Positions 1 to 64,000 of a DNA stretch of 64,000 nt are shown piece by piece; within the stretch, counting starts at the first letter, position 1; every line of letters starts with the position of its first letter. Position numbers and translations under genes: made by a program. Origin of the DNA: Micromonospora sp. AMSO31t (GTDB lineage: Bacteria; Actinomycetota; Actinomycetes; Mycobacteriales; Micromonosporaceae); NCBI RefSeq assembly GCF_008868175.1, contig NZ_WBKT01000012.1, positions 1-64,000 of the forward strand. Reading direction: 5' to 3'. Under the pieces are notes generated by a model. The model was not told the origin of the DNA. It saw only the letters and a program-made list of their open reading frames with translations, and did not search any database.

Positions 1-1
1 G

Positions 2-1318
2 CCGACGAGCCCCACCCCCACGCCGACCAGCCCGAGCCCGTCGCCGACCACGCCGGGCCAGAAGGTCGACAACCCGTACGCCGGGGTGAAGGGGTACGTG
101 AACCCCGAGTGGAAGGCCAAGGCGGACGCCGAGGCGGGCGGCAGCCGGGTCTCGAACAACCCGACCGCGGTCTGGCTGGACCGGATCGCCGCCATCGAGG
201 GCACCGACGGCAGCAGCTCGAACGGCTCGATGGGCGTCCGCGACCACCTGGACGCGGCTCTCACCCAGGGTGCCGGCTACATCCAGTTCGTCATCTACAA
301 CCTGCCCGGCCGCGACTGCGCCGCGCTGGCCTCCAACGGTGAGCTGGGCCCGGACGAGCTGCCCCGCTACAAGGCGGAGTACATCGACCCGATCGCGGCG
401 ATCCAGAGCGACCCGAAGTACAAGAACCTCCGGATCATCAACATCATCGAGATCGACTCGCTGCCCAACCTGGTGACCAACACCTCGGGCAACGCGGGCG
501 GCACCGCGATGTGCGACACGGTCAAGGCCAACGGCGCCTACGTCAACGGGGTCGGCTACGCCCTGGCCAAGCTGGGCGCGCTCGGCAACGTCTACAACTA
601 CATCGACGCCGCCCACCACGGATGGATCGGCTGGGACAGCAACTTCGGCCCGACCGCCGACATGCTGAAGAGCGCGGCCGTCGCCTCCGGCAGCACCGTG
701 CGCAACGTGCACGGCTTCATCGTCAACACGGCGAACTACTCGGCGCTCAAGGAGCCGTACGTCAAGATCACCGACACGGTGAACGGCACCAGCGTCCGGC
801 AGGCCAAGTGGATCGACTGGAACCAGTACGTCGACGAGCTCTCCTTCGCCCAGGCCTTCCGGCAGAAGCTGGTCTCGGTCGGGTTCGAGAGCAACATCGG
901 CATGCTGATCGACACCTCCCGCAACGGGTGGGGCGGCACCGCCCGGCCCACCGGCCCGGGCGCGACCACCAGCGTGGACACCTACGTCAACGGTGGCCGC
1001 GTCGACCGCCGGATCCACGCCGGCAACTGGTGCAACCAGGCCGGGGCCGGTCTCGGCGAGCGTCCCCGGGCGAACCCCGAGCCGGGCATCGACGCGTACG
1101 TCTGGGTCAAGCCGCCGGGTGAGTCGGACGGCTCCAGCACCCTCATCCCGAACGACGAGGGCAAGGGCTTCGACCGGATGTGCGACCCGACCTACACCGG
1201 CAACGCCCGCAACGGCAACAACCCGAGCGGGGCCCTGCCCAACGCGCCGATCTCCGGCGCCTGGTTCTCCGCCCAGTTCCAGGAGCTCATGAAGAACGCC
1301 TACCCGGCGCTCTCCTGA
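2..1318 (+). CDS. Secreted glycoside hydrolase family 6 cellulase, 5' truncated
   Basis: The reading frame is open at the window edge, so the signal peptide and any carbohydrate-binding module lie upstream. The first ~20 residues are a Pro/Thr/Ser linker, which in this family joins a CBM to the catalytic domain. GH6 hallmarks follow in order: the YNLPGRDC loop, IIEIDSLPNL, a YIDAAHHGWIGW block, GFIVNTANY, the IGMLIDTSRNGWGG segment that carries the catalytic acid Asp, and a C-terminal VWVKPPGESDG block. GH6 enzymes are inverting endoglucanases or cellobiohydrolases that cut beta-1,4-glucan outside the cell. The long active-site-covering loops and the final WVKPPGESDG resemble cellobiohydrolases, but endo versus exo action cannot be settled here. 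The gene ends at a TGA followed by a hairpin. The GTG at 86 is internal, not the true start. Confidence 0.93.
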   Translation, partial: PTSPTPTPTSPSPSPTTPGQKVDNPYAGVKGYVNPEWKAKADAEAGGSRVSNNPTAVWLDRIAAIEGTDGSSSNGSMGVRDHLDAALTQGAGYIQFVIYNLPGRDCAALASNGELGPDELPRYKAEYIDPIAAIQSDPKYKNLRIINIIEIDSLPNLVTNTSGNAGGTAMCDTVKANGAYVNGVGYALAKLGALGNVYNYIDAAHHGWIGWDSNFGPTADMLKSAAVASGSTVRNVHGFIVNTANYSALKEPYVKITDTVNGTSVRQAKWIDWNQYVDELSFAQAFRQKLVSVGFESNIGMLIDTSRNGWGGTARPTGPGATTSVDTYVNGGRVDRRIHAGNWCNQAGAGLGERPRANPEPGIDAYVWVKPPGESDGSSTLIPNDEGKGFDRMCDPTYTGNARNGNNPSGALPNAPISGAWFSAQFQELMKNAYPALS

Positions 1319-1375
1319 TCCGGCGGCCGGCCCACCCGCGGCGGCGGGAGTGAGGCACCGCCCCGCGGGTTCCCC

Positions 1376-1410
1376 GGGCCCCTGGTCGACCCCACGTCGG
1401 CCAGGGGCCC
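1376..1410. terminator. Hairpin terminator between convergent genes
   Basis: A 10-bp perfect stem (1376-1385 with 1401-1410) encloses a 15-nt loop, and the pairing can be extended outward with a bulge. It lies between the cellulase gene and the convergent gene at 1418-1801, so it could stop transcription from both sides. There is no U-tract. Confidence 0.6.
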
Positions 1411-1417
1411 CCGGGCG

Positions 1418-1801
1418 TCAGGGGACCGTTCTCTCGATCGCCGCCCGGCCCAGCTCCTCAAGGTCGCGGCGGGCCTGCTCCAGGTTCTCCGGTGTCGGGT
1501 CCTGACCCCGGGCCATCACGAGGTCCTCGGGATCCCACGGCTGCTCGGCGCCGGTCCGGATGTTGTCCCCGCCCGCGCCGGTGCCGGTGCCGGTCGCCCC
1601 GGTCCCGGCCGCGTACGGGTCGCCGAGGATGTCCGGCGAACCGGTGTCGGGCACCGCGCCGTCGGGCTCGGTGAAGACGGGATTGTCCGGGTCGGTGCCA
1701 CCGGTGCGCAGCTGCGGCACCGTGCTGTCGTCGTCCACCGCGGCGGCCACCTCGGGGGTCTCCTCCAGCGGCCGCTCGCCACCGCGGTCACGATCCGTCA
1801 T
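1418..1801 (-). CDS. Small acidic hypothetical protein
   Basis: 127 residues, ATG start, with an AGGAGGGCAGCAGC-like ribosome site just upstream. The N-terminal two thirds are acidic, Pro/Gly/Thr-rich and probably disordered. The C-terminal ~35 residues look helical and charged (NLEQARRDLEELGRAAIERT). There is no signal peptide, membrane segment or recognisable domain. Hairpins at 1831-1894 separate it from the upstream minus-strand gene, so it is probably transcribed alone. Its function is unknown. It could be one of the small stress-related proteins common in actinomycetes, but nothing in the sequence shows that. Confidence 0.6.
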   Translation of the reverse strand: MTDRDRGGERPLEETPEVAAAVDDDSTVPQLRTGGTDPDNPVFTEPDGAVPDTGSPDILGDPYAAGTGATGTGTGAGGDNIRTGAEQPWDPEDLVMARGQDPTPENLEQARRDLEELGRAAIERTVP

Positions 1802-1830
1802 GCTGCTGCCCTCCTGTCCCGTTCCGTGAT

Positions 1831-1852
1831 CCCCACGGCGTACCCCGTGGGG
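1831..1852. other. Short hairpin in intergenic gap
   Basis: An 8-bp perfect stem (1831-1838 with 1845-1852) has a 6-nt loop. It lies ~30 bp upstream of the 1418-1801 gene and next to the terminator at 1869-1894. It could be a second half of that terminator or an operator. Confidence 0.35.
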
Positions 1853-1868
1853 GACCGGCCATGCCGAC

Positions 1869-1894
1869 GGCCCCGGGACGGGCGTCCCGGGGCC
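1869..1894 (-). terminator. Terminator after the symporter operon
   Basis: 12-bp inverted repeats (1869-1880 and 1883-1894) form a GC hairpin just past the stop codon of the minus-strand membrane protein gene. No U-tract is present. Confidence 0.55.
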
Positions 1895-1898
1895 GCGG

Positions 1899-2219
1899 TC
1901 AGCGCTCGTCGGCGGCGCGTGGCTCCGGCGGCTCGGTGGGGCGCAGCCACTGCCAGAGCAGCATGAGCAGCCCGAAGGCGAGCATCACCAGACCGGCCCA
2001 CAGGTTGATCCGGACGCCCTGCGCCTTGTCGATCTCGGCGGACGAGTCGAAGAGGCCCATCAGACCCACGATCAGCCCGTACGCGACGAACAGCCCGCCG
2101 ATCACCCGGCGGATGTCGAACAGCCGCGCCGCCGCCGATCGGGCCTCCTCGGCCTCGGTCTCCTCGACCAGCGGGTCGTGGGCCTCGCCCCGGGGGTGGC
2201 GTTCGGGGTTGTCTGCCAT
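1899..2219 (-). CDS. Small two-TM membrane protein downstream of symporter
   Basis: 106 residues. A charged N-terminus (~36 residues) is followed by two hydrophobic segments, at about residues 38-58 and 73-91, with an acidic loop between them and a Pro/Glu/Arg tail. The start is ATG with a GGAGG site (ACGGAGGCACGCC) in the 16-bp gap after the symporter stop, so the two genes almost certainly share a transcript. Co-location suggests an accessory subunit or a small associated protein of the transporter, as is seen for some sodium:solute symporters. This is inference from position; no named domain was recognised. Confidence 0.7.
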   Translation of the reverse strand: MADNPERHPRGEAHDPLVEETEAEEARSAAARLFDIRRVIGGLFVAYGLIVGLMGLFDSSAEIDKAQGVRINLWAGLVMLAFGLLMLLWQWLRPTEPPEPRAADER

Positions 2220-2235
2220 GGCGTGCCTCCGTTTC

Positions 2236-3891
2236 TCAGAAGACCGGGATGTAGAAGAGGGCGGCGAGGACCACGGCGATCACGCCGAGCAGCACCGGGG
2301 ACCGGTACCAGGCGGCGTCCCCGGCCAGCGAGTCGTCCTTCAGCGTGGCGTCGCTCAGGCCGTAGACCAGCCCGGTCAGCTCGTCGTTCCGCTTCGGCCG
2401 GGTCAGCGGGGTGAGGATCGCCGCCACGACGGCGACCGTCACGAAGGCGAGGCCCGCGCCCCAGAAGCTCTCCTCCAGGTCGGAGTTGAAGTGCACGACG
2501 TCGGCCAGGTGCAGCAGGTAGGTCCCGATCGCCACCACGGTGCCCGCCAGCAGCGACCAGAAGCCGGCGAGCGGGCTCATCCGCTTCCAGAACATGCCGA
2601 TGATGAAGGTGCCGAAGAGCGGGGCGTTGAACACCGAGAACAGAGCCTGGATGTAGTTCATGATGTTGCTGAACCCGGCGGCGATGAACGCCGTGCCGAT
2701 GCCGACCACCACCGCCACCACGGTCGCGATCCGGCCCACCCGCACGTAGTACTCGTCCGGGCGGTCCCGCTTGAAGTACGCCTGCCAGATGTCGTACGTG
2801 AACACCGTGTTGAACCCGCTGACGTTGGCGGCCATGCCGGCCATGAACGAGGCCACCAGGCCGGTGACCGCGATGCCGAGCACCCCGTTGGGCAGCAGGT
2901 CGCGCATGAGCAGCGGGATCGCGTTGTTGTAGACCAGGTCGCCCTCCTCGGCGCCGAGTCCCTTCACGGTGACCAGCGCGATCAGGCCGGGGATCACGGT
3001 GACCAGCGGGATGAGCAGCTTCGGGTACGCGCCGATGATCGGGGTCCGGCGGGCGGCGCTCATGTTCCGGGCGGACAGCGCGCGCTGCACCTCGGCGAAG
3101 TTGGTGGTCCAGTAGCCGAAGGAGAGCACGAAGCCGAGGCCGAAGACGATGCCCAGCCAGTGCGCGCCGAGCGGGTTGTCCGTGCTGCCGGTGTTCTGCC
3201 AGGCGTGCAGCCCGGCCTCGCCGAGCTTGGAGTCGCGCACCGCGTCCATCAGGCCGTTCACGCCGCCGACCTTCACGAGGCCGATGACGGTGATCGGCAC
3301 GAGGCCGGCGATGATCACGAAGAACTGGAGCACCTCGTTGTAGATCGCGCCGGACAGGCCGCCGATGGTGATGTAGGCCAGCACGATCGCCGCTCCGACG
3401 ACGATCGCCACCCAGAGCGGCCAGCCGAGCAGCGCCTGCATGATGAGCGCGAGCGCGTAGAGGTTCACGCCGGCGATGAGCACCTGGGCGACCGCGAAGC
3501 TGATCGCGTTCAGCAGGTGGGTCGGCCGGTTGAAGCGCAGCCGCAGGTATTCGGGGACGCTGCGGACCTTCGAGCCGTAGTAGAAGGGCATCATCACGAT
3601 GCCGAGGAAGACCATCGCCGGCACGGCGCCGATCCAGTAGTAGTGGACGGTCATGGCGCCGTACTGGGCGCCGTTGGCCGCCATGCCGATGATCTCCAGA
3701 GCGCCGAGGTTCGCCGAGACGAAGGCGAGGCCGGTGACCCAGGCGGGCAGTGACCGCCCGGAGAGGAAGAAGTCGACACTGGTGCGGATGGCCCGACGCG
3801 CGGCGAAACCGATGCCGAGGACCGTGATGAAGTAGAGCGCCAGGATCAGGTAGTCCAGGGCGTTCATGTCCAACCGAAGACCGCTACCCAT
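2236..3891 (-). CDS. Sodium:solute symporter (SSS family), SGLT-like
   Basis: 551 residues and about 13-14 hydrophobic segments, as expected for the SSS family, which couples inward sodium flow to uptake of a sugar, amino acid, vitamin or organic acid. The N-terminus (LDYLILALYF, then FFLSGRSLPAW) and the block LSFGYWTTNFAEVQRALSAR are typical of SGLT-type members. A C-terminal cytoplasmic stretch of charged residues precedes the last helix. The ATG at 3891 has GGAGG 8 nt upstream and was preferred over the internal ATG nine codons later. The substrate cannot be read from sequence; the SGLT-like loop sequences suggest a sugar. It is cotranscribed with the small membrane gene that follows. Confidence 0.9.
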   Translation of the reverse strand: MGSGLRLDMNALDYLILALYFITVLGIGFAARRAIRTSVDFFLSGRSLPAWVTGLAFVSANLGALEIIGMAANGAQYGAMTVHYYWIGAVPAMVFLGIVMMPFYYGSKVRSVPEYLRLRFNRPTHLLNAISFAVAQVLIAGVNLYALALIMQALLGWPLWVAIVVGAAIVLAYITIGGLSGAIYNEVLQFFVIIAGLVPITVIGLVKVGGVNGLMDAVRDSKLGEAGLHAWQNTGSTDNPLGAHWLGIVFGLGFVLSFGYWTTNFAEVQRALSARNMSAARRTPIIGAYPKLLIPLVTVIPGLIALVTVKGLGAEEGDLVYNNAIPLLMRDLLPNGVLGIAVTGLVASFMAGMAANVSGFNTVFTYDIWQAYFKRDRPDEYYVRVGRIATVVAVVVGIGTAFIAAGFSNIMNYIQALFSVFNAPLFGTFIIGMFWKRMSPLAGFWSLLAGTVVAIGTYLLHLADVVHFNSDLEESFWGAGLAFVTVAVVAAILTPLTRPKRNDELTGLVYGLSDATLKDDSLAGDAAWYRSPVLLGVIAVVLAALFYIPVF

Positions 3892-3979
3892 CCCGTGCTC
3901 CCTCCGTGGCGACGCTGCGCCCGCAGGTACCCAGTTTGCGAAATTTCATGCCCGGAGGGCGGTCTGGCACACAGGGCGA

Positions 3980-4006
3980 AGCCCCGGCCGTCCACCGGCC
4001 GGGGCT
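3980..4006 (-). terminator. Hairpin terminator
   Basis: An 11-bp perfect stem (3980-3990 with 3996-4006) with a 5-nt loop sits directly after the stop of the minus-strand gene at 4023-4979 and upstream of the symporter. It separates the two transcription units. Confidence 0.65.
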
Positions 4007-4022
4007 CCGAGGCGACGTGTCG

Positions 4023-4979
4023 TCAGCGGCCGAGGACCCGGTCCAGGAAGTCCCGGTAGCCGCGCACGGCCACCCTGAGCTGCTCGGTGTCGGTCGAGCC
4101 GAACTCCTGCCAGCTGCCCAGCTTGGTCTTCTGCTCCCGCAGCGCGGCGGAGAGCGCCTCGATGGCCTCCTCGACGAGCGACTGCGCCTCACCGACGGCG
4201 GCCCGCGGGTCGTCCACGAAGCGGAGCTGCACGTCCCGCCAGCGGTCCCGGAAGTCCTGGGCGGTCTCGGCGGCGAAGAGGGTTGCCGCGTCCGCCGGCA
4301 CGGCGCCCGGTGTGGGCCGGGCCGCGCCGGCCAGGGCGGCGCCGGCCGCGCCCGCGCCGGCCGCGGTGGTGCTCGTGTCCGGATCGACCATCGCCGGCTC
4401 GGCGCTGCCGTACCCGGCACCGGCCGCCGGCGCGTCGTCGCGCGTCACGCCGGAGTCGGCGGCCTCCCAGCGGTCCGGGTCGTGCAGCCGGTCGCCCGCC
4501 GTCGGGTCGGCCCGCTCGTCGTCGAACGCGTCGGTCCGGCCCGGAGCGCCGTCGCCCGGCACGGCGGTGTCCTCGTTGCGCGGGTCCCGCTCGTCCTCGG
4601 GCCGGCCGCTGGCCATCGCCGAGGCGGCCACCGCGTCGCCCACGGAGGTCGCCCCGAAGGCGGTCGGCAGCGGCGCCGGGTCGTGGTACACCGGCCGGTC
4701 GTCGGCGTCGGCGGCCTCCGCGTCGCGAAGGTCCCCGGCGTCGTACGCCCGGGTCTCGTCGAGTTCCGCGTCCCGGCGGTCGGCGCCCTCGCCGGCGACC
4801 GCCGGGTCGTCGAAGGTGCCCCGGTCGTCGAGCGCGTCCTCGGGCACCTCGGCCCGGGCGGCCCGATCGGCCTCGGTCCCGTCCCCGGCGGTCCGGTCCC
4901 CGGGGGGCGGGACCGGCACCGGCGCGGACCGGACGGCCTCGGGGTGGTCCTGCGTGGCCTGCTGCTCTTCCTGACGCAT
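4023..4979 (-). CDS. Acidic disordered protein with C-terminal RFVD-type domain
   Basis: 318 residues from the ATG at 4979, which has GAGGAGG 8 nt upstream; the longer open frame above it lacks a ribosome site. Residues 1 to ~215 are very acidic and low in complexity (Asp, Ala, Pro, Gly). The last ~90 residues are ordered and carry a pattern also found in the upstream neighbour: W-x-x-V-Q-L-R-F-V-D, then VGEAQSLV, then TEQLRVAVRGYRDFLDRVLG. The two genes are therefore paralogues over this domain. There is no signal peptide or membrane segment here, while the neighbour has a membrane anchor. The function is unknown. It lies only 13 bp downstream of the neighbour, so they form an operon. Confidence 0.75.
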   Translation of the reverse strand: MRQEEQQATQDHPEAVRSAPVPVPPPGDRTAGDGTEADRAARAEVPEDALDDRGTFDDPAVAGEGADRRDAELDETRAYDAGDLRDAEAADADDRPVYHDPAPLPTAFGATSVGDAVAASAMASGRPEDERDPRNEDTAVPGDGAPGRTDAFDDERADPTAGDRLHDPDRWEAADSGVTRDDAPAAGAGYGSAEPAMVDPDTSTTAAGAGAAGAALAGAARPTPGAVPADAATLFAAETAQDFRDRWRDVQLRFVDDPRAAVGEAQSLVEEAIEALSAALREQKTKLGSWQEFGSTDTEQLRVAVRGYRDFLDRVLGR

Positions 4980-4992
4980 GGCGGCGGCCTCC

Positions 4993-5586
4993 TCAGCGGC
5001 TCGTGGCGTCGTGCTCGTGGTCGGGGTGGCGCTGCGCCGGCGGCTGGTGCCCCACCGGGTCCTCACCGAGCAGGTCGGCGAAGAGGGCCCGGTAGTGCAC
5101 GAGCGCCTGGCGGAGTTCCTCGGTGCCGGCCTCGCCGCGTTCGTTGCGCAGCCGGATGTCGTGGGCGTCCCGGTAGTGGGTCAGGGTGCGGGCGTGCTCG
5201 ACGGAGAGGTGGGCGATCTGTTCGGTGAAGTCCCCGGTGGGGTACCCGCGCTCCGCGATCAGCCGGGTGACCAGTTCGTCGGCGTCACCGACGGTTTCGG
5301 CGGGGGAGTCGACGAAACGCACCTGGAGCTCCTCCCAGGCGGCGGCGTACCGGGCGCGGGACTCCGCGCTGAGCGGGGTCAGCTCCAGCTCGGCGTGGCG
5401 GCGTTCCCGCTCCCGCAGCTCCCGCTCGGCGGCGCCGCGGCTGTCCTGCTCGGCGACGGCCCGGTCGTACTCGGGGCCGAACCGCTGCCGGAGGGCCCGG
5501 CGGCGGCTGGCGACCACGGCGACCGCGGCCAGCGCCGCGAGCACCAGAACGACGATGACTATGACGACTACCTGCGTGGGCGACAT
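4993..5586 (-). CDS. Membrane-anchored protein with RFVD-type domain
   Basis: 197 residues from the ATG at 5586, preceded by GAAGGAGGAGCC. One N-terminal transmembrane helix (about residues 5-27, Val/Ala/Leu-rich) is followed by Arg-Arg-Arg, so the rest is probably cytoplasmic. A Glu/Arg-rich coiled-coil-like segment follows (residues ~45-75). The C-terminal domain has WEELQVRFVD, VGDADELV and TEELRQALVHYRALFADLLG, matching the downstream gene. The tail is His/Pro-rich. This layout is seen in actinobacterial proteins annotated only as hypothetical or secreted. The role is unknown; a paired membrane-bound and soluble form of one module is an inference. Confidence 0.78.
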   Translation of the reverse strand: MSPTQVVVIVIVVLVLAALAAVAVVASRRRALRQRFGPEYDRAVAEQDSRGAAERELRERERRHAELELTPLSAESRARYAAAWEELQVRFVDSPAETVGDADELVTRLIAERGYPTGDFTEQIAHLSVEHARTLTHYRDAHDIRLRNERGEAGTEELRQALVHYRALFADLLGEDPVGHQPPAQRHPDHEHDATSR

Positions 5587-6046
5587 GGCTCCTCCTTCGC
5601 CCGCTGGTATTCCCTCCGGTCCGTGATCGCCAATCCCGATCGGCGGTACTTTCCTGCGCGATCGTGCCCCCGCAGCCTCCCACGGGACGGCCGGGCACAC
5701 ACCCGTTTCGCGCGGCGAAGAGTGGACCCGTTCCAGAGACGGCACCCGGGTGAGGGACCGGGCGGGCCCGGCGTCCGCACGACCGATGAGCGACCTGGCC
5801 CAACGAGCCGGTCCTCCGTACGCCCCCTTTGGACGAACCTCCCGCCGGTCCCTTCCGGCGGTGCGTTCCCGTCCAACGGTGTCCACTGCGAACATTCCGG
5901 ACCGTAGTGAGGGGCGAGACGGCCGGTAGTGCATCCGGCTGGGATTACGTATCCTGCCCAAGGCGCCCGGGCCGGGGCCCGGCGTCGCGGCCCTTCCGGC
6001 CGGTGCCGGCGCCACCCCTGCGACACCTTCCCCCGGGCGAGGTTGG
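5587..6046. other. Divergent promoter region between RFVD pair and conservon
   Basis: 460 bp with no supportable gene. It must hold promoters for both the minus-strand pair and the plus-strand conservon. The stretch 5941-5955 contains GGATTACGTATCC, an imperfect dyad 95 bp before the cvnA start, but no confident -35/-10 pair was found. The open frames crossing the region show no coding bias or homology that can be recognised. Confidence 0.4.
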
Positions 6047-8467
6047 ATGAACACCCGAGACTGGCCGATCCGCGCCAAGCTGACCGCGCTGGTCATCGGT
6101 CCGGTGACCGGGCTGCTGGCACTGTGGATATTCGCCACCACGCTGACCTTCGGGCCGGCCCTCGACCTGCTCGCCGCGCGTACCCTCCTGTATGACCTGG
6201 GCCGGCCCGGTGAGAGCGTGGTCACCGAGCTGCAACGGGAACGCCGGCTCTCGGTCGTCCAGCTCGCCGGCGACACCGCCCTGCCGGCCCTGGCCGAGCA
6301 GCGCGCCCGCACCGACCGGTCGATCGCCGAGCTGCGTCGCCACGTCGACGGGGAGAAGCTCCGCGACGCCGCGGACGACCTGCTCGACGCCCGGCTCGAC
6401 CAGCTGGTCTCCGCGCTCGACGCGCTGCCCGCCGGGCGGGGCTTCATCGACGGCCGGAAGGTGGACCAGGCCGGCGCCGTCGGGCTCTACAGCGGGATGA
6501 TCGGCTCCGCCTTCCAGACCTTCGCGGCCATGGCCACGCTCCCCGACGCCCAGCTCAACCGGCAGGCGCTGGCGCTCACCGGGCTGGGCCGGTCGCGGGA
6601 GCTGCTCGGCCAGGCCGACGCCCTGCTGGCCGGCGCGGTCACCGCCGGCCGGTACGCCGAGGGTGAGCACGAGCAGCTGGTCCGCACCATCGAGAACCAG
6701 CGCTTCCTGGCCGAGAACGCGGTGGCCGACCTGCCGCCCGCCGAACGGACCGGCTACCAGCGGCTCACCGAGGGGGAGGCGTTCGTCCGGCTGCGCGCCC
6801 TCCAGGACACCCTGGTCCGCGCGCGCGACCTGCCCGCCGGGTTCGACATCCGGGCCTGGGAGACCAGCCACACCGCGGTCGCGCAGGGCCTGCGGGACTT
6901 CGAGCTGCGCGGCGCGGACACCCTCACCGAGCGGTCCGTGCCGATGGCGGTCCAGATCCTGGTCCGGCTCGCCGCCGCCGGGCTGCTCGGCCTGGTCGCC
7001 ATCGTGGTCTGCGTGCTGGTGGCGCTGCGGGTCGGCCGGTCCCTGGACCGCCGGCTCACCGGGGTACGCACCGCCGCGCTGGAGATGGCCGAGCACCGCC
7101 TGCCCGACGTGGTGGCCCGGCTGCGCCGCGGCGAGGAGGTCGACGTCGCCCGCGAGGCGCCCGAGCTGGACCACGGCGGCGACGAGATCGGCCAGGTGGG
7201 GCGCGCCTTCAACGAGGTGCGCCGCACGGCCGTGCAGGCCGCCGTCGACGAGGTCACCCTGCGCCGCGGTCTCAACGAGGTCTTCCTGAACATCGCCCGG
7301 CGTAGTCAGGGTCTGGTGCACCGGCAGTTGGCGCTGCTGGACCGGCTGGAGCGGCGCACCGAGGACCCGGACGAGCTGGCCGGGCTGTTCCAGGTCGACC
7401 ACCTGGCCACCCGGCTCCGGCGGCACGCCGAGGATCTGGTGATCCTGGCCGGCGCGGCCCCCGGCCGGGGCTGGCGCAACCCGGTCGCCGCGGTCGACGT
7501 GGTGCGCGGCGCGATCTCCGAGGTCGAGTCGTACGACCGGGTCGACGTGGGCGAGGTCCAGCCGGCCGGGGTGCTCGGCCGTGCCGTCGGCGACCTGATC
7601 CACCTGCTCGCCGAGCTGATCGAGAACGCCACCGTCTTCTCCCCACCCGGCACCCGGGTGGACATCAGCGGTCGCACGGTGCCCGGCGGCTACACCGTGG
7701 AGATCACCGACCGGGGGCTGGGCATGTCGCCGACGGCGCTGGCCGACGCCAACCGCAAGCTGTCCCACGCCCCGGAGTTCGACCCGACCGACAGCGCCCG
7801 GCTCGGCCACTTCGTGGTCGCCCGGCTGGCCGCCCGGCACGGCGTCCGGATCGAGCTGCGGCGGGCCGCACCCGGCGGGATCACGGCCGCCGTGTTCGTC
7901 CCGTCGGACCTGGTCACCGCCGAGCCGGCGATCGGCCCGACCGGCCCGGACGCCGACCGGCCCGGGCGGGACGACCGGCGGATGGCCAAGGTGACCCGGC
8001 TGGCCACGGTCCCCCGGACGCGGGCCGCCCGGCCCGGCCGGGACCGCCCCGAGTCGGCGGTCGTGCCGCTGCCCGCCGGCCGTCCCTCCGCCGTCGAGAC
8101 GCCGGCGGACGGCGACGGCCTGCCGCGCCGGGTCCGCCGGCGCGGGCCGGCGGCCCGCCCCCGGCCGGTCGTCGCGGACAACCCGGCGCACCGTCCGCCC
8201 GAGGAGGCCCGGCGAGCCATGTCCGCGCTCCAGGCGGGCACCGCCCGCGGCCGCCGTGACGGCTCCCGCGCCGCCGACCCCAGCGCCGCGCGCCGCGGGC
8301 CCACCTCGACCGCGGCGGCCGGCGGGCCGGCCGCCGATCCCACCGCCGCCCCGGACCGGGCCGGCGCTCCGTCCACCGACGCGGCCCGCACCCGGGCCGC
8401 CGAGCCCTCCCCGCCCGAACCGGCGGCGGCTCCGGACCAACGAACCGCGACTGAGAGGGACGCCTAG
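6047..8467 (+). CDS. cvnA: Conservon sensor kinase-like protein CvnA
   Basis: 806 residues. A transmembrane helix (~residues 15-35) leads an extracellular, mostly helical nitrate/nitrite-sensing-type (NIT) domain to ~300. A second helix (~305-328), a HAMP-like linker and a C-terminal HATPase follow. ATPase boxes are visible: ELIENA (N box), ITDRGLGM (G1) and FVVARLAARHGV. The last ~150 residues are Pro/Ala/Arg-rich and look disordered. In characterised conservons CvnA works at the membrane with CvnB-D as a complex likened to eukaryotic G-protein-coupled signalling. No clear phospho-acceptor His box was seen, which is normal for this group. ATG 6047 follows GAGG. Four genes overlap end to start, so they are one operon. 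Confidence 0.92.
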   Translation: MNTRDWPIRAKLTALVIGPVTGLLALWIFATTLTFGPALDLLAARTLLYDLGRPGESVVTELQRERRLSVVQLAGDTALPALAEQRARTDRSIAELRRHVDGEKLRDAADDLLDARLDQLVSALDALPAGRGFIDGRKVDQAGAVGLYSGMIGSAFQTFAAMATLPDAQLNRQALALTGLGRSRELLGQADALLAGAVTAGRYAEGEHEQLVRTIENQRFLAENAVADLPPAERTGYQRLTEGEAFVRLRALQDTLVRARDLPAGFDIRAWETSHTAVAQGLRDFELRGADTLTERSVPMAVQILVRLAAAGLLGLVAIVVCVLVALRVGRSLDRRLTGVRTAALEMAEHRLPDVVARLRRGEEVDVAREAPELDHGGDEIGQVGRAFNEVRRTAVQAAVDEVTLRRGLNEVFLNIARRSQGLVHRQLALLDRLERRTEDPDELAGLFQVDHLATRLRRHAEDLVILAGAAPGRGWRNPVAAVDVVRGAISEVESYDRVDVGEVQPAGVLGRAVGDLIHLLAELIENATVFSPPGTRVDISGRTVPGGYTVEITDRGLGMSPTALADANRKLSHAPEFDPTDSARLGHFVVARLAARHGVRIELRRAAPGGITAAVFVPSDLVTAEPAIGPTGPDADRPGRDDRRMAKVTRLATVPRTRAARPGRDRPESAVVPLPAGRPSAVETPADGDGLPRRVRRRGPAARPRPVVADNPAHRPPEEARRAMSALQAGTARGRRDGSRAADPSAARRGPTSTAAAGGPAADPTAAPDRAGAPSTDAARTRAAEPSPPEPAAAPDQRTATERDA

Positions 8468-8883
8468 TGGTGCACACGACGCGGCAGAACGCCGATCTCG
8501 ACTGGTTGCTCGACGACCTGGTGGAGCGGGTGCCGGGCGCCCGCCAGGCGGTGGTGCTGTCGGCGGACGGCCTCCTGCTCGGCGCGTCCGCCGAGCTGGA
8601 CCGCACCGACGCGGAACACCTCTGCGCCCTGGCCTCCGGTTTCTCCAGCCTCGCCAAGGGGGCCACCCGCCACGTGGGTGGCGGCGCGGTCCGGCAGACC
8701 GTGGTGGAGATGGAGTCGGCGTACCTGTTCGTCACGGCCGCCGGGCAGGGCGCCTGCCTGGCGGTGGTGAGCGACGCCGACGCCGACATCGGCCTGGTGG
8801 CGTACGAGATGGCCATGCTGGTCATCCGGGTCGGCGAGAACCTCAGTGCACCGGCCCGCACGGCGGCGACCGATGTGGGCTGA
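8467..8883 (+). CDS. cvnB: Conservon roadblock/LC7 protein CvnB
   Basis: 138 residues forming a single roadblock/LC7 fold (alpha-beta-beta-alpha-beta). It begins DLDWLLDDLVERVPGARQAVVLSADGLLLG and continues with the hydrophobic strand VEMESAYLFVTAAG. Roadblock proteins regulate small GTPases as dimers, here presumably CvnD. The GTG start overlaps the cvnA stop by one base (TAGTG) and has GAGAGGGA upstream; GTG at the next codon is an alternative. Its position as the second gene of the conservon fixes the assignment. Confidence 0.93.
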   Translation: MVHTTRQNADLDWLLDDLVERVPGARQAVVLSADGLLLGASAELDRTDAEHLCALASGFSSLAKGATRHVGGGAVRQTVVEMESAYLFVTAAGQGACLAVVSDADADIGLVAYEMAMLVIRVGENLSAPARTAATDVG

Positions 8884-9259
8884 GTCGCCGGGCCCCCGGC
8901 ACGAGTGGCTGGATGCCGCCGCCGGTCCCGTGGTCCGCCCGTACACCGTGACCGGCGGCCGGGTGCGTCCGCCGGTCGATGGCTTCGACCTGGTGGCGTT
9001 CGTGCTGACCACGCCCGGGGCCGACCCGGCCGGCGTGCCCGGCCTCCAGCCGGAGCACCGGCGCCTCGTCGAACTGACCCGCCGGCCGGTGGCCGTGGCC
9101 GACCTCGCCGCCGACCTGGATCTCGCCGTCGGCGTGGTCCGGGTGCTGCTCGGCGACCTCCTCGCCCGGGGGCTGGTCACGGTGCGCCGGCCGGCCGCCG
9201 CCCACCTGCCCGACGACAACATCCTCAAGGCGGTGGTCAGTGGACTCCGTGCGCTTTGA
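8873..9259 (+). CDS. cvnC: Conservon DUF742 protein CvnC
   Basis: 128 residues from the ATG at 8873, which overlaps the cvnB stop by 11 bp. The sequence shows the DUF742 signature: VVRPYTVTGGRVRPP near the N-terminus, a winged-helix-like middle (LTRRPVAVADLAADLDLAVGVVRVLLGDL), and the ending PDDNILKAVVSGLRAL. DUF742 proteins are the third member of conservons and bind the other components; no enzymatic motif is visible. The middle resembles a small DNA-binding wing but could serve protein contacts. Upstream in-frame start codons were rejected because they would lie deep inside cvnB. Confidence 0.92.
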   Translation: MWAESPGPRHEWLDAAAGPVVRPYTVTGGRVRPPVDGFDLVAFVLTTPGADPAGVPGLQPEHRRLVELTRRPVAVADLAADLDLAVGVVRVLLGDLLARGLVTVRRPAAAHLPDDNILKAVVSGLRAL

Positions 9260-9842
9260 CCGGGAGCCGGCCGCGCCGCGGGTGCCGCTGGCTCTGAAGA
9301 TCCTCATCGCCGGTGGCTTCGGCGCGGGCAAGACCACGCTGGTGAGCGCGCTGAGCGAGGTCCGGCCGTTGCAGACCGAGGAGGTGCTGACCGGCGCCGG
9401 CATCGGCACCGACGACGTCTCCGGGGTGGAGCAGAAGTCGACCACCACGGTGGCCATGGATTTCGGCCGCATCACCATCAACGACGACCTCCAGGTCTAC
9501 CTGTTCGGCACCCCGGGGCAGGACCGGTTCTGGTTCCTCTGGGACGAGCTGGCGTTCGGAGCGCTCGGCGCCGTGGTGCTCGCCGACACCCGGCGGCTGG
9601 CCGACTGCTTCCCCTCGATCGACTACTTCGAGCAGCGGGGCATCCCGTTCGTGGTGGGCGTGAACTGCTTCGACGGCTCCCGCCGGTTCAGCCTGGAGGC
9701 GGTCCGCGACGCCCTGGACCTGGACCCGGACGTGCCGCTGGTGCTCTGCGACGCCCGGGACCGGCAGTCCGGCAAGCTGGTGCTGATCTCGCTGGTCGAG
9801 CACGTCGCGCGGCAGCGCGGCGAGCCGGTGCCGGTGGGCTGA
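9240..9842 (+). CDS. cvnD: Conservon small GTPase CvnD
   Basis: 200 residues from a GTG that overlaps cvnC by 20 bp. The P-loop is GGFGAGKTT (residues 25-33). A Thr-rich switch I follows (KSTTTVAMDFGRI), then a DxxG-equivalent FGTPGQDRFWFLWDEL. The guanine-specificity motif is NCFDG in place of the usual NKxD, which is typical of CvnD and other prokaryotic MglA-like GTPases. The protein is predicted to cycle between GTP and GDP states and to receive signals through CvnB. A short palindrome after the stop marks the operon end. No cytochrome P450 gene follows, unlike some Streptomyces conservons. Confidence 0.93.
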   Translation: MDSVRFDREPAAPRVPLALKILIAGGFGAGKTTLVSALSEVRPLQTEEVLTGAGIGTDDVSGVEQKSTTTVAMDFGRITINDDLQVYLFGTPGQDRFWFLWDELAFGALGAVVLADTRRLADCFPSIDYFEQRGIPFVVGVNCFDGSRRFSLEAVRDALDLDPDVPLVLCDARDRQSGKLVLISLVEHVARQRGEPVPVG

Positions 9843-9847
9843 CCCCG

Positions 9848-9870
9848 TTCCGCCCGCCGGCGGGCCGGAA
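9848..9870 (+). terminator. Possible terminator of the conservon
   Basis: A dyad around GCCCGCCGGCGGGC (9852-9865), flanked by TTCCG and CCGGAA, lies six bases after the cvnD stop. The symmetric centre leaves little loop, so its strength as a terminator is uncertain. Confidence 0.4.
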
Positions 9871-9958
9871 ATCCGGCGCCGGGAATGACGCCTAACCGGC
9901 CGGCTCACCGGGAAGCCTCTGGTTGGATCGACGGTGCGACGGCGGAAGGGTGGGAGCG

Positions 9959-10993
9959 GTGACCGGGCAGGACGCGATCGTCCACATCGGGGGCTACACG
10001 GCGGAGGCGGGCGGGCAGGCCGAGGGCATCGTGGCCGCCCGGCGCGACCCGGCGACGGGGGCGCTGACCCTCCTCGGCACGGTGGCGGTCACGCCGTCGC
10101 CGTCGTTCCTCGTCCGGCACCCGGCGTTGCCGGTGCTCTACGCGGTCAACGAGCTGGCCGAGGGGCAGGTCAGCGCCTTCCGGGCCGGTCCGGGGGGCGA
10201 CCTCGACCCGCTGGGCGTACGGGCGACCGGCGGGGCGGAGCCCTGTCATCTCGCGGTGGCGCCGGACGGCCGGCACCTGTTCGCGGCGAACTACGGCGGC
10301 GGGAGCGTCGCGGTGTTCCCCCTCGACGCCGACGGGACGCCGGGGGAGCGCAGCGACCTGATCCGGCACGAGGGGCACGGCGCCGACCCGGAGCGGCAGG
10401 AGCAGGCGCACTGCCACATGGTCTCGCCCGACCCGGCCGGCGGTCCGCTGCTCGCCGTCGACCTGGGCACCGACTCGGTCTACCGGTACGACCTCGACGT
10501 CTCCTCGGGGCGGCTGGTCCCCCGCGCCCCCCGGCTGCGGACGCCGGCCGGCACCGGGCCCCGGCACCTGGCCCGGCACCCGGACGGGCGGCGTTGCTGG
10601 CTGGTCGGCGAGCTGGACGGGACCGTCACCGCGTACGACGTGACCCCGGACGGGCTGCACCAGCGGGCCCGGGTGGACGCCAGTGACCGGGCCGGGCACG
10701 TGCAGCCCTCCGAGGTCGCCCTCGGGCCGGACGGCCGCTTCCTCTACGTGGGCAACCGGGGGGTGGGCACGGTCGCGGTGTTCGCGCTGGCCGGGGAGGC
10801 GCCCGAGCTGGTGGCCGAGGTGGACACCGGTGGCGAGTGGCCGCGGCACTTCGCCCTGGCCGGTGAACACCTCTACGTGGCCGACGAGCGGGCCGGCATG
10901 ATCAGGATCTTCCGGGTGGACCCGGGCACCGGGGTGCCGGAGCCGGTGGGCGAGCCGGTGCCGGTGCCGAGTCCCACCTGTGTCCGTCCGTGA
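9959..10993 (+). CDS. Seven-bladed beta-propeller lactonase (6-phosphogluconolactonase-type)
   Basis: 344 residues from a GTG that follows a GGAAGGGTGGGAG ribosome site; the in-frame ATG-equivalent 12 codons earlier has no such site. Repeating blades are recognisable, as in AEPCHLAVAPDGRHLFAANYGGGSVAVF, GTGPRHLARHPDGRRCWLVGEL and QPSEVALGPDGRFLYVGNRG. This is the YbhE/Pgl (lactonase) family, some members of which hydrolyse 6-phosphogluconolactone in the oxidative pentose phosphate pathway, while others act on different lactones. No signal peptide is present, so it is cytoplasmic. No zwf or gnd lies nearby, so the exact substrate is inferred only from the family. Confidence 0.88.
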   Translation: MTGQDAIVHIGGYTAEAGGQAEGIVAARRDPATGALTLLGTVAVTPSPSFLVRHPALPVLYAVNELAEGQVSAFRAGPGGDLDPLGVRATGGAEPCHLAVAPDGRHLFAANYGGGSVAVFPLDADGTPGERSDLIRHEGHGADPERQEQAHCHMVSPDPAGGPLLAVDLGTDSVYRYDLDVSSGRLVPRAPRLRTPAGTGPRHLARHPDGRRCWLVGELDGTVTAYDVTPDGLHQRARVDASDRAGHVQPSEVALGPDGRFLYVGNRGVGTVAVFALAGEAPELVAEVDTGGEWPRHFALAGEHLYVADERAGMIRIFRVDPGTGVPEPVGEPVPVPSPTCVRP

Positions 10994-11143
10994 CGGGGTG
11001 GTCACCGGAACACCGTCCGCAGTGGACTTTGATCACCTGGAATGACTGACCACTCACTCAACGTAGCGATTTGGCGATCAACTGTTTCTCCTGCGTAACT
11101 TTCGTCCGAACGGTTGTGGCACTAACCCCACGAGATACGCAAG

Positions 11144-12925
11144 ATGGTCACCGTGTCTGGCCGCCATCGCATGCGTTCGAACCTCCGTGGGGCAGGTGCC
11201 GTTGCCGCGGCGACCGCGCTCGTCGTCGTCGTAGCCGGCTCCTGGTTCGGCTATCAGCAGCTGGCGGGCCCGAACTGCTCGGGACGGATCGAGCTGTCCG
11301 TCGCGGCGGCCCCGGAGATCGCCCCCGCCGTCCGGGGGGCGGCCGAACAGTGGGTGTCCGACGGCGCGGCGGTCGGCGAGACCTGCATCGCCGTGAACGT
11401 CTCCTCCTCCGAGCCGGTCGACGTGGCCGCCGCGGTGGCGAGCAAGCACGGCGCCACCCTGGCCGGGGTCGGGCAGGCCAGCGGCACCGTGGCCACGCCG
11501 GACGTCTGGGTGCCGGACTCCTCCACCTGGCTGCTGCGGCTCAAGAGCGGCGGCGCCACCGCCTTCGCGCCGGGCAACGGGGCCTCGATCGCCCGCAGCC
11601 CGGTGGTGGTCGCGCTGCCGGAGCCGGTGGCCTCCCGGATCGGCTGGCCGGACAAGAAGCTGCACTGGACCGACCTGCTGGCCCAGGTCACCAGCAGCAA
11701 GCCGTTGCGCGCCGGGATCGTCGAGCCGACCCAGGACGCCGCCGGCCTGTCCGGGCTGCTCTCGCTGACCGCCGCCGCCAGCGCCACCGGCGCCGCCGGT
11801 TCACCGAAGGCGCAGGAGGCGATGGTCGGTGCCCTGCGGGCGCTGGCCACCAACCGCTCCTCGTTGCGGCAGGACCTCCTGGCCCGCTTCCCGCGCTCGT
11901 CCGATCCGACGGCCATCGCCAACGCGCTCGGCGCGGCGGCGCTGTCGGAAGAGGACGTGATCGCGTACAACAACACCAAGCCGCCGATCCCGCTGGCCGC
12001 GCTCTACCTGGAGCCGGCGCCGATGCCGCTGGACTACCCGTTCGCGGTGCTGCCCGGCATCGAGCCGACCAAGGCGTCGGCCGCCCGGGTGCTCTTCGAG
12101 GTGCTGCGGACGTCGGGCTTCAAGAACCGGCTGGCCGGGCAGGCGCTGCGGGCGCCGGACGGCAACTGGGGCGACGGGTTCAAGGCGCCCCAGGGCGCGC
12201 CGAGCCCGGCCAACGGCGGCGCGAGCGCCGTCCCGCCGTCCGGTCAGGGCGGCGCGGCCGACCTGGACCCGGTCGCCATCCAGAAGGCGACCACCACCTG
12301 GTCGGTGGCCACCCAGTCCGGCCGCATGCTCTGTGTCATCGACGTCTCCGGTTCGATGAAGAAGGCGGTGGCCACCGCCAACGGCGCCAGCCGGGAGCAG
12401 GTCACCGTCGCCGCCGCGAGCCAGGGCCTCGGGCTCTTCGACGACTCCTGGTCGATCGGCCTGTGGACCTTCTCCACAAACCTGAACGGTTCGCAGGACT
12501 ACCGGGACCTGCTCGAGATCAAGCCGCTGTCGAGCAACCGGGGCCCGCTTCAGCAGCGCCTGGCCGGGATCCGACCCTCGGACGGCGACACCGGCCTCTA
12601 CGACACCATGCTGGCGGCCTACAAGAAGGTCCAGCAGGACTGGGAGCCCGGCAAGGTCAACTCGATCGTGCTGTTCACCGACGGCAAGAACGACGACGAC
12701 AACGGCATCTCCCAGAAGGCGCTGCTGGGCCAGCTCAAGCAGCTGCGGGACGAGGAGCAGCCGGTCCAGGTGATCATCATCGGCATCGGCAACGAGGTCA
12801 GCCTCGCCGAGCTGAAGTCGATCACCGACGTGACCGGTGGCGGCGCCTTCGTCACCACCGACCCGAGCAAGATCGGCGAGATCTTCCTGCAGGCGATCGC
12901 GCTGCGGCCGCCGGCGCCGCGCTGA
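11144..12925 (+). CDS. Membrane-anchored substrate-binding-like protein with VWA domain
   Basis: 593 residues. One N-terminal transmembrane or signal-anchor helix (about residues 18-38) puts the rest outside the cell. Residues ~50-350 resemble a periplasmic solute-binding fold (IELSVAAAPEIAPAVRGAAEQW, a PDVWVPDSSTWLLRL block). A Gly/Ala/Pro linker leads to a von Willebrand A domain at about residues 393-590. Its metal-ion site is visible: DVSGSM (Asp400-x-Ser-x-Ser), a GDTGLYDT threonine loop and LFTDGKNDDD. VWA domains bind ligands or proteins through a divalent metal. This family is widespread in actinomycetes, without a firm role. Its neighbour is an exopolysaccharide-type transferase, so a cell-envelope role is plausible. 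A strong hairpin ends the gene. Confidence 0.88.
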   Translation: MVTVSGRHRMRSNLRGAGAVAAATALVVVVAGSWFGYQQLAGPNCSGRIELSVAAAPEIAPAVRGAAEQWVSDGAAVGETCIAVNVSSSEPVDVAAAVASKHGATLAGVGQASGTVATPDVWVPDSSTWLLRLKSGGATAFAPGNGASIARSPVVVALPEPVASRIGWPDKKLHWTDLLAQVTSSKPLRAGIVEPTQDAAGLSGLLSLTAAASATGAAGSPKAQEAMVGALRALATNRSSLRQDLLARFPRSSDPTAIANALGAAALSEEDVIAYNNTKPPIPLAALYLEPAPMPLDYPFAVLPGIEPTKASAARVLFEVLRTSGFKNRLAGQALRAPDGNWGDGFKAPQGAPSPANGGASAVPPSGQGGAADLDPVAIQKATTTWSVATQSGRMLCVIDVSGSMKKAVATANGASREQVTVAAASQGLGLFDDSWSIGLWTFSTNLNGSQDYRDLLEIKPLSSNRGPLQQRLAGIRPSDGDTGLYDTMLAAYKKVQQDWEPGKVNSIVLFTDGKNDDDNGISQKALLGQLKQLRDEEQPVQVIIIGIGNEVSLAELKSITDVTGGGAFVTTDPSKIGEIFLQAIALRPPAPR

Positions 12926-12942
12926 CCCGACACTCAGCGAAC

Positions 12943-12982
12943 GCGTTCCGCCGTACCGGCGAAGTCCGGTACGGCGGAACGC
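12943..12982 (+). terminator. Strong hairpin terminator after VWA gene
   Basis: A perfect 17-bp stem (12943-12959 with 12966-12982) has a 6-nt loop and starts 17 bp after the VWA stop codon. No U-tract follows. Confidence 0.75.
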
Positions 12983-13138
12983 TTCCCGGCTCCAGCGGCC
13001 GGGAGAAACTGACGGCAATGTGTCCGAAGCAATCGGTAACCATAATTGTCGAGGCATGATGACCGGGTGCTCCGAACCGCGGGATCCCCACCGGGACCGC
13101 GCGGCGCGGGGTCGTCCTGAGCGAAGTGGGGAGGGCCG

Positions 13139-14623
13139 GTGACCTCGGCGACGCTGTTGACTCCCGCCAGCACGTCGTCGAGACCCGGTGGCGACCGCCC
13201 CGGACCGACGACGCGCGCCGCGGAGCGGGCCTACATCCGGGTCCTGGCGGTGGTGGACACCGCCGTGCTGACCGTGGCGATCCTGATCGGCTACGTGGCC
13301 CGGTTCGGCGACGAGGAGCCGAGCGGCTCCGAGATCCCCTACGTCGTGGTCGCGCCCGCCCTGCTGCTGGTCTGGCTGGTCTCGCTCAAGGTGATGCGCT
13401 GCTACGACGACCAGGTGCTCGGCTACGGCGCCGACGAGTACCGGCGGGTCAGCGCGGCGAGCCTGCGGCTGGCCGGTGGCATCGCCATCGCCGGTTACAT
13501 CGCCGACGTCGGTGTCTCCCGGGGCTTCCTGGCCGTCTCCTTCGCGGTTGGCACGCTCGGCCTGGAGGTGGCCCGGTTCGCCGCCCGAAAGCGGCTGCAC
13601 CGCGCCCGTGACCGGGGCGCCGGCTGGTCCCGCAAGGTGCTGGTGGTCGGCGACACCGCGCACGTGCTGGAGCTGGTGCACACCCTGCGCCGCGAGCCGT
13701 ACGCCGGCTACCAGGTGGTCGGCGCCTGCATCCCGGACGCGTTGCTCGCCCCGGTGCCGCAGCGCCTCGGCGACGTGCCGGTGGTGGGCTCGTTCCGGGG
13801 CATCCCCGAGGCGGCCACCGCGATCGGCGCGGACACCGTGGCGGTCACCGCCTCGGGTGAGCTGACGGCGACCCGGCTGCGCCGGCTGGGCTGGCAGCTG
13901 GAGGGCACCGGCGTCGACCTCGTGGTGGCCCCGGCGCTGACCGACGTCGCCGGTCCGCGCATCCACACCCGGCCCGTCGCCGGCCTGCCGCTGATCCACG
14001 TGGAGGCGCCCGAGTTCCGGGGTGCCCGCAAGCTGGTCAAGGGGCTGGTCGACCGCTCGATCTCGCTGGTCGCCCTGCTGCTGCTGGCGCCCCTGCTGGT
14101 GGTGATCACGCTCGCCATCAAGCTGGACAGCCGCGGCCCGGTGCTGTTCCGCCAGACCCGGGTGGGTCAGGGCGGCAAGGAGTTCGGCGTCTTCAAGTTC
14201 CGCACCATGGTCGTCAACGCCGATGCCCTGCTCGCCGAGCTGGCCGCGCGCAACGAGACCGACGGCCTGATGTTCAAGATGCGCGACGACCCCCGGGTGA
14301 CCCGCGTCGGCAAGCTGCTGCGCAAGTGGTCCCTGGACGAGCTGCCCCAGCTGGCCAACGTGCTGCTCGGTCAGATGAGCCTGGTCGGTCCGCGCCCGCC
14401 GCTGCCCTCGGAGGTGGCCCGGTACGACGGCGACGTGGCCCGCCGGCTGCTGGTCAAGCCCGGCATGACCGGCCTCTGGCAGGTCAGCGGCCGGTCCGAC
14501 CTGAGCTGGGAGGACGGCATCCGGCTCGACCTCTACTACGTGGAGAACTGGTCCCTCGCCGCCGACCTGACCATCCTCTGGAAGACCTTCGGGGCGGTGG
14601 TCAACAGCCGGGGCGCGTACTGA
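13139..14623 (+). CDS. Polyprenyl-phosphate sugar-1-phosphate transferase (exopolysaccharide initiation)
   Basis: 494 residues from a GTG preceded by GGGGAGG. The N-terminal part has four to five transmembrane helices (~residues 35-155). A Rossmann-like nucleotide-binding domain follows (VLVVGDTAHVLELV, residues ~165-290), then a re-entrant membrane helix at ~300-325. The catalytic C-terminal bacterial sugar transferase domain shows RGPVLFRQTRVGQGG, FKFRTM, KWSLDELPQLANVL and VGPRPPLPSE. Such enzymes (WbaP/WcaJ type) move a sugar-1-phosphate from a UDP-sugar to undecaprenyl phosphate and so start synthesis of a surface glycan. No glycosyltransferase cluster follows, so this copy appears to stand alone. 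Confidence 0.93.
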   Translation: MTSATLLTPASTSSRPGGDRPGPTTRAAERAYIRVLAVVDTAVLTVAILIGYVARFGDEEPSGSEIPYVVVAPALLLVWLVSLKVMRCYDDQVLGYGADEYRRVSAASLRLAGGIAIAGYIADVGVSRGFLAVSFAVGTLGLEVARFAARKRLHRARDRGAGWSRKVLVVGDTAHVLELVHTLRREPYAGYQVVGACIPDALLAPVPQRLGDVPVVGSFRGIPEAATAIGADTVAVTASGELTATRLRRLGWQLEGTGVDLVVAPALTDVAGPRIHTRPVAGLPLIHVEAPEFRGARKLVKGLVDRSISLVALLLLAPLLVVITLAIKLDSRGPVLFRQTRVGQGGKEFGVFKFRTMVVNADALLAELAARNETDGLMFKMRDDPRVTRVGKLLRKWSLDELPQLANVLLGQMSLVGPRPPLPSEVARYDGDVARRLLVKPGMTGLWQVSGRSDLSWEDGIRLDLYYVENWSLAADLTILWKTFGAVVNSRGAY

Positions 14624-14645
14624 CCGGCCGGGCGGCCGGGGCGGG

Positions 14646-15776
14646 TCAGGGCTGCGGGCCGAGCCAGTCCAGGCAGACCACCACCGCGTCGTCGACCAGG
14701 TCGCCGGCCACGAAGGCGCGCAGGTCCCCGATCAGCGACCGGACCGCGTCCAGCGGCTCCATCGGCCCGGTGCGCCGCAGGAAGCGGTCCAGCGCGGTCT
14801 CGCCGTAGCGGATCCGCTCCGAGGTGGCGTCGATCACCCCGTCGCTGACCACGAAGAGCCGGTCCCCGCGCCGCAGCTCGAAGCGCTGCTCCCGGTAGTC
14901 GGTGCCCTCGAACATGCCGAGCGGGAACTGCTTGTCCAGCACCTGCTCGGTCACCTCCCCGTCGCGCAGCAGCACCAGGCGGGGCGAGCCGGCGTCGACC
15001 ACGTTCAGGGTCCCGGTGGCCAGGTCCAGCTCCAGCAGGAGCGCGGAGAGGTGCTGCTCGCCGCGGTGCAGCGCGTAGGTCGCCTGGTCGGCCAGGGCGG
15101 CCTGGTCGGCCAGCCCCAGCTGGGCGCGGCGGGCGTTGCGCAGCGCGTGGGTGGCCAGCGAGGTGAGCATCGAGGCGGCCACCCCCTCACCCGAGCCGTT
15201 GATCACCGACAGCCAGAGCCGGTGGCCGTCGTCGGACCAGTCGAAGCCGTCGCCGCGCACCGCGTACGCCGGCTCCAGCTGGCCGGCCAGGCTGAAGGAG
15301 GGCCGGATCCGGCTGCGACCGGGCAGCAGCTCCCACTGCATCTCGGCGGCCAGCGTGAGCCGGCGGCTGCGCCGGGCGGTCAGGTAGATGTCGGTGGTGG
15401 CCGCCACGGCGGCCAGCTCGTGCCCGAGCGCCGTGGCGACGGCGTCCAGCTCGGCCAGGGCGGCCGGGTCACCGGGCACCGGCGAGATCCGGAGCACGCC
15501 GCGCCGCTCGCCGCGCATCCCGACCGGGAACCAGCCGGTGCCTTCCGAGACGGTCGGCTCCTGGTGGTCGAAGCAGCGCCAGGCCGGGTGGCCGGGGGTG
15601 ACGATCGACTCACCGCCGCCCAGCGGCAGCAGCGCGGCCAACCGGTAGTCGACCTGGTACAGCTCGGTCCGGGTGATCCCGTACGACTGTTCCAGCTCGG
15701 CGGCGAGCCGGTCGACGAGCTGGTCGGTCGGCGCCTCGGTGAGGCTCCGCCGCGCCCGATCCTCCGGTCCGCTCAT
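14646..15776 (-). CDS. SpoIIE/PP2C-type phosphatase with GAF-like N-terminus
   Basis: 376 residues, ATG with AAGGAG upstream. Residues 1 to ~150 form a GAF-like sensor region, and residues ~170-375 a SpoIIE phosphatase domain (QWELLPG, RGDGFDWSDDG, then VSDGVIDATSE and DDAVVVCLDW). RsbU/SpoIIE enzymes dephosphorylate anti-anti-sigma factors. One metal-site position is unusual: where canonical members have GD-V-S-G-K-G, this protein has INGSGEG, so an aspartate is replaced by asparagine. The first Asp (FDW) and the late Asp motifs remain. This is a recurring actinomycete subfamily, but activity may be altered. It faces a MarR gene across a 56-bp divergent promoter region. Confidence 0.88.
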   Translation of the reverse strand: MSGPEDRARRSLTEAPTDQLVDRLAAELEQSYGITRTELYQVDYRLAALLPLGGGESIVTPGHPAWRCFDHQEPTVSEGTGWFPVGMRGERRGVLRISPVPGDPAALAELDAVATALGHELAAVAATTDIYLTARRSRRLTLAAEMQWELLPGRSRIRPSFSLAGQLEPAYAVRGDGFDWSDDGHRLWLSVINGSGEGVAASMLTSLATHALRNARRAQLGLADQAALADQATYALHRGEQHLSALLLELDLATGTLNVVDAGSPRLVLLRDGEVTEQVLDKQFPLGMFEGTDYREQRFELRRGDRLFVVSDGVIDATSERIRYGETALDRFLRRTGPMEPLDAVRSLIGDLRAFVAGDLVDDAVVVCLDWLGPQP

Positions 15777-15832
15777 CTTTGCTCCTTTGCACAGGTCGTC
15801 GGCCTGGTGGGGCGGGTAGTCTCGGGCCCACC

Positions 15833-16396
15833 ATGGCCGAAGAACACGGTCCCCAGGGACCTGATGCGAGTATGGCCGCCGCCCTCGACGAGGCGGCGGG
15901 CACCCTGCTGGCTGTCTGGGAGGCAGCTCGGGAGCGGACCACGAGCCGGCTCTCCGGCGCCCAGTTACGCGCGGTCATGGTCGTCGAGCAGTACGACGGG
16001 ATCAACCTCCGCCGGCTCGCCACGCTGACCGACATGCTGCTCTCCTCGGCCAGCCGGCTCTGCGACCGGCTGGTGGCGGCCGGCATGCTGGAGCGGGAGC
16101 CCGGCCGGTACGACCGGCGCGAGATCGCCCTGCACCTCACGCCGGCGGCCACCCGGCTCCTCGCCGAGCTGCGCGCCGACCGGCGCCACCGGCTGGACCG
16201 GATCCTGGTGGGCATGAGCCCGGAGGGGCGGGCGGCGCTGGAGCGCGGGATGCGCGAGTTCGACGAGGTGGCCCGGCGCGGGGAGGCGGCCACCGCCGAG
16301 GGCTGGCCGGTGCTCCAGCCGTCGGGGGAGCGCATCGGCGACCCGCAGGCCGAGCCGCAGTCACCCGGCGAGCCGCCGGTGGCCCGCACCGCCTGA
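15833..16396 (+). CDS. MarR family transcriptional regulator
   Basis: 187 residues from the ATG at 15833. It carries a winged helix-turn-helix: RLSGAQLRAVMVVEQYDGINLRRLATLTDMLLSSASRLCDRLVAAGMLERE, then the wing DRREIALHLT. MarR proteins are dimeric repressors that often sense small phenolic ligands. A TAGTCT box at 15817-15822 lies 10 nt before the start and there is no Shine-Dalgarno, so the mRNA may have almost no leader; ATG 15872 is an alternative start. It is transcribed divergently from one SpoIIE phosphatase and overlaps the 3' end of the other by 36 bp, which suggests a shared regulatory unit. The last ~30 residues are Pro/Glu-rich. Confidence 0.88.
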   Translation: MAEEHGPQGPDASMAAALDEAAGTLLAVWEAARERTTSRLSGAQLRAVMVVEQYDGINLRRLATLTDMLLSSASRLCDRLVAAGMLEREPGRYDRREIALHLTPAATRLLAELRADRRHRLDRILVGMSPEGRAALERGMREFDEVARRGEAATAEGWPVLQPSGERIGDPQAEPQSPGEPPVARTA

Positions 16397-18010
16397 CCGG
16401 GCCGGGCCGGCCCCACCGGCCGCTACGACCAGCATGGCGATGTCGTCGTGGACCTGACCGTCGAGCCACTCGTCGACGAGCTGGAGCAGCCGGTCGACCA
16501 GCGCGGCGGGGGGCAGCCCGGCTCCGGACGCGAGCGCCCGCCGCAGCCGGGCGTCGCCGAACATCTCCAGCTGGCTGCGCCCGCCCCGGGCCTCGGTCAC
16601 CCCGTCGGTGTACGCCACCAGCAGGTCGCCCGGGGCCAGGCGTACCTCCGCCTCGGCGAAGCGGGCCGCGGTCAGCGCCCCGACCGGCATCCCGCCCACC
16701 CGGACCGGTTCGACCCGGCCGTCGGTGCGGACCACCAGCGGGGCCGGGTGCCCGCCCCCGGCCACCCGGACCAGCAGCCCGCCGTCCGGCTCGCGGGTCA
16801 GGGCGCCCAGCAGGAGGGTCGTGAACTGGGGCCGGCGGGCCGCGTCGGGTGCGTCCAGCAGCGCGCGGTTGAGCAGGTCCATCAGCTCTCGCGGGCGCTG
16901 CTCGACCAGCCGCAGGGTCCGCAGCGACTGGCGTACCCGCCCGGTCAGCACGGCGGCGCCGACCCCCTTGCCGCAGACGTCGCCGAGGGCGAAGAGGCCG
17001 CCGCCGGGGGTGGGGAGGAGGTCGTAGAAGTCGCCCCCGATGCGCAGGGTGTCCCCGGCGGCGCGGTAGCCGCCGGCCAGCGTCATCCCGGGCAGCGACG
17101 GCAGGGCCGGGGGGAGGAGGCTGTTCTGGAGTACGCGGGCCAGGTGCGCCTGTTCGCCGTAGAGGTCCGCGGCGGCCAGCGCGGCGCCCGCCCGGGCGGC
17201 GAACTCCCGGGCCAGCTCCACCTCCCGCGGTCCGAAGCCGCTCCGCTCGGGACGGCGGGCCAGGATGAGCGCGCCGGCCGGGCCGCCGGCGCTGCGCATC
17301 GGGCTGATCAGCACGGCGCCGGGCCGGCCGAAGCCCGCGGGCAGCATCTCGTCCAGCTCGGCGTCGAGCCCGGGGCCGGGCTCGGTGACGTCCCCGCCGA
17401 GCGCCTCGACCAGCCCGGGCACCGCCTCGACCGCCGGCCAGCCGGCGACGCCGGTGACCGGGCCGGGCTCGTCGGCGGCGTACCGGACCCAGTGCGGCTG
17501 GTCCTCGGCGGGCGGGGACGGGCGGTGCACGACCACGGCGGCGTCGGCCAGGTAGGGAACCGGGAGGGTGACGGCGGCGCGCAGCGTCTGGTCCCGGTGC
17601 AGGGCGAGCCCGAGCCGGCTGCCCGCCTGGGCCAGGAACGCGGTGCGGGACCGCTCGGCCAGCAGCGCGTCGGCACGCGCCTGCTCTTCGGTGACGTCCC
17701 GCACGTACCAGGCGCAGGTGCCGCCGGCCAGGCCGCGCCGGACCCCGCGCAGCCGCCGGCCGTGGTGTTCGGTGTCGAAGGTCCCGCCGCCGCCGCGCAC
17801 CGCGCCGGCCAGCGCGGGGACCGGGCAGCCGGCCAGGTCGACGCCGGGGGAGAGCTCGGGGAGGAGCTTCGCGGCCGTGGCGTTGACCAGGGTGACCATG
17901 CCCGCCCGGTCGGTGGTCACGACGGCCTCGGCGAGCCCGTCCAGCAGTTCGCGGGCGAGCCGGGAGTCGTCCGGCAGCGCGGCCCCGGCCGGCGGTCGGG
18001 CGGTCGTCAC
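16361..18010 (-). CDS. PAS-GAF-SpoIIE phosphatase
   Basis: 549 residues from the GTG at 18010. Domains in order are PAS (about 20-115: LLDGLAEAVVTTDRAGMVTLVNATA), GAF (about 140-305), and a SpoIIE/PP2C domain (about 320-535) with the canonical GGDFYDLL, LGDVCGKGVGAAVL, GGHPAPLV, AYTDGVTEARG and DDIAMLV motifs. All metal-binding aspartates are present, unlike the neighbour at 14646. It probably controls an anti-anti-sigma pathway in response to a signal sensed by PAS/GAF; no anti-sigma or antagonist gene is nearby. The ribosome site is weak. A GTG at 18064 is a possible upstream start but has GAGGA touching it. Its 3' end overlaps the convergent MarR gene. Confidence 0.9.
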   Translation of the reverse strand: MTTARPPAGAALPDDSRLARELLDGLAEAVVTTDRAGMVTLVNATAAKLLPELSPGVDLAGCPVPALAGAVRGGGGTFDTEHHGRRLRGVRRGLAGGTCAWYVRDVTEEQARADALLAERSRTAFLAQAGSRLGLALHRDQTLRAAVTLPVPYLADAAVVVHRPSPPAEDQPHWVRYAADEPGPVTGVAGWPAVEAVPGLVEALGGDVTEPGPGLDAELDEMLPAGFGRPGAVLISPMRSAGGPAGALILARRPERSGFGPREVELAREFAARAGAALAAADLYGEQAHLARVLQNSLLPPALPSLPGMTLAGGYRAAGDTLRIGGDFYDLLPTPGGGLFALGDVCGKGVGAAVLTGRVRQSLRTLRLVEQRPRELMDLLNRALLDAPDAARRPQFTTLLLGALTREPDGGLLVRVAGGGHPAPLVVRTDGRVEPVRVGGMPVGALTAARFAEAEVRLAPGDLLVAYTDGVTEARGGRSQLEMFGDARLRRALASGAGLPPAALVDRLLQLVDEWLDGQVHDDIAMLVVAAGGAGPARSGGAGHRRLAG

Positions 18011-18082
18011 CGCCGGTGGCCGGGCGCTTCGGTCTGTCGAACCGTGCGCATGCTGTCGGTGCACTCCTCGGTCGCGAATCCG

Positions 18083-18096
18083 TTGCCCGAGGGCAA
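18083..18096. promoter_or_regulatory. Perfect 14-bp palindrome upstream of PAS-GAF-SpoIIE gene
   Basis: TTGCCCGAGGGCAA is a perfect palindrome 73 bp upstream of the phosphatase start and 45 bp after the stop of the xylR-like gene on the same strand. It could be an operator for the phosphatase gene or a small terminator; neither is shown. Confidence 0.35.
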
Positions 18097-18141
18097 GCGT
18101 ACCGAGCGGGGGCGTCGGAAGCCCATGGCGGAGCGCCCCGC

Positions 18142-19374
18142 TCAGCCGGATCGGGCCAGCCAGGCGACCGGCTGGTCCACCACCCGGCGGACCACCGAGG
18201 TGGCCCCACCGACCGCCGCCGAGCGCGCCCCGAGCGCCGCCGGGCGCACGGTCACCGGGGACCAGGCGGCGGTGAGCACCCGCCGGGAGATCTCGGTGAC
18301 CACCGGCGGGCGCAGCCAGGGGGCGAGGGGGGCGTATCCGCCGCCGAGCACCACGGTGTCCAGGTCCAGCAGGTTCACCACGCCCGCCACGGCCACCCCG
18401 AGGGCGGTCCCGGCGTCCGCCAGGGCGGTCAGGGTTGCCGGGTCGCCCGCCCCGGCCAGGTCGGCCAGGCGGATGGCGGCGGTGTCCGCGGGCAGGTCCG
18501 CGCCGGCCAGACCGGCGGCGGCCAGGATGGTTTCCTGGCCCGCGTAGCGCTCCAGGCACCCCTGGCCGCCGCAGCGGCACGGCCGCCCCTGCGGCTGCAC
18601 CGGGATGTGACCGATCTCGCCGCTCCAGCCGCGCGCGCCCCGGTAGAGCGTCCCGTCCAGCACGATCCCGGCACCGATGCCGATCTCGCCGGTGATGTGC
18701 AGGAAGCTGGTCGAGCCGGGTGGGCCGGCGTGCAACTCGCCGAGGGCGGCCAGGTTGGCCTCGTTGTCGACCACCAGCGGGGGGATGCCGTCGACCGGCT
18801 CGGCGAGCGGGCGCCCGGCCAGCAGGGCGGGCACGTCGACGTCACGCCAGCCGAGGTTGGGCGCGAGCCGGACCAGGCCGCCGCCGTCGACCAGGCCCGG
18901 CACGGCGAGCGCCGCGCCGGCCAGGGTCAGCCCGTCGCGTACGGCGGCGGCGCGGGCCTCGGCGGCCAGTGCGGCAAGTCTGTCCAGGGCGTCGGCGGGG
19001 GAGACCGGGCGCAGGTCGGCGCGGCGCACCAGGTGGTGCCGGACCGCCCCGGTCAGGTCGACCACGCAGGCGGCCAGGTAGTCGACGTTCACCTCCAGGC
19101 CGAGCCCGGCCGGGCCGTCGCCGGCCAGCACGAGCCCGCGGGCGGGCCGCCCGGCCCCGGTGCGCGGCGCGGGTTCCGCCTCGGCGACCAGCCGGCCGGC
19201 GATCAGGTCGTCCACGACGGCGGAGACGGTGGCCCGGGTCAGCCCGGTCCCGGCGGCGATCCCGGCCCGGGACGGCGGTCGGTCGGCGGTGGCGATCCGC
19301 CGGAGCACGACCGCGAGGTTGAGCTCGCGCAGGCTGCCCTGGCGGACCGCGCCGGCGGTGCTGGGGCTGGTCAC
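18142..19374 (-). CDS. xylR: ROK family repressor of xylose genes (XylR-like)
   Basis: 410 residues from GTG 19374. An ATG nine codons upstream (19401) is in frame but adds a poor N-terminus and has no ribosome site. A winged helix-turn-helix (~residues 15-75: NLAVVLRRIATADRPPSRAGIAAGTGLTRATVSAVVDDL) is followed by a ROK sugar-kinase-like domain with LGLEVNVDYLAACVVDLTG and the zinc/cysteine ROK motif (EIGHIPVQPQGRPCRCGGQGCLE, split around residue 270). It lies divergent to xylA across ~50 bp of AT-rich DNA, which is the standard arrangement for a XylR that represses xylAB and itself until xylose binds. The assignment to xylose rests on this context. Confidence 0.9.
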   Translation of the reverse strand: MTSPSTAGAVRQGSLRELNLAVVLRRIATADRPPSRAGIAAGTGLTRATVSAVVDDLIAGRLVAEAEPAPRTGAGRPARGLVLAGDGPAGLGLEVNVDYLAACVVDLTGAVRHHLVRRADLRPVSPADALDRLAALAAEARAAAVRDGLTLAGAALAVPGLVDGGGLVRLAPNLGWRDVDVPALLAGRPLAEPVDGIPPLVVDNEANLAALGELHAGPPGSTSFLHITGEIGIGAGIVLDGTLYRGARGWSGEIGHIPVQPQGRPCRCGGQGCLERYAGQETILAAAGLAGADLPADTAAIRLADLAGAGDPATLTALADAGTALGVAVAGVVNLLDLDTVVLGGGYAPLAPWLRPPVVTEISRRVLTAAWSPVTVRPAALGARSAAVGGATSVVRRVVDQPVAWLARSG

Positions 19375-19401
19375 CCCTTGACACTGCCACAGCGCCGCCA
19401 T

Positions 19402-19424
19402 TTAATTCAACCACTGAACAAATT
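19402..19424. promoter_or_regulatory. Candidate XylR operator / divergent promoter
   Basis: An AT-rich island in GC-rich DNA between xylR and xylA holds the dyad TTCA-N5-TGAA (19406-19418), flanked by TTTAA and CAAATT. ROK-type XylR proteins bind AT-rich dyads between divergent xyl genes. The symmetry outside the core is imperfect. Confidence 0.55.
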
Positions 19425-19453
19425 GTGGACGACACCACCACCCGGAGGTCCCC

Positions 19454-20641
19454 ATGGCGCCCCGTCCCACCCCCGCGGACAAGTTCTCCTTCGGTCTCTG
19501 GACGGTGGGCTGGCCGGCCCGCGACCCGTTCGGTGATGCCACCCGGCCGGAGCTGGACGCCGTCGAGGCCGTCCACCGGCTGGCCGAGCTGGGCGCGTAC
19601 GGGATCACCTTCCACGACGACGACCTCGTCCCCTTCGGGGCGGACGCCGCCACCCGCGACGCCCAGCTGGCCCGGTTCCGCAAGGCCCTCGACGAGACCG
19701 GCCTGGTGGTGCCCATGGTCACCACCAACCTCTTCACCCACCCGGTGTTCAAGGACGGCGGCTTCACCAGCAACGACCGCTCGGTCCGCCGCTACGCGCT
19801 GCGCAAGGTGCTGCGCAACGTCGACCTGGCCGCCGAGCTGGGCGCGCGCACCTTCGTCATGTGGGGCGGCCGGGAGGGCGCCGAGTACGACGTGGCCAAG
19901 GACATCCAGGCCGCGCTGGACCGCTACCGCGAGGCGGTCGACCTGCTCTGCCAGTACGTCGTCGACCAGGGCTACGACCTGCGCTTCGCCATCGAGCCCA
20001 AGCCGAACGAGCCGCGCGGCGACATCCTGCTGCCCACCGTCGGGCACGCGCTCGCGTTCATCTCCACCCTGGCCCGCCCGGACCTGGTCGGCCTCAACCC
20101 GGAGGTCGGCCACGAGCAGATGGCCGGGCTGAACTTCGCGCACGGCATCGCCCAGGCGCTCTGGCAGGGCAAGCTGTTCCACATCGACCTCAACGGCCAG
20201 CGCGGCATCAAGTACGACCAGGACCTGGTCTTCGGCCACGGCGACCTGCTCAACGCGTTCGCCCTGGTCGACCTGCTGGAGCACGGCGGCCCGAACGGCG
20301 GCCCGGCGTACGACGGGCCCCGGCACTTCGACTACAAGCCCTCCCGGACCGAGGACATGACCGGGGTGTGGGCCTCCGCGGCGGCGAACATGAGCACCTA
20401 CCTGCTGCTCAAGGAGCGGGCCGCGGCGTTCCGGGCCGACCCCGAGGTGGCCGAGGCGCTGGCCGCCAGCAAGGTGACCGAACTGGGCGCCCCGACGCTG
20501 GGCCCGGGGGAGAGCTACACCGACCTGCTCGCCGACCGCGCCGCGTTCGAGGAGTTCGACCCGCAGGCGGCCGGGGCGCAGGGCTACGGCTTCGTCCGGC
20601 TCAACCAGCTCGCCGTCGAGCACGTGCTCGGCGCGCGCTGA
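19454..20641 (+). CDS. xylA: Xylose isomerase
   Basis: 395 residues, ATG with GGAGG 8 nt upstream, the usual length for actinomycete (class I) xylose isomerase. It converts D-xylose to D-xylulose, and glucose to fructose in industrial use, in the cytoplasm with two divalent metals. Active-site residues are readable: His54 and Asp57 in [10 protein letters not shown], the WGGREG block, [10 protein letters not shown] with the metal-binding Glu and Lys, [27 protein letters not shown] with metal-site Asp residues, and [11 protein letters not shown]. It is the first gene of a xylA-xylB operon that is divergent from xylR and presumably induced by xylose. Confidence 0.97.
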
Positions 20642-20652
20642 GGCGGGTCGCC

Positions 20653-22131
20653 ATGCCGCTCGTCGCCGGGGTCGACTCGTCGACCCAGTCCTGCAAGGTG
20701 GTGGTCCGGGACGCGGAGACCGGCGCGCTGGTCCGGCAGGGCCGCGCGCCGCACCCGGAGGGCACCGAGGTCGACCCGCACGCCTGGTGGGACGCCCTGC
20801 GGGCGGCCGTCGCCGAGGCCGGCGGGCTGGCCGACGTGGCCGCCGTCGCGGTCGGCGGCCAGCAGCACGGCATGGTCTGCCTGGACGACGCGGGGCAGGT
20901 GGTCCGCCCGGCGCTGCTCTGGAACGACACCCGCTCCGCCGACGCCGCCCGCGAGCTGATCGAGGAGGCCGGCGGCGGGGAGGCCGGCCGCCGGTTCTGG
21001 GCCGACGCGACCGGCGCCGTGCCGGTGGCCAGCTTCACGGCCACCAAGCTGCGCTGGCTGGCGCGGCACGAGCCGGCCAACGCCGACCGGGTGGCCGCCG
21101 TCTGCCTGCCGCACGACTGGCTCACCTGGCGGCTGGCCGGCGCACCCGGCCTGGCCGCGCTGCGCACCGACCGCGGCGACGCCAGCGGCACCGGCTACTG
21201 GTCGCCGCGTACCGGCGAATACCGCCTCGACCTGCTGGAACGCGCCTTCGGCCGGCGACTGCGGGTGCCGGCCGTGCTCGGCCCGGCCGAGGCGGCCGGC
21301 CACCTCGACCCGGCGGCGCTCGGCGCCGGGCCGAGCGCCGACGGCCCGGTCCTGCTGGGCCCCGGCACCGGCGACAACGCCGCCGCCGCGCTCGGCGTCG
21401 GAGCCGGCCCGGGCGACGTGGTCGTCTCGATCGGCACCTCCGGCACCGTCTTCGCGGTGGCCGACACTCCCGCCGCCGATCCGAGCGGCGCGGTGGCCGG
21501 CTTCGCCGACGCGACCGGCCGGTTCCTGCCGCTGGTCTGCACGCTCAACGCCGCCCGCGTGCTCGACGCCGCCGCGACGCTGCTCGGCGTCGACCTGGCC
21601 ACCCTGAGCGAGCTGGCCCTGACCGCCCCGCCCGGCGCCGGCGGGCTGGTCATGGTGCCGTACCTGGAGGGGGAACGGACCCCGGACCGGCCCCACGCCA
21701 CCGGCGCGCTGCACGGCCTCACCCTGGGCACCTCGACCCCGGCGCACCTGGCCCGGGCGGCCGTCGAGGGCATGCTCTGCGCGCTCGCCGACGGGCTCGA
21801 CGCGCTGACCGCGCAGGGTGCCCGCGCCGACCGGATCATCCTGGTCGGCGGCGGGGCCCGCTCCGCCGCCGTGCGGCGGATCGCCCCGCAGGTCTTCGGC
21901 CGCCCCGTGGTCGTGCCCCCGCCGGGGGAGTACGTCGCCGACGGGGCCGCCCGACAGGCCGCCTGGATCGCCCTGGGTGGCGCGGCGCCGCCCACCTGGT
22001 CGGCCGGCGACACCGAGGAGTACGCGGCGGACGGCGACTCCGGCTCGCGGCACGGCGCGTCCGGGGTTCCCGCCGTCCGTGCGCGCTACGCGGAGGCCCG
22101 CGACCGCATCCTGGACCGGGCGCCTGGGTGA
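20653..22131 (+). CDS. xylB: Xylulokinase
   Basis: 492 residues, FGGY kinase family. ATG 20653 lies 11 bp after the xylA stop. The N-terminal ATPase phosphate-1 loop is [13 protein letters not shown], followed by [11 protein letters not shown] and [11 protein letters not shown]. The C-terminal half has [11 protein letters not shown], the FGGY-type signature region [15 protein letters not shown], and an adenosine motif ([16 protein letters not shown]). It phosphorylates D-xylulose to xylulose-5-phosphate, feeding the pentose phosphate pathway, and completes the two-step pathway begun by xylA. A hairpin follows the stop codon. Confidence 0.96.
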
Positions 22132-22140
22132 GCCGGCCGC

Positions 22141-22156
22141 CCGCCGACCCCGGCGG
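22141..22156 (+). terminator. Short hairpin after xylB
   Basis: A 6-bp perfect stem (22141-22146 with 22151-22156) with a 4-nt loop lies 9 bp after the xylB stop. A second small hairpin, 22182-22200, follows before the MFS gene. It is probably a weak terminator. Confidence 0.4.
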
Positions 22157-22228
22157 TCCGGATCGGCCGATGCCGTTGACCGGCGGGTCGTGTTCCCGCC
22201 GTGATCTTTGCCTGGTTTGCTGCCCGGC

Positions 22229-23644
22229 ATGAGCAGCGGCACGAGGGTCTCCCGGCGGGGGAACGCGGCGCACCGGTTCTACAGCGTGGTGGTGTTCGTG
22301 GTGCTCGCCTCGCTGGACAACGTGGCCATCGGCCTGGTCCCGCCGCTGTACGGGCCGATCTCGGGCGCGCTCGGGGTGTCGCAGCGGCTGCTCGGCCTGG
22401 TCACCGCGGTCAGCTTCCTGGTCAGCGCGGTCGCCGCGGTGGCCTGGGCGTACGTCGGCGACCGGACCGACCGCAAGCCCCTGCTCATGGTCGGCACGCT
22501 GATCTGGGCCGCCGGCACCGGGGGCAGCGCCCTCGCCCAGGGCTACCCGACGTTCCTGGCCGCACAGCTCGTCGCGGCGATCGGGTTGGGCGCGGTCGGC
22601 TCGGTCGGCTTCTCCGTGGTCACCGACCTGATCTCGCCCCGCCGCCGGGGCCTCGTGATGAGCTTCTGGGGGCTATCCCAGGGCGTCGGCACGCTCGCCG
22701 GCACGCTGACCGGGGGCCTGCTGGGCGCCACCGACTGGCGGCGGCCGTTCCTGGTGCTGACCGTGGTCGGCCTGCTCGCCACCCTGGCGTACCTGTTCAC
22801 GTACGACATCCGGCGCGGGCAGAGCGAGCCGGAGCTGGCCGCGGCGCTCGACGCCGGTGGCGAGTACGACTACCGGATCAGCCGCGCCGACCTGCCCCGG
22901 ATCCTGGCCCGGCGGACCAACCGCTGGCTGGTCCTCCAGGGGCTGACCGCGCAGGCCGCGTTCGGCTCGCTGGTGTGGCTGCCCGTGCTGTTCAGCCAGC
23001 GGGCCGAGGCGCAGGGCTACTCGGCGGCCACCGCCGTGGTGGTGGGCAGCGTCTTCGCTACCCTGTTCCAGCTCGGCGGGGTGCTGTCCATCGTGGGCGG
23101 CCTGGCCGGCGACGCGCTGCAACGGCGTACGCCGAGCGGCCGGGCGCTGGTCGCGGCGGTGGGCATCCTCGCGGCCGTGCCGTTCTACCTGGTCCTGTTC
23201 TTCGTGCCGATCCGGATCGACGTGCCGGACGGCGGCAGCTCCGGCGCGGTGATCGCGGCGGTGCTGTCCAGCGTGTTCACCGAGCCCACGGTGGGGCTGA
23301 GCCTGCTCACCGCCGTGCTCGCCCTCGCGCTCACCTCGGCCAACTCGCCGAACTGGTTCGCGCTGATCGCGGACGTCAACCCGCCCGAGCACCGGGGCAC
23401 GGTCTACAGCCTCGGCAACCTGGTCAACGGGGTCGGCCGGGCGGCCGGCAACGGGCTGGTCGGGGTTGCCTTCGGGGCGCTGCGGGCGGCCTTCCCGCCG
23501 CCGCTGAACTACGCCGTCGGGCTGGCCGCGTTCCAGCTCTTCTTCATCCCGACCGGGTTCATGTACTGGCTGGCCGCCCGGACCTCGCCGGGGGACATCG
23601 AGTCGGTCCACGACCTCCTGCACGCCCGCGCCGACCGCCTGTAA
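22229..23644 (+). CDS. Major facilitator superfamily transporter
   Basis: 471 residues from ATG 22229; a TTG seven codons earlier is also open but less likely. About 12 hydrophobic segments are present. The MFS motif A is visible between helices 2 and 3 (AYVGDRTDRKPLLMVG), and a second conserved block lies near SPRRRGLVMSFWGLSQGVG. The N-terminal pattern SLDNVAIGLVPPLYGPIS and the spinster-like loops suggest a drug or metabolite:proton antiporter group, with no substrate readable. No Shine-Dalgarno is evident. It may belong to the xylose neighbourhood, but the hairpins after xylB argue for separate transcription. The stop is followed by the GGGGCCCC repeat cluster. Confidence 0.88.
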   Translation: MSSGTRVSRRGNAAHRFYSVVVFVVLASLDNVAIGLVPPLYGPISGALGVSQRLLGLVTAVSFLVSAVAAVAWAYVGDRTDRKPLLMVGTLIWAAGTGGSALAQGYPTFLAAQLVAAIGLGAVGSVGFSVVTDLISPRRRGLVMSFWGLSQGVGTLAGTLTGGLLGATDWRRPFLVLTVVGLLATLAYLFTYDIRRGQSEPELAAALDAGGEYDYRISRADLPRILARRTNRWLVLQGLTAQAAFGSLVWLPVLFSQRAEAQGYSAATAVVVGSVFATLFQLGGVLSIVGGLAGDALQRRTPSGRALVAAVGILAAVPFYLVLFFVPIRIDVPDGGSSGAVIAAVLSSVFTEPTVGLSLLTAVLALALTSANSPNWFALIADVNPPEHRGTVYSLGNLVNGVGRAAGNGLVGVAFGALRAAFPPPLNYAVGLAAFQLFFIPTGFMYWLAARTSPGDIESVHDLLHARADRL

Positions 23645-23721
23645 GGAAGGGCCCCTTCTTAACGCCTCGTGCATAGCAGGGGCCCCTTCTTGACACCGGG
23701 CGTTAAGAAGGGGCCCCTGCT
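23643..23721. repeat. Cluster of three GGGCCCC-centred repeats with inverted pair
   Basis: Three related copies of a ~20-bp element lie in the 85-bp gap between convergent genes. Copy 1 (23643-23663) has AAGGGCCCCTTCTTAAC. Copies 2 (23675-23691) and 3 (23705-23721) are perfect 17-bp inverted repeats of each other with a 13-nt loop. The centre AGGGGCCCCT is itself a palindrome. Such elements are, from memory, scattered in Micromonospora and Salinispora intergenic regions. Here the inverted pair can act as a bidirectional terminator. Confidence 0.8.
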
Positions 23722-23729
23722 TGCACCTG

Positions 23730-25373
23730 TCAGGCGCGGTACCAGACCGTGACGTCGGTGGGGACGGTCTCGTCCGCCAGCGGGGCGCTCGACGCCAGCA
23801 CCTCGGCCCCGGCCGGCAGCGGCACGGACTCCGCACCGAAGTTGGTGAGCACGGTGAGCCCGCCGTTGGTGAAGGTCAGCACCTCGTCGCCGGAGGAGAG
23901 CCACCGCAGCGGCCCCCGCGCCAGCCCGTGCTCGTGGCGCAGCCGCAGGGCCGTCCGGTACAGCTCGTAGGTCGAACCGTCGACCCCGCGCTGCCGGTCG
24001 AGCGCGTACTCGGCCCAGCTCGCCGGCTGGGGGAGCCAGCTCGCGTCGGTCGGCCCGAAGCCGTACGACGGGGCGTCGGCCTCCCACGGGATCGGCACCC
24101 GGCAGCCGTCCCGGCCGCGCTGGGTGTGCCCGCTGCGCTCCCAGGTGGGGTCCTGCCGGGCCTCGTCGGGCAGCGTGGTGTGCTCCGGCAGCCCCAGCTC
24201 CTCGCCCTGGTAGAGGTAGGCGGAGCCGGGCAGGGCGAGCATCAGCAGGCTGGCCGCCCGGGCCCGGCGCAGGCCGAGCGCGGCGTCGGGCTGCGGGTCC
24301 CCGATGCCGATGCCGTTCGGGCGGCCGCCGCCGACGGCCAGCCCGAGCCGGGAGGCGTGCCGGACCACGTCGTGGTTCGACAGCACCCAGGTGGTCGGGG
24401 CGCCGACGCTGTCGGTGGCCTCCAGCGAGCGGGTGATCACCGCGTACTGGGCGGGTGCGGTCCAGGCGGCGAGCAGGTATTCGAAGTTGAACGCCTGGTG
24501 CATCTCGTCCGGCCGCACGTAACGGGCCAGCCGCTCGGCCGGCTCCACCCACGCCTCGGCGACCAGGATCCGCTCCCCGTCGTAGGAGTCGAGCAGCCGC
24601 CGCCACTCCCGGTAGATCTCGTGCACGCCGTCCTGGTCCCACATGGGCGGGCGCGGCTTGTCCACGTCCGCGCCGGAGAGGATCTCCTGCGGCTCCTGCC
24701 AGTCGGCCAGATCGGCCTGCTTGATGAGGCCGTGCGCCACGTCCACCCGGAACCCGTCGACGCCCCGGTTCAGCCAGAACCGGAGGACGTCCAGGAACTC
24801 GGCGCGCACCTCCGGGTTGCCCCAGTTGAGGTCGGGCTGGCCGGTGTCGAAGAGGTGCAGGTACCACTGGCCGTCCGGCAGCCGGGTCCAGGCCGGCCCG
24901 CCGAAGACGCTCTCCCAGTCGTTCGGCGGCTCGGCGCCCTGCGGGCCCCTGCCGTCGCGGAAGATGTACCGGTCCCGCTCTGGGCTGCCCGGCGCGGCCG
25001 CGACCGCGGCCCGGAACCAGCGGTGCTCCGACGAGGTGTGGTTGGGCACCAGGTCGACGATGACCCGCAGGCCGCGCGCCTTCGCCTCGGCGATCATCTT
25101 GTCGGCGTCGCCGAGGGTGCCGAAGAGCGGGTCGACGTCCCGGTAGTCGGCCACGTCGTAGCCGGCGTCGGCCTGGGGGGACGGGTAGAACGGCGACAGC
25201 CAGATCGCGTCGACGCCCAGCTCGCTGAGGTGGTCGAGGCGGGCCGTGATGCCGGGGAGGTCGCCGATGCCGTCGCCGTTCGCGTCGGCGAACGAGCGCG
25301 GGTAGATCTGGTAGATGACGGCCTCGGTCCACCAGCCGGTGGCCGGGGTCTCCTGCGTCGCGTCGGTGTTCAG
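23730..25373 (-). CDS. GH13 alpha-glucosidase with apparent CTG start
   Basis: 547 residues if begun at the CTG at 25373. The frame is open back to a TGA at 25410-25412 and has no ATG, GTG or TTG before Val74 (25154). Starting at 25154 would delete the first strand of the TIM barrel (WWTEAVIYQIYPRSFADANG), which is strictly conserved. The CTG has AGGGAG 8 nt upstream and would give MNTDATQETPA. Catalytic residues are in place: VDLVPNH (Asp107, His112), nucleophile Asp211 in GFRVDVAH, acid Glu273 in VAEAW, and Asp335 in SNHD. It resembles maltose- and isomaltose-type alpha-glucosidases acting in the cytoplasm on imported alpha-glucosides. A sequencing or editing problem near the start is the alternative explanation. 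Confidence 0.9.
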   Translation of the reverse strand: MNTDATQETPATGWWTEAVIYQIYPRSFADANGDGIGDLPGITARLDHLSELGVDAIWLSPFYPSPQADAGYDVADYRDVDPLFGTLGDADKMIAEAKARGLRVIVDLVPNHTSSEHRWFRAAVAAAPGSPERDRYIFRDGRGPQGAEPPNDWESVFGGPAWTRLPDGQWYLHLFDTGQPDLNWGNPEVRAEFLDVLRFWLNRGVDGFRVDVAHGLIKQADLADWQEPQEILSGADVDKPRPPMWDQDGVHEIYREWRRLLDSYDGERILVAEAWVEPAERLARYVRPDEMHQAFNFEYLLAAWTAPAQYAVITRSLEATDSVGAPTTWVLSNHDVVRHASRLGLAVGGGRPNGIGIGDPQPDAALGLRRARAASLLMLALPGSAYLYQGEELGLPEHTTLPDEARQDPTWERSGHTQRGRDGCRVPIPWEADAPSYGFGPTDASWLPQPASWAEYALDRQRGVDGSTYELYRTALRLRHEHGLARGPLRWLSSGDEVLTFTNGGLTVLTNFGAESVPLPAGAEVLASSAPLADETVPTDVTVWYRA

Positions 25374-25409
25374 CGCCTTCTCCCTGTCGTGCGTACGGGA
25401 CGAATCTGT

Positions 25410-26480
25410 TCAGTTTGCCCGGGGCGGCGCGGTCGATTCGCGCACCACCAGGCGAGTGGGCAGGATCACCGAGGTCGGTGTCCGCGGGTCGGTTTCCGGG
25501 CCGCGCTGCGCCGGCACCAGCCCGGCGTACGGGTCGGCGACCCGCCCGCCCAGCGGGTCGAGCAGCAGCCGGGCGGCGAGCAGTCCCTGCTCGGCCGCGG
25601 GCTGGGCGATGGTGCTGAGCCCGAGCACGCCGGACAGGTCGTGGTCGTCGATGCCGATCACGCTGACGTCCTGCGGCACCCGCAGGCCCGCGTCGCGCAG
25701 GGCGGTCATCGCGCCCATGGCCATCTCGTCGCAGGCGGCGAAGATCGCGGTCGGCGGCTCGCCCCGGGCCAGCAGCTCGGCGGTCGCCCGGGTGCCGCCG
25801 TCGACGGTGAACTGCGACTCGACGTCCAGGCTCGGATCGGGCCGGAGCCCGGCCGCGCGCAGCGCCTCCTCGTAGCCGCGCCGCCGGTCCAGGTGGGTGG
25901 TGAAGGCCAGTTCGTCGTCCGGGTCGCCGGAGATGTGCGCGATCCGGGTGTGGCCGAGGTCGAGCAGGTGCCGGGTGGCGGTCCGCGCCGCGGCCACGTC
26001 GTCGATGCGGACGCAGGGCCAGCCGGGCACCCCGCTGCCGGAGCTGATCGTCACGCCGGGCAGGGCCAGCTTCGTCAGCGCGGCGAGGTCGGCCGGGCGC
26101 AGCGGGGTGGCGACCAGGATGATCGCGTCCACCCGCTTCTGCAGGCTGGCCGGGCGCAGCACGCGCTGCCGGATCTGCTCCCGCCCGCCGAGGTTGTAGA
26201 GCAGCAGGTCGTAGCCGTTCTGGTGGAGGTAGTCCTCGACCGCCTCGACCACCGTGCCGAAGAACCACCGGGTGATCCGGGGGACCACCACCGCGACCGT
26301 GCCGGTCTTCCCGCCGGCCAGCCGAGAGGCGCTCGGCGAGACCGCGTACTGGAGCTGTTCGGCGGCGGCGAGCACCCGGCGCCGCGTCGCGGCCGAGACC
26401 GTCGGCAGGCCGCGCAGCGCCCGGGACACGGTGGCCGTGGAGACCCCGGCCAGGCGGGCGACATCGTCAATCTTCGTCAT
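25410..26480 (-). CDS. LacI family repressor of the alpha-glucoside cluster
   Basis: 356 residues. The N-terminal helix-turn-helix (TKIDDVARLAGVSTATVSRALRGLPTVS) and hinge helix (AAEQLQYAVSPSASRLAGGKTGTVAVVVP) are classic LacI. The rest is a periplasmic-binding-protein-like sensor that ends SVIGIDDHDLSGVLGLSTIAQPA. ATG 26480 has GGGGAG upstream. It sits between the permease genes and the glucosidase gene, all on the same strand. The TGTAAGCGCTTGCA site upstream of the binding-protein gene is the type of operator LacI/MalR proteins recognise, so it most likely represses the whole cluster until maltose or another alpha-glucoside is present. Its TGA is in the same frame as the downstream glucosidase. 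Confidence 0.93.
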   Translation of the reverse strand: MTKIDDVARLAGVSTATVSRALRGLPTVSAATRRRVLAAAEQLQYAVSPSASRLAGGKTGTVAVVVPRITRWFFGTVVEAVEDYLHQNGYDLLLYNLGGREQIRQRVLRPASLQKRVDAIILVATPLRPADLAALTKLALPGVTISSGSGVPGWPCVRIDDVAAARTATRHLLDLGHTRIAHISGDPDDELAFTTHLDRRRGYEEALRAAGLRPDPSLDVESQFTVDGGTRATAELLARGEPPTAIFAACDEMAMGAMTALRDAGLRVPQDVSVIGIDDHDLSGVLGLSTIAQPAAEQGLLAARLLLDPLGGRVADPYAGLVPAQRGPETDPRTPTSVILPTRLVVRESTAPPRAN

Positions 26481-26504
26481 CGGCTCCCCGCTCCCGACCC
26501 GCGC

Positions 26505-26534
26505 CCGCCGCCGCCGGGGGACCGGCGGCGGCGG
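26505..26534 (-). terminator. Terminator between permease genes and lacI-type gene
   Basis: A perfect 13-bp stem (26505-26517 with 26522-26534) with a 4-nt loop lies 10 bp after the stop of the second permease gene. It should end the transport operon and leave the regulator and glucosidase to read-through or a separate promoter. Confidence 0.65.
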
Positions 26535-26543
26535 AGCAGCGGA

Positions 26544-27503
26544 TCAGCCCTTGACGCTGCCGGCGAGGAGGCCCCGCACGAAGAAGCGCTGGAGGGACAG
26601 GAACACGATCAGCGGTACGACGATCGACACGAACGCGCCGGCCGTCAGCCGCTGCCACTCGTTGCCCCGGGTGCCGGCCAGCTCGGCGAGCCGCACGGTC
26701 AGCGGGGCGGTCTCGTCGCCGCCGCCGGCGAAGATGAGCGCGACCAGCAGGTCGTTCCAGACCCAGAGGAACTGGAAGATGCCGATCGCGGCCAGCGCCG
26801 GGGTGATCAGCGGCAGGACGATGGTCCGGAAGATCTTCGGGTGGGTGGCCCCGTCGACCCGGGCCGACTCCATCAGTTCGCCCGGCAGCTGCGAGATGAA
26901 GTTGTGCAGCAGGTAGACGGCGAACGGGAGCGCGAAGCAGGTGTGCGCGAACCAGACCTGTGCGAACTTCTGCTCGTCGACCAGATCCCAGGCGGGAAGC
27001 ACCTGGATCCCGGCGATCGTGACACCGGTGGAGAAGAACTTCAGCAGCGGCACGAGCGCCATCTGCAGCGGCACGATCTGCATCGCGAAGATCGCGATGT
27101 AGACCCAGTCCCGGCCCTTGAAGTTGATCCACGCCAGCGCGTACGCGGCCAGTGAGGCGAAGGCGATCGGGAAGAGCACCGAGGGGATGGTGATTGCCAG
27201 CGAGTTGATGAAGTAGCTGGCCAGCTGCCCCGACGAGCCGGTGCTGAACAGCACCTCCTGGTAGTTCTCCAGGGTGAACTGCGGGTCGCTGAAGAAGGTC
27301 CACCAGCCGGTGGTCTTGATCTGGTCCTCGGGCCGGAACGAGGAGATGAACAGGCCGAAGGTCGGGACCGTCCAGAGCAGCGCGAGCGCGATCGAGACCA
27401 GGGTGGCGGTGCGGCTGTTCAGCCGCTTGCGGACCCGGGCGGCCCGGCTGGGCTTCGCGGTGGCCTGGACGCCGGCTCCGACGGTGGGGGTGGCGGTGGT
27501 CAT
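26544..27503 (-). CDS. Sugar ABC transporter permease, MalG/AglG-like
   Basis: 319 residues and six transmembrane helices after a ~35-residue basic cytoplasmic N-terminus. The EAA loop that docks with the ATPase is visible (ELMESARVDGATHPKIFRTIVLPLITPALAA). The C-terminus LQRFFVRGLLAGSVKG is the typical ending of MalG-type subunits. Its ATG starts one base after the previous permease stop, so the two are translationally coupled. With that permease and the binding protein it forms an importer for alpha-glucosides. No ATPase gene is present in the cluster; in Streptomyces a shared ATPase, MsiK, serves such importers. Confidence 0.94.
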   Translation of the reverse strand: MTTATPTVGAGVQATAKPSRAARVRKRLNSRTATLVSIALALLWTVPTFGLFISSFRPEDQIKTTGWWTFFSDPQFTLENYQEVLFSTGSSGQLASYFINSLAITIPSVLFPIAFASLAAYALAWINFKGRDWVYIAIFAMQIVPLQMALVPLLKFFSTGVTIAGIQVLPAWDLVDEQKFAQVWFAHTCFALPFAVYLLHNFISQLPGELMESARVDGATHPKIFRTIVLPLITPALAAIGIFQFLWVWNDLLVALIFAGGGDETAPLTVRLAELAGTRGNEWQRLTAGAFVSIVVPLIVFLSLQRFFVRGLLAGSVKG

Positions 27504-27504
27504 C

Positions 27505-28551
27505 TCAGCCCTCCCGCTGCTGACGCAGGTTGCGGATCTGGTAGATCACGATCGGGATGACCAGGACGAAGAGGAAGACCGCGAGGGCGGAGCCCTGCCC
27601 GGGCTCGCCGTAGCGGAACGCCTGGTTGTACATCTCGTTCGCGATGACGCTGGTGTCGTAGTTGCCGTTGGTGGCGGTCCGCACGATGTCGAAGACCTTG
27701 AGCGTGGCGATCGAGAGCGTCACCACCACGACGATCAACGCGGGCCGGATGCTCGGCATCGTGATCTGCCAGAACATCTGCCACGGGGAGACTCCGTCGA
27801 GGCGGGCCGCCTCCACGATGTCCGCGGGGATGGCCTTGATGGCGGCGGAGAGCACCACCATGGCGAAGCCGGCCTGGATCCAGATCATGATCACGATGAG
27901 CAGCAGGGTGTTCAGCGGCGACTCCAGGAGCCACTGCTTGGGCTCGCCGCCGAGGCTCACGACGATCTGGTTGAGCAGGCCGATCTGGTCGCCGTCGCCC
28001 CGGTAGGCGTAGACGAACTTCCAGATGATGGCGGCGCCGACGAACGAGATCGCCATCGGCAGGAAGATCAGGGACTTGGCCACCGCCTCGAACCGGGCCT
28101 TGTCAACGAGCACCGCGTAGATCAGGCCGAACGCGCTGGCCACCAGCGGCACGAGGAGCACCCAGACCAGGCTGTTGATCAGCACCCGGACGATGGAGTC
28201 CTCGGAGAACATCCAGGTGTAGTTGGCCAGGCCCACCCAGTGGCTGCTGTCCTTGTCCATGAACGACAGGAGGGTGGTCCGGATCGCCGGCACCACCAGT
28301 CCGATGACGAGAAAGAGCAGTGTCGGCAACAGGAAGAAGAGCGCGATCAGGCCCTCCCGCGGCTTGCGCCGGCGGGGCAGGGGCGCGCCGCTCGCGACGG
28401 CGGCGACCAGCCGCTCCTCCCGGCGGCGGGAGAACCAGGCCGGCACCACGTCGAGGAGCAGGAGCAGCCCGCCCACCACCGCGACGAAAGCGATCAGCCC
28501 GTACATCAGCATGAGGAACTTCGGCTGTTCCGCCGCGAAGTCGAACTCCAT
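27505..28551 (-). CDS. Sugar ABC transporter permease, MalF/AglF-like
   Basis: 348 residues with about eight hydrophobic segments: an N-terminal pair (LMLMYGLIAFVAVVGGLLLLLDVV) precedes the six-helix permease core. The EAA motif is present (DIVEAARLDGVSPWQMFWQITMPSIRPALIVVV). It lies between the binding-protein gene and the MalG-like gene in the standard E-F-G order. The ATG has AAGGAGGG upstream. A 13-bp stem hairpin lies in the gap before it, which could lower expression relative to the binding protein. Confidence 0.94.
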   Translation of the reverse strand: MEFDFAAEQPKFLMLMYGLIAFVAVVGGLLLLLDVVPAWFSRRREERLVAAVASGAPLPRRRKPREGLIALFFLLPTLLFLVIGLVVPAIRTTLLSFMDKDSSHWVGLANYTWMFSEDSIVRVLINSLVWVLLVPLVASAFGLIYAVLVDKARFEAVAKSLIFLPMAISFVGAAIIWKFVYAYRGDGDQIGLLNQIVVSLGGEPKQWLLESPLNTLLLIVIMIWIQAGFAMVVLSAAIKAIPADIVEAARLDGVSPWQMFWQITMPSIRPALIVVVVTLSIATLKVFDIVRTATNGNYDTSVIANEMYNQAFRYGEPGQGSALAVFLFVLVIPIVIYQIRNLRQQREG

Positions 28552-28578
28552 CGACCCTCCTTCAAGGGTTCGGTTGCG

Positions 28579-28617
28579 GGCGGTGGCCCGGCCCGCGTCG
28601 CGGACCGGGCCACCGCC
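28579..28617 (-). terminator. Attenuating hairpin between binding-protein and permease genes
   Basis: A perfect 13-bp stem (28579-28591 with 28605-28617) with a 13-nt loop starts 6 bp after the binding-protein stop. Hairpins at this place in sugar ABC operons protect or attenuate the mRNA so that the binding protein is made in excess. Confidence 0.6.
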
Positions 28618-28622
28618 TCAGA

Positions 28623-29963
28623 TCACTTCCAGCTGCCCTCGATGCCGTTCAGCACCGTGGTGGTGTCCTTGCCGTTGATCCAGTCGACCATGCCCTTCCA
28701 GAAGGTGCCCGCGCCGACCGCGGCCGGCATCAGGTCCGAGCCGTCGAAGCGGAACTCGGTCTTCGGGTCCTGGAGGATCTGCACGGAGAGCTTGTCCACC
28801 GGGTTCGGGACGTTGTTGATGTCGAGCTTCTTGTTCGCCGACAGCCAGTCGCCGATCTTGGCGCGGCTGTTGACGTACTCGCCGGAGGCCAGGTAGGTCT
28901 GCACGGCCTGGACCTCGGGACGGTCGGCGAAGGCCGAGACGAACTCGCCCGCGCCCAGCACCGGCTTGCCCTTGGCCGGGTCGACGGCCGGGAAGTAGAA
29001 CGCGAAGACGTCACCGTCCTCGGCCACCTTGGTGCCCTGCGGCCACTGGTTGGCGTAGAAGGACGCCTGGCGGTGCATGGCGCACTTACCGGTGGTGATC
29101 GGCGTGCCGGCCTCCTGGAAGGAGGTGGTGGCGATGCTCTTCACTCCGCCGAAGCCGCCGTTCATGTACTTCTCGTTCTTGAGGATGGTGCCGGCCTTGT
29201 CGACCGCGTCGGCGACCTTCGGGTCGTTGAACGGGATGCCGTGGGTGGTCCACTGGTCGTAGACCTCCACCCCCTGGGTGCGCAGCAGCACGTCCTCGAT
29301 CCAGTCGGTGGCCGGCCAGCCGGTGGCGTCACCGGACTCGATGCCCGCGCACCACGGCTTGGTGCCGCTCGCCGCGATCTTGTCGCTGAGGGCGATCAGC
29401 TCGTCCCAGGTGGTCGGGACGCTCCAGCCCTTCTCCTTGAAGGTCTTCGGCGAGTACCACACGTAGGACTTCACGTTGGAGCCGAGCGGCACGCCGTAGA
29501 GCTTGCCGTTGACGGTGCTGTACTTCAGCCAGTCGGGGGAGAAGTTCTGCTCGGCCAGCCCCTTGGTGTCGGCGCCGACCTCCTTGATCTTGCCCGAGTC
29601 GACGAACCGCTTGAGCAGACCCGGCTGCGGGATGAAGGCCAGATCGGGGGCGTTGCCGCCGTCGACCCGGACGCCCAGCTGGGCCTCGAACTCGCCGGAG
29701 CCCTCGTGGTCGATGTCGATGCCCGTGCAGTCCTCGAACTGCTTCCAGGACTGGTCCAGGCGGTCGGCCTCGATGTCCCGGATCGACGAGTAGATCGTCA
29801 CCTTCTTGCCGTCGTGGCCCTGGTACTTCTCGTATGCGGCGCACTCGGGCTTGCTCGCGTTGCCGCTCTTCTTGTCGTTGCCGGTGCCGCAGGCGGCGAC
29901 GCCGAGCGCCAGCCCCAGAACGCCGGCGATCGCGAGAGCCTGGCGCGATCTGGCAAACGCCAT
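28623..29963 (-). CDS. Alpha-glucoside ABC transporter substrate-binding lipoprotein
   Basis: 446 residues from ATG 29963, preceded by GGAAGGAG; the longer open frame upstream has no ribosome site. A lipoprotein signal peptide ends in the lipobox GVAAC (Cys at ~28), so the protein is anchored outside the membrane. The mature part has the cluster-B/AglE-like pattern: TIYSSIRDIEADRLDQSW, GNAPDLAFIPQPGLLKRFVD, SYVWYSPKTFKEKGW and PTTWDELIALSDKI. It is the first gene of the transport operon and the one directly behind the TGTAAGCGCTTGCA operator. Resemblance to AglE suggests sucrose, maltose, trehalose or other alpha-glucosides as ligands. Confidence 0.93.
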   Translation of the reverse strand: MAFARSRQALAIAGVLGLALGVAACGTGNDKKSGNASKPECAAYEKYQGHDGKKVTIYSSIRDIEADRLDQSWKQFEDCTGIDIDHEGSGEFEAQLGVRVDGGNAPDLAFIPQPGLLKRFVDSGKIKEVGADTKGLAEQNFSPDWLKYSTVNGKLYGVPLGSNVKSYVWYSPKTFKEKGWSVPTTWDELIALSDKIAASGTKPWCAGIESGDATGWPATDWIEDVLLRTQGVEVYDQWTTHGIPFNDPKVADAVDKAGTILKNEKYMNGGFGGVKSIATTSFQEAGTPITTGKCAMHRQASFYANQWPQGTKVAEDGDVFAFYFPAVDPAKGKPVLGAGEFVSAFADRPEVQAVQTYLASGEYVNSRAKIGDWLSANKKLDINNVPNPVDKLSVQILQDPKTEFRFDGSDLMPAAVGAGTFWKGMVDWINGKDTTTVLNGIEGSWK

Positions 29964-30031
29964 GCCGATCTCCTTCCTTGCCGGCGCGTGGGGGAAATCG
30001 AACCCGCGCCGGTCCGATGGTCGTCCCCACA

Positions 30032-30045
30032 TGTAAGCGCTTGCA
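30032..30045. promoter_or_regulatory. LacI-family operator upstream of the alpha-glucoside operon
   Basis: TGTAAGCGCTTGCA has a perfect AAGCGCTT core flanked by TG and CA. It lies 69 bp upstream of the binding-protein start and ~180 bp upstream of the divergent M23 peptidase. It fits the consensus bound by LacI/MalR/CcpA-type repressors, so the gene at 25410-26480 is the obvious candidate to bind it. Confidence 0.8.
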
Positions 30046-30225
30046 TCGCGTCCGGTCCACCCCCTGCCGGACACGGCCCGGTAACAATCCCGAAACCCGC
30101 TCACCGGCCGTGGGCGCGCTCCCACGCTCCGCCTAACGATCGCTTGGGAGACCCCTTCCCATCGATGGAACTTTCTGCCACGCTGTCCGAATCAGATCGA
30201 AAACTTTCAACATAGGAGGCAGTGG

Positions 30226-30999
30226 ATGCGCAAACGCTGGTTCAGCCTCGCGGCGGTGGCGGCGGTCCTCGTGGCCCTGGTCCCGGCGGCGCCGGCCATG
30301 GCCGCGCCGACCTTCAAGGTTCCGTTCCCCTGCAACCAGTCCTGGTCCGGGCAGACCCGGTCCGACCACAGCCCGGCCTACGCCATCGACTTCAACCGCA
30401 CCGACGACCTCGGCGACCCGGTGGTGGCCAGCGCGCCCGGCACCGTCGACCGGGTGACCGACCTCGGCGGCACCAGCTACGGCAAGTACGTGCGGATCGA
30501 CCACGGCAACGGGTACACCACCTACTACGCCCACCTGAGCAGCTTCAACGTCTCGGTCGGGCAGACCGTCGGCTACGGCCGGGTCATCGGCTACGTGGGC
30601 AGCACCGGTGGCTCGACCGGCCCGCACCTGCACTACGAGCAGCGGTTGAACGGCAACGACATCCAGGCCCGGTTCAACGGGGCGCTCGCCCTCTACTGGG
30701 GCACGAAGACCTACACCAGCGACAACGGCTGCTCCGGCGCGAACACCGGGGCGGGCACGGTGAACACCGCGGGCGCCGCCCTGACGGTGCGCTCCGGCCC
30801 GGGCACCGGCTACAGCGCGGTCGGCTCGGTGGCCGACGGCGCCGGCGTCACCATCTACTGCCAGACCAGCGGCACCACGGTCACCGGCACCTACGGGACG
30901 AGTTCGATCTGGGACCGGATCGGCTCCGGCCGGTTCATCTCCGACGCGTACGTCTACACCGGCTACGACGGCTACATCCCCGGCGTGCCGCGCTGCTGA
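30226..30999 (+). CDS. Secreted M23 peptidase with SH3-like domain
   Basis: 257 residues. A Sec signal peptide ends at AMAA (residue ~27). The LytM/M23 metallopeptidase core covers about residues 45-145 and carries the zinc ligands of HSPAYAIDF and GPHLHYEQR. After a Ser/Gly linker, an SH3-like wall-binding domain follows (LTVRSGPGTGYSAVGSVADG ... VYTGYDGYIP). Such enzymes cut peptide cross-bridges in peptidoglycan or other Gly-rich peptides outside the cell. The start is ATG with an AGGAGG site. It is divergent from the alpha-glucoside operon and ends at a strong hairpin. Confidence 0.9.
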   Translation: MRKRWFSLAAVAAVLVALVPAAPAMAAPTFKVPFPCNQSWSGQTRSDHSPAYAIDFNRTDDLGDPVVASAPGTVDRVTDLGGTSYGKYVRIDHGNGYTTYYAHLSSFNVSVGQTVGYGRVIGYVGSTGGSTGPHLHYEQRLNGNDIQARFNGALALYWGTKTYTSDNGCSGANTGAGTVNTAGAALTVRSGPGTGYSAVGSVADGAGVTIYCQTSGTTVTGTYGTSSIWDRIGSGRFISDAYVYTGYDGYIPGVPRC

Positions 31000-31007
31000 C
31001 CCGAGGT

Positions 31008-31034
31008 GGGCGCGGGGCCGACCGCCCCGCGCCC
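31008..31034. terminator. Bidirectional hairpin terminator
   Basis: A perfect 11-bp stem (31008-31018 with 31024-31034) with a 5-nt loop lies between the convergent M23 peptidase and TspO genes. Confidence 0.7.
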
Positions 31035-31035
31035 C

Positions 31036-31530
31036 TCACTCGTTGAGCCGCCAGATGGCGAGGTTGAGCGCGCCGGCGAAGGTCACCCAGGCCCCGTACG
31101 GGAGCAGGAGCAGCGCCGCGGGCCGGGACACCCGCCCGGACAGCCGCACGGTGACCCCGATGGCCAGCCACATGAGCACGATGTCGGCGAACGCCAGCCC
31201 GTAGCGGCCGGCGCCGAAGAAGAGCGGGGTCCAGAGCGCGTTCAACACCAGCTGGGTGACCCAGGCGCCGAGCGCCGGCCCCCAGCCGGCCCGCTGCCAG
31301 ACCAGCCAGCCGGCCACCGCGATGAGCCCGTAGAGGACGGTCCAGACCGGGCCGAAGAGCCAGGGCGGCGGCGCCCACGCCGGCTGCGCGAGATCGGCGT
31401 ACTCCTGCTGCGTGTCGCGCACGCCGAGCGCGCCGACGGCCGCCGCGACGGTCACCGCGGCGCCGAAGCCCAGCAGCGCCCACCACCTGCGGCCGCGCCC
31501 GACCCGCCGGATGGTTCCCGAAATGGTCAT
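31036..31530 (-). CDS. TspO/MBR family membrane protein
   Basis: 164 residues from ATG 31530. Five transmembrane helices are present, with the aromatic and Pro-rich TspO signatures PAWAPPPWLFGPVWTVLYGLIAVAGWLVW (split over helices 1-2), QLVLNALWTPLFFG and PYGAWVTFAGALNLAIWRLN. TspO proteins bind porphyrins and other tetrapyrroles and are linked to stress and porphyrin turnover. The N-terminus has a short basic leader (RRVGRGRR). An in-frame extension exists upstream but lacks a ribosome site. It appears monocistronic. Confidence 0.92.
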   Translation of the reverse strand: MTISGTIRRVGRGRRWWALLGFGAAVTVAAAVGALGVRDTQQEYADLAQPAWAPPPWLFGPVWTVLYGLIAVAGWLVWQRAGWGPALGAWVTQLVLNALWTPLFFGAGRYGLAFADIVLMWLAIGVTVRLSGRVSRPAALLLLPYGAWVTFAGALNLAIWRLNE

Positions 31531-31676
31531 CCCACCGGGTGCCCGGCCGCGCCGTGGGCAAACCGGCCCGCACAACGCGACGCCGGGGTCGCCGGATCCG
31601 GAGCCCCGGTCTGGGAGGACTGGGCTGTCGGATCCGACGACCCCGGCGGGTCACAGGGTGGTGGGAGGTCGAACGG

Positions 31677-31823
31677 CTAATTGTTGAAGATGCTGACGCC
31701 ACCCGGGCCGACCAGCAGGCCGACGATGATGAGGACGATGCCCCACAGGATCTGCCGGCGGAACAGCGCGAGGATGCCGGCGACCACCAGTACGACTGCG
31801 AGAATCCAGAGAATCAGCTCCAT
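31677..31823 (-). CDS. 48-residue GPGG-type small membrane protein
   Basis: A short open frame runs from ATG 31823 to TAG 31677. It encodes two hydrophobic stretches (ELILWILAVVLVVAGILAL and GIVLIIVGLLV) joined by FRRQILW, followed by GPGGVSIFNN at the C-terminus. The GPGG ending is the hallmark of a family of tiny actinobacterial membrane proteins. It is a hairpin-like two-helix protein of unknown function. It lies 42 bp after the metallophosphoesterase gene on the same strand and may be cotranscribed. Confidence 0.8.
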   Translation of the reverse strand: MELILWILAVVLVVAGILALFRRQILWGIVLIIVGLLVGPGGVSIFNN

Positions 31824-31865
31824 GTCGGCCGGATACCCGTTCGTCGGATCCGGGAAACCTGCTTC

Positions 31866-32591
31866 TCAGTCCAGGTGATCACCGAGGTGGAAGATGCTGT
31901 ACGCCTGCTTGATGACCGGGTGCGCGACGTTGCGGACGCGTACGCCGCCCGGGGTCGTGCCCCGCTCGCTGCCGTGGTGGGCGTGCCCGTGCAGGGCCAG
32001 CGCGGTGGGCGCCGAGTCGATGGCCTGCCCGAGCTGGTAGCAGCCGAGGAACGGGTAGATCTCCAGGGGCTCGCCGGCGAGGGTGTCCGGCACGGGGGAG
32101 TAGTGGGTGAGCGCGACCAGCACGTCGCAGTCGAGCCCGCGCAGCGCCGCGCCGAGGGAGTCCGCGCTGTCCTTGGTCGTCTGGACGAACGCCTTCATCT
32201 CCGGCTCGCCGAAGTCGCTGGCGCACCGCCCGGCGAACCCGCCGCCGAAGCCCTTCGCCCCGGCCACGCCGAGCCGGCCGCCGGCGCACTCCAGCACGAC
32301 GCCGGTCCCCTCCAGGACCGTTATGCCGGCGTCCTCCAGCACCTTCACCACCTGCGGCACCTCGTCGCACTGGTGGTCGTGGTTCCCGAGGACCGTGATG
32401 ACCGGCACGCCGAGGTCGCCGAACTCCTGCGCCACGCAGCGCGCCTCGGACTCGGTGCCGTGCCGGGTCAGGTCCCCGGCGAGCAGCAGCACGTCGGCGC
32501 AGTCGGGCAGCTCCTCCAGGGCCGGCCGGAACCGGCCGACCACGTCCTCGTCCAGGTGCACGTCGCCGACGGCGGCGATGCGGATCACCAT
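31866..32591 (-). CDS. Metallophosphoesterase
   Basis: 241 residues, calcineurin-like. Metal-binding motifs appear in order: GDVHLDE, LLAGDLTRHG, LGNHDHQ, ALTHYSPVPDT and LHGHAHHG. It probably coordinates two metals and hydrolyses a phosphomonoester or phosphodiester in the cytoplasm; the natural substrate is unknown. ATG 32591 follows GGGAGGTTCG. It lies 10 bp after the BON-domain gene, so 33449 to 31866 reads as a three-gene operon (nucleotidyltransferase, BON, phosphoesterase). Confidence 0.9.
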   Translation of the reverse strand: MVIRIAAVGDVHLDEDVVGRFRPALEELPDCADVLLLAGDLTRHGTESEARCVAQEFGDLGVPVITVLGNHDHQCDEVPQVVKVLEDAGITVLEGTGVVLECAGGRLGVAGAKGFGGGFAGRCASDFGEPEMKAFVQTTKDSADSLGAALRGLDCDVLVALTHYSPVPDTLAGEPLEIYPFLGCYQLGQAIDSAPTALALHGHAHHGSERGTTPGGVRVRNVAHPVIKQAYSIFHLGDHLD

Positions 32592-32601
32592 CGAACCTCC
32601 C

Positions 32602-32871
32602 TCACGGCAGCTCCTCGACCTGGGTGGGCGCCTGCGTGCGGATCACGCCGATGTCGCTGGTGACCGGCAGGTCGGGGAAGCGCTCGGCCACCCGCCGCAG
32701 GATCTCCTCCCGCCGGTGCGGGCTCTCCACCTCGCCGTAGAGCACCAGGCCGCGCTCGCGGCGCACCACGGTGATGCCCTGCTCGGCGACGTCCGGGTCC
32801 TCGGCCAGCATGCTCTGGATCTCCGCCTCGACGTACTCGTCGGGCGGCGCGTCGCCGTGGTGTCCGGTCAC
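32602..32871 (-). CDS. Small BON-domain protein
   Basis: 89 residues from GTG 32871, which overlaps the upstream gene stop by 4 bp (GTGA) and has GGAGGAAGGG upstream. The central 55 residues fit a BON fold: EAEIQSMLAEDPDVAEQGITVVRRERGLVLYGEVESPHRREEILRRVAERFPDLPV, with strands alternating with amphipathic helices. BON domains bind phospholipids or hydrophobic ligands. No signal peptide is present, so this copy is cytoplasmic or membrane-peripheral. Its role next to a nucleotidyltransferase is unknown. Confidence 0.75.
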   Translation of the reverse strand: MTGHHGDAPPDEYVEAEIQSMLAEDPDVAEQGITVVRRERGLVLYGEVESPHRREEILRRVAERFPDLPVTSDIGVIRTQAPTQVEELP

Positions 32872-33449
32872 GGGGTTTCCCTTCCTCCGGACGCGCCGCC
32901 GGGCAGCACGTCGAGCCGGTCGAGCAGCACCAGGAACGCCTCGGCGTACGGCGAGTGCTGCGTCTCCTTCCGTACCCGTTCCCAGTCGATCTGTTCCCGC
33001 AGCGAGCGGGCGAGCGGCAGGGCCCGGGCGAAGTCGCAGTAGTGCTGGGAGAAGCTCAGCAGCTTGTGCACCATGAGCTGGCTGGCCGAGAGCACCGGCA
33101 TGTGGATGGCGTCGACCGGCCGCACGATGGTGTCGGCGAAGGTCTCCTCGGTCACCGGAGTCTCGATCGGCCGGTGGATGAGGTCCACCATCCGGCCCTC
33201 GTCGTAGACCTTGACCAGCCAGTCCTCGGGCGGGCGCTCGGCGGTGAAGCCGGCCTCGACCAGGGCCTCCAGGGCCCGGTCCACGTCCTGCTGCCGGATC
33301 AGGAAGTCCACGTCGTGGTCGCTGGAGTGGCCGCCGTGCGCGTACACGGCGAAGCTCCCCCCGAGCGCAAAGGGGATCTCGGACTGCTTGAGCACGGCGG
33401 CGACCTTCTTCAGCGTGTGCACCAGGGTCTCGTCCCCGCGCTCGGCCAT
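32868..33449 (-). CDS. Nucleotidyltransferase-fold protein
   Basis: 193 residues from ATG 33449. The pol-beta-type nucleotidyltransferase signature is clear: FALGGSFAVYAHGG, then HDVDFLI with the paired aspartates, and a third acidic residue further on (MVDLIHRP). This resembles the stand-alone family that includes AbiEii-type and minimal nucleotidyltransferases. No antitoxin-like HEPN partner lies next to it, so a toxin-antitoxin role is not supported. It is the first gene of the probable operon with the BON and phosphoesterase genes. Substrate unknown. Confidence 0.82.
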   Translation of the reverse strand: MAERGDETLVHTLKKVAAVLKQSEIPFALGGSFAVYAHGGHSSDHDVDFLIRQQDVDRALEALVEAGFTAERPPEDWLVKVYDEGRMVDLIHRPIETPVTEETFADTIVRPVDAIHMPVLSASQLMVHKLLSFSQHYCDFARALPLARSLREQIDWERVRKETQHSPYAEAFLVLLDRLDVLPGGASGGRETP

Positions 33450-33588
33450 TCTGGGTCTCCCGTCGTCGTGGGTGGCGGTGGGAATGAAGTTGCGTACCCG
33501 GCGAACGGGTCGGCCACACCTGTTGAGGACGCGCCCCGACGTGGCGGTGACAATGCGGACAAACCGCCGAAGGTGAGCACGGGTCGGA

Positions 33589-33594
33589 TAGCCT
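33589..33594 (+). promoter_or_regulatory. -10 box for leaderless kinase gene
   Basis: TAGCCT lies 7 nt before the GTG start at 33602, with no Shine-Dalgarno between, which predicts a leaderless mRNA. Confidence 0.55.
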
Positions 33595-33601
33595 CGACAG
33601 G

Positions 33602-34333
33602 GTGGCCAGGTCACTGTGGGTGCGGCGCGGCGGGGCCCGACTGCGCGCCGTCGCCCTGATCGGCATCGACGGCTCGGGCAAGACCACCCAGGCCCACCGG
33701 CTCGCCGAGGCGCTCACGGCGGCGGGCCATCCCGCCACCTATCACCGCAACGCCGGCGGCCGCCGCTGGCTGGGCCGGCTCGCCCAGCGGGTCGGCCGGC
33801 CCGACGCGCAGCGGCTCGTCGGGCGCAACGGGCTGCTCGCCCTGGAGTCCGTGCTCCGCTGGCTGGCCATCGCGCTCGCCCTGCTGACCTGCCTGGTGAC
33901 CGGCCGCACGGCGGTGATGGACCGCTGGTCCGCCTGCCAGTACGCCAGCATCCGGGCGCACGGCGGGCAACGCTGGGAGCGGCTGGCCCGGGCCGGCTAC
34001 CGGGTCTTCCCGCCGCCCCGGGTCACCTTCCTGCTCACCCTGGACCCGGCCGAGGCGTACCGGCGGATCGAGCGGCGCGGCACCGACCACGAGAGCATGC
34101 GGTGGCTCAGCGCCGCGGCCACGGCGTACCGGACCCTGCCGGAGTACGGCAGCTTCGTGGTGGTGGACGGCAGCGGCACCCCGGAGGAGGTGTCCCGCCG
34201 GATCCGCGCGCACCTGACCGAGTGGCTCCCGGGCGACCCGCCGCCCCCGGCCGGCCCGGGCCAGGACGGCACCGACCCGCCCTCGGGCGGGGCGGGGCGC
34301 GGCGCACCGGTGCCGGCTCAGGCCCGCCCGTAG
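33602..34333 (+). CDS. Thymidylate kinase-like P-loop kinase
   Basis: 243 residues from GTG 33602. It has a P-loop in LIGIDGSGKTTQAHRLAEAL, a DR-type motif (VMDRWSACQY) and a LID-like segment rich in Arg (RIERRGTDHESM), as in dTMP kinases. A hydrophobic stretch at about residues 80-103 (LESVLRWLAIALALLTCLVTG) is unusual for canonical Tmk. This points to a divergent paralogue of the thymidylate kinase superfamily rather than the housekeeping enzyme. Possible substrates include other nucleotides or sugars. The last ~30 residues are Pro/Gly-rich and overlap the convergent SDR gene by 16 bp. Confidence 0.8.
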   Translation: MARSLWVRRGGARLRAVALIGIDGSGKTTQAHRLAEALTAAGHPATYHRNAGGRRWLGRLAQRVGRPDAQRLVGRNGLLALESVLRWLAIALALLTCLVTGRTAVMDRWSACQYASIRAHGGQRWERLARAGYRVFPPPRVTFLLTLDPAEAYRRIERRGTDHESMRWLSAAATAYRTLPEYGSFVVVDGSGTPEEVSRRIRAHLTEWLPGDPPPPAGPGQDGTDPPSGGAGRGAPVPAQARP

Positions 34334-35004
34334 ACCGGGATGCTCGCCCCGCTGGTCGGCGTCGACTCCTCGGAGGCCAGGAAGCGGATCACCGCGGCGA
34401 TCTCGGCCGGCGGGACCCAGCGGCCGTGGTCGGCGTCCGGCTGGGCGGCCCGGTTGGCCGGGGTGTCGATCACGCTGGGCAGCACGGTGTTGCAGCGCAC
34501 CCCGCGCTGCCGGTACTCCACCGCCACGGCGTTGGCGAACGCCTGCACGGCCGCCTTGGCGGTGGCGTAGCCGGCCGCGCCGGGGAAGGGTGCCACCGCG
34601 GCCCGGGCCGACACGCAGACCACGGCGCCGCCGCCGGCCGCCACCAGGTGTGGCAGCGCGGCCTGGGTGACCAGGTACGTGGGTCGCAGGTTGACCCGGA
34701 GCATCCGGTCGAACTCCTCGATCGGCGTCTCGTGCACGAGTCCGCCGCTGGCGTACCCGCCGACCAGGTTGACCACCGCCCGCAGCGGCGCGGTCGGCTC
34801 GGCGGCGGCGACGGCCACCGCCCGCGCGACCCCGTCGGGGTCCAGCAGGTCGGCCGTGACGTGGACGGGCCCGGCCGCCGGCGTGTTCCCGCTGCCCTCC
34901 CGTCCGGGGACGACCACCCGCCAGCCGGCCGCGAGGAAGGCGGCGGTGACCGCGCCGCCCAGCCCGCCCGTGCCGCCGGTCACCAGCACCGTGCGCTCCG
35001 CCAT
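34318..35004 (-). CDS. Short-chain dehydrogenase/reductase
   Basis: 228 residues. The Rossmann nucleotide motif is TGGTGGLGGAV (residues ~9-19), with VNLVGGYA in place of NNAG, an active-site Ser in VVCVSARAA, and YATAK as the catalytic YxxxK. The length matches classical SDRs, which oxidise or reduce hydroxyl or keto groups with NAD(P). A TAGCGT box lies 6 nt before the ATG, with no Shine-Dalgarno. It is divergent from the murR-type gene. Substrate unknown. Confidence 0.9.
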   Translation of the reverse strand: MAERTVLVTGGTGGLGGAVTAAFLAAGWRVVVPGREGSGNTPAAGPVHVTADLLDPDGVARAVAVAAAEPTAPLRAVVNLVGGYASGGLVHETPIEEFDRMLRVNLRPTYLVTQAALPHLVAAGGGAVVCVSARAAVAPFPGAAGYATAKAAVQAFANAVAVEYRQRGVRCNTVLPSVIDTPANRAAQPDADHGRWVPPAEIAAVIRFLASEESTPTSGASIPVYGRA

Positions 35005-35010
35005 GCGCCC

Positions 35011-35016
35011 ACGCTA
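35011..35016 (-). promoter_or_regulatory. -10 box for leaderless SDR gene
   Basis: On the minus strand TAGCGT ends 6 nt before the ATG at 35004, and no ribosome site is present. Confidence 0.55.
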
Positions 35017-35270
35017 GCCGCCCGGCCGGCGGGGCGGTGACCGGGGCGGGCATCCGGCCCGGTCGATGCCGGCTGACCTGCGCGCCCGTCCGACCGGTGA
35101 CCTCCGCGAGGCCGTCCGGCCGACCCGGCGAGCGCGACGGCCGAGCCGACGGTCGGCCGGATCGGCGGAGTCGACCGGAGCGGGGGAGGCGGCCGGGCTG
35201 CGGGAATGGGACCCTTGGCACGGGAAGCGGGCGCGGAACGGGGTACTTTTCCGGATACGCGCCGTCATGG

Positions 35271-35299
35271 TTGACGGTCACGCCTCATGAAAGTAAGTT
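35271..35299 (+). promoter_or_regulatory. Promoter of murR-murQ operon
   Basis: A -35 TTGACG (35271-35276) and a -10 TAAGTT (35294-35299) are separated by exactly 17 bp. The predicted start of transcription, 6-7 nt past the -10, falls on the GTG at 35306. The remaining ~265 bp back to the SDR gene hold no recognisable gene. Confidence 0.75.
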
Positions 35300-35303
35300 T
35301 CAT
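35287..35303. promoter_or_regulatory. RpiR/MurR-type operator overlapping the -10 box
   Basis: ATGAAA-N5-TTTCAT is a perfect 6-bp dyad that covers the -10 box and ends 3 bp before the start codon. RpiR-family regulators typically bind GAAA-N5-TTTC-like dyads, so autorepression by steric block is likely. Confidence 0.75.
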
Positions 35304-35305
35304 CC

Positions 35306-36220
35306 GTGGCGAAGAGTCCGAAGATTTCTGCGAGTCACGAGCCCGGTGGACTGATCGTCCACATCAGCGGCCTGCTGCCCTCGCTGTCCCCGGCCGAGCA
35401 GCGGGTGGCCCGGCTGGTCGTCTCCGATCCGGCCGACGCCGCCCGGCGCACCATCACGGACCTCGCCACCGCCGCCGAGACATCGGAGGCCACCGTCATC
35501 CGGTTCTGCCGGTCGGTCGGCATGGACGGCTACCCCCAGCTGCGCATCCGGCTCGCCGCCGAGGCCGCCCGCCGGATCGAGCCACCGGACGCCCGCGTGG
35601 TCGGCGGCGACATCCCGCCCGGCGCCGACCTGGCCCAGATCATCGCCACCATCGCGTTCAACGACGCGCGGGCCGTCGAGGAAACCGCCGAGCAGCTCGA
35701 CCCCGCCGTCTGCGAGCAGGTGGTCGAGGCGATCGTCGCGGCCGGCCGGATCGACGTCTACGGCGCCGGCGCCAGCGGCTTCGTCGCCTCGGACTTCCAG
35801 CAGAAGCTGCACCGCATCGGCCGCACCGCCTTCTACTTCCCGGACGTGCACACCGCGCTCACCTCGGCCGCCCTGCTCGGCCGGGGCGACGTCGCGGTCG
35901 GCATCTCGCACACCGGCACCACCTCGGACGTCATCGAGGTGCTCGAACAGGCCCGCGCCCGGGGCGCCACCACGGTCGCGCTGACCAACTTCCCCCGCTC
36001 GCCGATCACCGAGGTCGCCGACCACGTGCTGACCACCGCGGCCCGCGAGACCACCTACCGCTCCGGCGCGATGGCCAGCCGGCTGGCGCAGCTGACCGTC
36101 GTCGACTGCCTCTTCGTCGGGGTGGCCGCGCGGAACCGCGCCAAGGCCAGGAAGGCCCTCGAGGCAACCGCCGAAGCCGTCCAGTCCCACCGGGTGGGCG
36201 CCGGCCGGAGGCGGGCATGA
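35306..36220 (+). CDS. RpiR/MurR family transcriptional regulator
   Basis: 304 residues from GTG 35306, apparently leaderless. An N-terminal RpiR-type helix-turn-helix (residues ~20-95: PSLSPAEQRVARLVVSDPADAARRTITDLATAAETSEATVIRFCRSVG) is followed by a SIS domain (~130-265) with GAGASGFVASDFQQKL and ISHTGTTSDVIEVL, which binds phosphosugars. It overlaps murQ by 4 bp (ATGA). This context identifies the ligand as probably MurNAc-6-phosphate, as for MurR in other bacteria. No PTS transporter gene follows. Confidence 0.93.
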   Translation: MAKSPKISASHEPGGLIVHISGLLPSLSPAEQRVARLVVSDPADAARRTITDLATAAETSEATVIRFCRSVGMDGYPQLRIRLAAEAARRIEPPDARVVGGDIPPGADLAQIIATIAFNDARAVEETAEQLDPAVCEQVVEAIVAAGRIDVYGAGASGFVASDFQQKLHRIGRTAFYFPDVHTALTSAALLGRGDVAVGISHTGTTSDVIEVLEQARARGATTVALTNFPRSPITEVADHVLTTAARETTYRSGAMASRLAQLTVVDCLFVGVAARNRAKARKALEATAEAVQSHRVGAGRRRA

Positions 36221-37164
36221 CGGCGGGCCGGGTGGAGCGGGACGAGGTGGCCGCCGTGCGGCCCGTGGTCCGGGTGGGCGCCCCCACCGAGCGGCGCAAC
36301 CCGCACAGCCTCGACCTCGACCTCATGTCGACCCGGGACGTGCTCACCGTCATCAACGAGGCGGACCGGCGGGTGCCCGCCGCGGTGGCCGCCGTCCTCG
36401 ACGAGATCGCCGAGACCGTCGACCTGGCCGTCGCCGCGCTGCGCGGTGGCAACCGGGTGCACTACTTCGGCGCCGGCACCTCCGGTCGCCTCGGCGTGCT
36501 CGACGCCGCCGAGCTGGCACCCACCTTCAACTCGCCGCGGCACTGGTTCTGCGCCCATCTGGCCGGCGGTCCCGACGCCATGTGGCGGGCCGTCGAGGAC
36601 GCCGAGGACGACGAGCGCGGCGGCGCCGCCGAGGCCGCCGAGTGCGTACGCCCCGGCGACCTGGTGGTCGGACTGGCCGCCAGCGGACGCACCCCGTACG
36701 TCCTCGGGGCGCTCGCCGCATCCCGGGCGCAGGGGGCCGCGACGGTGCTGCTCTGCGCCAATCCGGAGGCCGACGCCGCCGGGTCGGTCGACGTCTTCAT
36801 CGGGGTGGACACCGGACCGGAGGTGGTCACCGGGTCGACCCGGATGAAGGCGGGCACCGCGCAGAAGCTGGTGCTGAACACCTTCTCCACGGCGGTGATG
36901 GTGCGCCTCGGCCGGGTCTACTCCAACCTGATGATCGACATGGTGGCCACCAATGCGAAGCTGCGTGGCCGGATGATCTCGATCCTCATGGAGGCCACCG
37001 GCTGCGCCGAGGAGGTCTGCCGCGTCGCCCTCAACGAGGCGGACGGCGACCTCAAGACCGCCCTCGTCTCGCTGGTCTCCGGCGCCGAGGTCTCCGCGGC
37101 CCGGGCCGCCCTGGCCCGCTCCGCCGACCAGGTGCGTGGCGCGCTCGCCCTGCTCGCCTCCTGA
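36217..37164 (+). CDS. murQ: N-acetylmuramic acid 6-phosphate etherase
   Basis: 315 residues from ATG 36217, overlapping the regulator stop by 4 bp. The SIS fold is clear: VHYFGAGTSGRLGVLDAAELAPTFN, VGLAASGRTPYVLGAL and VVTGSTRMKAGTAQKLVLNTFST. MurQ cleaves the lactyl ether of MurNAc-6-phosphate to give GlcNAc-6-phosphate and D-lactate during cell-wall recycling or muropeptide use. The N-terminal ~25 residues extend beyond the usual start at TERRNPHS. With its SIS regulator it forms a two-gene operon that ends in a hairpin. Confidence 0.95.
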   Translation: MTAGRVERDEVAAVRPVVRVGAPTERRNPHSLDLDLMSTRDVLTVINEADRRVPAAVAAVLDEIAETVDLAVAALRGGNRVHYFGAGTSGRLGVLDAAELAPTFNSPRHWFCAHLAGGPDAMWRAVEDAEDDERGGAAEAAECVRPGDLVVGLAASGRTPYVLGALAASRAQGAATVLLCANPEADAAGSVDVFIGVDTGPEVVTGSTRMKAGTAQKLVLNTFSTAVMVRLGRVYSNLMIDMVATNAKLRGRMISILMEATGCAEEVCRVALNEADGDLKTALVSLVSGAEVSAARAALARSADQVRGALALLAS

Positions 37165-37173
37165 CGCCTCCGC

Positions 37174-37195
37174 CGGCCGGGTCCCCTCCCGGCCG
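37174..37195 (+). terminator. Terminator after murQ
   Basis: A perfect 8-bp stem (37174-37181 with 37188-37195) with a 6-nt loop begins 10 bp after the murQ stop. Confidence 0.6.
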
Positions 37196-37612
37196 CCCCC
37201 GCACCACGGGTGCGACGCGCGTCACGTGGCGGGAGGGGACGCATCTCCCGCTGCGGATTGTTCAACCAGCCGTGGGGTAATCCTCACCGGTGGCTGAACC
37301 GACCGGCCCGCGAGCGCGTATCTCGCAGTGACCAGGATCGCAATCACGCGGTGACGCGGGTCGCTGTGTTCATGGAATTCGCAATGGTGCGATTTCCTGA
37401 GCGGACGACGATTCCGCTGCTCCGACGCCCTCCGACCGGGGCGTACGCGAGGCACCCGAGCAGGGGTCCTGACAGCAAACATGGACCGGGCTCTCAGCTA
37501 CTACTCAGGCATTCGTGACAGTTTCGACTCACGACATGGAATCCCCGACGCGTCTCATCTGTTGTGTAGGTGTCAGCACCTACGGGCACAGCGGAGGTTA
37601 CGGGGAGGGCTG
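37196..37612 (+). promoter_or_regulatory. Structured upstream region of the sigma factor gene
   Basis: About 420 bp without a recognisable gene. It contains a hairpin with 7-bp arms at 37229-37235/37245-37251, and a 10-bp dyad with one mismatch at 37374-37383/37388-37397 around an AT-rich GGAATTCGCA. Next to the gene lies a perfect 7-bp stem with loop TCAG at 37566-37583, 30 bp before the ATG and just upstream of the ribosome site. These look like operator and mRNA-leader elements for the sigma gene. The open frame that starts at 37481 has no ribosome site and reads through the hairpin. Confidence 0.5.
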
Positions 37613-38614
37613 ATGAACGTGGGGATGGCAAGGAACCGGGCAACCGGCGCGAGCGAGGGGACCGTGGCAATCGTGGACAAGAACATCGGCATGCGTACCG
37701 ACGAGGTCGCCGAGGAGCGGGACCTGGTCGGCGTCTACCTGCACGAGATCTCCCGGACGCCGCTGCTGGACGCCGCCAAGGAGGTCGATCTCTCCAAGGC
37801 GATCGAGGCGGGCCTCTACGCCGAGCACCTGCTCGGCGAGGACCGCGTCCCCGCCGGCGTCGACCGGGACGACCTGGAGCGGCTGGTCGCCGAGGGTGAG
37901 CGCGCGAAGGACCTGTTCATCCGCGCCAACCTGCGGCTGGTCGTCTCGATCGCCCGCCGCTACGTGCGGTCGGGCATGCCCATGCTGGACCTCATCCAGG
38001 AGGGCAACACCGGCCTGGTGCGCGCGGTCGAGAAGTTCGACTACGAGCGGGGCTACAAGTTCTCCACCTACGCGACGTGGTGGATCCGCCAGGCCATCAG
38101 CCGGGCGATCGCCCAGCAGGAGCGCACGGTGCGACTGCCCGTGCACCTGGTCGAGGACGTCAACCGGATGCGCAACGTGGCCCGGCAGCTCACCCGTGAG
38201 CTGGGCAGCGACCCGGAGCCGGAGCAGATCGCCGCGGCGCTCGGCGTCACCGTCGAGCGGGTGAACGAGCTGCGCCGCTGGTCGCAGGACACCGTCTCGC
38301 TGGACACCCCGGTGGGCGACGACGGCGACACCAACCTCGGCGACCTGGTCGCCGACAGCGACGCCCCGTCGCCGGAGGAGATCGTCCTCACCGGCCTGGA
38401 GCGGCAGCGGATCGAGGGTCTGCTCAACCACCTCGACGACCGTTCGGCCGGCATCATGCGGGCCCGCTACGGCCTGGAGGACGGGCGCGAGCACTCGCTG
38501 ACCGAGGTCGCCTCGCGGTTCTCGCTCTCCCGGGAGCGGATCCGCCAGCTGGAGATCCAGGCCCTCGGCCGGCTCCGTGAGCTGGCCCGCGCGGAGGGGC
38601 TGCAGGCGGCCTGA
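37613..38614 (+). CDS. Principal-type sigma-70 factor (SigB/HrdB-like)
   Basis: 333 residues from ATG 37613, which follows GGGGAGG. Regions 1.2 to 4.2 are complete: DLVGVYLHEISRTPLLDAAKEVDL (1.2), KDLFIRANLRLVVSIARRYV and MLDLIQEGNTGLVRAVEKFDYERGYKFSTYATWWIRQAI (region 2, promoter melting and -10 contact), EQERTVRLPVHLVEDVN-type region 3, and the 4.2 helix-turn-helix ending SLSRERIRQLEIQALGRLREL. The short N-terminus lacks the long acidic region 1.1 of the essential HrdB, so this is a group 2 factor, like mycobacterial SigB or Streptomyces HrdA/C/D, used in stationary phase or stress. Confidence 0.95.
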   Translation: MNVGMARNRATGASEGTVAIVDKNIGMRTDEVAEERDLVGVYLHEISRTPLLDAAKEVDLSKAIEAGLYAEHLLGEDRVPAGVDRDDLERLVAEGERAKDLFIRANLRLVVSIARRYVRSGMPMLDLIQEGNTGLVRAVEKFDYERGYKFSTYATWWIRQAISRAIAQQERTVRLPVHLVEDVNRMRNVARQLTRELGSDPEPEQIAAALGVTVERVNELRRWSQDTVSLDTPVGDDGDTNLGDLVADSDAPSPEEIVLTGLERQRIEGLLNHLDDRSAGIMRARYGLEDGREHSLTEVASRFSLSRERIRQLEIQALGRLRELARAEGLQAA

Positions 38615-38634
38615 GCTGGTAGTAATGGAATCGA

Positions 38635-38673
38635 CGAACGGCCGGCGTCCGATAGGGGGACGCCGGCCGTTCG
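38635..38673. terminator. Bidirectional terminator after sigma gene
   Basis: A perfect stem of 15 bp (38636-38650 with 38658-38672), extended to 16 by the flanking pair, has a 7-nt loop. It lies between the convergent sigma and NlpC/P60 genes. Confidence 0.78.
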
Positions 38674-38683
38674 CCGTTCCGCG

Positions 38684-39652
38684 TCAGCGCACCCGGCCGT
38701 AGCCGGCGATGGACATGATGTCCATGTCGCGCTTGTTGACGTTGCGCCCCGCGCTGGGCGCATCGATGATCTGACCACCGCCCACGTACAGGGCCACGTG
38801 CCCGAGCCCGGAGTAGAACACCAGGTCGCCGGGTTGCAGCGAGCCGCGGCTGATCCGCGAGGTGGCGTTCCACTGCATCGCCGCGTTGTGCGGCAGGGAC
38901 TTGCCGGCCGCCCGCCAGGACGCCAGGGTCAGCCCCGAGCAGTCGTAGCTGCCGGGGCCCTCGTCGCCGTAGCCGTACGGCTTGCCGATCGCGCCGTAGG
39001 CGTAGCGCACGGCCACGCCGGCGGAACCGGAGATGGCCGGGGCGTTGCCGGCGGAGCTGGATCGCGTGGGCGCCTCGGTGGCCCGGCCGTACGCCTTGCG
39101 GCGCAGCTCGTAGAGGCGGGCCAGGTCCCCCTCGATCTTCTTCCTGCCGGCGACCAACTGCTTGGCCTGCGCCGCCTCCCGGGCCAGCGTGGCGTCGAGC
39201 CGGGTCTTCTGGTCGATCAGCTGACGCTGGCTCTCGGTGAAGCCGGTGATGGTCTGCTGCCGCTGGCGGGTCAACTGGTCCAGGGTGCCCAGCCGGTCCG
39301 GCAGCGTGGCGGCGCCGCCCGGGTCCAGCAGGGCCTGCATGGTGCGCATGCCTCCGGTCTTGTAGGCCGTGGCGGCGATGGCGCCGACATCGGCGCGACT
39401 CCGCTCGGCCTGCTCCTGCAACGGGCCGATCCTGGCCTGCAACCTGGCCGCGGTGGCCTTGTTGGCCTTGATCTCCTCGTTGAGCTTGTTGTACGACTCG
39501 ACGATTCGCTCCAGCTCAGTCGAGGACTTCTCGATCTGCTTCGTCAGCTCGGCGGGGGTGGGCTCGGCGCGAGCCACCGTCGCCGGGGCGAGCAGCGTGG
39601 CCGAGAGGCCCGCCACCGCCAACGAGCGCAGCAGGATCCGTAAGGACGACAA
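38684..39652 (-). CDS. Secreted NlpC/P60 endopeptidase with coiled-coil N-terminus
   Basis: 322 residues from a TTG start at 39652 with GAGGAG ~11 nt upstream. A signal peptide ends near AARAEP (~residue 30). Residues ~35-190 form a long helical coiled coil, as in RipA/PcsB-type hydrolases. The C-terminal NlpC/P60 domain (~205-320) carries the Cys in YDCSGLTLASW and His in GLGHVALYVGGG. These enzymes cut D-Glu-meso-DAP bonds in peptidoglycan, typically during cell separation, and the coiled coil often auto-inhibits or binds FtsEX-like partners. A 490-bp region upstream without a gene suggests substantial regulation. Confidence 0.92.
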   Translation of the reverse strand: MSSLRILLRSLAVAGLSATLLAPATVARAEPTPAELTKQIEKSSTELERIVESYNKLNEEIKANKATAARLQARIGPLQEQAERSRADVGAIAATAYKTGGMRTMQALLDPGGAATLPDRLGTLDQLTRQRQQTITGFTESQRQLIDQKTRLDATLAREAAQAKQLVAGRKKIEGDLARLYELRRKAYGRATEAPTRSSSAGNAPAISGSAGVAVRYAYGAIGKPYGYGDEGPGSYDCSGLTLASWRAAGKSLPHNAAMQWNATSRISRGSLQPGDLVFYSGLGHVALYVGGGQIIDAPSAGRNVNKRDMDIMSIAGYGRVR

Positions 39653-40146
39653 GAGCGGAAAGCTCCTCTCCGACTCCTCGCCGGTGCGGCGTTCCGCCCC
39701 GGCGACACCGGCCCGGGGCCATCCGGGTGGATGGCGGTCGACCGGACCGGCCTGCCCAACCTAACCCGTGACCGGAGTGACGGGGAGTTGAAGCAGGGGC
39801 GAAAGTTGGCAAAGTGTCAGGAAGTGCCACCGAGGCTGGTGACCCTTGGTGACCGTTTCGCGTGCGGGCCGTTGTGGGGCCGGAGTCGGGTGGGCGGATC
39901 GCACCAGTGGCCCGATTCGTCGTTCTGAACGGATGTCGCCAGGCACTGCGCCGCCAAATGACGACAAAGGTGGAAATCGCTCCTGTTTCCCGGCGCTCGC
40001 CGGGTCCGGCGGCAGGCGCGTGGCCAGGGAGAACGCCCGGTCCGGTGGCGCGGCCGCAACACAATGAAGCGCGGAGTTCGGGAATCCCGCCGCGCGGCAA
40101 CGCCGGCGGCGCGGAGGCCCCAACCGCGAACCCCCGGGAGGCCGCC
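39653..40146. promoter_or_regulatory. Divergent intergenic region, no gene seen
   Basis: 494 bp between the NlpC/P60 gene and the DUF6232-type gene. Open frames here have no ribosome sites or recognisable products. A tandem repeat of TTGGTGACC-like units lies at about 39835-39854. Because c-di-AMP (ydaO) riboswitches often precede wall-hydrolase genes in actinomycetes, their conserved blocks were looked for and not found. Confidence 0.4.
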
Positions 40147-40662
40147 GTGCAGACCGATGGCTCCACCACCCGCCCGCCCCGGTCGCCGGGCGCGGCCTCA
40201 TCCACCCTGCTCTACGCCCGGCCGGGCATCGTGGTGACCGGCGAGCGCTTCACCGTGGGCCGCAACAGCTGGCCGGTCGCCGAGATCACCCAGCTCTGGA
40301 CGGCCCGCGGGCCGCACGACCGCCTCGCACTCCGGGCGGTCGCCGTCTCCGCGGCCCTGATCGGCGGGGTCGGTGTGCTGCTCGGCTTCACCGGCGGGCT
40401 GCAACGGCTCACCGCGGCGGCGTACCTCACGCTGGGCGCGGTCGGGCTGCTGCCGCTGCTGCTCGTGCTGATCGGGGACCGCTGGCGCCCCCCGTCGTAC
40501 GAGCTGTGGGGCCGGCTCCGCGGCACCGAGGTGCTGCTGTTCAGCAGCGACAACGAGCGGCAGTTCGGCCAGGTCACCCGGGCCCTGCAACGGGCCCGGG
40601 AGGGAGCACGCCACGGCGGCTGGGCCCCGCCGGCGGCCGAGGCGTGGCGGCCGAACCGCTGA
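40147..40662 (+). CDS. DUF6232-like membrane protein
   Basis: 171 residues from GTG 40147, which has GGGAGG 6 nt upstream; the frame is open further upstream without a better start. The N-terminal ~70 residues form a beta-rich module (STLLYARPGIVVTGERFTVGRNSWPVAEITQLWTARGP). Two transmembrane helices follow (~75-95 and ~100-120), then a cytoplasmic C-terminal module (ELWGRLRGTEVLLFSSDNERQFGQVTRALQRA). This layout matches the DUF6232 family. Function unknown. It is convergent with the DUF3817 gene. Confidence 0.78.
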   Translation: MQTDGSTTRPPRSPGAASSTLLYARPGIVVTGERFTVGRNSWPVAEITQLWTARGPHDRLALRAVAVSAALIGGVGVLLGFTGGLQRLTAAAYLTLGAVGLLPLLLVLIGDRWRPPSYELWGRLRGTEVLLFSSDNERQFGQVTRALQRAREGARHGGWAPPAAEAWRPNR

Positions 40663-40671
40663 GCGGCCGGG

Positions 40672-41001
40672 TCAGCCGGCCACCGGCTCCGGGGTCCGGG
40701 TCGCCCGCTCGGCGGCCATCCAGTGGCTCACCCGGCGCTCGGCGTAGAACGAGACGAACGGCACGGTGCCCGCGAGCATCACGAGCAGCATCCGCTTGAG
40801 CGGCCAGTCGGCCCGGCGCGACAGGTCGAACGTGAGCGCCAGGTAGACCATGTAGAGCCAGCCGTGCGCGGTGCCGACCACGGCCACCACTGTCGGGTTG
40901 TCGAAGCCGTACTTCAGCGGCATGCCGATCAGGACCAGCACCACCAGCGCCACGCCCACGATCCAGGCGATCACGCGGTACCGGGTAAGGGCTCCGCCCA
41001 C
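40672..41001 (-). CDS. DUF3817 integral membrane protein
   Basis: 109 residues with three hydrophobic segments. The DUF3817 pattern is readable: GMPLKYGFDNPTVVAVVGTAHGWLYMVYLALTFDL and LVMLAGTVPFVSFYAERRV. These are widespread actinobacterial three- or four-helix membrane proteins of unknown function. ATG start at 41001. It lies 25 bp after a second membrane-protein gene on the same strand, so the two are likely cotranscribed. Confidence 0.85.
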   Translation of the reverse strand: MGGALTRYRVIAWIVGVALVVLVLIGMPLKYGFDNPTVVAVVGTAHGWLYMVYLALTFDLSRRADWPLKRMLLVMLAGTVPFVSFYAERRVSHWMAAERATRTPEPVAG

Positions 41002-41026
41002 CGTCGTCCGTCCTTCCGCACCGGCC

Positions 41027-41446
41027 TCAGCCGGGATAGTCGCCGGGCCTCGCGCCCGGGTTGGCGTTCAACCATGCAAGGTAGCGGTTGTACGCGGCCA
41101 GTTCGCCGTCGTCGGCCCCGCCGGTGGGTGCGACCGGCACCCGGCTGACCCGCACCGGCCGGCGTACCGCCGGGGTGGCGGCGGCCGGCTCCGCGTCGGC
41201 GGCCGCCGACGGCGCCGGGATGCTCCGCTCCTCGCGCTCCGCCCGCAGCGTGTGCCGCAGCTCACGCCACCAGACGAACACCACGAAGGCGGCGAAGACC
41301 GGCCACTCGATCGCGTAACCGAAGCTCAGCGTGTTGCCACCGGCGGCCCGGGTGACCTGCCACCAGCCCAGCCCGAGAAAGCCCACCACCAGCACGACCA
41401 TGGCCACGTGGCGGGCGATCCACGCCGGTGTCCAGAGCCGCTTCAT
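41027..41446 (-). CDS. Two-TM membrane protein of unknown function
   Basis: 139 residues. Two transmembrane helices (~10-30 and ~45-62) carry the conserved-looking block [29 protein letters not shown], followed by [11 protein letters not shown] Pro/Ala-rich cytoplasmic linker follows, then a C-terminal motif [13 protein letters not shown]. This combination recurs upstream of DUF3817 genes in actinomycetes, but no function is known. A TACCCT box ends 7 nt before the ATG, predicting a leaderless mRNA for the two-gene unit. Confidence 0.78.
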
Positions 41447-41453
41447 GCCATCG

Positions 41454-41459
41454 AGGGTA
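41454..41459 (-). promoter_or_regulatory. -10 box for leaderless two-gene membrane unit
   Basis: On the minus strand TACCCT ends 7 nt before the ATG at 41446. Confidence 0.5.
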
Positions 41460-41568
41460 CCGGGCCCACCGGCCGTCTCCGACGCGGTGTCGTAGGTGGG
41501 TCGGGTTTGGTGACACCCCGGCTGGGCATCCGTCTAGACGCCAGCCCGAACGAGACGAGGGGGCGACG

Positions 41569-41868
41569 ATGACCGAATCAGTACGCCGTGACGCGAGCCC
41601 GGAGCAGCGGGTGACCGAGTGGGACGGCGACCACGCCCGCACCCACGAGGTCGACGGTGAGCTGCTCGGGGTGGACCCCGCCGAACTCGCCGACGAGGAC
41701 CTGATCCGGGAGATGCAGAGCCTGCACCGGACCCGCCTGGACACCCTCCGGCACGCCACCGACTCGGCGCTCGCCAACCACCTGCGCCGCACCGCCGAGC
41801 TGGAGACCGAGTACCTGGCCCGGAACCCGGGCCGGGAGGTCGACCCGAGCCGGCTCCGGGACGCCTGA
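41569..41868 (+). CDS. DUF6158-like small protein
   Basis: 99 residues, ATG with GAGGGGGCGACG upstream. The second half is a charged helical module: LGVDPAELADEDLIREMQSLHRTRLDTLRHATDSALANHLRRTAELETEYLAR. This matches the DUF6158 type found in many actinomycetes. The function is unknown, and the lack of a membrane segment suggests a cytoplasmic protein. The start codon of the next gene overlaps its stop (TGATG/ATGA), so the two are coupled. Confidence 0.78.
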   Translation: MTESVRRDASPEQRVTEWDGDHARTHEVDGELLGVDPAELADEDLIREMQSLHRTRLDTLRHATDSALANHLRRTAELETEYLARNPGREVDPSRLRDA

Positions 41869-42191
41869 TGAGCAACCACGCCGAGCGCGGCATGTCCGCG
41901 CCGCCCGAGGTGGTGTTCAGCACCGCCACCGACCCGGACCGGTCGTCGGCCTGGCTGCCGGAGGAGCTGCGCCGCTCCGGCACGCACCAGGTGGAGGTGG
42001 TCGACGCCGAGGACATGCGGGCCCGCTGGAGTTCCGAGTCCGCCGGGTGGTCGGCGGACATCGACGTGGAGCCGGCCGACGCCGGGGGCGCCCGGGTCCG
42101 GCTCGACCTGACCGGCACCGACCACGGCATGGCCGACGAGATCCTGTCCAACCTCGCCCGCGAGGTGTCCGACAACCTGAACGCCGGCTGA
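41868..42191 (+). CDS. SRPBCC-like small protein
   Basis: 107 residues, coupled to the previous gene by a one-base overlap. The sequence (PPEVVFSTATDPDRSSAWLPEEL, then strands VEVVDAEDMRARWSS and ARVRLDLTG, then a final helix DEILSNLAREVSDNLNAG) fits a short START/SRPBCC fold, which binds hydrophobic ligands in a groove. It is about 30 residues shorter than most members. Ligand and role unknown. Confidence 0.65.
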   Translation: MSNHAERGMSAPPEVVFSTATDPDRSSAWLPEELRRSGTHQVEVVDAEDMRARWSSESAGWSADIDVEPADAGGARVRLDLTGTDHGMADEILSNLAREVSDNLNAG

Positions 42192-42222
42192 GCCGGCCGC
42201 CACGACGAGAAGGGGAGGCCGG

Positions 42223-42762
42223 GTGACCGGGAGTGGCCTGAAGCAGAAGGTGGCGCGGCTGCGCCAGGCGTACGCGCCGCACGAGTACCGGCCGCTGGGC
42301 GGCTACCTGGCGGCCATGGGCACCTACGGTGCCGTCACCGCGTCGCTGGTCGGCCTGGTCCGGGCGACCGGCCGCCCGGTGCCGGAGCGGCCCGCGCCCG
42401 CGGACGTGGTGCTCCTCTCGATCGCGACCCACAAGCTGAGCCGGCTGCTCTCCAAGGACGCGATCACCAGCCCGCTGCGCGCGCCGTTCACCCGGTACGA
42501 CCACCCGATCGGCAGCGGCGAGGTGATGGAACAGGTACGCGACCAGGGCAGCCCCACCCGGCACGCCCTCGGCGAGCTGCTGAGCTGCCCGTTCTGCCTG
42601 GCGGTCTGGGTCGCCACGGGGCTCACCGGCGGGCTGGTGCTGGCGCCCCGGCTGACCCGGCTCGTCGCCACCGCGCTGACCGCGGTGGCCGCCTCCGACT
42701 TCCTCCAGATGGGGTACGCGATGGCCCAGCAGGCGGCCGAGGGTGGGCACCGGGACGAGTGA
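42223..42762 (+). CDS. DUF1360 membrane protein
   Basis: 179 residues from GTG 42223, with AAGGGGAGG upstream. DUF1360 features are clear: LSIATHKLSRLLSKDAITSPLRAPFTRY, GEVMEQVRDQGSPTRHALGELLSCPFCLAVWVATG (with the CPFC pair) and two to three hydrophobic helices. The family is widespread in soil bacteria and near general stress or sporulation genes; its function is unknown. It may share a transcript with the two small genes just upstream. It ends at a very strong hairpin. Confidence 0.88.
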   Translation: MTGSGLKQKVARLRQAYAPHEYRPLGGYLAAMGTYGAVTASLVGLVRATGRPVPERPAPADVVLLSIATHKLSRLLSKDAITSPLRAPFTRYDHPIGSGEVMEQVRDQGSPTRHALGELLSCPFCLAVWVATGLTGGLVLAPRLTRLVATALTAVAASDFLQMGYAMAQQAAEGGHRDE

Positions 42763-42770
42763 CCGACGAC

Positions 42771-42807
42771 GCGAAGGGGGCCGGCGCACCGCGCCGGCCC
42801 CCTTCGC
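42771..42807. terminator. Strong bidirectional hairpin terminator
   Basis: A perfect 17-bp stem (42771-42787 with 42791-42807) with a 3-nt loop lies between the DUF1360 gene and the convergent small gene at 42822. Confidence 0.8.
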
Positions 42808-42821
42808 ACGTTCCGGTCCGC

Positions 42822-43031
42822 TCAGGTGGGCGTGGTGCCGTGGTCCTCGCCGGCCCACCCCCGCGACGCCTCCGGCTCCCGCTCGTCGCGGTCCTCGCCG
42901 GTGATGACGTCGTCGGAGACCGCGGTCTGGTCGTGCTCGCCGGCGAAGTCGGACTCCGACAGCGTGTCGATGCCCTCCGGTGGCTGGCCGAGCGCCGGGG
43001 GGTGCTCGTGTTCCTCGTTACGGTCGCTCAT
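42822..43031 (-). CDS. 69-residue acidic hypothetical protein
   Basis: A small, Asp/Glu-rich, probably disordered protein (SDRNEEHEHPPALGQPPEG at the start). ATG at 43031 has GGAGAGGACAGCG upstream. It resembles other short acidic proteins in this window (1418-1801, 44698-44916), but there is no sequence match beyond composition. It lies downstream of the small gene at 43074-43298 on the same strand. Unknown function. Confidence 0.55.
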   Translation of the reverse strand: MSDRNEEHEHPPALGQPPEGIDTLSESDFAGEHDQTAVSDDVITGEDRDEREPEASRGWAGEDHGTTPT

Positions 43032-43073
43032 CGCGCTGTCCTCTCCGTCCTCTGGCCGCGTCCGCCGGAAGGC

Positions 43074-43298
43074 TCAGGCCACCGTCCCGCCGAGCAGGTC
43101 GGCCGCCTCGTCGACCGCGTACTCGCCCTGTGGCAGGGCGGCGATCCGGGTGAGCAGCTCGGCGGGGAGTTCGGCGGCCACCGCCCGGCGGTAGATGTCC
43201 GCCTGACTGATCCGCTCCTGGCCGTGGAAGATGTCGTCGAGCAGTTCGTCGAGCTGTCGGGTGTCCGGCTGCTCGGTCACGGGCGCGTCGTCGGTCAC
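43074..43298 (-). CDS. 74-residue protein, possibly DUF2795-like
   Basis: GTG start at 43298. The last 45 residues read as two helices with a DUF2795-like pattern (RAVAAELPAELLTRIAALPQGEYAVDEAADLLGG). The first 30 are acidic (QLDELLDDIFHGQERIS). DUF2795 proteins are small actinobacterial proteins of unknown role. TAGCTG 6 nt before the start is a weaker -10 candidate. Confidence 0.6.
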   Translation of the reverse strand: MTDDAPVTEQPDTRQLDELLDDIFHGQERISQADIYRRAVAAELPAELLTRIAALPQGEYAVDEAADLLGGTVA

Positions 43299-43346
43299 GC
43301 CGACCAGCTACCCGGGGCCGAATCGGTCAAACGTCCCACCGGCCGC

Positions 43347-44432
43347 TCAGGCGGGGGTGGGGAGGGTGGCCCGCCGGGCGCGGACCGCCTGGGCGAGGTG
43401 GTCGAGGACCTCCGCCGTGGTGTCCCAGCCCAGGCAGGCGTCGGTGACCGACTTCCCGTACTCCAGCTCGCGGGTGGGGTCGAGGTCCTGGCGGCCGGGC
43501 TGGAGGAAGCTCTCCAGCATGATGCCGACGATGCCGCGCTGGCCGGCGGCGAGCTGGGCGGCCACGTCGGCGGCGACCACCGGCTGGTTGCGGTGGTCCT
43601 TGCCGCTGTTGGCGTGGCTCGCGTCGACCACCACCCGCTCGGGCAGCCCGGCCGCGCGCAGCAGGTCCAGCGCCCCCGCCACCGACTCCGCGTCGTAGTT
43701 GGGCCGGCCACCGCCGCCCCGCAGCACGAGGTGCCCGTCGGCGTTGCCCCGGGTGTGCATGATCGCCGGGGTGCCGGAGACGTCGATGCCGGGGAAGACG
43801 TGCGGCACGCCGGCCGCCCGGATCGCGTCCACCGCGGTGGCGATGCTGCCGTCGGGGCGGTTCTTCATGCCGATCGGCATGGACAGACCGGAGGCGAGCT
43901 GCCGGTGCACCTGGCTCTCCACGGTCCGGGCGCCGATCGCGCCCCAGGCCACCGTGTCGGCGATGTACTGCGGGGTGATCGGGTCGAGGAACTCGCAGCC
44001 CACCGGCAGGCCCAGCCGCAGCACGTCGAGCAGGAGCGCCCGGGCGGTGCGCAGGCCGGTGTTCACGTCGCCCGACCCGTCCAGGCCCGGGTCGTTGATG
44101 AGGCCCTTCCAGCCCACGGTCGAGCGCGGCTTCTCGAAGTAGACCCGCATCACCACGAGCAGGTCGTCGGCGAGCCGGTCGGCGACCTGGCGCAGCCGGC
44201 CCGCGTACTCCAGGGCGGCGGCGGGGTCGTGCACCGAGCAGGGGCCGACCACGACCAGCAGCCGGTCGTCGGCGCGGTCCAGCACCTGGCCGACGGCACG
44301 CCGGCCGGCCACCACGGCCTCGGCGAGGGAGCCCTCGAGGGGCAGGTGGTGGTGCAGCAGGGCCGGGGTGGTCAGCGGCACGACGCGGTCGATCCGCTGG
44401 TCGATGACCCGATGGGCGTCCGGGGTCGTCAC
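43347..44432 (-). CDS. aroF: 3-deoxy-7-phosphoheptulonate (DAHP) synthase, type I
   Basis: 361 residues. It condenses phosphoenolpyruvate and erythrose-4-phosphate, the first step of the shikimate pathway to aromatic amino acids. Signatures are LLVVVGPCSVHDPAAALEYA, MRVYFEKPRSTVGWKGLINDP, GCEFLDPITPQYIADTVAWGAIGARTVESQVH, MPIGMKNRPDG and VVVDASHANSGKDHRNQP (metal and substrate sites, each read over its own block). Most actinomycetes also have the plant-like type II enzyme, so this type I form may serve regulation or a secondary pathway. No other aro gene is adjacent. A structured leader at 44478-44536 suggests attenuation control. Confidence 0.95.
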   Translation of the reverse strand: MTTPDAHRVIDQRIDRVVPLTTPALLHHHLPLEGSLAEAVVAGRRAVGQVLDRADDRLLVVVGPCSVHDPAAALEYAGRLRQVADRLADDLLVVMRVYFEKPRSTVGWKGLINDPGLDGSGDVNTGLRTARALLLDVLRLGLPVGCEFLDPITPQYIADTVAWGAIGARTVESQVHRQLASGLSMPIGMKNRPDGSIATAVDAIRAAGVPHVFPGIDVSGTPAIMHTRGNADGHLVLRGGGGRPNYDAESVAGALDLLRAAGLPERVVVDASHANSGKDHRNQPVVAADVAAQLAAGQRGIVGIMLESFLQPGRQDLDPTRELEYGKSVTDACLGWDTTAEVLDHLAQAVRARRATLPTPA

Positions 44433-44477
44433 GGTGGGGTTCCTTCCGCCGACCGTGCCCGGGGCCGGCGCCCGGGA

Positions 44478-44536
44478 TCGAGCCGGCTGCTCGAAAAGCG
44501 AATGGGCAGGGAATCATCCCTGCCCGGCCGGCTCGA
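44478..44536 (-). promoter_or_regulatory. Nested hairpin leader upstream of DAHP synthase
   Basis: Outer arms of 10 bp (44478-44487 and 44527-44536, perfect) enclose an inner perfect 9-bp hairpin (44504-44512 with 44517-44525, loop ATCA). The structure ends ~45 nt before the start codon on the minus strand. It could be an attenuator or a protein-binding leader. No Trp-, Phe- or Tyr-rich leader peptide was found upstream. Confidence 0.6.
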
Positions 44537-44697
44537 AGAGGAAGTGACGTCAGCTCATGGTCGAGTCACCGGCTCCTCCAGCCGGCTGCCTAAACCATCG
44601 ATACGACCGCGTCACGCCCGTCAGCGTACCCGACGTCAGGGACGGGTCCCACCCGCTCGTCGGGTACGCCACGCCCCGCCGGGGGTATGGGGACCGC

Positions 44698-44916
44698 ATG
44701 AGTTCCCACCAGAGCGACCAGGACCGGATCGAGTCCCGCGCCCACCTGCTGCCCGAGGAGGCGGCGGTCGGCAGCGAGGATCCGGAGGCGCAGGCCGACG
44801 CGATCCTCGCCGAATCGGACATCCGGGAGGAGGACCGGAACGCCGCACCGGACACGGTGCTGGAGCACCGGACCTCCGACGAGACCGTCACCCCCGCCGC
44901 CGAGCCGCCCGACTGA
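44698..44916 (+). CDS. 72-residue acidic hypothetical protein
   Basis: ATG at 44698. Residues 8-45 are conserved-looking (DRIESRAHLLPEE, then DPEAQADAILAESDIREEDRN); the rest is acidic and Thr/Pro-rich. I recall similar short proteins in many actinomycetes, without a function. The 47-codon in-frame extension upstream overlaps the DAHP leader and was rejected. Its 3' end overlaps the convergent gene at 44888 by 29 bp. Confidence 0.65.
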   Translation: MSSHQSDQDRIESRAHLLPEEAAVGSEDPEAQADAILAESDIREEDRNAAPDTVLEHRTSDETVTPAAEPPD

Positions 44917-45604
44917 CCGGGACCCCCCGACCCCGCTGGGAACCCCGGTAGGTGGTCTCCCGCAACCACGCGAGCGGACCGGCCAGGCGCAGGCCCGGCG
45001 GCACGTTGCCGATCGGATCGAAGGCCAGCGCGGCGTCCTGCCGGGCGTCGCGCCGGCCGCCGAGGCGCACCTCGCCGAACGGCCGCCACGGCCCGACCGC
45101 CGAAGCCACCGCCAGCACCAGCCGGGGCCCGTCGTCGCCGGCCCCCGCCGGAAGTTCGGCCAGGCCCCGGCCCAGCTCCGGCGAGTCGGGGTCGGCCAGC
45201 ACGGCCAGGTACAACCGCCGCCGGCCCGCCCGGTAGGACATGATCGAGGTGTACGTCCCGGTGAAGCCGCGCCGGGGCAGCGGCAGGTGGCGCAGCACCG
45301 GTGCGGCGGCGCTGGAGCTGGCCAGCAGGTCCACCGGCGGCTCCGGGTCGCGGTGCAGCCGGATTCCCACGCCCAGCACGTCCGGCCAGCTCCCCGGGGT
45401 GGGCACGCCCTTCGACAGGCGCACCGTCGCCGGCCACCGGCCCGGCAGGTCGAGCAGCGGCACGCCGGTCGGCGGGCCCGGCGTACCCCAGATCAGGACC
45501 TCGGCGGAGAAGGTGCGGCCGGCGGGATGCAGCAGCCGGGCGCCCCGGAGCCGGGCGAGCAGGAGGGCGGCGCGTTCGACCGCGGACGATGCGGGGGTGG
45601 ACAT
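44888..45604 (-). CDS. Catalase-fold-like protein of unknown function
   Basis: 238 residues from ATG 45604. The order of motifs resembles a minimal catalase or allene-oxide-synthase-like fold: HPAGRTFSAEVLIWG, RWPATVRLSKGVPTPGSWPDVLGVGIRLH, PVDLLASSS, then RGFTGTYTSIMSYR and the strands DPIGNVPPGLRLAGPLAWLRETTYRGSQRGRG. In catalases the ATVRLS...PDVLG block follows the distal His and helps bind haem, but the usual distal His-Val-x-Ala motif is not obvious, and the protein is far shorter than catalases. An unrelated beta-barrel is possible. No neighbouring gene clarifies it. Confidence 0.6.
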   Translation of the reverse strand: MSTPASSAVERAALLLARLRGARLLHPAGRTFSAEVLIWGTPGPPTGVPLLDLPGRWPATVRLSKGVPTPGSWPDVLGVGIRLHRDPEPPVDLLASSSAAAPVLRHLPLPRRGFTGTYTSIMSYRAGRRRLYLAVLADPDSPELGRGLAELPAGAGDDGPRLVLAVASAVGPWRPFGEVRLGGRRDARQDAALAFDPIGNVPPGLRLAGPLAWLRETTYRGSQRGRGVPVSRAARRRG

Positions 45605-45673
45605 GCCGGGCGAGTACCCCGGCGCGCGGCGACGATGCTCCCCGCACGTCACCTTTCCACCCGCGAGATCGGA

Positions 45674-45679
45674 TAGCGT
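45674..45679 (+). promoter_or_regulatory. -10 box for leaderless M16 peptidase gene
   Basis: TAGCGT ends 6 nt before the ATG at 45686; no Shine-Dalgarno lies between. Confidence 0.55.
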
Positions 45680-45685
45680 CGTGCC

Positions 45686-46978
45686 ATGCCCGACAGCGGT
45701 TACCCCTGGCCGATCGAGACGACCCGACTGGACAACGGCCTGCGCGTGGTGGTGAGCGAGGACCGCACCGCTCCCGCCGTCGCCGTGAACATCTGGTACG
45801 ACGTGGGTTCCCGCCACGAACCGGCCGGCCAGACCGGCTTCGCCCACCTCTTCGAGCACCTGATGTTCGAGGGCTCGGTCAACGTGGCGAAGACCGAGCA
45901 CATGAGGTTCATCCAGGGTTCCGGCGGCTCGCTCAACGCCACCACCAACCCGGACCGGACCAACTACTTCGAGACGGTCCCGGCCGAGCACCTGGAGCTG
46001 GCGCTCTGGCTGGAAGCCGACCGGATGGGCGGGCTGGTCCCGGCGCTGACCCAGGAGACGTTGGACAACCAGCGGGACGTGGTGAAGAACGAGCGCCGGC
46101 AGCGCTACGAGAACGTGCCGTACGGCGACGCCTGGCTGCGGCTGCTGCCGCTGCTCTATCCGCCCGGGCACCCCTACCACCACGCCACCATCGGCTCGAT
46201 GGCCGACCTGAACGCCGCCGACCTGGCCACCTTCCAGGCGTTCCACCGCACCTGGTACGCGCCGAACAACGCGGTGCTGACCGTGGTCGGCGACACCACC
46301 GCCGCCGAGGTGTTCGCGCTGGCCGACAAGTACTTCGGCGGGCTGCCGTCGCGCGAGGACATCCCGGCGGCCCCGGACGGGCGCGCCGTCCCGGCCACCG
46401 GCCGGCCCGCGGTGGAGACGGTCACCGCCGACGTGCCCGCTCCCCGGGTCTACGTCGCGCACCGCACCCACGCCTTCGGCACCCCCGGGTACGACGTGAC
46501 CACCGTGCTCGCCACCGTGCTGGGCAGCGGCCGGGGCAGCCGGCTCTACCAGCGGCTCGCCGACGGCGAGCGGATCGCCCAGCCGGACCTCGTCGGGGCG
46601 TACGGGGTGGACCTGGCGCACGCGCCGGCGCCGCTCATCGCCACCGCCACGGCCCGACCCGGGGTGTCCGGCGACCGGCTGTGCGAGGGGCTGGCCGAGG
46701 TGGTCGACGAGCTGGCCACCGTGCCGGTGACCGCCGCCGAGCTGGACCGGGCCAAGGCGCTGCTGAGCACCATGTGGTGGCGGCAGATGTCCACGGTGGA
46801 CGGCCGTGCCGACACCCTCGGCCGGTACGCCACCCAGTTCGGCGACCCGGCCCGGGCCGGCGAGCGGCTGCCCGCCTGGCTCGCCGTCACCGCCGAGCAG
46901 GTCGCCGAGCAGGCCACCGAGCTGCTCGGCGCGGCCGACCGGGCGACCCTCACCTACCTGCCCGAGGAGACCTCATGA
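45686..46978 (+). CDS. M16 zinc peptidase, catalytic subunit
   Basis: 430 residues. The inverted zinc motif HLFEH (His54-x-x-Glu57-His58) and the downstream Glu region (NERRQRYENVPYG) mark an active M16 (pitrilysin/processing peptidase) subunit. The C-terminal homologous half follows (~residues 230-430). It has no signal peptide, so it is probably cytoplasmic. The next gene, coupled by an ATGA overlap, encodes a paralogue without the zinc motif, so the two form the active/inactive heterodimer known for this family. Natural substrates in actinomycetes are unknown. Confidence 0.93.
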   Translation: MPDSGYPWPIETTRLDNGLRVVVSEDRTAPAVAVNIWYDVGSRHEPAGQTGFAHLFEHLMFEGSVNVAKTEHMRFIQGSGGSLNATTNPDRTNYFETVPAEHLELALWLEADRMGGLVPALTQETLDNQRDVVKNERRQRYENVPYGDAWLRLLPLLYPPGHPYHHATIGSMADLNAADLATFQAFHRTWYAPNNAVLTVVGDTTAAEVFALADKYFGGLPSREDIPAAPDGRAVPATGRPAVETVTADVPAPRVYVAHRTHAFGTPGYDVTTVLATVLGSGRGSRLYQRLADGERIAQPDLVGAYGVDLAHAPAPLIATATARPGVSGDRLCEGLAEVVDELATVPVTAAELDRAKALLSTMWWRQMSTVDGRADTLGRYATQFGDPARAGERLPAWLAVTAEQVAEQATELLGAADRATLTYLPEETS

Positions 46979-48321
46979 CGCTGATCGCCACCCGTCCCGG
47001 GCCGGGCGCCGCCCGCCCGTACCGGTTCCCGCAGGTCGTCCGCCGGTCCGCCGCCGGCGGGCAGGTCGTCGCCGCGCACCTGCCCGGGCAGAACCTCGCC
47101 GTCGCGCTGCTGCTGCTCGACGGCGGCGCCGGCCGGGAGCCGGTCGGCAAGGAGGGGCTCGGCGGGGTGCTGGCCAAGGCGCTGGAGGAGGGGACCGCGC
47201 AGCGGGACGCCACCGCGTACGCCCTGGCCATCGAGGCGCTCGGCACCGAGCTGGTGACCGGCCTGGACTGGGACTCGTTCCAGGTCAGCGTGCAGGTGCC
47301 GGTGGACCGGCTGAGCGCCGCCGTGGAGTTGCTCGCCGAGGCGGTGCGCACGCCGAAGCTCGACCCGGCCGACGTGCGGCGGGTCCGCGACGACGAGGCG
47401 ACCGCCCTGCGGATGGACTGGGCGAACCCGGGCCCGCGGGCCGACGCCGTGCTGCGCGCCGACCTGTTCGGCGCGGACAACCGCTGGGGCCGCCCCATGT
47501 ACGGCGACCCGGAGAGCGTGGCCGGCCTGGACGTGGACGACGTCACCGTCTTCCACTCCGAGTGGTTCATCCGCCCGGGCACGCTGATCGTCGCCGGTGA
47601 CCTGGACCGGATCGACCTCGACGCGCTCGCCGCGACGGTGTTCACCGGGGCCGGCGGCGCGGCGGCGGACCGGGGCGGCCCGATCGAGGCGCCGGTGTCC
47701 GACCGGCGGCGGATCATCCTGGTCGACCGTCCCGGCTCGGTGCAGTCCACGCTCCGCCTCGGGCACCCGTCGCCGCACCGCGCCCACCCGGACCACGTGC
47801 CGATGACGCTGGCCGGCACGGTGCTCGGTGGGGCCTTCACCTCCCGGCTCAACCACCTGATCCGCGAGGTGCGTGGCTACACGTACGGGATCCGGGGCGA
47901 CTTCGCCTCGTCCCGCCGGTTCGGCCGGTTCGCCATCAGCTCCGGGGTGCAGACGGCGGTGACCGCGCCGGCCCTGGTCGAGGCGGTGGGCGAGGTGTCG
48001 CGTACCCAGTTGACCGGGGTGACCGAGGACGAGCTGGCGGTGGCGCGCTCCTGGCGGGCCGGCCAGCTCTCCGTCGAGCTGCAGAGCCCCCGGGCCATCG
48101 CCTCGGCGCTGACCACGCTGGTGGTGCACGACCTGCCGGACGACTACCACGCCCAGCTGCGCGAGGCGCTGCTCGCCGCGACCGTCGAGGAGGTGTCCGC
48201 GGCGGCCGCCGCCCACCTGCACCCGGAGTCGCTCACCCTGGTCGTCGAGGGCGACTCGGCGGTGATCCGGGACGAGCTGGTGGCCGCCGGCCTCGGCGAC
48301 GTGGTCGACCACCGGTCCTGA
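46975..48321 (+). CDS. M16 peptidase-like partner lacking the zinc motif
   Basis: 448 residues from ATG 46975. The overall M16 fold is kept (DGGAGREPVGKEGLGGVLAKALEEGT at the place of the motif, GTLIVAGDLD and IREVRGYTYGIRGDFASSR), but HxxEH is replaced by GGVLAKAL, so it cannot bind catalytic zinc. The conserved RGYTYG loop, which holds substrate main chain, is present in this subunit. This is the usual non-catalytic partner. A terminator-like hairpin lies ~70 bp downstream. Confidence 0.93.
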   Translation: MTLIATRPGPGAARPYRFPQVVRRSAAGGQVVAAHLPGQNLAVALLLLDGGAGREPVGKEGLGGVLAKALEEGTAQRDATAYALAIEALGTELVTGLDWDSFQVSVQVPVDRLSAAVELLAEAVRTPKLDPADVRRVRDDEATALRMDWANPGPRADAVLRADLFGADNRWGRPMYGDPESVAGLDVDDVTVFHSEWFIRPGTLIVAGDLDRIDLDALAATVFTGAGGAAADRGGPIEAPVSDRRRIILVDRPGSVQSTLRLGHPSPHRAHPDHVPMTLAGTVLGGAFTSRLNHLIREVRGYTYGIRGDFASSRRFGRFAISSGVQTAVTAPALVEAVGEVSRTQLTGVTEDELAVARSWRAGQLSVELQSPRAIASALTTLVVHDLPDDYHAQLREALLAATVEEVSAAAAAHLHPESLTLVVEGDSAVIRDELVAAGLGDVVDHRS

Positions 48322-48381
48322 CCGGCTCGGCGCGTGGCGGTGTTCGACCCGGACGCCGCCGCGCCGGGGCCCGGGATGTGA

Positions 48382-49626
<1,245 letters not shown>

Positions 49627-49629
49627 AAA

Positions 49630-50070
49630 GTGGCGGACGAGCGAACCGGGCCGGCCCTGGCCGACCTCGTGGCGAGCCGCCGGCTCGGCGTGCTCGCCAC
49701 CCTGAAGCGCGACGGCCGGCCCCAACTGTCCACCGTGGTCCACTCCTACGACCGGGACGCGGGGCTGATCCGGATCTCGGTGACCGACGGCCGGGCGAAG
49801 ACCGCGAACCTGCGCCGCGACCCCCGGGCCAGCTTCCACGTCAGCAGCGAGGACGGCTGGGCGTACGCGGTGGTGGAGGCCCGGGCCGAGCTGACCCCGG
49901 TGGCGGAACGGCCGGACGACCCGACCGTGGAGGAACTGGTCGGGCTCTACCGGGCGGTGCAGGGCGAACACCCGGACTGGGACGACTTCCGGCGGGCCAT
50001 GGTGGCCGAGCGCAGGCTGGTGCTCCGGCTGCACGTCGAGCGGCTCTACGGGAGGCCGCCGCGCGCCTGA
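49630..50070 (+). CDS. PPOX-class F420-dependent oxidoreductase
   Basis: 146 residues from GTG 49630, 3 bp after asd. It has the split beta-barrel of flavin/F420 proteins: LASRRLGVLATLKRDGRPQLSTVVHSYD, IRISVTDGRAKTANLRRDPRASFHV, and a C-terminal helix ending LRLHVERLYGRPP. Members bind the deazaflavin F420 and reduce diverse substrates, sometimes in redox defence. The close spacing suggests cotranscription with asd, though their functions are not obviously linked. Confidence 0.9.
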   Translation: MADERTGPALADLVASRRLGVLATLKRDGRPQLSTVVHSYDRDAGLIRISVTDGRAKTANLRRDPRASFHVSSEDGWAYAVVEARAELTPVAERPDDPTVEELVGLYRAVQGEHPDWDDFRRAMVAERRLVLRLHVERLYGRPPRA

Positions 50071-50144
50071 CCGGTGCCGGCCCCCCGGTTACCTTGTCCG
50101 CGCCGCCGGGTAGACCGCGGTGCCGACACCGAGAGGGGAGCACC

Positions 50145-50561
50145 ATGACAACGGTCGGAGAGTTCATGACGACCCGGTTGGTGACGATGGACGGCAGCGA
50201 CACCCTCACCGCCGCGGCGCAGGAGATGCGCGACAGCGCCATCGGCGACGTGGTGGTGACCGACAACGACAACGTGGTCGGCATCGTCACGGACCGGGAC
50301 ATCACGGTGCGAGGCGTGGCCGAGAGCCTGAATCCCGACACGACGAAGCTCGACCAGATCACCAGCAAGGACGTGGTGACGGTCAGCCAGTACGACGACG
50401 CGGTGGCCGCCGCCGACCTCATGCGCACCTACGGCGTCCGCCGGCTGCCGGTGACCGAGGACGGCCGCCTGATCGGCCTGGTGTCGATCGGTGACCTGGC
50501 CGTCGAGCGGGAGCCCCAGTCGGTGCTCGCGGACGTCAGCGCCGACGACCCGAACAACTGA
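50145..50561 (+). CDS. Tandem CBS-domain protein
   Basis: 138 residues from ATG 50145, with GAGAGGGGAG upstream. Two CBS domains follow in tandem (residues ~5-60 and ~70-130): VGEFMTTRLVTMDGSDTLTAAAQEMRDSAIGDVVVTD and DVVTVSQYDDAVAAADLMRTYGVRRLPVTE. A pair of CBS domains binds adenine nucleotides such as AMP or ATP. Stand-alone pairs like this (hypoxic-response-protein-like) usually act as energy sensors or stress proteins. The partner is unknown. It ends at a strong terminator. Confidence 0.93.
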   Translation: MTTVGEFMTTRLVTMDGSDTLTAAAQEMRDSAIGDVVVTDNDNVVGIVTDRDITVRGVAESLNPDTTKLDQITSKDVVTVSQYDDAVAAADLMRTYGVRRLPVTEDGRLIGLVSIGDLAVEREPQSVLADVSADDPNN

Positions 50562-50576
50562 CTCGTCCGCCGCGGT

Positions 50577-50607
50577 AACGCCGGCCCCCGGTTCGGGGGC
50601 CGGCGTT
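50577..50607 (+). terminator. Terminator after CBS gene
   Basis: A perfect 13-bp stem (50577-50589 with 50595-50607) with a 5-nt loop ends in a short T run (TTTC), the nearest to a canonical intrinsic terminator in the window. Confidence 0.75.
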
Positions 50608-50726
50608 TCGCACGTCCGGGCCAACTGGCGGGTGCCTCACCCGAACCGGGCGAGGTTGACCCCGTACCCCGGCGGGGACCCGTTCTCGAACGTCGGAGGC
50701 CGCGGATCGCGGGAGGAGTACGCCCG

Positions 50727-51095
50727 ATGGACACGACCACGAGATTTTTCGAGGACCTGGACCGGCGAGGGTTCGAACCGCTGCTGGTCAAGACCTCCGG
50801 AACCCTCCGGTTCGACCTGCACGAGGGACCGCAGACCACGCACTGGCTGCTGGAGATCGACCGGGGCAACCTCCGGGTCCGCCAGGAGGACCAGGAGGCC
50901 GACACCGTGATCGGCACCGAGCCGCGCCTCTTCGGTGAGCTGGTCAGCGGCGAGGAGAACACCATCGCGGCTCTGCTGCGGGGGGACATGACCGTCTCCG
51001 GCGACCTGCGCCTGGTGTTGCAGGTCGAGCGGATCTTTCCCGGTCCGCCGGAGTCACGGGGGCCACACCACGCGTTCCAGAGGAGGGCTGCCTGA
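50727..51095 (+). CDS. SCP2-like sterol-carrier domain protein
   Basis: 122 residues, ATG with GGGAGGAG 8 nt upstream. The SCP2 pattern is readable: FFEDLDRRGFEPLLVKTSGTLRFDLHEG, then WLLEIDRGNLRV, TVIGTEPRLFGELVSGEENTIAALLRGDMTVSGDLRLVLQVERIFPGP. SCP2 domains bind lipids or other hydrophobic molecules. It overlaps the start of the debranching-type enzyme gene by one base, so the two are tightly coupled, an unexpected pairing for a lipid-binding module. Confidence 0.85.
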   Translation: MDTTTRFFEDLDRRGFEPLLVKTSGTLRFDLHEGPQTTHWLLEIDRGNLRVRQEDQEADTVIGTEPRLFGELVSGEENTIAALLRGDMTVSGDLRLVLQVERIFPGPPESRGPHHAFQRRAA

Positions 51096-53158
51096 TGGCC
51101 GCGAGCAACACCATCCGGATCCTGGACGGCAACACGTTCGTGGTCTCCGAGGACACCGGTGACATCGAGGCCACGCCCAGCGAGCCGACCGGCCTCTTCT
51201 CGCTCGACATGAGGTTCCTGTCGAAATGGGTGCTGACCGTCAACGGTGAACGCCTGAACGCCCTCTCCTACGACGACCTCCAGTACTACGAGGCCCGGTT
51301 CTTCCTGGTGCCGGGGATGGCCACGCACTACATCGACGCCAAGCTGTCGATCATCCGGGAGCGGGCGGTGGGCGGCAGCTTCCGGGAGTCGCTGACCATC
51401 CTCAACCACGACGAGAAGGCCGTGGACCTGGAGATCCGGATGGACGCCGGCGCCGACTTCGCCGACCTGTTCCAGGTCAAGGACGAGGTCCTGAACAAGA
51501 AGGGCGAGACGTACGCCGAGGCCGAGGCGGACAAGCTCCGGCTCGGCTACCGGCGCGGCAACTTCCGGCGCGAGACGGTCATCTCCGCCTCCCGCCCGGC
51601 CCGCTACGACCGCAACGGCTTCGCCTGGACCCTCCACCTCGAACCGAACGAGCAGTGGGAGACCTCCATCGACGTGCAGACCCACGCCGTCGGGCCGGGC
51701 GGCCGGGACCTGCGGATGGGGCTGCGGGCGCACGGCACCGAGCGGCTGGCCCTCCAGCACGACCTCGAGCAGTGGATCGCCAAGGCGCCGAAGGTGAACA
51801 GCGAGCACGGCCGGGTGGCCTCGACGTACCGGCGCAGCCTCATCGACCTGGCCGCGCTGCGGTTCTCGCCGCTCTCGCTCGGCGGGCAGACCCTGCCGGC
51901 CGCCGGCCTGCCCTGGTTCATGACCATGTTCGGCCGGGACAGCATCCTCACCTGCCTGCAGGTGCTGCCGTTCGCGCCGGAGATGTCGAAGACCACACTG
52001 CGCATCCTGGCGGCGTTGCAGGGCACCCGGTTCGACGACTTCCGCGACGAGGACCCGGGGCGGATCCTGCACGAGATGCGCTACGGCGAGACCGCCGCCT
52101 TCGAGGAGCAGCCGCACTCGCCGTACTACGGCTCGGTGGACGCGACGCCGCTGTTCATCGTGCTGCTCGACGAGTACGAGAAGTGGAGCGGCGACGTCGC
52201 GCTGGTCAAGGAGCTGGAACGGGAGTGCCGGGCCGCGCTGAAGTGGATCGACGACTACGCCGACCTGGTCGGCAACGGCTACATCTGGTACGAGCGGCGC
52301 AACAGCGACACCGGCCTGGAGAACCAGTGCTGGAAGGACTCGTGGGACTCCCTCTCGTACTCCGACGGCACGCTGCCGCCGTTCCCCCGGGCCACCTGCG
52401 AGGTGCAGGGGTACGCGTACGACGCGAAGACGCGGGCCGCGCGCATGGCCCGGGAGTTCTGGGACGACCCGGCGTACGCCGACCAGCTGGAACGCGAGGC
52501 CGCGGAGCTGAAGGAGCGGTTCAACCGGGACTGGTGGGTCGCCGACGGCGGCTTCTACGCCCTGGGGCTGGACCCGAACGGCCGGCAGTGCGACGTGCTC
52601 AGCTCCAACATCGGCCACCTGCTGTGGAGCGGCATCGTGCGGGAGGACCGGGCCGCGCAGATCGCCGCGCACCTGGTCGGCCCGCGGCTCTTCTCCGGCT
52701 GGGGGGTGCGCACGCTGGCCGAGGGCGAGGTGCGCTACAACCCGATCGGCTACCACAACGGCACGATCTGGCCGTTCGACAACTCGTTCGTCGCCTGGGG
52801 CCTACGCCGGTACGGCTTCGCCGAGGAGGCCGCGACCATCGCCAGCGGCATCCTGGACGCGGCGCGGTACTTCGACGGGCGGCTGCCGGAGGCGTTCGGC
52901 GGCTACCCGCGGGAGCTCACGAAGTTCCCGGTGGAGTATCCGACGGCGTGCAGCCCGCAGGCCTGGTCGACCGGCGCGCCGCTGCTGCTGATCCGGACCA
53001 TGCTGGGGCTGGAGCCGCACGAGGGGCACCTCGCGGTGGACCCGCAGCTGCCGGTCGGCATGGGGCGGATCGAGGTGCTGGACATCCCGGGCCGGTGGGG
53101 CCGGGTGGACGCCTTCGCCCGGGGCCGGCTGGATCTGGAGCACCAGGCCGGCTCCTGA
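51095..53158 (+). CDS. Glycogen-debranching-type amylo-alpha-1,6-glucosidase
   Basis: 687 residues. The N-terminal beta-sandwich (GDE N-terminal bis-type domain, residues ~1-230: LDGNTFVVSEDTGDIEATPSEPTGLFSLDMRFLS) is followed by an (alpha/alpha)6 catalytic barrel (GH133-like, ~240-680) with LPWFMTMFGRDSILTCLQVLPF, LENQCWKDSWDS, GVRTLAEGEVRYNPIGYHNGTIWPFDNS and a final PACSPQAWS-type block. It is predicted to hydrolyse alpha-1,6 branch glucose or a related alpha-glucoside in the cytoplasm. The short N-terminal domain and the SCP2-coupled setting resemble proteins found near stress and trehalose genes, not classical GlgX. A 15-bp hairpin follows. Confidence 0.9.
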   Translation: MAASNTIRILDGNTFVVSEDTGDIEATPSEPTGLFSLDMRFLSKWVLTVNGERLNALSYDDLQYYEARFFLVPGMATHYIDAKLSIIRERAVGGSFRESLTILNHDEKAVDLEIRMDAGADFADLFQVKDEVLNKKGETYAEAEADKLRLGYRRGNFRRETVISASRPARYDRNGFAWTLHLEPNEQWETSIDVQTHAVGPGGRDLRMGLRAHGTERLALQHDLEQWIAKAPKVNSEHGRVASTYRRSLIDLAALRFSPLSLGGQTLPAAGLPWFMTMFGRDSILTCLQVLPFAPEMSKTTLRILAALQGTRFDDFRDEDPGRILHEMRYGETAAFEEQPHSPYYGSVDATPLFIVLLDEYEKWSGDVALVKELERECRAALKWIDDYADLVGNGYIWYERRNSDTGLENQCWKDSWDSLSYSDGTLPPFPRATCEVQGYAYDAKTRAARMAREFWDDPAYADQLEREAAELKERFNRDWWVADGGFYALGLDPNGRQCDVLSSNIGHLLWSGIVREDRAAQIAAHLVGPRLFSGWGVRTLAEGEVRYNPIGYHNGTIWPFDNSFVAWGLRRYGFAEEAATIASGILDAARYFDGRLPEAFGGYPRELTKFPVEYPTACSPQAWSTGAPLLLIRTMLGLEPHEGHLAVDPQLPVGMGRIEVLDIPGRWGRVDAFARGRLDLEHQAGS

Positions 53159-53171
53159 CCCGCAGGAACCT

Positions 53172-53203
53172 GCGCGCCGCCGGCCGCCCGGCCGGCGGCG
53201 CGC
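53172..53203. terminator. Bidirectional hairpin terminator
   Basis: 15-bp perfect arms (53172-53186 and 53189-53203) lie between the convergent debranching-type and VOC genes. Confidence 0.7.
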
Positions 53204-53212
53204 CGTCGGGGC

Positions 53213-53605
53213 TCAGTGCCCGGGCAGCAGCGAGTCGCCGTGCGCCTCGCTGCGGGGGAGCAGGCAGAACTCGTTGCCCTCGGGATCGGCCAGCACGGTC
53301 CACCGGGGCAGCTCGCGGACGACCGTCGCGCCCGCCTCCAGCACGGCGGCCCGCTCCTCCGCGTCGCCGACCAGGTCCAGGTGGATCCGCCCGGCGCCCG
53401 GCAGGTCGTCGACGGGGCTGATCCACACGTCGGGCCGGCGGCCGGCGGGGTCGCGCAGCAGCACCGACTCGTCCGGCTCCAGCGACCGGTCGGCGAGCTT
53501 CGCCCGGTCCTCCTCGACCACGGGCAGCCCGGTCACCGTGCTCCAGAACGGGGCGAGCAGGTAGGGGTCGCGGCAGTGGATGACGATCGCGGTGAGGTCG
53601 GGCAT
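53213..53605 (-). CDS. VOC superfamily (glyoxalase/bleomycin-resistance-like) protein
   Basis: 130 residues from ATG 53605; a GTG three codons upstream is possible. It carries two beta-alpha-beta-beta-beta modules (LTAIVIHCRDPYLLAPFWSTVTGLPV, then IHLDLVGDAEERAAVLEAGATVV) and the common ending WTVLADPEGNEFCLLPR. VOC proteins include metal-dependent dioxygenases, glyoxalases and antibiotic-binding proteins; the substrate is not readable. It shares the DPEGNEFC motif with the two-domain VOC protein at 62524. The TACGGT box 7 nt before the start suggests a leaderless mRNA. Confidence 0.9.
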   Translation of the reverse strand: MPDLTAIVIHCRDPYLLAPFWSTVTGLPVVEEDRAKLADRSLEPDESVLLRDPAGRRPDVWISPVDDLPGAGRIHLDLVGDAEERAAVLEAGATVVRELPRWTVLADPEGNEFCLLPRSEAHGDSLLPGH

Positions 53606-53612
53606 GCCCTGC

Positions 53613-53618
53613 ACCGTA
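53613..53618 (-). promoter_or_regulatory. -10 box for leaderless VOC gene
   Basis: On the minus strand TACGGT ends 7 nt before the ATG at 53605. It lies a few bases before the 3' end of the adjoining hydrolase gene (53625) on the same strand. Confidence 0.5.
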
Positions 53619-53624
53619 GTCGGC

Positions 53625-54272
53625 TCAGGCCGGCGGGAGGACGTTGTCCAGGAACGTGGCGGTCACCGCCCGGATGTCCGGACGGGCCAGGTCCAGCGCG
53701 TGCCCGCCGTGGGTGAGCCAGAGGTGCGTAGGGTGGCCGGCGGCGAGCAGCCGGCCGGCCAGCCCGACCGACTGGGCGGCCGGCACCGCGGCGTCGTCGC
53801 GGCCCTGCACCAGCAGCACCGGCACGCCGGAACCCAGGTGGCTGGCCACGGTGGCGTCGACGGTCGCCGGGTCGCCCTCGGCGGGTGGGTGGCCGAGCAG
53901 GTCCGCCCACGGGTCGTCGTGCCGGCGCAGCCGCCGCCACTCCGCGTCCAGCGGGTCGACCGGCGCCCAGTAGGCGAGGACGCCCCGGACGTCGCCCGGC
54001 CGGTCCACCCCGCGCAGGCCCAGGTGCAGGGCCAGCATGGCCCCGGCCGAGTCGCCCCCGACCAGCAGCGGCAGCCCGCCCGCCGTGGCGCGGGCGGCCC
54101 GCGCGGCGGCGCGGACGTCGTCGAGCTGGGCCGGCCAGCGGGCCTCGGCCGAGAAGCGGTAGGTCGCAGGTACCACCCGCAGCCCGAGCGGGGCGAGCGC
54201 GGCCCCGTCCTCGTCGGAGCGGGCCCGCCACCCGCCGCCGTGGATCCAGAGCACTACGGCGCGATCGGTCAT
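53625..54272 (-). CDS. Alpha/beta hydrolase (esterase/lipase HSL-like)
   Basis: 215 residues. The oxyanion-hole motif HGGGW is at residues ~11-15, the nucleophile elbow is GGDSAGAM, and the later acid and His are in GRDDAAVP and THGGHALD. This is a small hormone-sensitive-lipase-like esterase fold, cytoplasmic. The start is ATG. It sits 19 bp upstream of the VOC gene on the same strand, but the VOC -10 box indicates at least partly independent transcription. Substrate unknown. Confidence 0.88.
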   Translation of the reverse strand: MTDRAVVLWIHGGGWRARSDEDGAALAPLGLRVVPATYRFSAEARWPAQLDDVRAAARAARATAGGLPLLVGGDSAGAMLALHLGLRGVDRPGDVRGVLAYWAPVDPLDAEWRRLRRHDDPWADLLGHPPAEGDPATVDATVASHLGSGVPVLLVQGRDDAAVPAAQSVGLAGRLLAAGHPTHLWLTHGGHALDLARPDIRAVTATFLDNVLPPA

Positions 54273-54371
54273 CCGGCCATGCTGGCCGCTGTGCCCCGGT
54301 CACCACGACCCGCTCTGCCAACGGCAGAGCGGGGCGACTTTCGCCCCTACGGTCGCGTAACCTACCCGGGG

Positions 54372-54377
54372 TAAAGT
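54372..54377 (+). promoter_or_regulatory. -10 box for leaderless acyltransferase gene
   Basis: TAAAGT ends 6 nt before the ATG at 54384. Confidence 0.6.
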
Positions 54378-54383
54378 TGGCGG

Positions 54384-55130
54384 ATGTCGGAACTCGTGTA
54401 CCCGCCCGTGATCCTCGCCGCCAAGACGATGTTCCGCGCTCTCGACCTGCGCCTGCGCGTCGAGGGCAGCCACCACGTGCCGCGCACCGGCGGGGCGGTG
54501 CTGGCCTCGAACCACGTCAGCTACCTCGACTTCATCTTCTGCGGGTACGGCGCCCGGGACTCCGGCCGGCTGGTCCGGTTCATGGCCAAGGACTCCGTCT
54601 TCCGGCACAAGGTCTCCGGCCCGCTGATGCGCGGCATGAAGCACATCCCGGTCAACCGGGCCGCGGGCGCCGGCTCGTACGCCTCGGCGGTGAGCGCGCT
54701 GCGCCGCGGCGAGGTCGTCGGCGTGTTCCCCGAGGCGACGATCAGCCGCTCCTTCATGGTCAAGGACCTCAAGAACGGCGCGGCCCGGATGGCGCAGGAA
54801 GCCGCCGTGCCGCTGCTGCCGGTCGCGCTCTGGGGCACCCAGCGGCTGTGGACCAAGGGCAGGCCGCGCACCCTCACCCGCCGGCACACGCCGATCACCA
54901 TCCTCGTGGGCGAGCCGATCGACCCGGCCGCCCACCCGGACGGCAACGCCCTGACCGCCGAGCTGCGCACCCGGCTCACCGCGCTGGTCGACCAGGCCCA
55001 GCGCGAATATCCGGACCAGCCCGCCGGCCCGGACGCCTGGTGGCAGCCGGCCCACCTGGGCGGCACCGCGCCCACCCCGGAGCAGGCCGCCGAGCTGGAC
55101 CGCCCGGGTCGCCGCACCCCGACCTCCTGA
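54384..55130 (+). CDS. 1-acyl-glycerol-3-phosphate acyltransferase (PlsC-like)
   Basis: 248 residues. Acyltransferase block I is NHVSYLD (the HX4D catalytic motif). Block III has VFPEATIS in place of the typical FPEGTRS, a substitution common in actinomycete members. Further blocks are KHIPVNR and the hydrophobic VPLLPVALWG. It transfers an acyl chain to a lysophospholipid-type acceptor at the cytoplasmic membrane face. The C-terminal ~30 residues are Pro/Ala-rich. The mRNA is predicted to be leaderless. Whether it is the main PlsC or a paralogue cannot be told. Confidence 0.92.
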   Translation: MSELVYPPVILAAKTMFRALDLRLRVEGSHHVPRTGGAVLASNHVSYLDFIFCGYGARDSGRLVRFMAKDSVFRHKVSGPLMRGMKHIPVNRAAGAGSYASAVSALRRGEVVGVFPEATISRSFMVKDLKNGAARMAQEAAVPLLPVALWGTQRLWTKGRPRTLTRRHTPITILVGEPIDPAAHPDGNALTAELRTRLTALVDQAQREYPDQPAGPDAWWQPAHLGGTAPTPEQAAELDRPGRRTPTS

Positions 55131-55144
55131 CCGGTTCGTTGACG

Positions 55145-55172
55145 GCGCCCGCCGGCCAGGCCGGCCGGGCGC
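55145..55172. terminator. Hairpin between convergent genes
   Basis: A 7-bp outer stem (55145-55151 with 55166-55172) continues inward as CCGGCC pairing after a bulge. It lies between the acyltransferase and the minus-strand unknown gene. Confidence 0.6.
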
Positions 55173-55175
55173 GGG

Positions 55176-55919
55176 TCAGCAGGCGGAACCGGGGCGGTCC
55201 CGGGCCGGCACGTCCTGGCGGGGCCAGGCCAGCGGCTCCGCCACCGCCGGGCGGTAGTAGTCGTCCCGGGACAGGAACTCGACCGGCAGCGAACCCGGCA
55301 GGGTCACCGCACCCCGGGTCGGGCCGGGCGTCGGGCTCATCCGGACCGCCAGCGTGTCCCGCTCCGGCGGGGAGAGGTCGACCAGTTCGGGGCGGGCCAG
55401 CCGGAACGCGGCCACCGAGCGGCGTACCTGCCCGGCCAGCGCGGCGACCAGGTCGACCGGGCCGGCGAGCGCCAGCGCCGGCTGCCGGATGGTGCGCAGC
55501 GCGTCGCAGACCACCCGCAGCTCGCCGGTGCCGTCAGGGCTCTCGGCCAGCTCCAGCCGGGACGGCCACTGCCACCGGATCTGGCCGCTGACCAGGCGGG
55601 ACAGCCGGACCGGGCGCCGGTGCCGGGCGTCCGTCCGGCCGTCCCGCCCGGAAACCAGGGACAGCTCGGAGCCGGTGCAGACGTACGCCAGCCGCCGGTC
55701 GGTCACGGTGACCGCCGCCGGGGTGGGCAGCGCCCAGGACCGGAGGTCGTCGGTGGGGCCGAGCAGGTGACCGGCCACCAGCAGCCGGTGCTGCCCGAGC
55801 AGTCGTTCGCCCGGCTCCGGGAGCAGCGCGTAGCGGCGGTCGAGCAGGGGACGGGTGGGGTCGTCATCCGCGTCGAAGCGGTGGGGCCCGATGAAGAAGG
55901 GTGCGGCGTCCTCCTGCAC
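55176..55919 (-). CDS. Hypothetical protein of unknown fold
   Basis: 247 residues from GTG 55919, chosen because GGGAGG lies 8 nt upstream; the GTG two codons earlier is too close and the longer frame overlaps the response-regulator gene. The sequence is rich in beta-type strands (PAAVTVTDRRLAYVCTGSELSLVSGRD) and then helices (LVAALAGQVRRSVAAFRLARPELVDL). There is no signal peptide, membrane segment or catalytic motif that I recognise. The middle part looks like a pleckstrin-like or GRAM-like barrel. It is located just downstream of the three-gene sensor system on the same strand and could be a target or partner. Confidence 0.6.
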   Translation of the reverse strand: MQEDAAPFFIGPHRFDADDDPTRPLLDRRYALLPEPGERLLGQHRLLVAGHLLGPTDDLRSWALPTPAAVTVTDRRLAYVCTGSELSLVSGRDGRTDARHRRPVRLSRLVSGQIRWQWPSRLELAESPDGTGELRVVCDALRTIRQPALALAGPVDLVAALAGQVRRSVAAFRLARPELVDLSPPERDTLAVRMSPTPGPTRGAVTLPGSLPVEFLSRDDYYRPAVAEPLAWPRQDVPARDRPGSAC

Positions 55920-55992
55920 GGTCACGACCTCCCGGTGGCGGTTGGCGATACGTCGAGCCTGGCCCACCCCGGGGCGGCTGTCATGACACCCG

Positions 55993-56709
55993 TTAGGGGG
56001 TCGGCCGGTCGGCGGACGCCTGTGACCGGTAGATGCCGATATCTTCCGGCCGGACGAGTCCGTCCTCAATCGCCCGGGCGAGCAGCGCCGCCTTGGTGGC
56101 GGCCGGCCGCCCCGCCCGGGTGTACTTGATCCGCGCCCGGTCCACGTACTGCTTCACGGTGTGCTCGCTGATCCGCATCCGGCGCGCCACCGACGCCTTC
56201 GACATCGACTGGAACCACAGCAGCAGGGCCTCGCGCTCCTTGTCCGACAGGGCCGGCCGGTCCGGGCGCGGATCGCCCACGATCGCCCCGGCCAGCGCCG
56301 GCGGCACGTACGGCCGGTCGCTCGCCGCGGCGAGGACGGTGGCCACGCAGTGCTCCCGGCCCTCGTGCTTGGCCAGGAAGGCCACCGCGCCGGCGTCCAG
56401 CGCGGCCAGCATCGTCTCCGGGTCGGTGTGCTCGGAGTAGACCACCACCCGGCGGCCCGTGGCGCTCAGCTCGGCGAGCTTGTCGAGCACCATCCGCCCG
56501 TGCAGCCGCAGGTCGAGCAGGACCACCTCGGCCTCCGGGGCGGCCCGCAGCACCACGTCCGGGTCGTCCCCGGTGGCCAGCACGCGCAGCCGCGGCTCGC
56601 CGGCCAGCCAGGCCCGTACCCCGTCGATCACGACCGGATGGTCGTCCACGATCGCCACGCCCACCGGCGGCCCGCCGGTCACGTCCTCCGCCACCGGGTC
56701 TGCGTCCAT
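55993..56709 (-). CDS. NarL/LuxR-type response regulator
   Basis: 238 residues, ATG with GGGGAG upstream. The receiver domain has the acidic pair DD (22-23), phospho-acceptor Asp66 in VVLLDLRLHG, and the conserved Lys in AFLAKHEG. The LuxR helix-turn-helix is LSDKEREALLLWFQSMSKASVARRMRISEHTVKQYVDRARIKYTRAGRPAATKAALLARAIEDG. It overlaps the preceding gene by 31 bp. It is the DNA-binding output of the sensor system encoded from 59046 downward. Confidence 0.95.
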   Translation of the reverse strand: MDADPVAEDVTGGPPVGVAIVDDHPVVIDGVRAWLAGEPRLRVLATGDDPDVVLRAAPEAEVVLLDLRLHGRMVLDKLAELSATGRRVVVYSEHTDPETMLAALDAGAVAFLAKHEGREHCVATVLAAASDRPYVPPALAGAIVGDPRPDRPALSDKEREALLLWFQSMSKASVARRMRISEHTVKQYVDRARIKYTRAGRPAATKAALLARAIEDGLVRPEDIGIYRSQASADRPTP

Positions 56710-57881
56710 CTGATCTCCCCGTCCCGCTCGTGCAGGTGTTCCACCGGCCCGTCCCCGTCCCCGCCCGGCGGGCCGGTCGCGTCCGGCCCGTCGTGGTCCG
56801 GGGTGACGAGGCTGACCACCACCTCGTCCGGGCCGGCCACCACGGTCAGCCGGGCCCAGCCCCGGGCGCCGGCGAGGGCCGCCGTCGCCGGGTCGGCCAG
56901 CCGCCGGCGGACCTCGACCGGCAGCTCCGGCGGCGCCCCGACGGCGACCAGCTCGATCGGCAGGCCGTTCCGTTCCGCCAGGTCCGCGGCGGCGCGCAGT
57001 TCGTGCAGCAGCGGATCCGGCACATCGTCCGACTCGGCGATCAGCCGGCGCAGCCGGGCCGCCGCCAGCCCGGCGCGGCCCCGTACCGCCGGGTCGGCCG
57101 GGTCGGCGTCGCCGGCCGCGAGGGCGGCCAGCACCTCCTCGGCGGTGCCGCTGGCCAGCGCCAGGCGCGCCTGCCGGTCCCGCTGGGCCTGTTCCGCCGC
57201 GTCCCGCTCCGCCTCCACGGCCAGGGCCGCCGCGGCGGTCGAGGCCCGGTCCCGAGCCAGCGCCGCGATCGCCGCCGCCCCGGCGAAGACCGCCACCGGC
57301 AGCGACGAGATGCCGTAGACGTACATCGCGTAGCGGCTGAGGTCGGCCGGGGCGGTCGCGTCGTGCAGGACCACCGCGGCCAGGGCGATCGCCGCGTGCG
57401 CGCCGAGCAGCGCGAGCAGCCAGCCCACCGGCCGCCGCCACAGCACCAGCAGGAAGAACCACGCCAGCCCGCCCCACACCCAGTTGCCCGCGGTGAAGAG
57501 CTGCCGCTCACCGGCCGCCGCGAAGACCACCCCGTCGACGAGCAGCAGCGCCACCGCCAGCAGCCGGGCCGGCGGCAGCCCGCCGCGCAGCAGGCGTACG
57601 CCGGCCGCGACGCCGACCGCCGCGGTCACCAGCCAGCCCGCGGCGACCACCGGCGGGGCGGCCAGCCGGGACCACGAGTTGAGCAGCGCCGGCAACCCGA
57701 TCGCCAGGTGCCAGGCCAGCGCGATGACCACCGCCGCGATCCGGGCGCCCCGGTCCGAGGCGTCGCCCACCGCGTGCGCCGCGGTCGCTGCCGCCCCCGG
57801 GCCGGCGTGCTCCGGCGCCCGCTGCCGCACGATCGTCGGACCCGCCGTGCCGGTCCCGACCGCCCCCACCTCAGTGGACAC
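56679..57881 (-). CDS. Degenerate sensor kinase-like membrane protein
   Basis: 400 residues from a GTG at 57881. It has six predicted transmembrane helices (~residues 48-215), then a helical segment where a histidine kinase would have its dimerisation helix, but no acceptor His is visible (RQARLALASGTAEEVLAAL). The final ~130 residues align by order with an ATPase domain but lack the N box and DxGxG motif. The protein therefore probably cannot phosphorylate. It overlaps the kinase gene above it by 11 bp and the regulator gene below it by 31 bp, so a regulatory partner role is the best guess. It could also be an ordinary kinase I have failed to recognise. Confidence 0.75.
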   Translation of the reverse strand: MSTEVGAVGTGTAGPTIVRQRAPEHAGPGAAATAAHAVGDASDRGARIAAVVIALAWHLAIGLPALLNSWSRLAAPPVVAAGWLVTAAVGVAAGVRLLRGGLPPARLLAVALLLVDGVVFAAAGERQLFTAGNWVWGGLAWFFLLVLWRRPVGWLLALLGAHAAIALAAVVLHDATAPADLSRYAMYVYGISSLPVAVFAGAAAIAALARDRASTAAAALAVEAERDAAEQAQRDRQARLALASGTAEEVLAALAAGDADPADPAVRGRAGLAAARLRRLIAESDDVPDPLLHELRAAADLAERNGLPIELVAVGAPPELPVEVRRRLADPATAALAGARGWARLTVVAGPDEVVVSLVTPDHDGPDATGPPGGDGDGPVEHLHERDGEIRWTQTRWRRT

Positions 57882-59046
57882 CGGACCACTCCAGCCGGAT
57901 GCGGGTGCCGGCGCCAGGGGCGGAGGTCACGACCGCGCGGCCGCCCACCGAGATCATCCGGCCGTGGATCGACTCGCGCAGCCCGTACCGGTGGGCCGGG
58001 ACGGTGGCCGGGTCGAAGCCGGGGCCGTCGTCGGCCACCTCGACCACGACGGCCTCCGCGTCCTCGGTCAGGCGCACCGTGGCGGCGGCGCCCGGCGCGT
58101 GCCGGACCACGTTGGCCAGCGCGGCGGCGGCGCTGTCCGCGAGCGCCGCGGCGACCGTCGCGGGCACCCGGCACGGCGCGAGCGTCGCGTCCACGGTCAG
58201 CTCGGGCAGCCGCGCCAGGACCGTCCGCAGGCGCTCGTCGAGGGCCACCGCGCCGCCCGGCGTCGCGCGCGCGTCGGCCAGGGCCGTGAGGCTACGCAGG
58301 TCGGCCGCGCACCGCTCGCGCAGCGCTCCGGACGGGCCGGGCACCGCGCCGAGCCCGACCATGGTCAACGTGGCGAGGACGGTGTCGTGCAGGTCCCGGT
58401 TCTGCCGCCGCTCGGCCTCCCGGGCGGCCCGCCCCACCACGGCGTCCCGCGAGAGCCGCTGGTATTCCGCGAAGGCCGCGTCGGCGCGCCCGATCCGGCG
58501 GCGCATCACCGCGGTCATCACCGCCGTGCAGCCGGTCTGGACCAGCAGCGTCCCGGCGTGCGCGCGCGCCTCGACCGGGTTGCCGGCGAGGGAGGCGCCG
58601 GTCGCGTAGCCGGCGGTGACCAGCAGCCCGGCCGGAACCGACCAGCGGGCCGGGGCGGTGGCCTGCGCGTTGATCACGGTCGTGCTGGCCAGCACCGCCA
58701 TCCAGCTCCCCTCGCCGGGCAGCACCTCCGGCGCGACCAGCCAGGGAATCGCCAGCCCGGCCGCGGTGGTCAGCGCCACGTCGCCGGCCACCAGGGGGCC
58801 GGTGAACCCGTACCGGAGCGCGCGGACGGCGTACCAGACGGACCAGGCGGTGAGCGCGACGATCGCCGGGACCAGCAGGGAAACCCGGACCGGCGGGGTG
58901 CGCACGGGCAGCGCGACCACCGCGGCGACCAGCCCGCAGGTGAGCCGGAGAAGCGCCGGCAGGGTCGTGAAGATCAGGGTGAACGCGCCGCCCGCCGGCC
59001 GGTCCAGCGGGGACGGCGGCAGGGTCGTGGCGGCTACGACCGGCAT
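57871..59046 (-). CDS. NarL-type sensor histidine kinase
   Basis: 391 residues from ATG 59046. It has six hydrophobic segments (~residues 25-180), then the HisKA_3 box RDLHDTVLATLTMVG with acceptor His220, an N-box-like region (SAAAALANVVRHA, residues ~300-315), and the ATP lid DDGPGFDPATVPAHRYGLRESI with GxGxxG-like GAGTRIRLEW at the end. It belongs to the NarL/LuxR-linked kinase family that pairs with response regulators such as the one at 55993. GGAAGG lies ~13 nt before the start; a GTG at 59121 is in frame but unlikely. It is first of three overlapping genes. Confidence 0.92.
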   Translation of the reverse strand: MPVVAATTLPPSPLDRPAGGAFTLIFTTLPALLRLTCGLVAAVVALPVRTPPVRVSLLVPAIVALTAWSVWYAVRALRYGFTGPLVAGDVALTTAAGLAIPWLVAPEVLPGEGSWMAVLASTTVINAQATAPARWSVPAGLLVTAGYATGASLAGNPVEARAHAGTLLVQTGCTAVMTAVMRRRIGRADAAFAEYQRLSRDAVVGRAAREAERRQNRDLHDTVLATLTMVGLGAVPGPSGALRERCAADLRSLTALADARATPGGAVALDERLRTVLARLPELTVDATLAPCRVPATVAAALADSAAAALANVVRHAPGAAATVRLTEDAEAVVVEVADDGPGFDPATVPAHRYGLRESIHGRMISVGGRAVVTSAPGAGTRIRLEWSGVH

Positions 59047-59166
59047 CGGGGGAGGTGTCCTTCCGGCAGCGACCCGGTCGGGTCCGCACGGTAGATCGAC
59101 GCCGGAGAATAACACGTGCACGCGGGGCTGGTCACCCTCGGTGCGCGGCGCGTCGCTGTGCAGATG

Positions 59167-59997
59167 TCAGCCGCCGGCGGGCCGGCTCCCGCCCGCTCCG
59201 GCGCGGGCCACCGCGAGCAGGTGCGCGCTGGCCCCGAGCACTGCGGGATCCCGCTCGAACGTCTCGGCGCAGGCCACGGCGTCGGCGAAGAGCTGCTCGG
59301 CCGGGCCGGTACCGAGCGCGTTCAGCAGCGGCCACAGGGGACCCTCCACCCCGTACACGGCGGGGGTGGGCAGGCCGGCCGCCACGAACTCGTCCACCAG
59401 CTGCTCCGGGCGGTGGAAGTAGGCCGTCGTGAACCCGGTCCGCGGGTCGTTCACCCCGGTGGCGTACTCCTCGCGCAGCAGGTGACGGTTGTGTTCGTCC
59501 ACCCGCCCCTGGGCGGTCAGGTCCATCAGGGCCGCGTTGCGGCTGATCACGGCCGCGACGACCGGACCACCGGGCCGGGTCAGCCGGGCCGCCTCGCGCA
59601 GCGCCGCCACCCGGTCCGCCCGGTCGGGCAGGTGGTAGAGCGGGCCGAGCAGCAGGGTCGCGTCGGCCGCGTCGTCGGGCAGCGGCAGCTTCCGGGCGTC
59701 ACCCACCGTCGCGGCGATCCCCGGGTACGCGGCCCGGGCCGCCGCAACGTGCGCGGGCACCAGGTCGACCAGGTGCACCCGGTGCCCGGCCGCGGCGAGC
59801 CAGCCCGCGTACGCGCCCGGGCCACCGCCGACGTCCAGCACGTCGGCCGGCGGCGCCGGCAGCAGCCGGGTGAGCAGGTCGCGCGTGCGGTACGCCTCCA
59901 ACCGCCCCTGCGGCGTCCGGTCCAACCGGTCCGCCTCGGTGAAGACCTCGGTGTAGTAGCGCCGGATGTCCGGCTCGGCGGCTCGATGCTGCGGCAT
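59167..59997 (-). CDS. Class I SAM-dependent methyltransferase
   Basis: 276 residues from ATG 59997; a start 12 codons upstream is possible. The SAM-binding motif is VLDVGGGPGAYAGWLAAAGHRVHLVDLVPAHV (motif I and the acidic post-I residue), then DATLLLGPLYHLPDRADRVAALREAARLTRPGGPVVAAV for motifs II-III. The methyl acceptor is unknown. The N-terminal region resembles UbiE/small-molecule methyltransferases. No biosynthetic cluster is near. It lies 121 bp upstream of the sensor system, with a separate promoter likely in between. Confidence 0.9.
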   Translation of the reverse strand: MPQHRAAEPDIRRYYTEVFTEADRLDRTPQGRLEAYRTRDLLTRLLPAPPADVLDVGGGPGAYAGWLAAAGHRVHLVDLVPAHVAAARAAYPGIAATVGDARKLPLPDDAADATLLLGPLYHLPDRADRVAALREAARLTRPGGPVVAAVISRNAALMDLTAQGRVDEHNRHLLREEYATGVNDPRTGFTTAYFHRPEQLVDEFVAAGLPTPAVYGVEGPLWPLLNALGTGPAEQLFADAVACAETFERDPAVLGASAHLLAVARAGAGGSRPAGG

Positions 59998-60138
59998 CCG
60001 TCGATGGTGTACGCCGCGTCCCGGCCGGGTCACCCGATTTAGTCCGCCGGCCGCTGCACGCGCGGGCCGGCCGGGAGGGCTTCGTCCGGCAGCAGTCCGC
60101 CCAGCCCGGCGCCGCCGGGACGCAGGGGGACCTGACCG

Positions 60139-60990
60139 CTACCGGGCGGACGCCTCGTCGGCGCGCCGGCGCAGCCACTCCAGCGCCGGCCCGGCGTGGC
60201 GCAGCACCGAGATGTGCCCGTCCTCCGGGTAGCGGCGCAGCTCGGCGGTGGGACAGCGGCCGGCCAGCCACTCGGCGTGGGCCACCGGCGCGACCCCGTC
60301 CCGCTCCCCGTGCACCAGCAGCACCGGCGGCGTCACGTCGGCGGGGTCGAAGCCCCACGGGTGCACGTACGCGAGGTCGTCGTCGATCAGCCCGCCCCGG
60401 CCGGCCCGCAACGCCGGGGCCACCACACTGTCGAACCAGGACCACTCGCCGTGCAGCGCGGCCAGGTCCGCCGGGGTGAACTCCGGGTCGTACGCGGCGC
60501 CCGAAGCCTCGTGCGCCTCCTTGGCCGCCCGTCCCGCGGCGGCCGCCCGCAGCGACGCCACCCCGGCGGGCACCATGCCGGCGAACCAGTCCAGCCCGGC
60601 CGCGCCGTGCGGCGCCAGGCCGGCGCCCACCACCACGGCGACCACCCGGTCGGGCAGGAGCGCGCCGCAGGCCAGGGCATGCGGGCCGCCGCCGGAGTGG
60701 CCCAGCACCGCGAACCGGTCGAGGCCCAGCGCGTCGGCCACCGCGGCGACGTCGGCCGCCGCCGAGGCGATGTCGCGGCCCGGCAGCGGCGTCGACCCGC
60801 CGTAGCCCGGGCGGTCGTGGGACACCCAGCGGAGACCGAGCCGGTCGGCCGCCGCGAACAGGGGCGCGGGCGGGGCCCCGATGTTCGGGGTGCCGTGGTG
60901 CCAGAAGACGGGGAGCCGGTCCGAACCGCCGGTGTCGTAGACGTGCAACGTGCGGCCGTCGCCCAGGCGCAGATCCGTCTCGGTCACCAT
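60139..60990 (-). CDS. Alpha/beta hydrolase
   Basis: 283 residues. The fold starts HHGTPNIGAPP, the nucleophile elbow is GHSGGG, the acid is in HGERDGVAP, and the catalytic His is in PEDGHIS. It is cytoplasmic and in the esterase/hydrolase family that includes proline-iminopeptidase-like enzymes. A TAGTCT box ends 6 nt before the ATG at 60990, predicting a leaderless mRNA. No linked pathway genes indicate the substrate. Confidence 0.9.
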   Translation of the reverse strand: MVTETDLRLGDGRTLHVYDTGGSDRLPVFWHHGTPNIGAPPAPLFAAADRLGLRWVSHDRPGYGGSTPLPGRDIASAAADVAAVADALGLDRFAVLGHSGGGPHALACGALLPDRVVAVVVGAGLAPHGAAGLDWFAGMVPAGVASLRAAAAGRAAKEAHEASGAAYDPEFTPADLAALHGEWSWFDSVVAPALRAGRGGLIDDDLAYVHPWGFDPADVTPPVLLVHGERDGVAPVAHAEWLAGRCPTAELRRYPEDGHISVLRHAGPALEWLRRRADEASAR

Positions 60991-60996
60991 GAGCGG

Positions 60997-61002
60997 AGAC
61001 TA
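60997..61002 (-). promoter_or_regulatory. -10 box for leaderless hydrolase gene
   Basis: On the minus strand TAGTCT ends 6 nt before the ATG at 60990. Confidence 0.55.
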
Positions 61003-61113
61003 CGTCCGCCCGGCTCCCGCCGCCGACCGCCTCCGTCCAGCCGCGGGCTCTCCGGCTGCCTTCGTCAGAGATCGGGAAGACGGCGTTCCGGCCGGGCCTT
61101 TCAGCAGGAGCCG

Positions 61114-61236
61114 TTGTCGCTGCGGTTCTCGGTCGAGACCGAGGACAAGCGGGTCAGGGAGGTGGGCTACCCCGTAGCCCTCGTGGGAAGCGACTGGGAA
61201 CGCGACGCCCGGAGCATGTGCGCGCCCCACGCGTAG
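61114..61236 (+). CDS. Possible 40-residue small protein or gene remnant
   Basis: A TTG-started frame after AGGAGCC encodes a protein with ordinary composition: SLRFSVETEDKRVREVGYPVALV and then WERDARSMCAPHA. It looks more protein-like than the surrounding frames and does not overlap another gene. It could be a short protein, the C-terminal relic of a lost gene, or chance. No homology is recognised. Confidence 0.3.
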   Translation: MSLRFSVETEDKRVREVGYPVALVGSDWERDARSMCAPHA

Positions 61237-61259
61237 CTGGGGTGGGGCGGACGCGCCGC

Positions 61260-61265
61260 TACGGT
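61260..61265 (+). promoter_or_regulatory. -10 box for leaderless grpB-like gene
   Basis: TACGGT ends 6 nt before the GTG at 61272. Confidence 0.5.
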
Positions 61266-61271
61266 GACGAC

Positions 61272-61826
61272 GTGACGGACGACGCACGCGTGGTCGAGGT
61301 GGTGCCCTACGACCCGGCCTGGCCGGAGCTGTTCGAGGCCGAACAGCGGCTGTTGTCGGAGGCCCTGCCCGAGGCGCTGAGCATCGAGCACATCGGATCC
61401 ACCAGCATCCCCGGCTTGGCGGCCAAGCCCATCATCGACATCTCGGCGGTGGTGCCCGAGGTCGACGCGGTCGTCGCCGATCTCCGGCCACTCGAGCAGC
61501 TCGGGTACGTCTATCGCCCCATGGCCTTCCCCGAGGACGGTGAACACCTCTTCTTCGCCAAGGACACCGCCGGGAAGCGGAGCCACCACCTGCACGTTTT
61601 CGGCGCCACGTCGCTGGTGCCGGAAGGAAACCGGGTCTTCCGCGCCTACCTCGGGGCCAACCCCGCCGCCGCCCGCCGGTACGAGGTGGCGAAGCAGAGT
61701 GCAGCCGAGCTGCATCCCGACAGTCGGGCCCGGTACGGCGCCGCGAAGGAGGAGACGATGACGAAGCTGTCGGCGGAGGCCCGCCGGTGGAGCGAGGCAG
61801 CTGGGCGGCAGTCGCCAGAAGGCTGA
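61272..61826 (+). CDS. GrpB family protein
   Basis: 184 residues from GTG 61272; codons upstream of it were rejected because of the -10 box. The GrpB/UPF0157 signature is clear: VEVVPYDPAWPELFEAEQ, IEHIGSTSIPGLAAKPIIDISAVV and HHLHVFG. The fold is a nucleotidyltransferase-like domain found alone or fused to CoA kinases. Its biochemical function is not established. It is an accessory gene scattered across bacteria. The next gene starts 6 bp after its stop. Confidence 0.9.
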   Translation: MTDDARVVEVVPYDPAWPELFEAEQRLLSEALPEALSIEHIGSTSIPGLAAKPIIDISAVVPEVDAVVADLRPLEQLGYVYRPMAFPEDGEHLFFAKDTAGKRSHHLHVFGATSLVPEGNRVFRAYLGANPAAARRYEVAKQSAAELHPDSRARYGAAKEETMTKLSAEARRWSEAAGRQSPEG

Positions 61827-61831
61827 CCACC

Positions 61832-62344
61832 ATGTCTCCTGACGCCACCCGGTTTGTGACCTCTCCGGAGCGGGCCCGGTCCGTCGGAGCGCTGATAACG
61901 TCCCGGGTCGTGACGGCCGAAGCAGCGGGGGTCTTTCGTCGGACGGCGATCGAGCGATCAGATCAGCGGATCGCCTGGGAACGGACGGACCAGGCCTTCT
62001 TCGCCGCGGGAGCGTGCCACATCCTGGCCTGGGTCTGCCGGGACTCATACCCCGAACGGGCGATCGAGATAGCCGGGGTGCGCGAGGCCGGAGGCTGGCA
62101 GGTCTTCCACGTCTACGCGGTCTGGGACGGCTGGGCGTTCGACCACTCGGGCTGGAACCCGGAGCCGCACCTGCTGGCGGCGAACACGGCCTTCGAGGGC
62201 CGCCCGCTGGAGCGCGTCACGATAGTGGACGGCCTTGCTGCCTTCTGCGAGACCCACCACTCCCGCATGCCGGACCAGTATTGGCGGGACCCGCTCCCAC
62301 GTGCTCGCGACTACGTGAGCCGATACACCCCGCCGTGGACGTAG
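61832..62344 (+). CDS. Hypothetical protein
   Basis: 170 residues from ATG 61832 (AGAAGG upstream); the start is tentative and GTG codons near 61910 are alternatives. The conserved-looking core is AWERTDQAFFAAGACHILAWVCRDSYPERAIEIAGVREAGGWQVFHVYAVWDGWAFDHSGWNPEPHLL, rich in Trp and Cys. I recall similar soil-actinomycete proteins annotated only as hypothetical. No metal or catalytic motif can be named. It is 6 bp after the grpB-type gene and probably cotranscribed. Confidence 0.6.
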   Translation: MSPDATRFVTSPERARSVGALITSRVVTAEAAGVFRRTAIERSDQRIAWERTDQAFFAAGACHILAWVCRDSYPERAIEIAGVREAGGWQVFHVYAVWDGWAFDHSGWNPEPHLLAANTAFEGRPLERVTIVDGLAAFCETHHSRMPDQYWRDPLPRARDYVSRYTPPWT

Positions 62345-62510
62345 CGGCTTCGCTGCCGGTCAGATGGGCGCGTCCTGGGCGCAACGTCAAGGACGTCCTG
62401 GGACGCTGTCGTCAGCATGTGGTGGGACCAGGGCCCGTGCCGAAGTCGATCACCGCCGATGCGCCGAACGGTCACTCCGGTCCGGCCCACCGCCGACTCG
62501 ACGCAGGCCC

Positions 62511-62516
62511 TAGCAT
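62511..62516 (+). promoter_or_regulatory. -10 box for leaderless two-domain VOC gene
   Basis: TAGCAT ends 7 nt before the ATG at 62524. Confidence 0.55.
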
Positions 62517-62523
62517 CGCCGGC

Positions 62524-63261
62524 ATGACAACGCGGCTCGTGCAGATCAACATGAAGGCTCGGGACGACTCCGCGCTGGGCGGTTTCTGGGCGGAGGTCCT
62601 CGGCTGGGGAGTCTCCAGCGAGGGCCCCGGCGTGACCAACCTCGAACCCGAGGGCTTCGTCTACCCCGACCCCGTGGCCGTCTGCATCGACCTCGTCGTC
62701 TCCCCGGAACCCAAGACGGTGAAGAACCGCGTGCACGTCGACCTCGCCACCACCTCGGCGGCCCATCAGGCGGAGGTGGTCACGCGCCTGAAGGACCTTG
62801 GCGCAACACCCGCCGACGTAGGCCAGGGCGACGTCCCATGGACGGTCATGGCCGACCCGGAGGGCAACGAGTTCTGCGTGCTGGACCCCCGGCCGCGCTA
62901 TCGGGACACCGGACCGATCGCCGCGGTAGTCGTCGACTGCGCGGATCCGCGAGCCATGGCCCGCTTCTGGGGCGAGGCCATGGACTGGACCCTGCACGAG
63001 GTGACCGGCCACCGCGCGGTACTGCGCTCCGCCAAGGGCGTCGGCCCATATCTGCACTTCCTCCGCACACCCGACGTGAAGACCGTGTGGAACCGCGTCC
63101 ATCTCGACATCCGCCCGTACCCGGGTGACGACCTGGAGGCCGAGGCGGCAAGACTGCGGACTCTCGGCGCCACCACCATCGACCTGGGCCAGGGCGTCGT
63201 CTCGTGGACGGTCCTCGCCGACCCGGAAGGCAACGAGTTCTGCCTCCTCGCCCCACGCTGA
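62524..63261 (+). CDS. Two-domain VOC superfamily protein
   Basis: 245 residues made of two VOC halves (~1-122 and ~128-245) that repeat the same closing motif: WTVMADPEGNEFCVLDPRP in the first and WTVLADPEGNEFCLLAPR in the second. Each half has the opening strand and helix pattern (FWAEVLGWG, FWGEAMDWT). Internal duplication like this produces a complete metal-binding barrel in one chain in enzymes such as glyoxalases and extradiol dioxygenases. The substrate is unknown. The gene is probably transcribed alone from a leaderless promoter. Confidence 0.92.
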   Translation: MTTRLVQINMKARDDSALGGFWAEVLGWGVSSEGPGVTNLEPEGFVYPDPVAVCIDLVVSPEPKTVKNRVHVDLATTSAAHQAEVVTRLKDLGATPADVGQGDVPWTVMADPEGNEFCVLDPRPRYRDTGPIAAVVVDCADPRAMARFWGEAMDWTLHEVTGHRAVLRSAKGVGPYLHFLRTPDVKTVWNRVHLDIRPYPGDDLEAEAARLRTLGATTIDLGQGVVSWTVLADPEGNEFCLLAPR

Positions 63262-63388
63262 CCAGACCCTCCTCAGCCGCTCACTACGGCCACCAGCCCG
63301 GACTTTGCGACGCGCCCAGACAAACCGCGCCCGTGACGTGGCGGTGCGGAAGCCGTGGTGATCGACTGGCGGCTGGCCTGCAATGAGG

Positions 63389-63464
63389 TGGTGCGCCCGG
63401 CAGGATTCGAACCTGCGGCCTTGGGATTAGAAGTCCCCTGCTCTATCCGCTGAGCTACGGGCGC
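63389..63464 (-). tRNA. tRNA-Arg (anticodon UCU)
   Basis: The 76-nt gene on the minus strand starts GCGCCCGTAGCTCAG, has the D-loop GCGGATAGAGC, the anticodon loop CTTCTAA (anticodon TCT at 63429-63431), the T arm GCAGGTTCGAATCCTGC, acceptor arms GCGCCCG/CGGGCGC, and a genome-encoded CCA. It decodes AGA and possibly AGG, rare codons in this GC-rich genome. tRNA 3' ends are common integration sites; no integrase was seen in the window. Confidence 0.95.
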
Positions 63465-63618
63465 GCGTCGACGCTGTCGCGCCAAGAGGGTACCGCCGAC
63501 CCCGGGCTCGCCGGGGGAACGGGTGGTCGCGGCGACGTCCTGCTCAGCGTCCCACGGCATGGCCGCCGCGGGCATCCCGGATATCCGGGTCACGGTCCAC
63601 CGACGCCGGGCCGGTCCG

Positions 63619-63624
63619 TACCCT
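63619..63624 (+). promoter_or_regulatory. -10 box for leaderless gene at window end
   Basis: TACCCT ends 7 nt before the GTG at 63632. Confidence 0.5.
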
Positions 63625-63631
63625 CGGCGTC

Positions 63632-64000
63632 GTGCTGCTCGATCAGGAAACCGAGAACGAGATCGCGTACGAGCTGTGCCAGCTCCTCGGCCGCGCCATC
63701 CTCCCCGTGAGCGGGTCGGACGGGCCCGGCAGGCCGGGTACGACCTTCGGCACCGCCTTCTTCTACAGCGAGCTGGTCGGCGCGACCGACGACGGTGAGG
63801 TGGTGCACGAGTGGCTGCTCACGGCCGCCGCGACCACCCGGACACCGTACGGGGAGATCGGGCTGCGGCCGAGCGTCACCGAGCCGGCGGAGGCGGCCGC
63901 GGAGCCGATCGCGCTGCCCGATTTCGCCGACCGGTGGCTGCACCTGGCGGAGCTTGGCCTGGCCGCCATGCCCACTGGCGGGCTGCACGGACATGCCGAG
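63632..64000 (+). CDS. Unknown protein, 3' truncated by window end
   Basis: A GTG-started frame of 123 codons remains open to the last base, so the gene continues beyond the window. The N-terminus (LLDQETENEIAYELCQLLGRAILPV) is helical; a mixed region with TAFFYSELVGATDDGEVVHEWLLTAAATTR follows. No family is recognised. A TACCCT -10 box at a 7-nt distance supports the start, with no ribosome site present. The strong codon bias (G/C in third positions) supports a real gene. Confidence 0.65.
   Translation, partial: MLLDQETENEIAYELCQLLGRAILPVSGSDGPGRPGTTFGTAFFYSELVGATDDGEVVHEWLLTAAATTRTPYGEIGLRPSVTEPAEAAAEPIALPDFADRWLHLAELGLAAMPTGGLHGHAE

Follow-up and report, generated by a model that had tools for sequence, protein, structure and literature searches.

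The E. coli MurR and murQ divergon was reportedly described by Jaeger and Mayer in 2008. E. coli MurR is, like the regulator analyzed here, an RpiR/SIS regulator of murQ with sites that overlap the -35 and -10 boxes, and it has been proposed to act as a tetramer over two sites 17 bp apart, covering 47 bp in total (preprint PMC12713135, excerpts). In E. coli, murR and murQ are arranged divergently, murQ sharing an operon with the transporter MurP (PMC5061867, in part). In contrast, the Micromonospora locus has a single, predicted leaderless murR-murQ operon, in which the operator (O1) is merged with the -10 box and a candidate second site (O2) lies in the coding sequence. The S. coelicolor pair SCO4308-SCO4307 is similar in that a MurR-like regulator adjoins murQ and no MurP orthologue is present; the available portion of PMC5061867 describes neither an operator nor a transcript start for this pair. 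A DNA complex has been reported for another RpiR-family member, S. pneumoniae NanR (9dqn; site TCTGAAAGTACTTTTAGA, consensus TCTGAAACTACTTTCAAA). Its TGAAA...TTT(C/T)A arms are nearly those of O1, and a tetramer with a downstream half-site has been proposed. However, NanR is an activator, has a 4-bp instead of a 5-bp centre and binds ManNAc-6P (excerpts of PMC12713135).

In the literature searched, mostly outside subscription papers, we found no description of this operator and no account of the control of cell-wall-sugar recycling in actinomycetes. The layout reported here varies the MurR-type control already known rather than founding a new kind. The observation made in an initial annotation of this DNA is real, and the analysis adds a candidate second site, several lineages and co-loss with murQ. 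This provides a portable candidate operator for the control of cell-wall-sugar recycling in actinomycetes, backed by comparative genomics, together with a very small, putatively autoregulated promoter, and suggests an operator that constrains codon use in the first part of a gene.

A dyad on the -10 box of the predicted murR promoter

The following features were located in the window, i.e., the whole 64-kb stretch of DNA that was analyzed.

35271-35276, + strand: -35 box TTGACG, from sequence, kept in relatives
35277-35293: spacer between the -35 and -10 boxes, 17 bp
35287-35303: 17-bp perfect dyad ATGAAAGTAAGTTTCAT, enclosing the -10 box
35288-35302, no strand: operator O1, conserved 15-bp core TGAAAGTAAGTTTCA, from column conservation and genus-genome counts
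35294-35299, + strand: -10 box TAAGTT, enclosed by the dyad, kept in relatives
35306, + strand: predicted transcription start at the G of GTG (leaderless), from geometry
35306-36220, + strand: murR-like regulator, HTH_6 (rpiR) plus SIS, 304 aa (Pfam; AlphaFold model)
35319-35328, no strand: candidate O2, codons 5-8, CGAAGATTTC, with GAA at 35320, 31 bp from the start of the O1 core
36217-37164, + strand: murQ (NCBIfam NF003915, 373 bits; cut-off, 168)

The window sequence bears out the arrangement first claimed for this locus, namely TTGACG, 17 bp, TAAGTT, a GTG starting at 35306, and a perfect dyad that covers the -10 box. The GTG start codon is located 6 nt downstream of the -10 box, and an in-frame TAA at 35294 makes it the first possible start. 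Even with up to two mismatches permitted, the dyad has a single match in the window (expected, 0.01), and its perfect 17-bp form is present in a single copy in the 6.36-Mb genome. A 625-residue open frame (35287-37164) also begins within the dyad, crosses murR out of frame and enters murQ; it was rejected as a gene and is probably an artefact of high GC content in the +1 frame.

Calling the promoter near-ideal, as the initial annotation did, is too strong when compared to the E. coli consensus: TAAGTT agrees with TATAAT at three of six positions, and a sigma-70 scan of 33000-39000 listed no promoter. The looser actinobacterial -10 pattern is TANNNT, with which TAAGTT is compatible. The evidence for the putative promoter is its conservation, not its fit to a consensus. 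The predicted promoter, the operator and the start codon merge into a single element of approximately 60 bp, spanning the -35 box to the candidate O2.

Conservation was assessed in the 80 best-ranking of 164 relatives; the named ones place the host in Micromonospora, and one (L005) shows 100% identity and could be nearly a duplicate. The window and these 80 named murR loci, leaving out one that starts inside the gene (L084), make up 80 assessable loci, and 79 of them carry TGAAAGTAA(G/C)TTTCA; the exception is a locus of Actinocatenispora (L082). Across these 79 rows, 14 of the 15 columns of the O1 core are invariant and the remaining one is G/C, an invariance that partly follows from selection, as the rows were picked by the core pattern at the cost of one locus. 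The surrounding elements are kept as well, with a -35 box of TTGACG in 78 rows and TTGACT in one, a spacer of 17 bp (61 rows) or 18 bp (18 rows), a -10 box of TAAGTT in 77 and TAACTT in two, and the GTG in unchanged register in all 79. Core columns hold 2.0 bits of information (one column, 1.83), versus at most 1.23 bits each at positions -75 to -36. The outermost A/T pair of the 17-bp dyad (columns -19 and -3) is not conserved. Hence, of the 17-bp unit originally proposed, the 15-bp core stands and the outer pair does not.

Linkage of the site to murQ within and outside the genus

Of 73 genus genomes, 60 contain a single copy of the pattern GAAAGTAASTTTC and 13 contain none, and a reversed-pattern control gave zero matches in all 73. 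All 60 site-bearing genomes have a murQ match, which in 59 of them is located on the same contig and strand at a distance of 916 to 1071 bp from the site; the 60th (G004) has a partial murQ at the edge of a different contig. In G053, the site is intact but murQ may be frameshifted, as its matches are split over two frames. Among the 13 site-less genomes, 12 are without murQ and one has a truncated murQ. Ten of these have neither a close murR (only a 43 to 45% paralogue) nor murQ. The other three (G012, G041 and G060) keep murR at 86 to 95% with an altered right arm (TTCCG, TCCAA and TTCCA); murQ is missing from G012 and G041 and, in G060, is without its first 70 residues. Fisher's test of site against murQ gives 7e-13 if G060 is scored as murQ-positive and 1e-14 otherwise, values that are a description rather than a probability since the genomes are related and the counts not independent. 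The site is thus lost or decayed where murQ is lost. Among 48 other genomes of the same order, the pattern was found only in G064, a genome of another family, as a single GAAAGTAAGTTTC (L233, G064:C1:413694-413706) on a contig different from that of its murR.

The TGAAA-N5-TTTCA arms are also those of actinobacterial Zur boxes (excerpts of PMC2823685 and PMC5472717), including boxes of S. coelicolor (TGAAAATGATTTTCA, PMC2823685), and in relatives a number of perfect ATGAAA-N5-TTTCAT copies are centred on sequences resembling AACGGTT or AACCATT. The dyad could accordingly be a box for the zinc uptake regulator Zur, making murR-murQ zinc-responsive. However, Zur boxes differ in their atSat centre (AACGGTT-like in the genome studied here) and in their neighbour genes, and the O1 centre GTAAG deviates at three of five central positions from tGaNNatSatNNtCa (PMC5472717, in part). 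The centre AGTAAGT at murR differs from theirs and is fixed over the 79 rows except for one G/C. Zur-like boxes of the same genome, found beside CobW-family and FUR-family genes (L111, G000:C7:83025-83039; L118, G000:C197:4321-4335), read TGAAAACGGTTGTCA and TGACAACGGCTTTCA, with an AACGGTT-like centre. In addition, the murR site vanishes or decays alongside murQ. The Zur box was dropped on its centre sequence and the murQ linkage despite its matching arms, and we regard it as extremely improbable.

As to a larger regulon, no other perfect site is present in the genome. Allowing one mismatch yields 12 more sites (13 in all), versus 4 in the reversed control. Two of the 12 are Zur-like (CobW and FUR-family) and one precedes a TetR gene. 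The remaining ones showed no pathway connection by eye, inspected by their surroundings (9) or by sequence (L109, L117 and L120), L120 resembling the end of a 16S rRNA gene. None of the 13 sites is located on C17, the contig with AnmK.

Outside the genus, a class-level search covered 296 genomes, at least 100 of which had a match among the matches listed. We examined 87 homologues, comprising 27 search loci and 60 hand-picked stretches, mostly the best per genome; they include the paralogue of the genome studied here, and a few genomes are counted twice. murQ is downstream on the same strand in 43 of the 87; among the remaining 44, three have murQ upstream and two have it on the opposite strand. 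A geometry of TTGA(C/T), 16 to 19 bp, NANNNT, 5 to 7 nt and an in-frame start, set after viewing the loci, is present in 37/43 murQ-linked regulators versus 3/44 others. When a GAAA-N5-TTTC dyad with at least seven of eight matches is demanded on the -10 box as well, the numbers are 34/43 and 1/44, respectively. Shuffled upstream stretches had the geometry in 2/4350 cases and the geometry with the dyad in 0/4350. The murQ-linked regulators without the geometry are L129, L130, L135, L150, L154 and L210; L130 was scored in this way though its site was found separately, and the counts are kept as computed. The dyad on the -10 box and the leaderless geometry of the initial annotation are therefore kept both in close relatives (79/80) and in distant murQ-linked regulators (37/43).

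The centre of the -10 box differs by lineage, being TAAGTT or TAACTT in some, AAACTT or GAAACT in family f31, where the -10 register is ambiguous, and TATCTT in genus g47, which we guess to be Streptomyces. Lineages with differing centres share the arms and, as a rule, a distance of 6 nt to the start codon. Two loci of family f5 (L215 and L216) have a matching layout with GCAAGTAACTTTC. The RpiR homologues L151 and L154 carry a TTGAC-17-TAA(C/G)TT box followed by an RBS-like leader and seem to be the led counterpart of the leaderless design. Since L154 combines the same boxes with such a leader, the leaderless form is common, not universal. As it recurs in distant actinomycetes, the layout looks real and old.

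These data also bear on whether the block is a promoter with a leaderless start only, its symmetry incidental and no regulator bound. Such a reading could draw on the fact that the centre of the dyad is the -10 box itself and that -35 box, -10 box and start are all conserved, but the arms beyond the -10 box (TGA...TCA) are invariant across 79 rows. Moreover, the GAAA...TTTC arms are kept despite differing -10 centres (TAAGTT, AAACTT and TATCTT), and it is the right arm that is altered in the three genus members with murR but without intact murQ. We consider an unbound promoter very unlikely and favor an operator on the -10 box. MurR is the likeliest binder of O1, because it is the adjacent regulator, because the arms are NanR-like and because the site is co-lost with murQ.

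A candidate second site in the first codons

At +31 from the start of the O1 core, GAA is found in 79/79 rows of close relatives and in 31/37 distant loci, the latter selected by pattern. In three further distant loci it is located at 32, with the start codon also 1 nt further away, and it is absent from that position in L126, L130 and L139. In genus g47, a full second dyad, GAAGGAAANTTTC, covers codons 5 to 9 at +31/+32 in 20 loci. Codon counts for this genus are based on these 20 rows, L210 being dropped as no site was found. Codon 7 is GAA in 20/20, whereas elsewhere in these genes GAA occurs 35 times and GAG 170 times. Codon 8 is ATT, ACT, AGT or AAT, with a free middle base and a wobble T in 20/20, against a background of 2.7% wobble T overall and 0/189 among Ile codons. 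This pattern at codons 7 and 8 points to a constraint on DNA rather than on protein. As 15-mers, O1 and O2 of g47 span 46 bp at an offset of 31 to 32 bp, dimensions close to those of the two-site, 47-bp arrangement proposed for E. coli MurR (excerpts of PMC12713135).

In the close relatives, codon 7 has a wobble T in 79/79, while later Ile codons are ATT in 10/1158. Arguing against O2 in this group, GAA also occurs at +22 in 77/79 rows, Lys6 shows protein-level conservation, and the register of the right half-site differs from that in g47. A preference for T in early codons is also seen at codons 4, 10 and 14 of close relatives and at codon 3 in at least 8/20 g47 rows, and AT-rich early codons may partly be the cause of O2. 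A second site in the first codons is probable. The window itself would hold at most a candidate half-site, as Micromonospora does generally when set against the E. coli two-site mode, GAA also being found there at +22.

It is conceivable, with chances slightly short of even, that the two sites, O1 at the -10 box and O2 within codons 5 to 9, form a clamp over 31 to 32 bp that is bridged by one tetramer, with the operator setting the N-terminal codons. If so, the tetramer would cover the -10 box, the start point, the start codon and the first codons of a leaderless mRNA. The operator would then dictate codons, and partly residues, of the regulator's disordered N-terminus across actinomycete families.

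The regulator, its proposed effector and the proposed mechanism

The gene at 35306 encodes an SIS regulator, as had been claimed: by Pfam it combines HTH_6 (rpiR; PF01418, 58.9 bits; cut-off, 28.3) with SIS (PF01380, 99 bits; cut-off, 25), the domain pair of RpiR/MurR-type regulators. Against the MurR equivalog of the E. coli type (NF012026), it scores 122.2 bits with a cut-off of 408, and it is best described as predicted MurR-like, not as the E. coli equivalog. The adjacent gene was correctly named murQ, given its NF003915 score and the site-murQ linkage across the genus, and the murR stop overlaps its ATG (ATGA overlap). The linkage to murQ is what is expected of a MurR in the functional sense, as is the operator-like site overlapping the putative murQ/murR promoter, where O1 holds the -10 box and MurR would bind. 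Downstream of murQ, 37613-38614 is a sigma-70 family gene whose best NCBIfam match, SigB, is below the cut-off.

In the AlphaFold model, residues 1 to 14 have a pLDDT of <50, and structure comparison of the SIS domain (residues 106 to 296) identified E. coli MurR as the nearest solved fold. The best match is 7en7, with MurNAc-6P (Z, 27.9; 1.2 A over 190 residues; 31% identity), and ranks 1 to 3 are tied between the MurNAc-6P (7en7), apo and GlcNAc-6P (7en5) forms. A loop motif resembling that of E. coli MurR was rejected as proof of the effector since it does not discriminate, occurring in 43/43 murQ-linked regulators but also in 21/44 others. GlcNAc-6P is the product of MurQ, which counts toward another amino-sugar phosphate, such as GlcNAc-6P, being the effector instead of MurNAc-6P, as does the E. 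coli MurR crystal with GlcNAc-6P (7en5, tied with 7en7). This is opposed by the strict murQ linkage and by the repression that E. coli MurR exerts without MurNAc-6P (PMC5061867, in part). An effector other than MurNAc-6P is therefore unlikely in our view.

Taken together, we infer with high confidence that the site serves murR-murQ, a two-gene, single-target recycling operon, as both promoter and auto-operator, with MurR repressing the operon until MurNAc-6-phosphate appears. As an RpiR/SIS repressor, MurR would occupy the dyad that holds the -10 box of the predicted leaderless murR promoter, blocking RNA polymerase and so holding down both murR and the overlapping murQ. One possible source of MurNAc-6-phosphate is the phosphorylation of anhydro-MurNAc by AnmK, which is encoded in the same genome on C17. 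Upon accumulation, it would bind the SIS domain and MurR would leave the DNA, with murR-murQ being expressed until MurQ has cleared the MurNAc-6-phosphate signal. A second, weaker contact at codons 5 to 9, approximately three helical turns downstream, would probably turn the complex into a tetramer clamp on the -10 box, start point and start codon.

MurR could alternatively activate its operon, as RpiR activators are known, namely S. pneumoniae NanR (excerpts of PMC12713135) and L. lactis GlaR (PMC6528599, in part). However, a site on the -10 box should exclude polymerase, whereas the NanR site is 55 bp from the -35 box (PMC12713135). The same preprint describes all reported RpiR regulators other than NanR as repressors, a statement that appears too strong in view of GlaR (PMC6528599, in part). 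Repression is argued more strongly by the -10 position than by this family precedent, and activation by MurR seems highly improbable.

Further homologues of both genes were observed. A second MurQ homologue, 46 to 50% identical, is located elsewhere in 16/73 genus genomes (e.g., G002:C1:1345206-1346096). The genus also has a second RpiR paralogue (43 to 46% identity) with its own upstream repeat, the copy in the genome studied here being L175 (G000:C128:1848-2705). Among 13 paralogue loci (L217-L226 and L228-L230), eight read CTAACAGTTAACAGTC shortly upstream of the ATG and the others vary, making this sequence a candidate for a different auto-operator.
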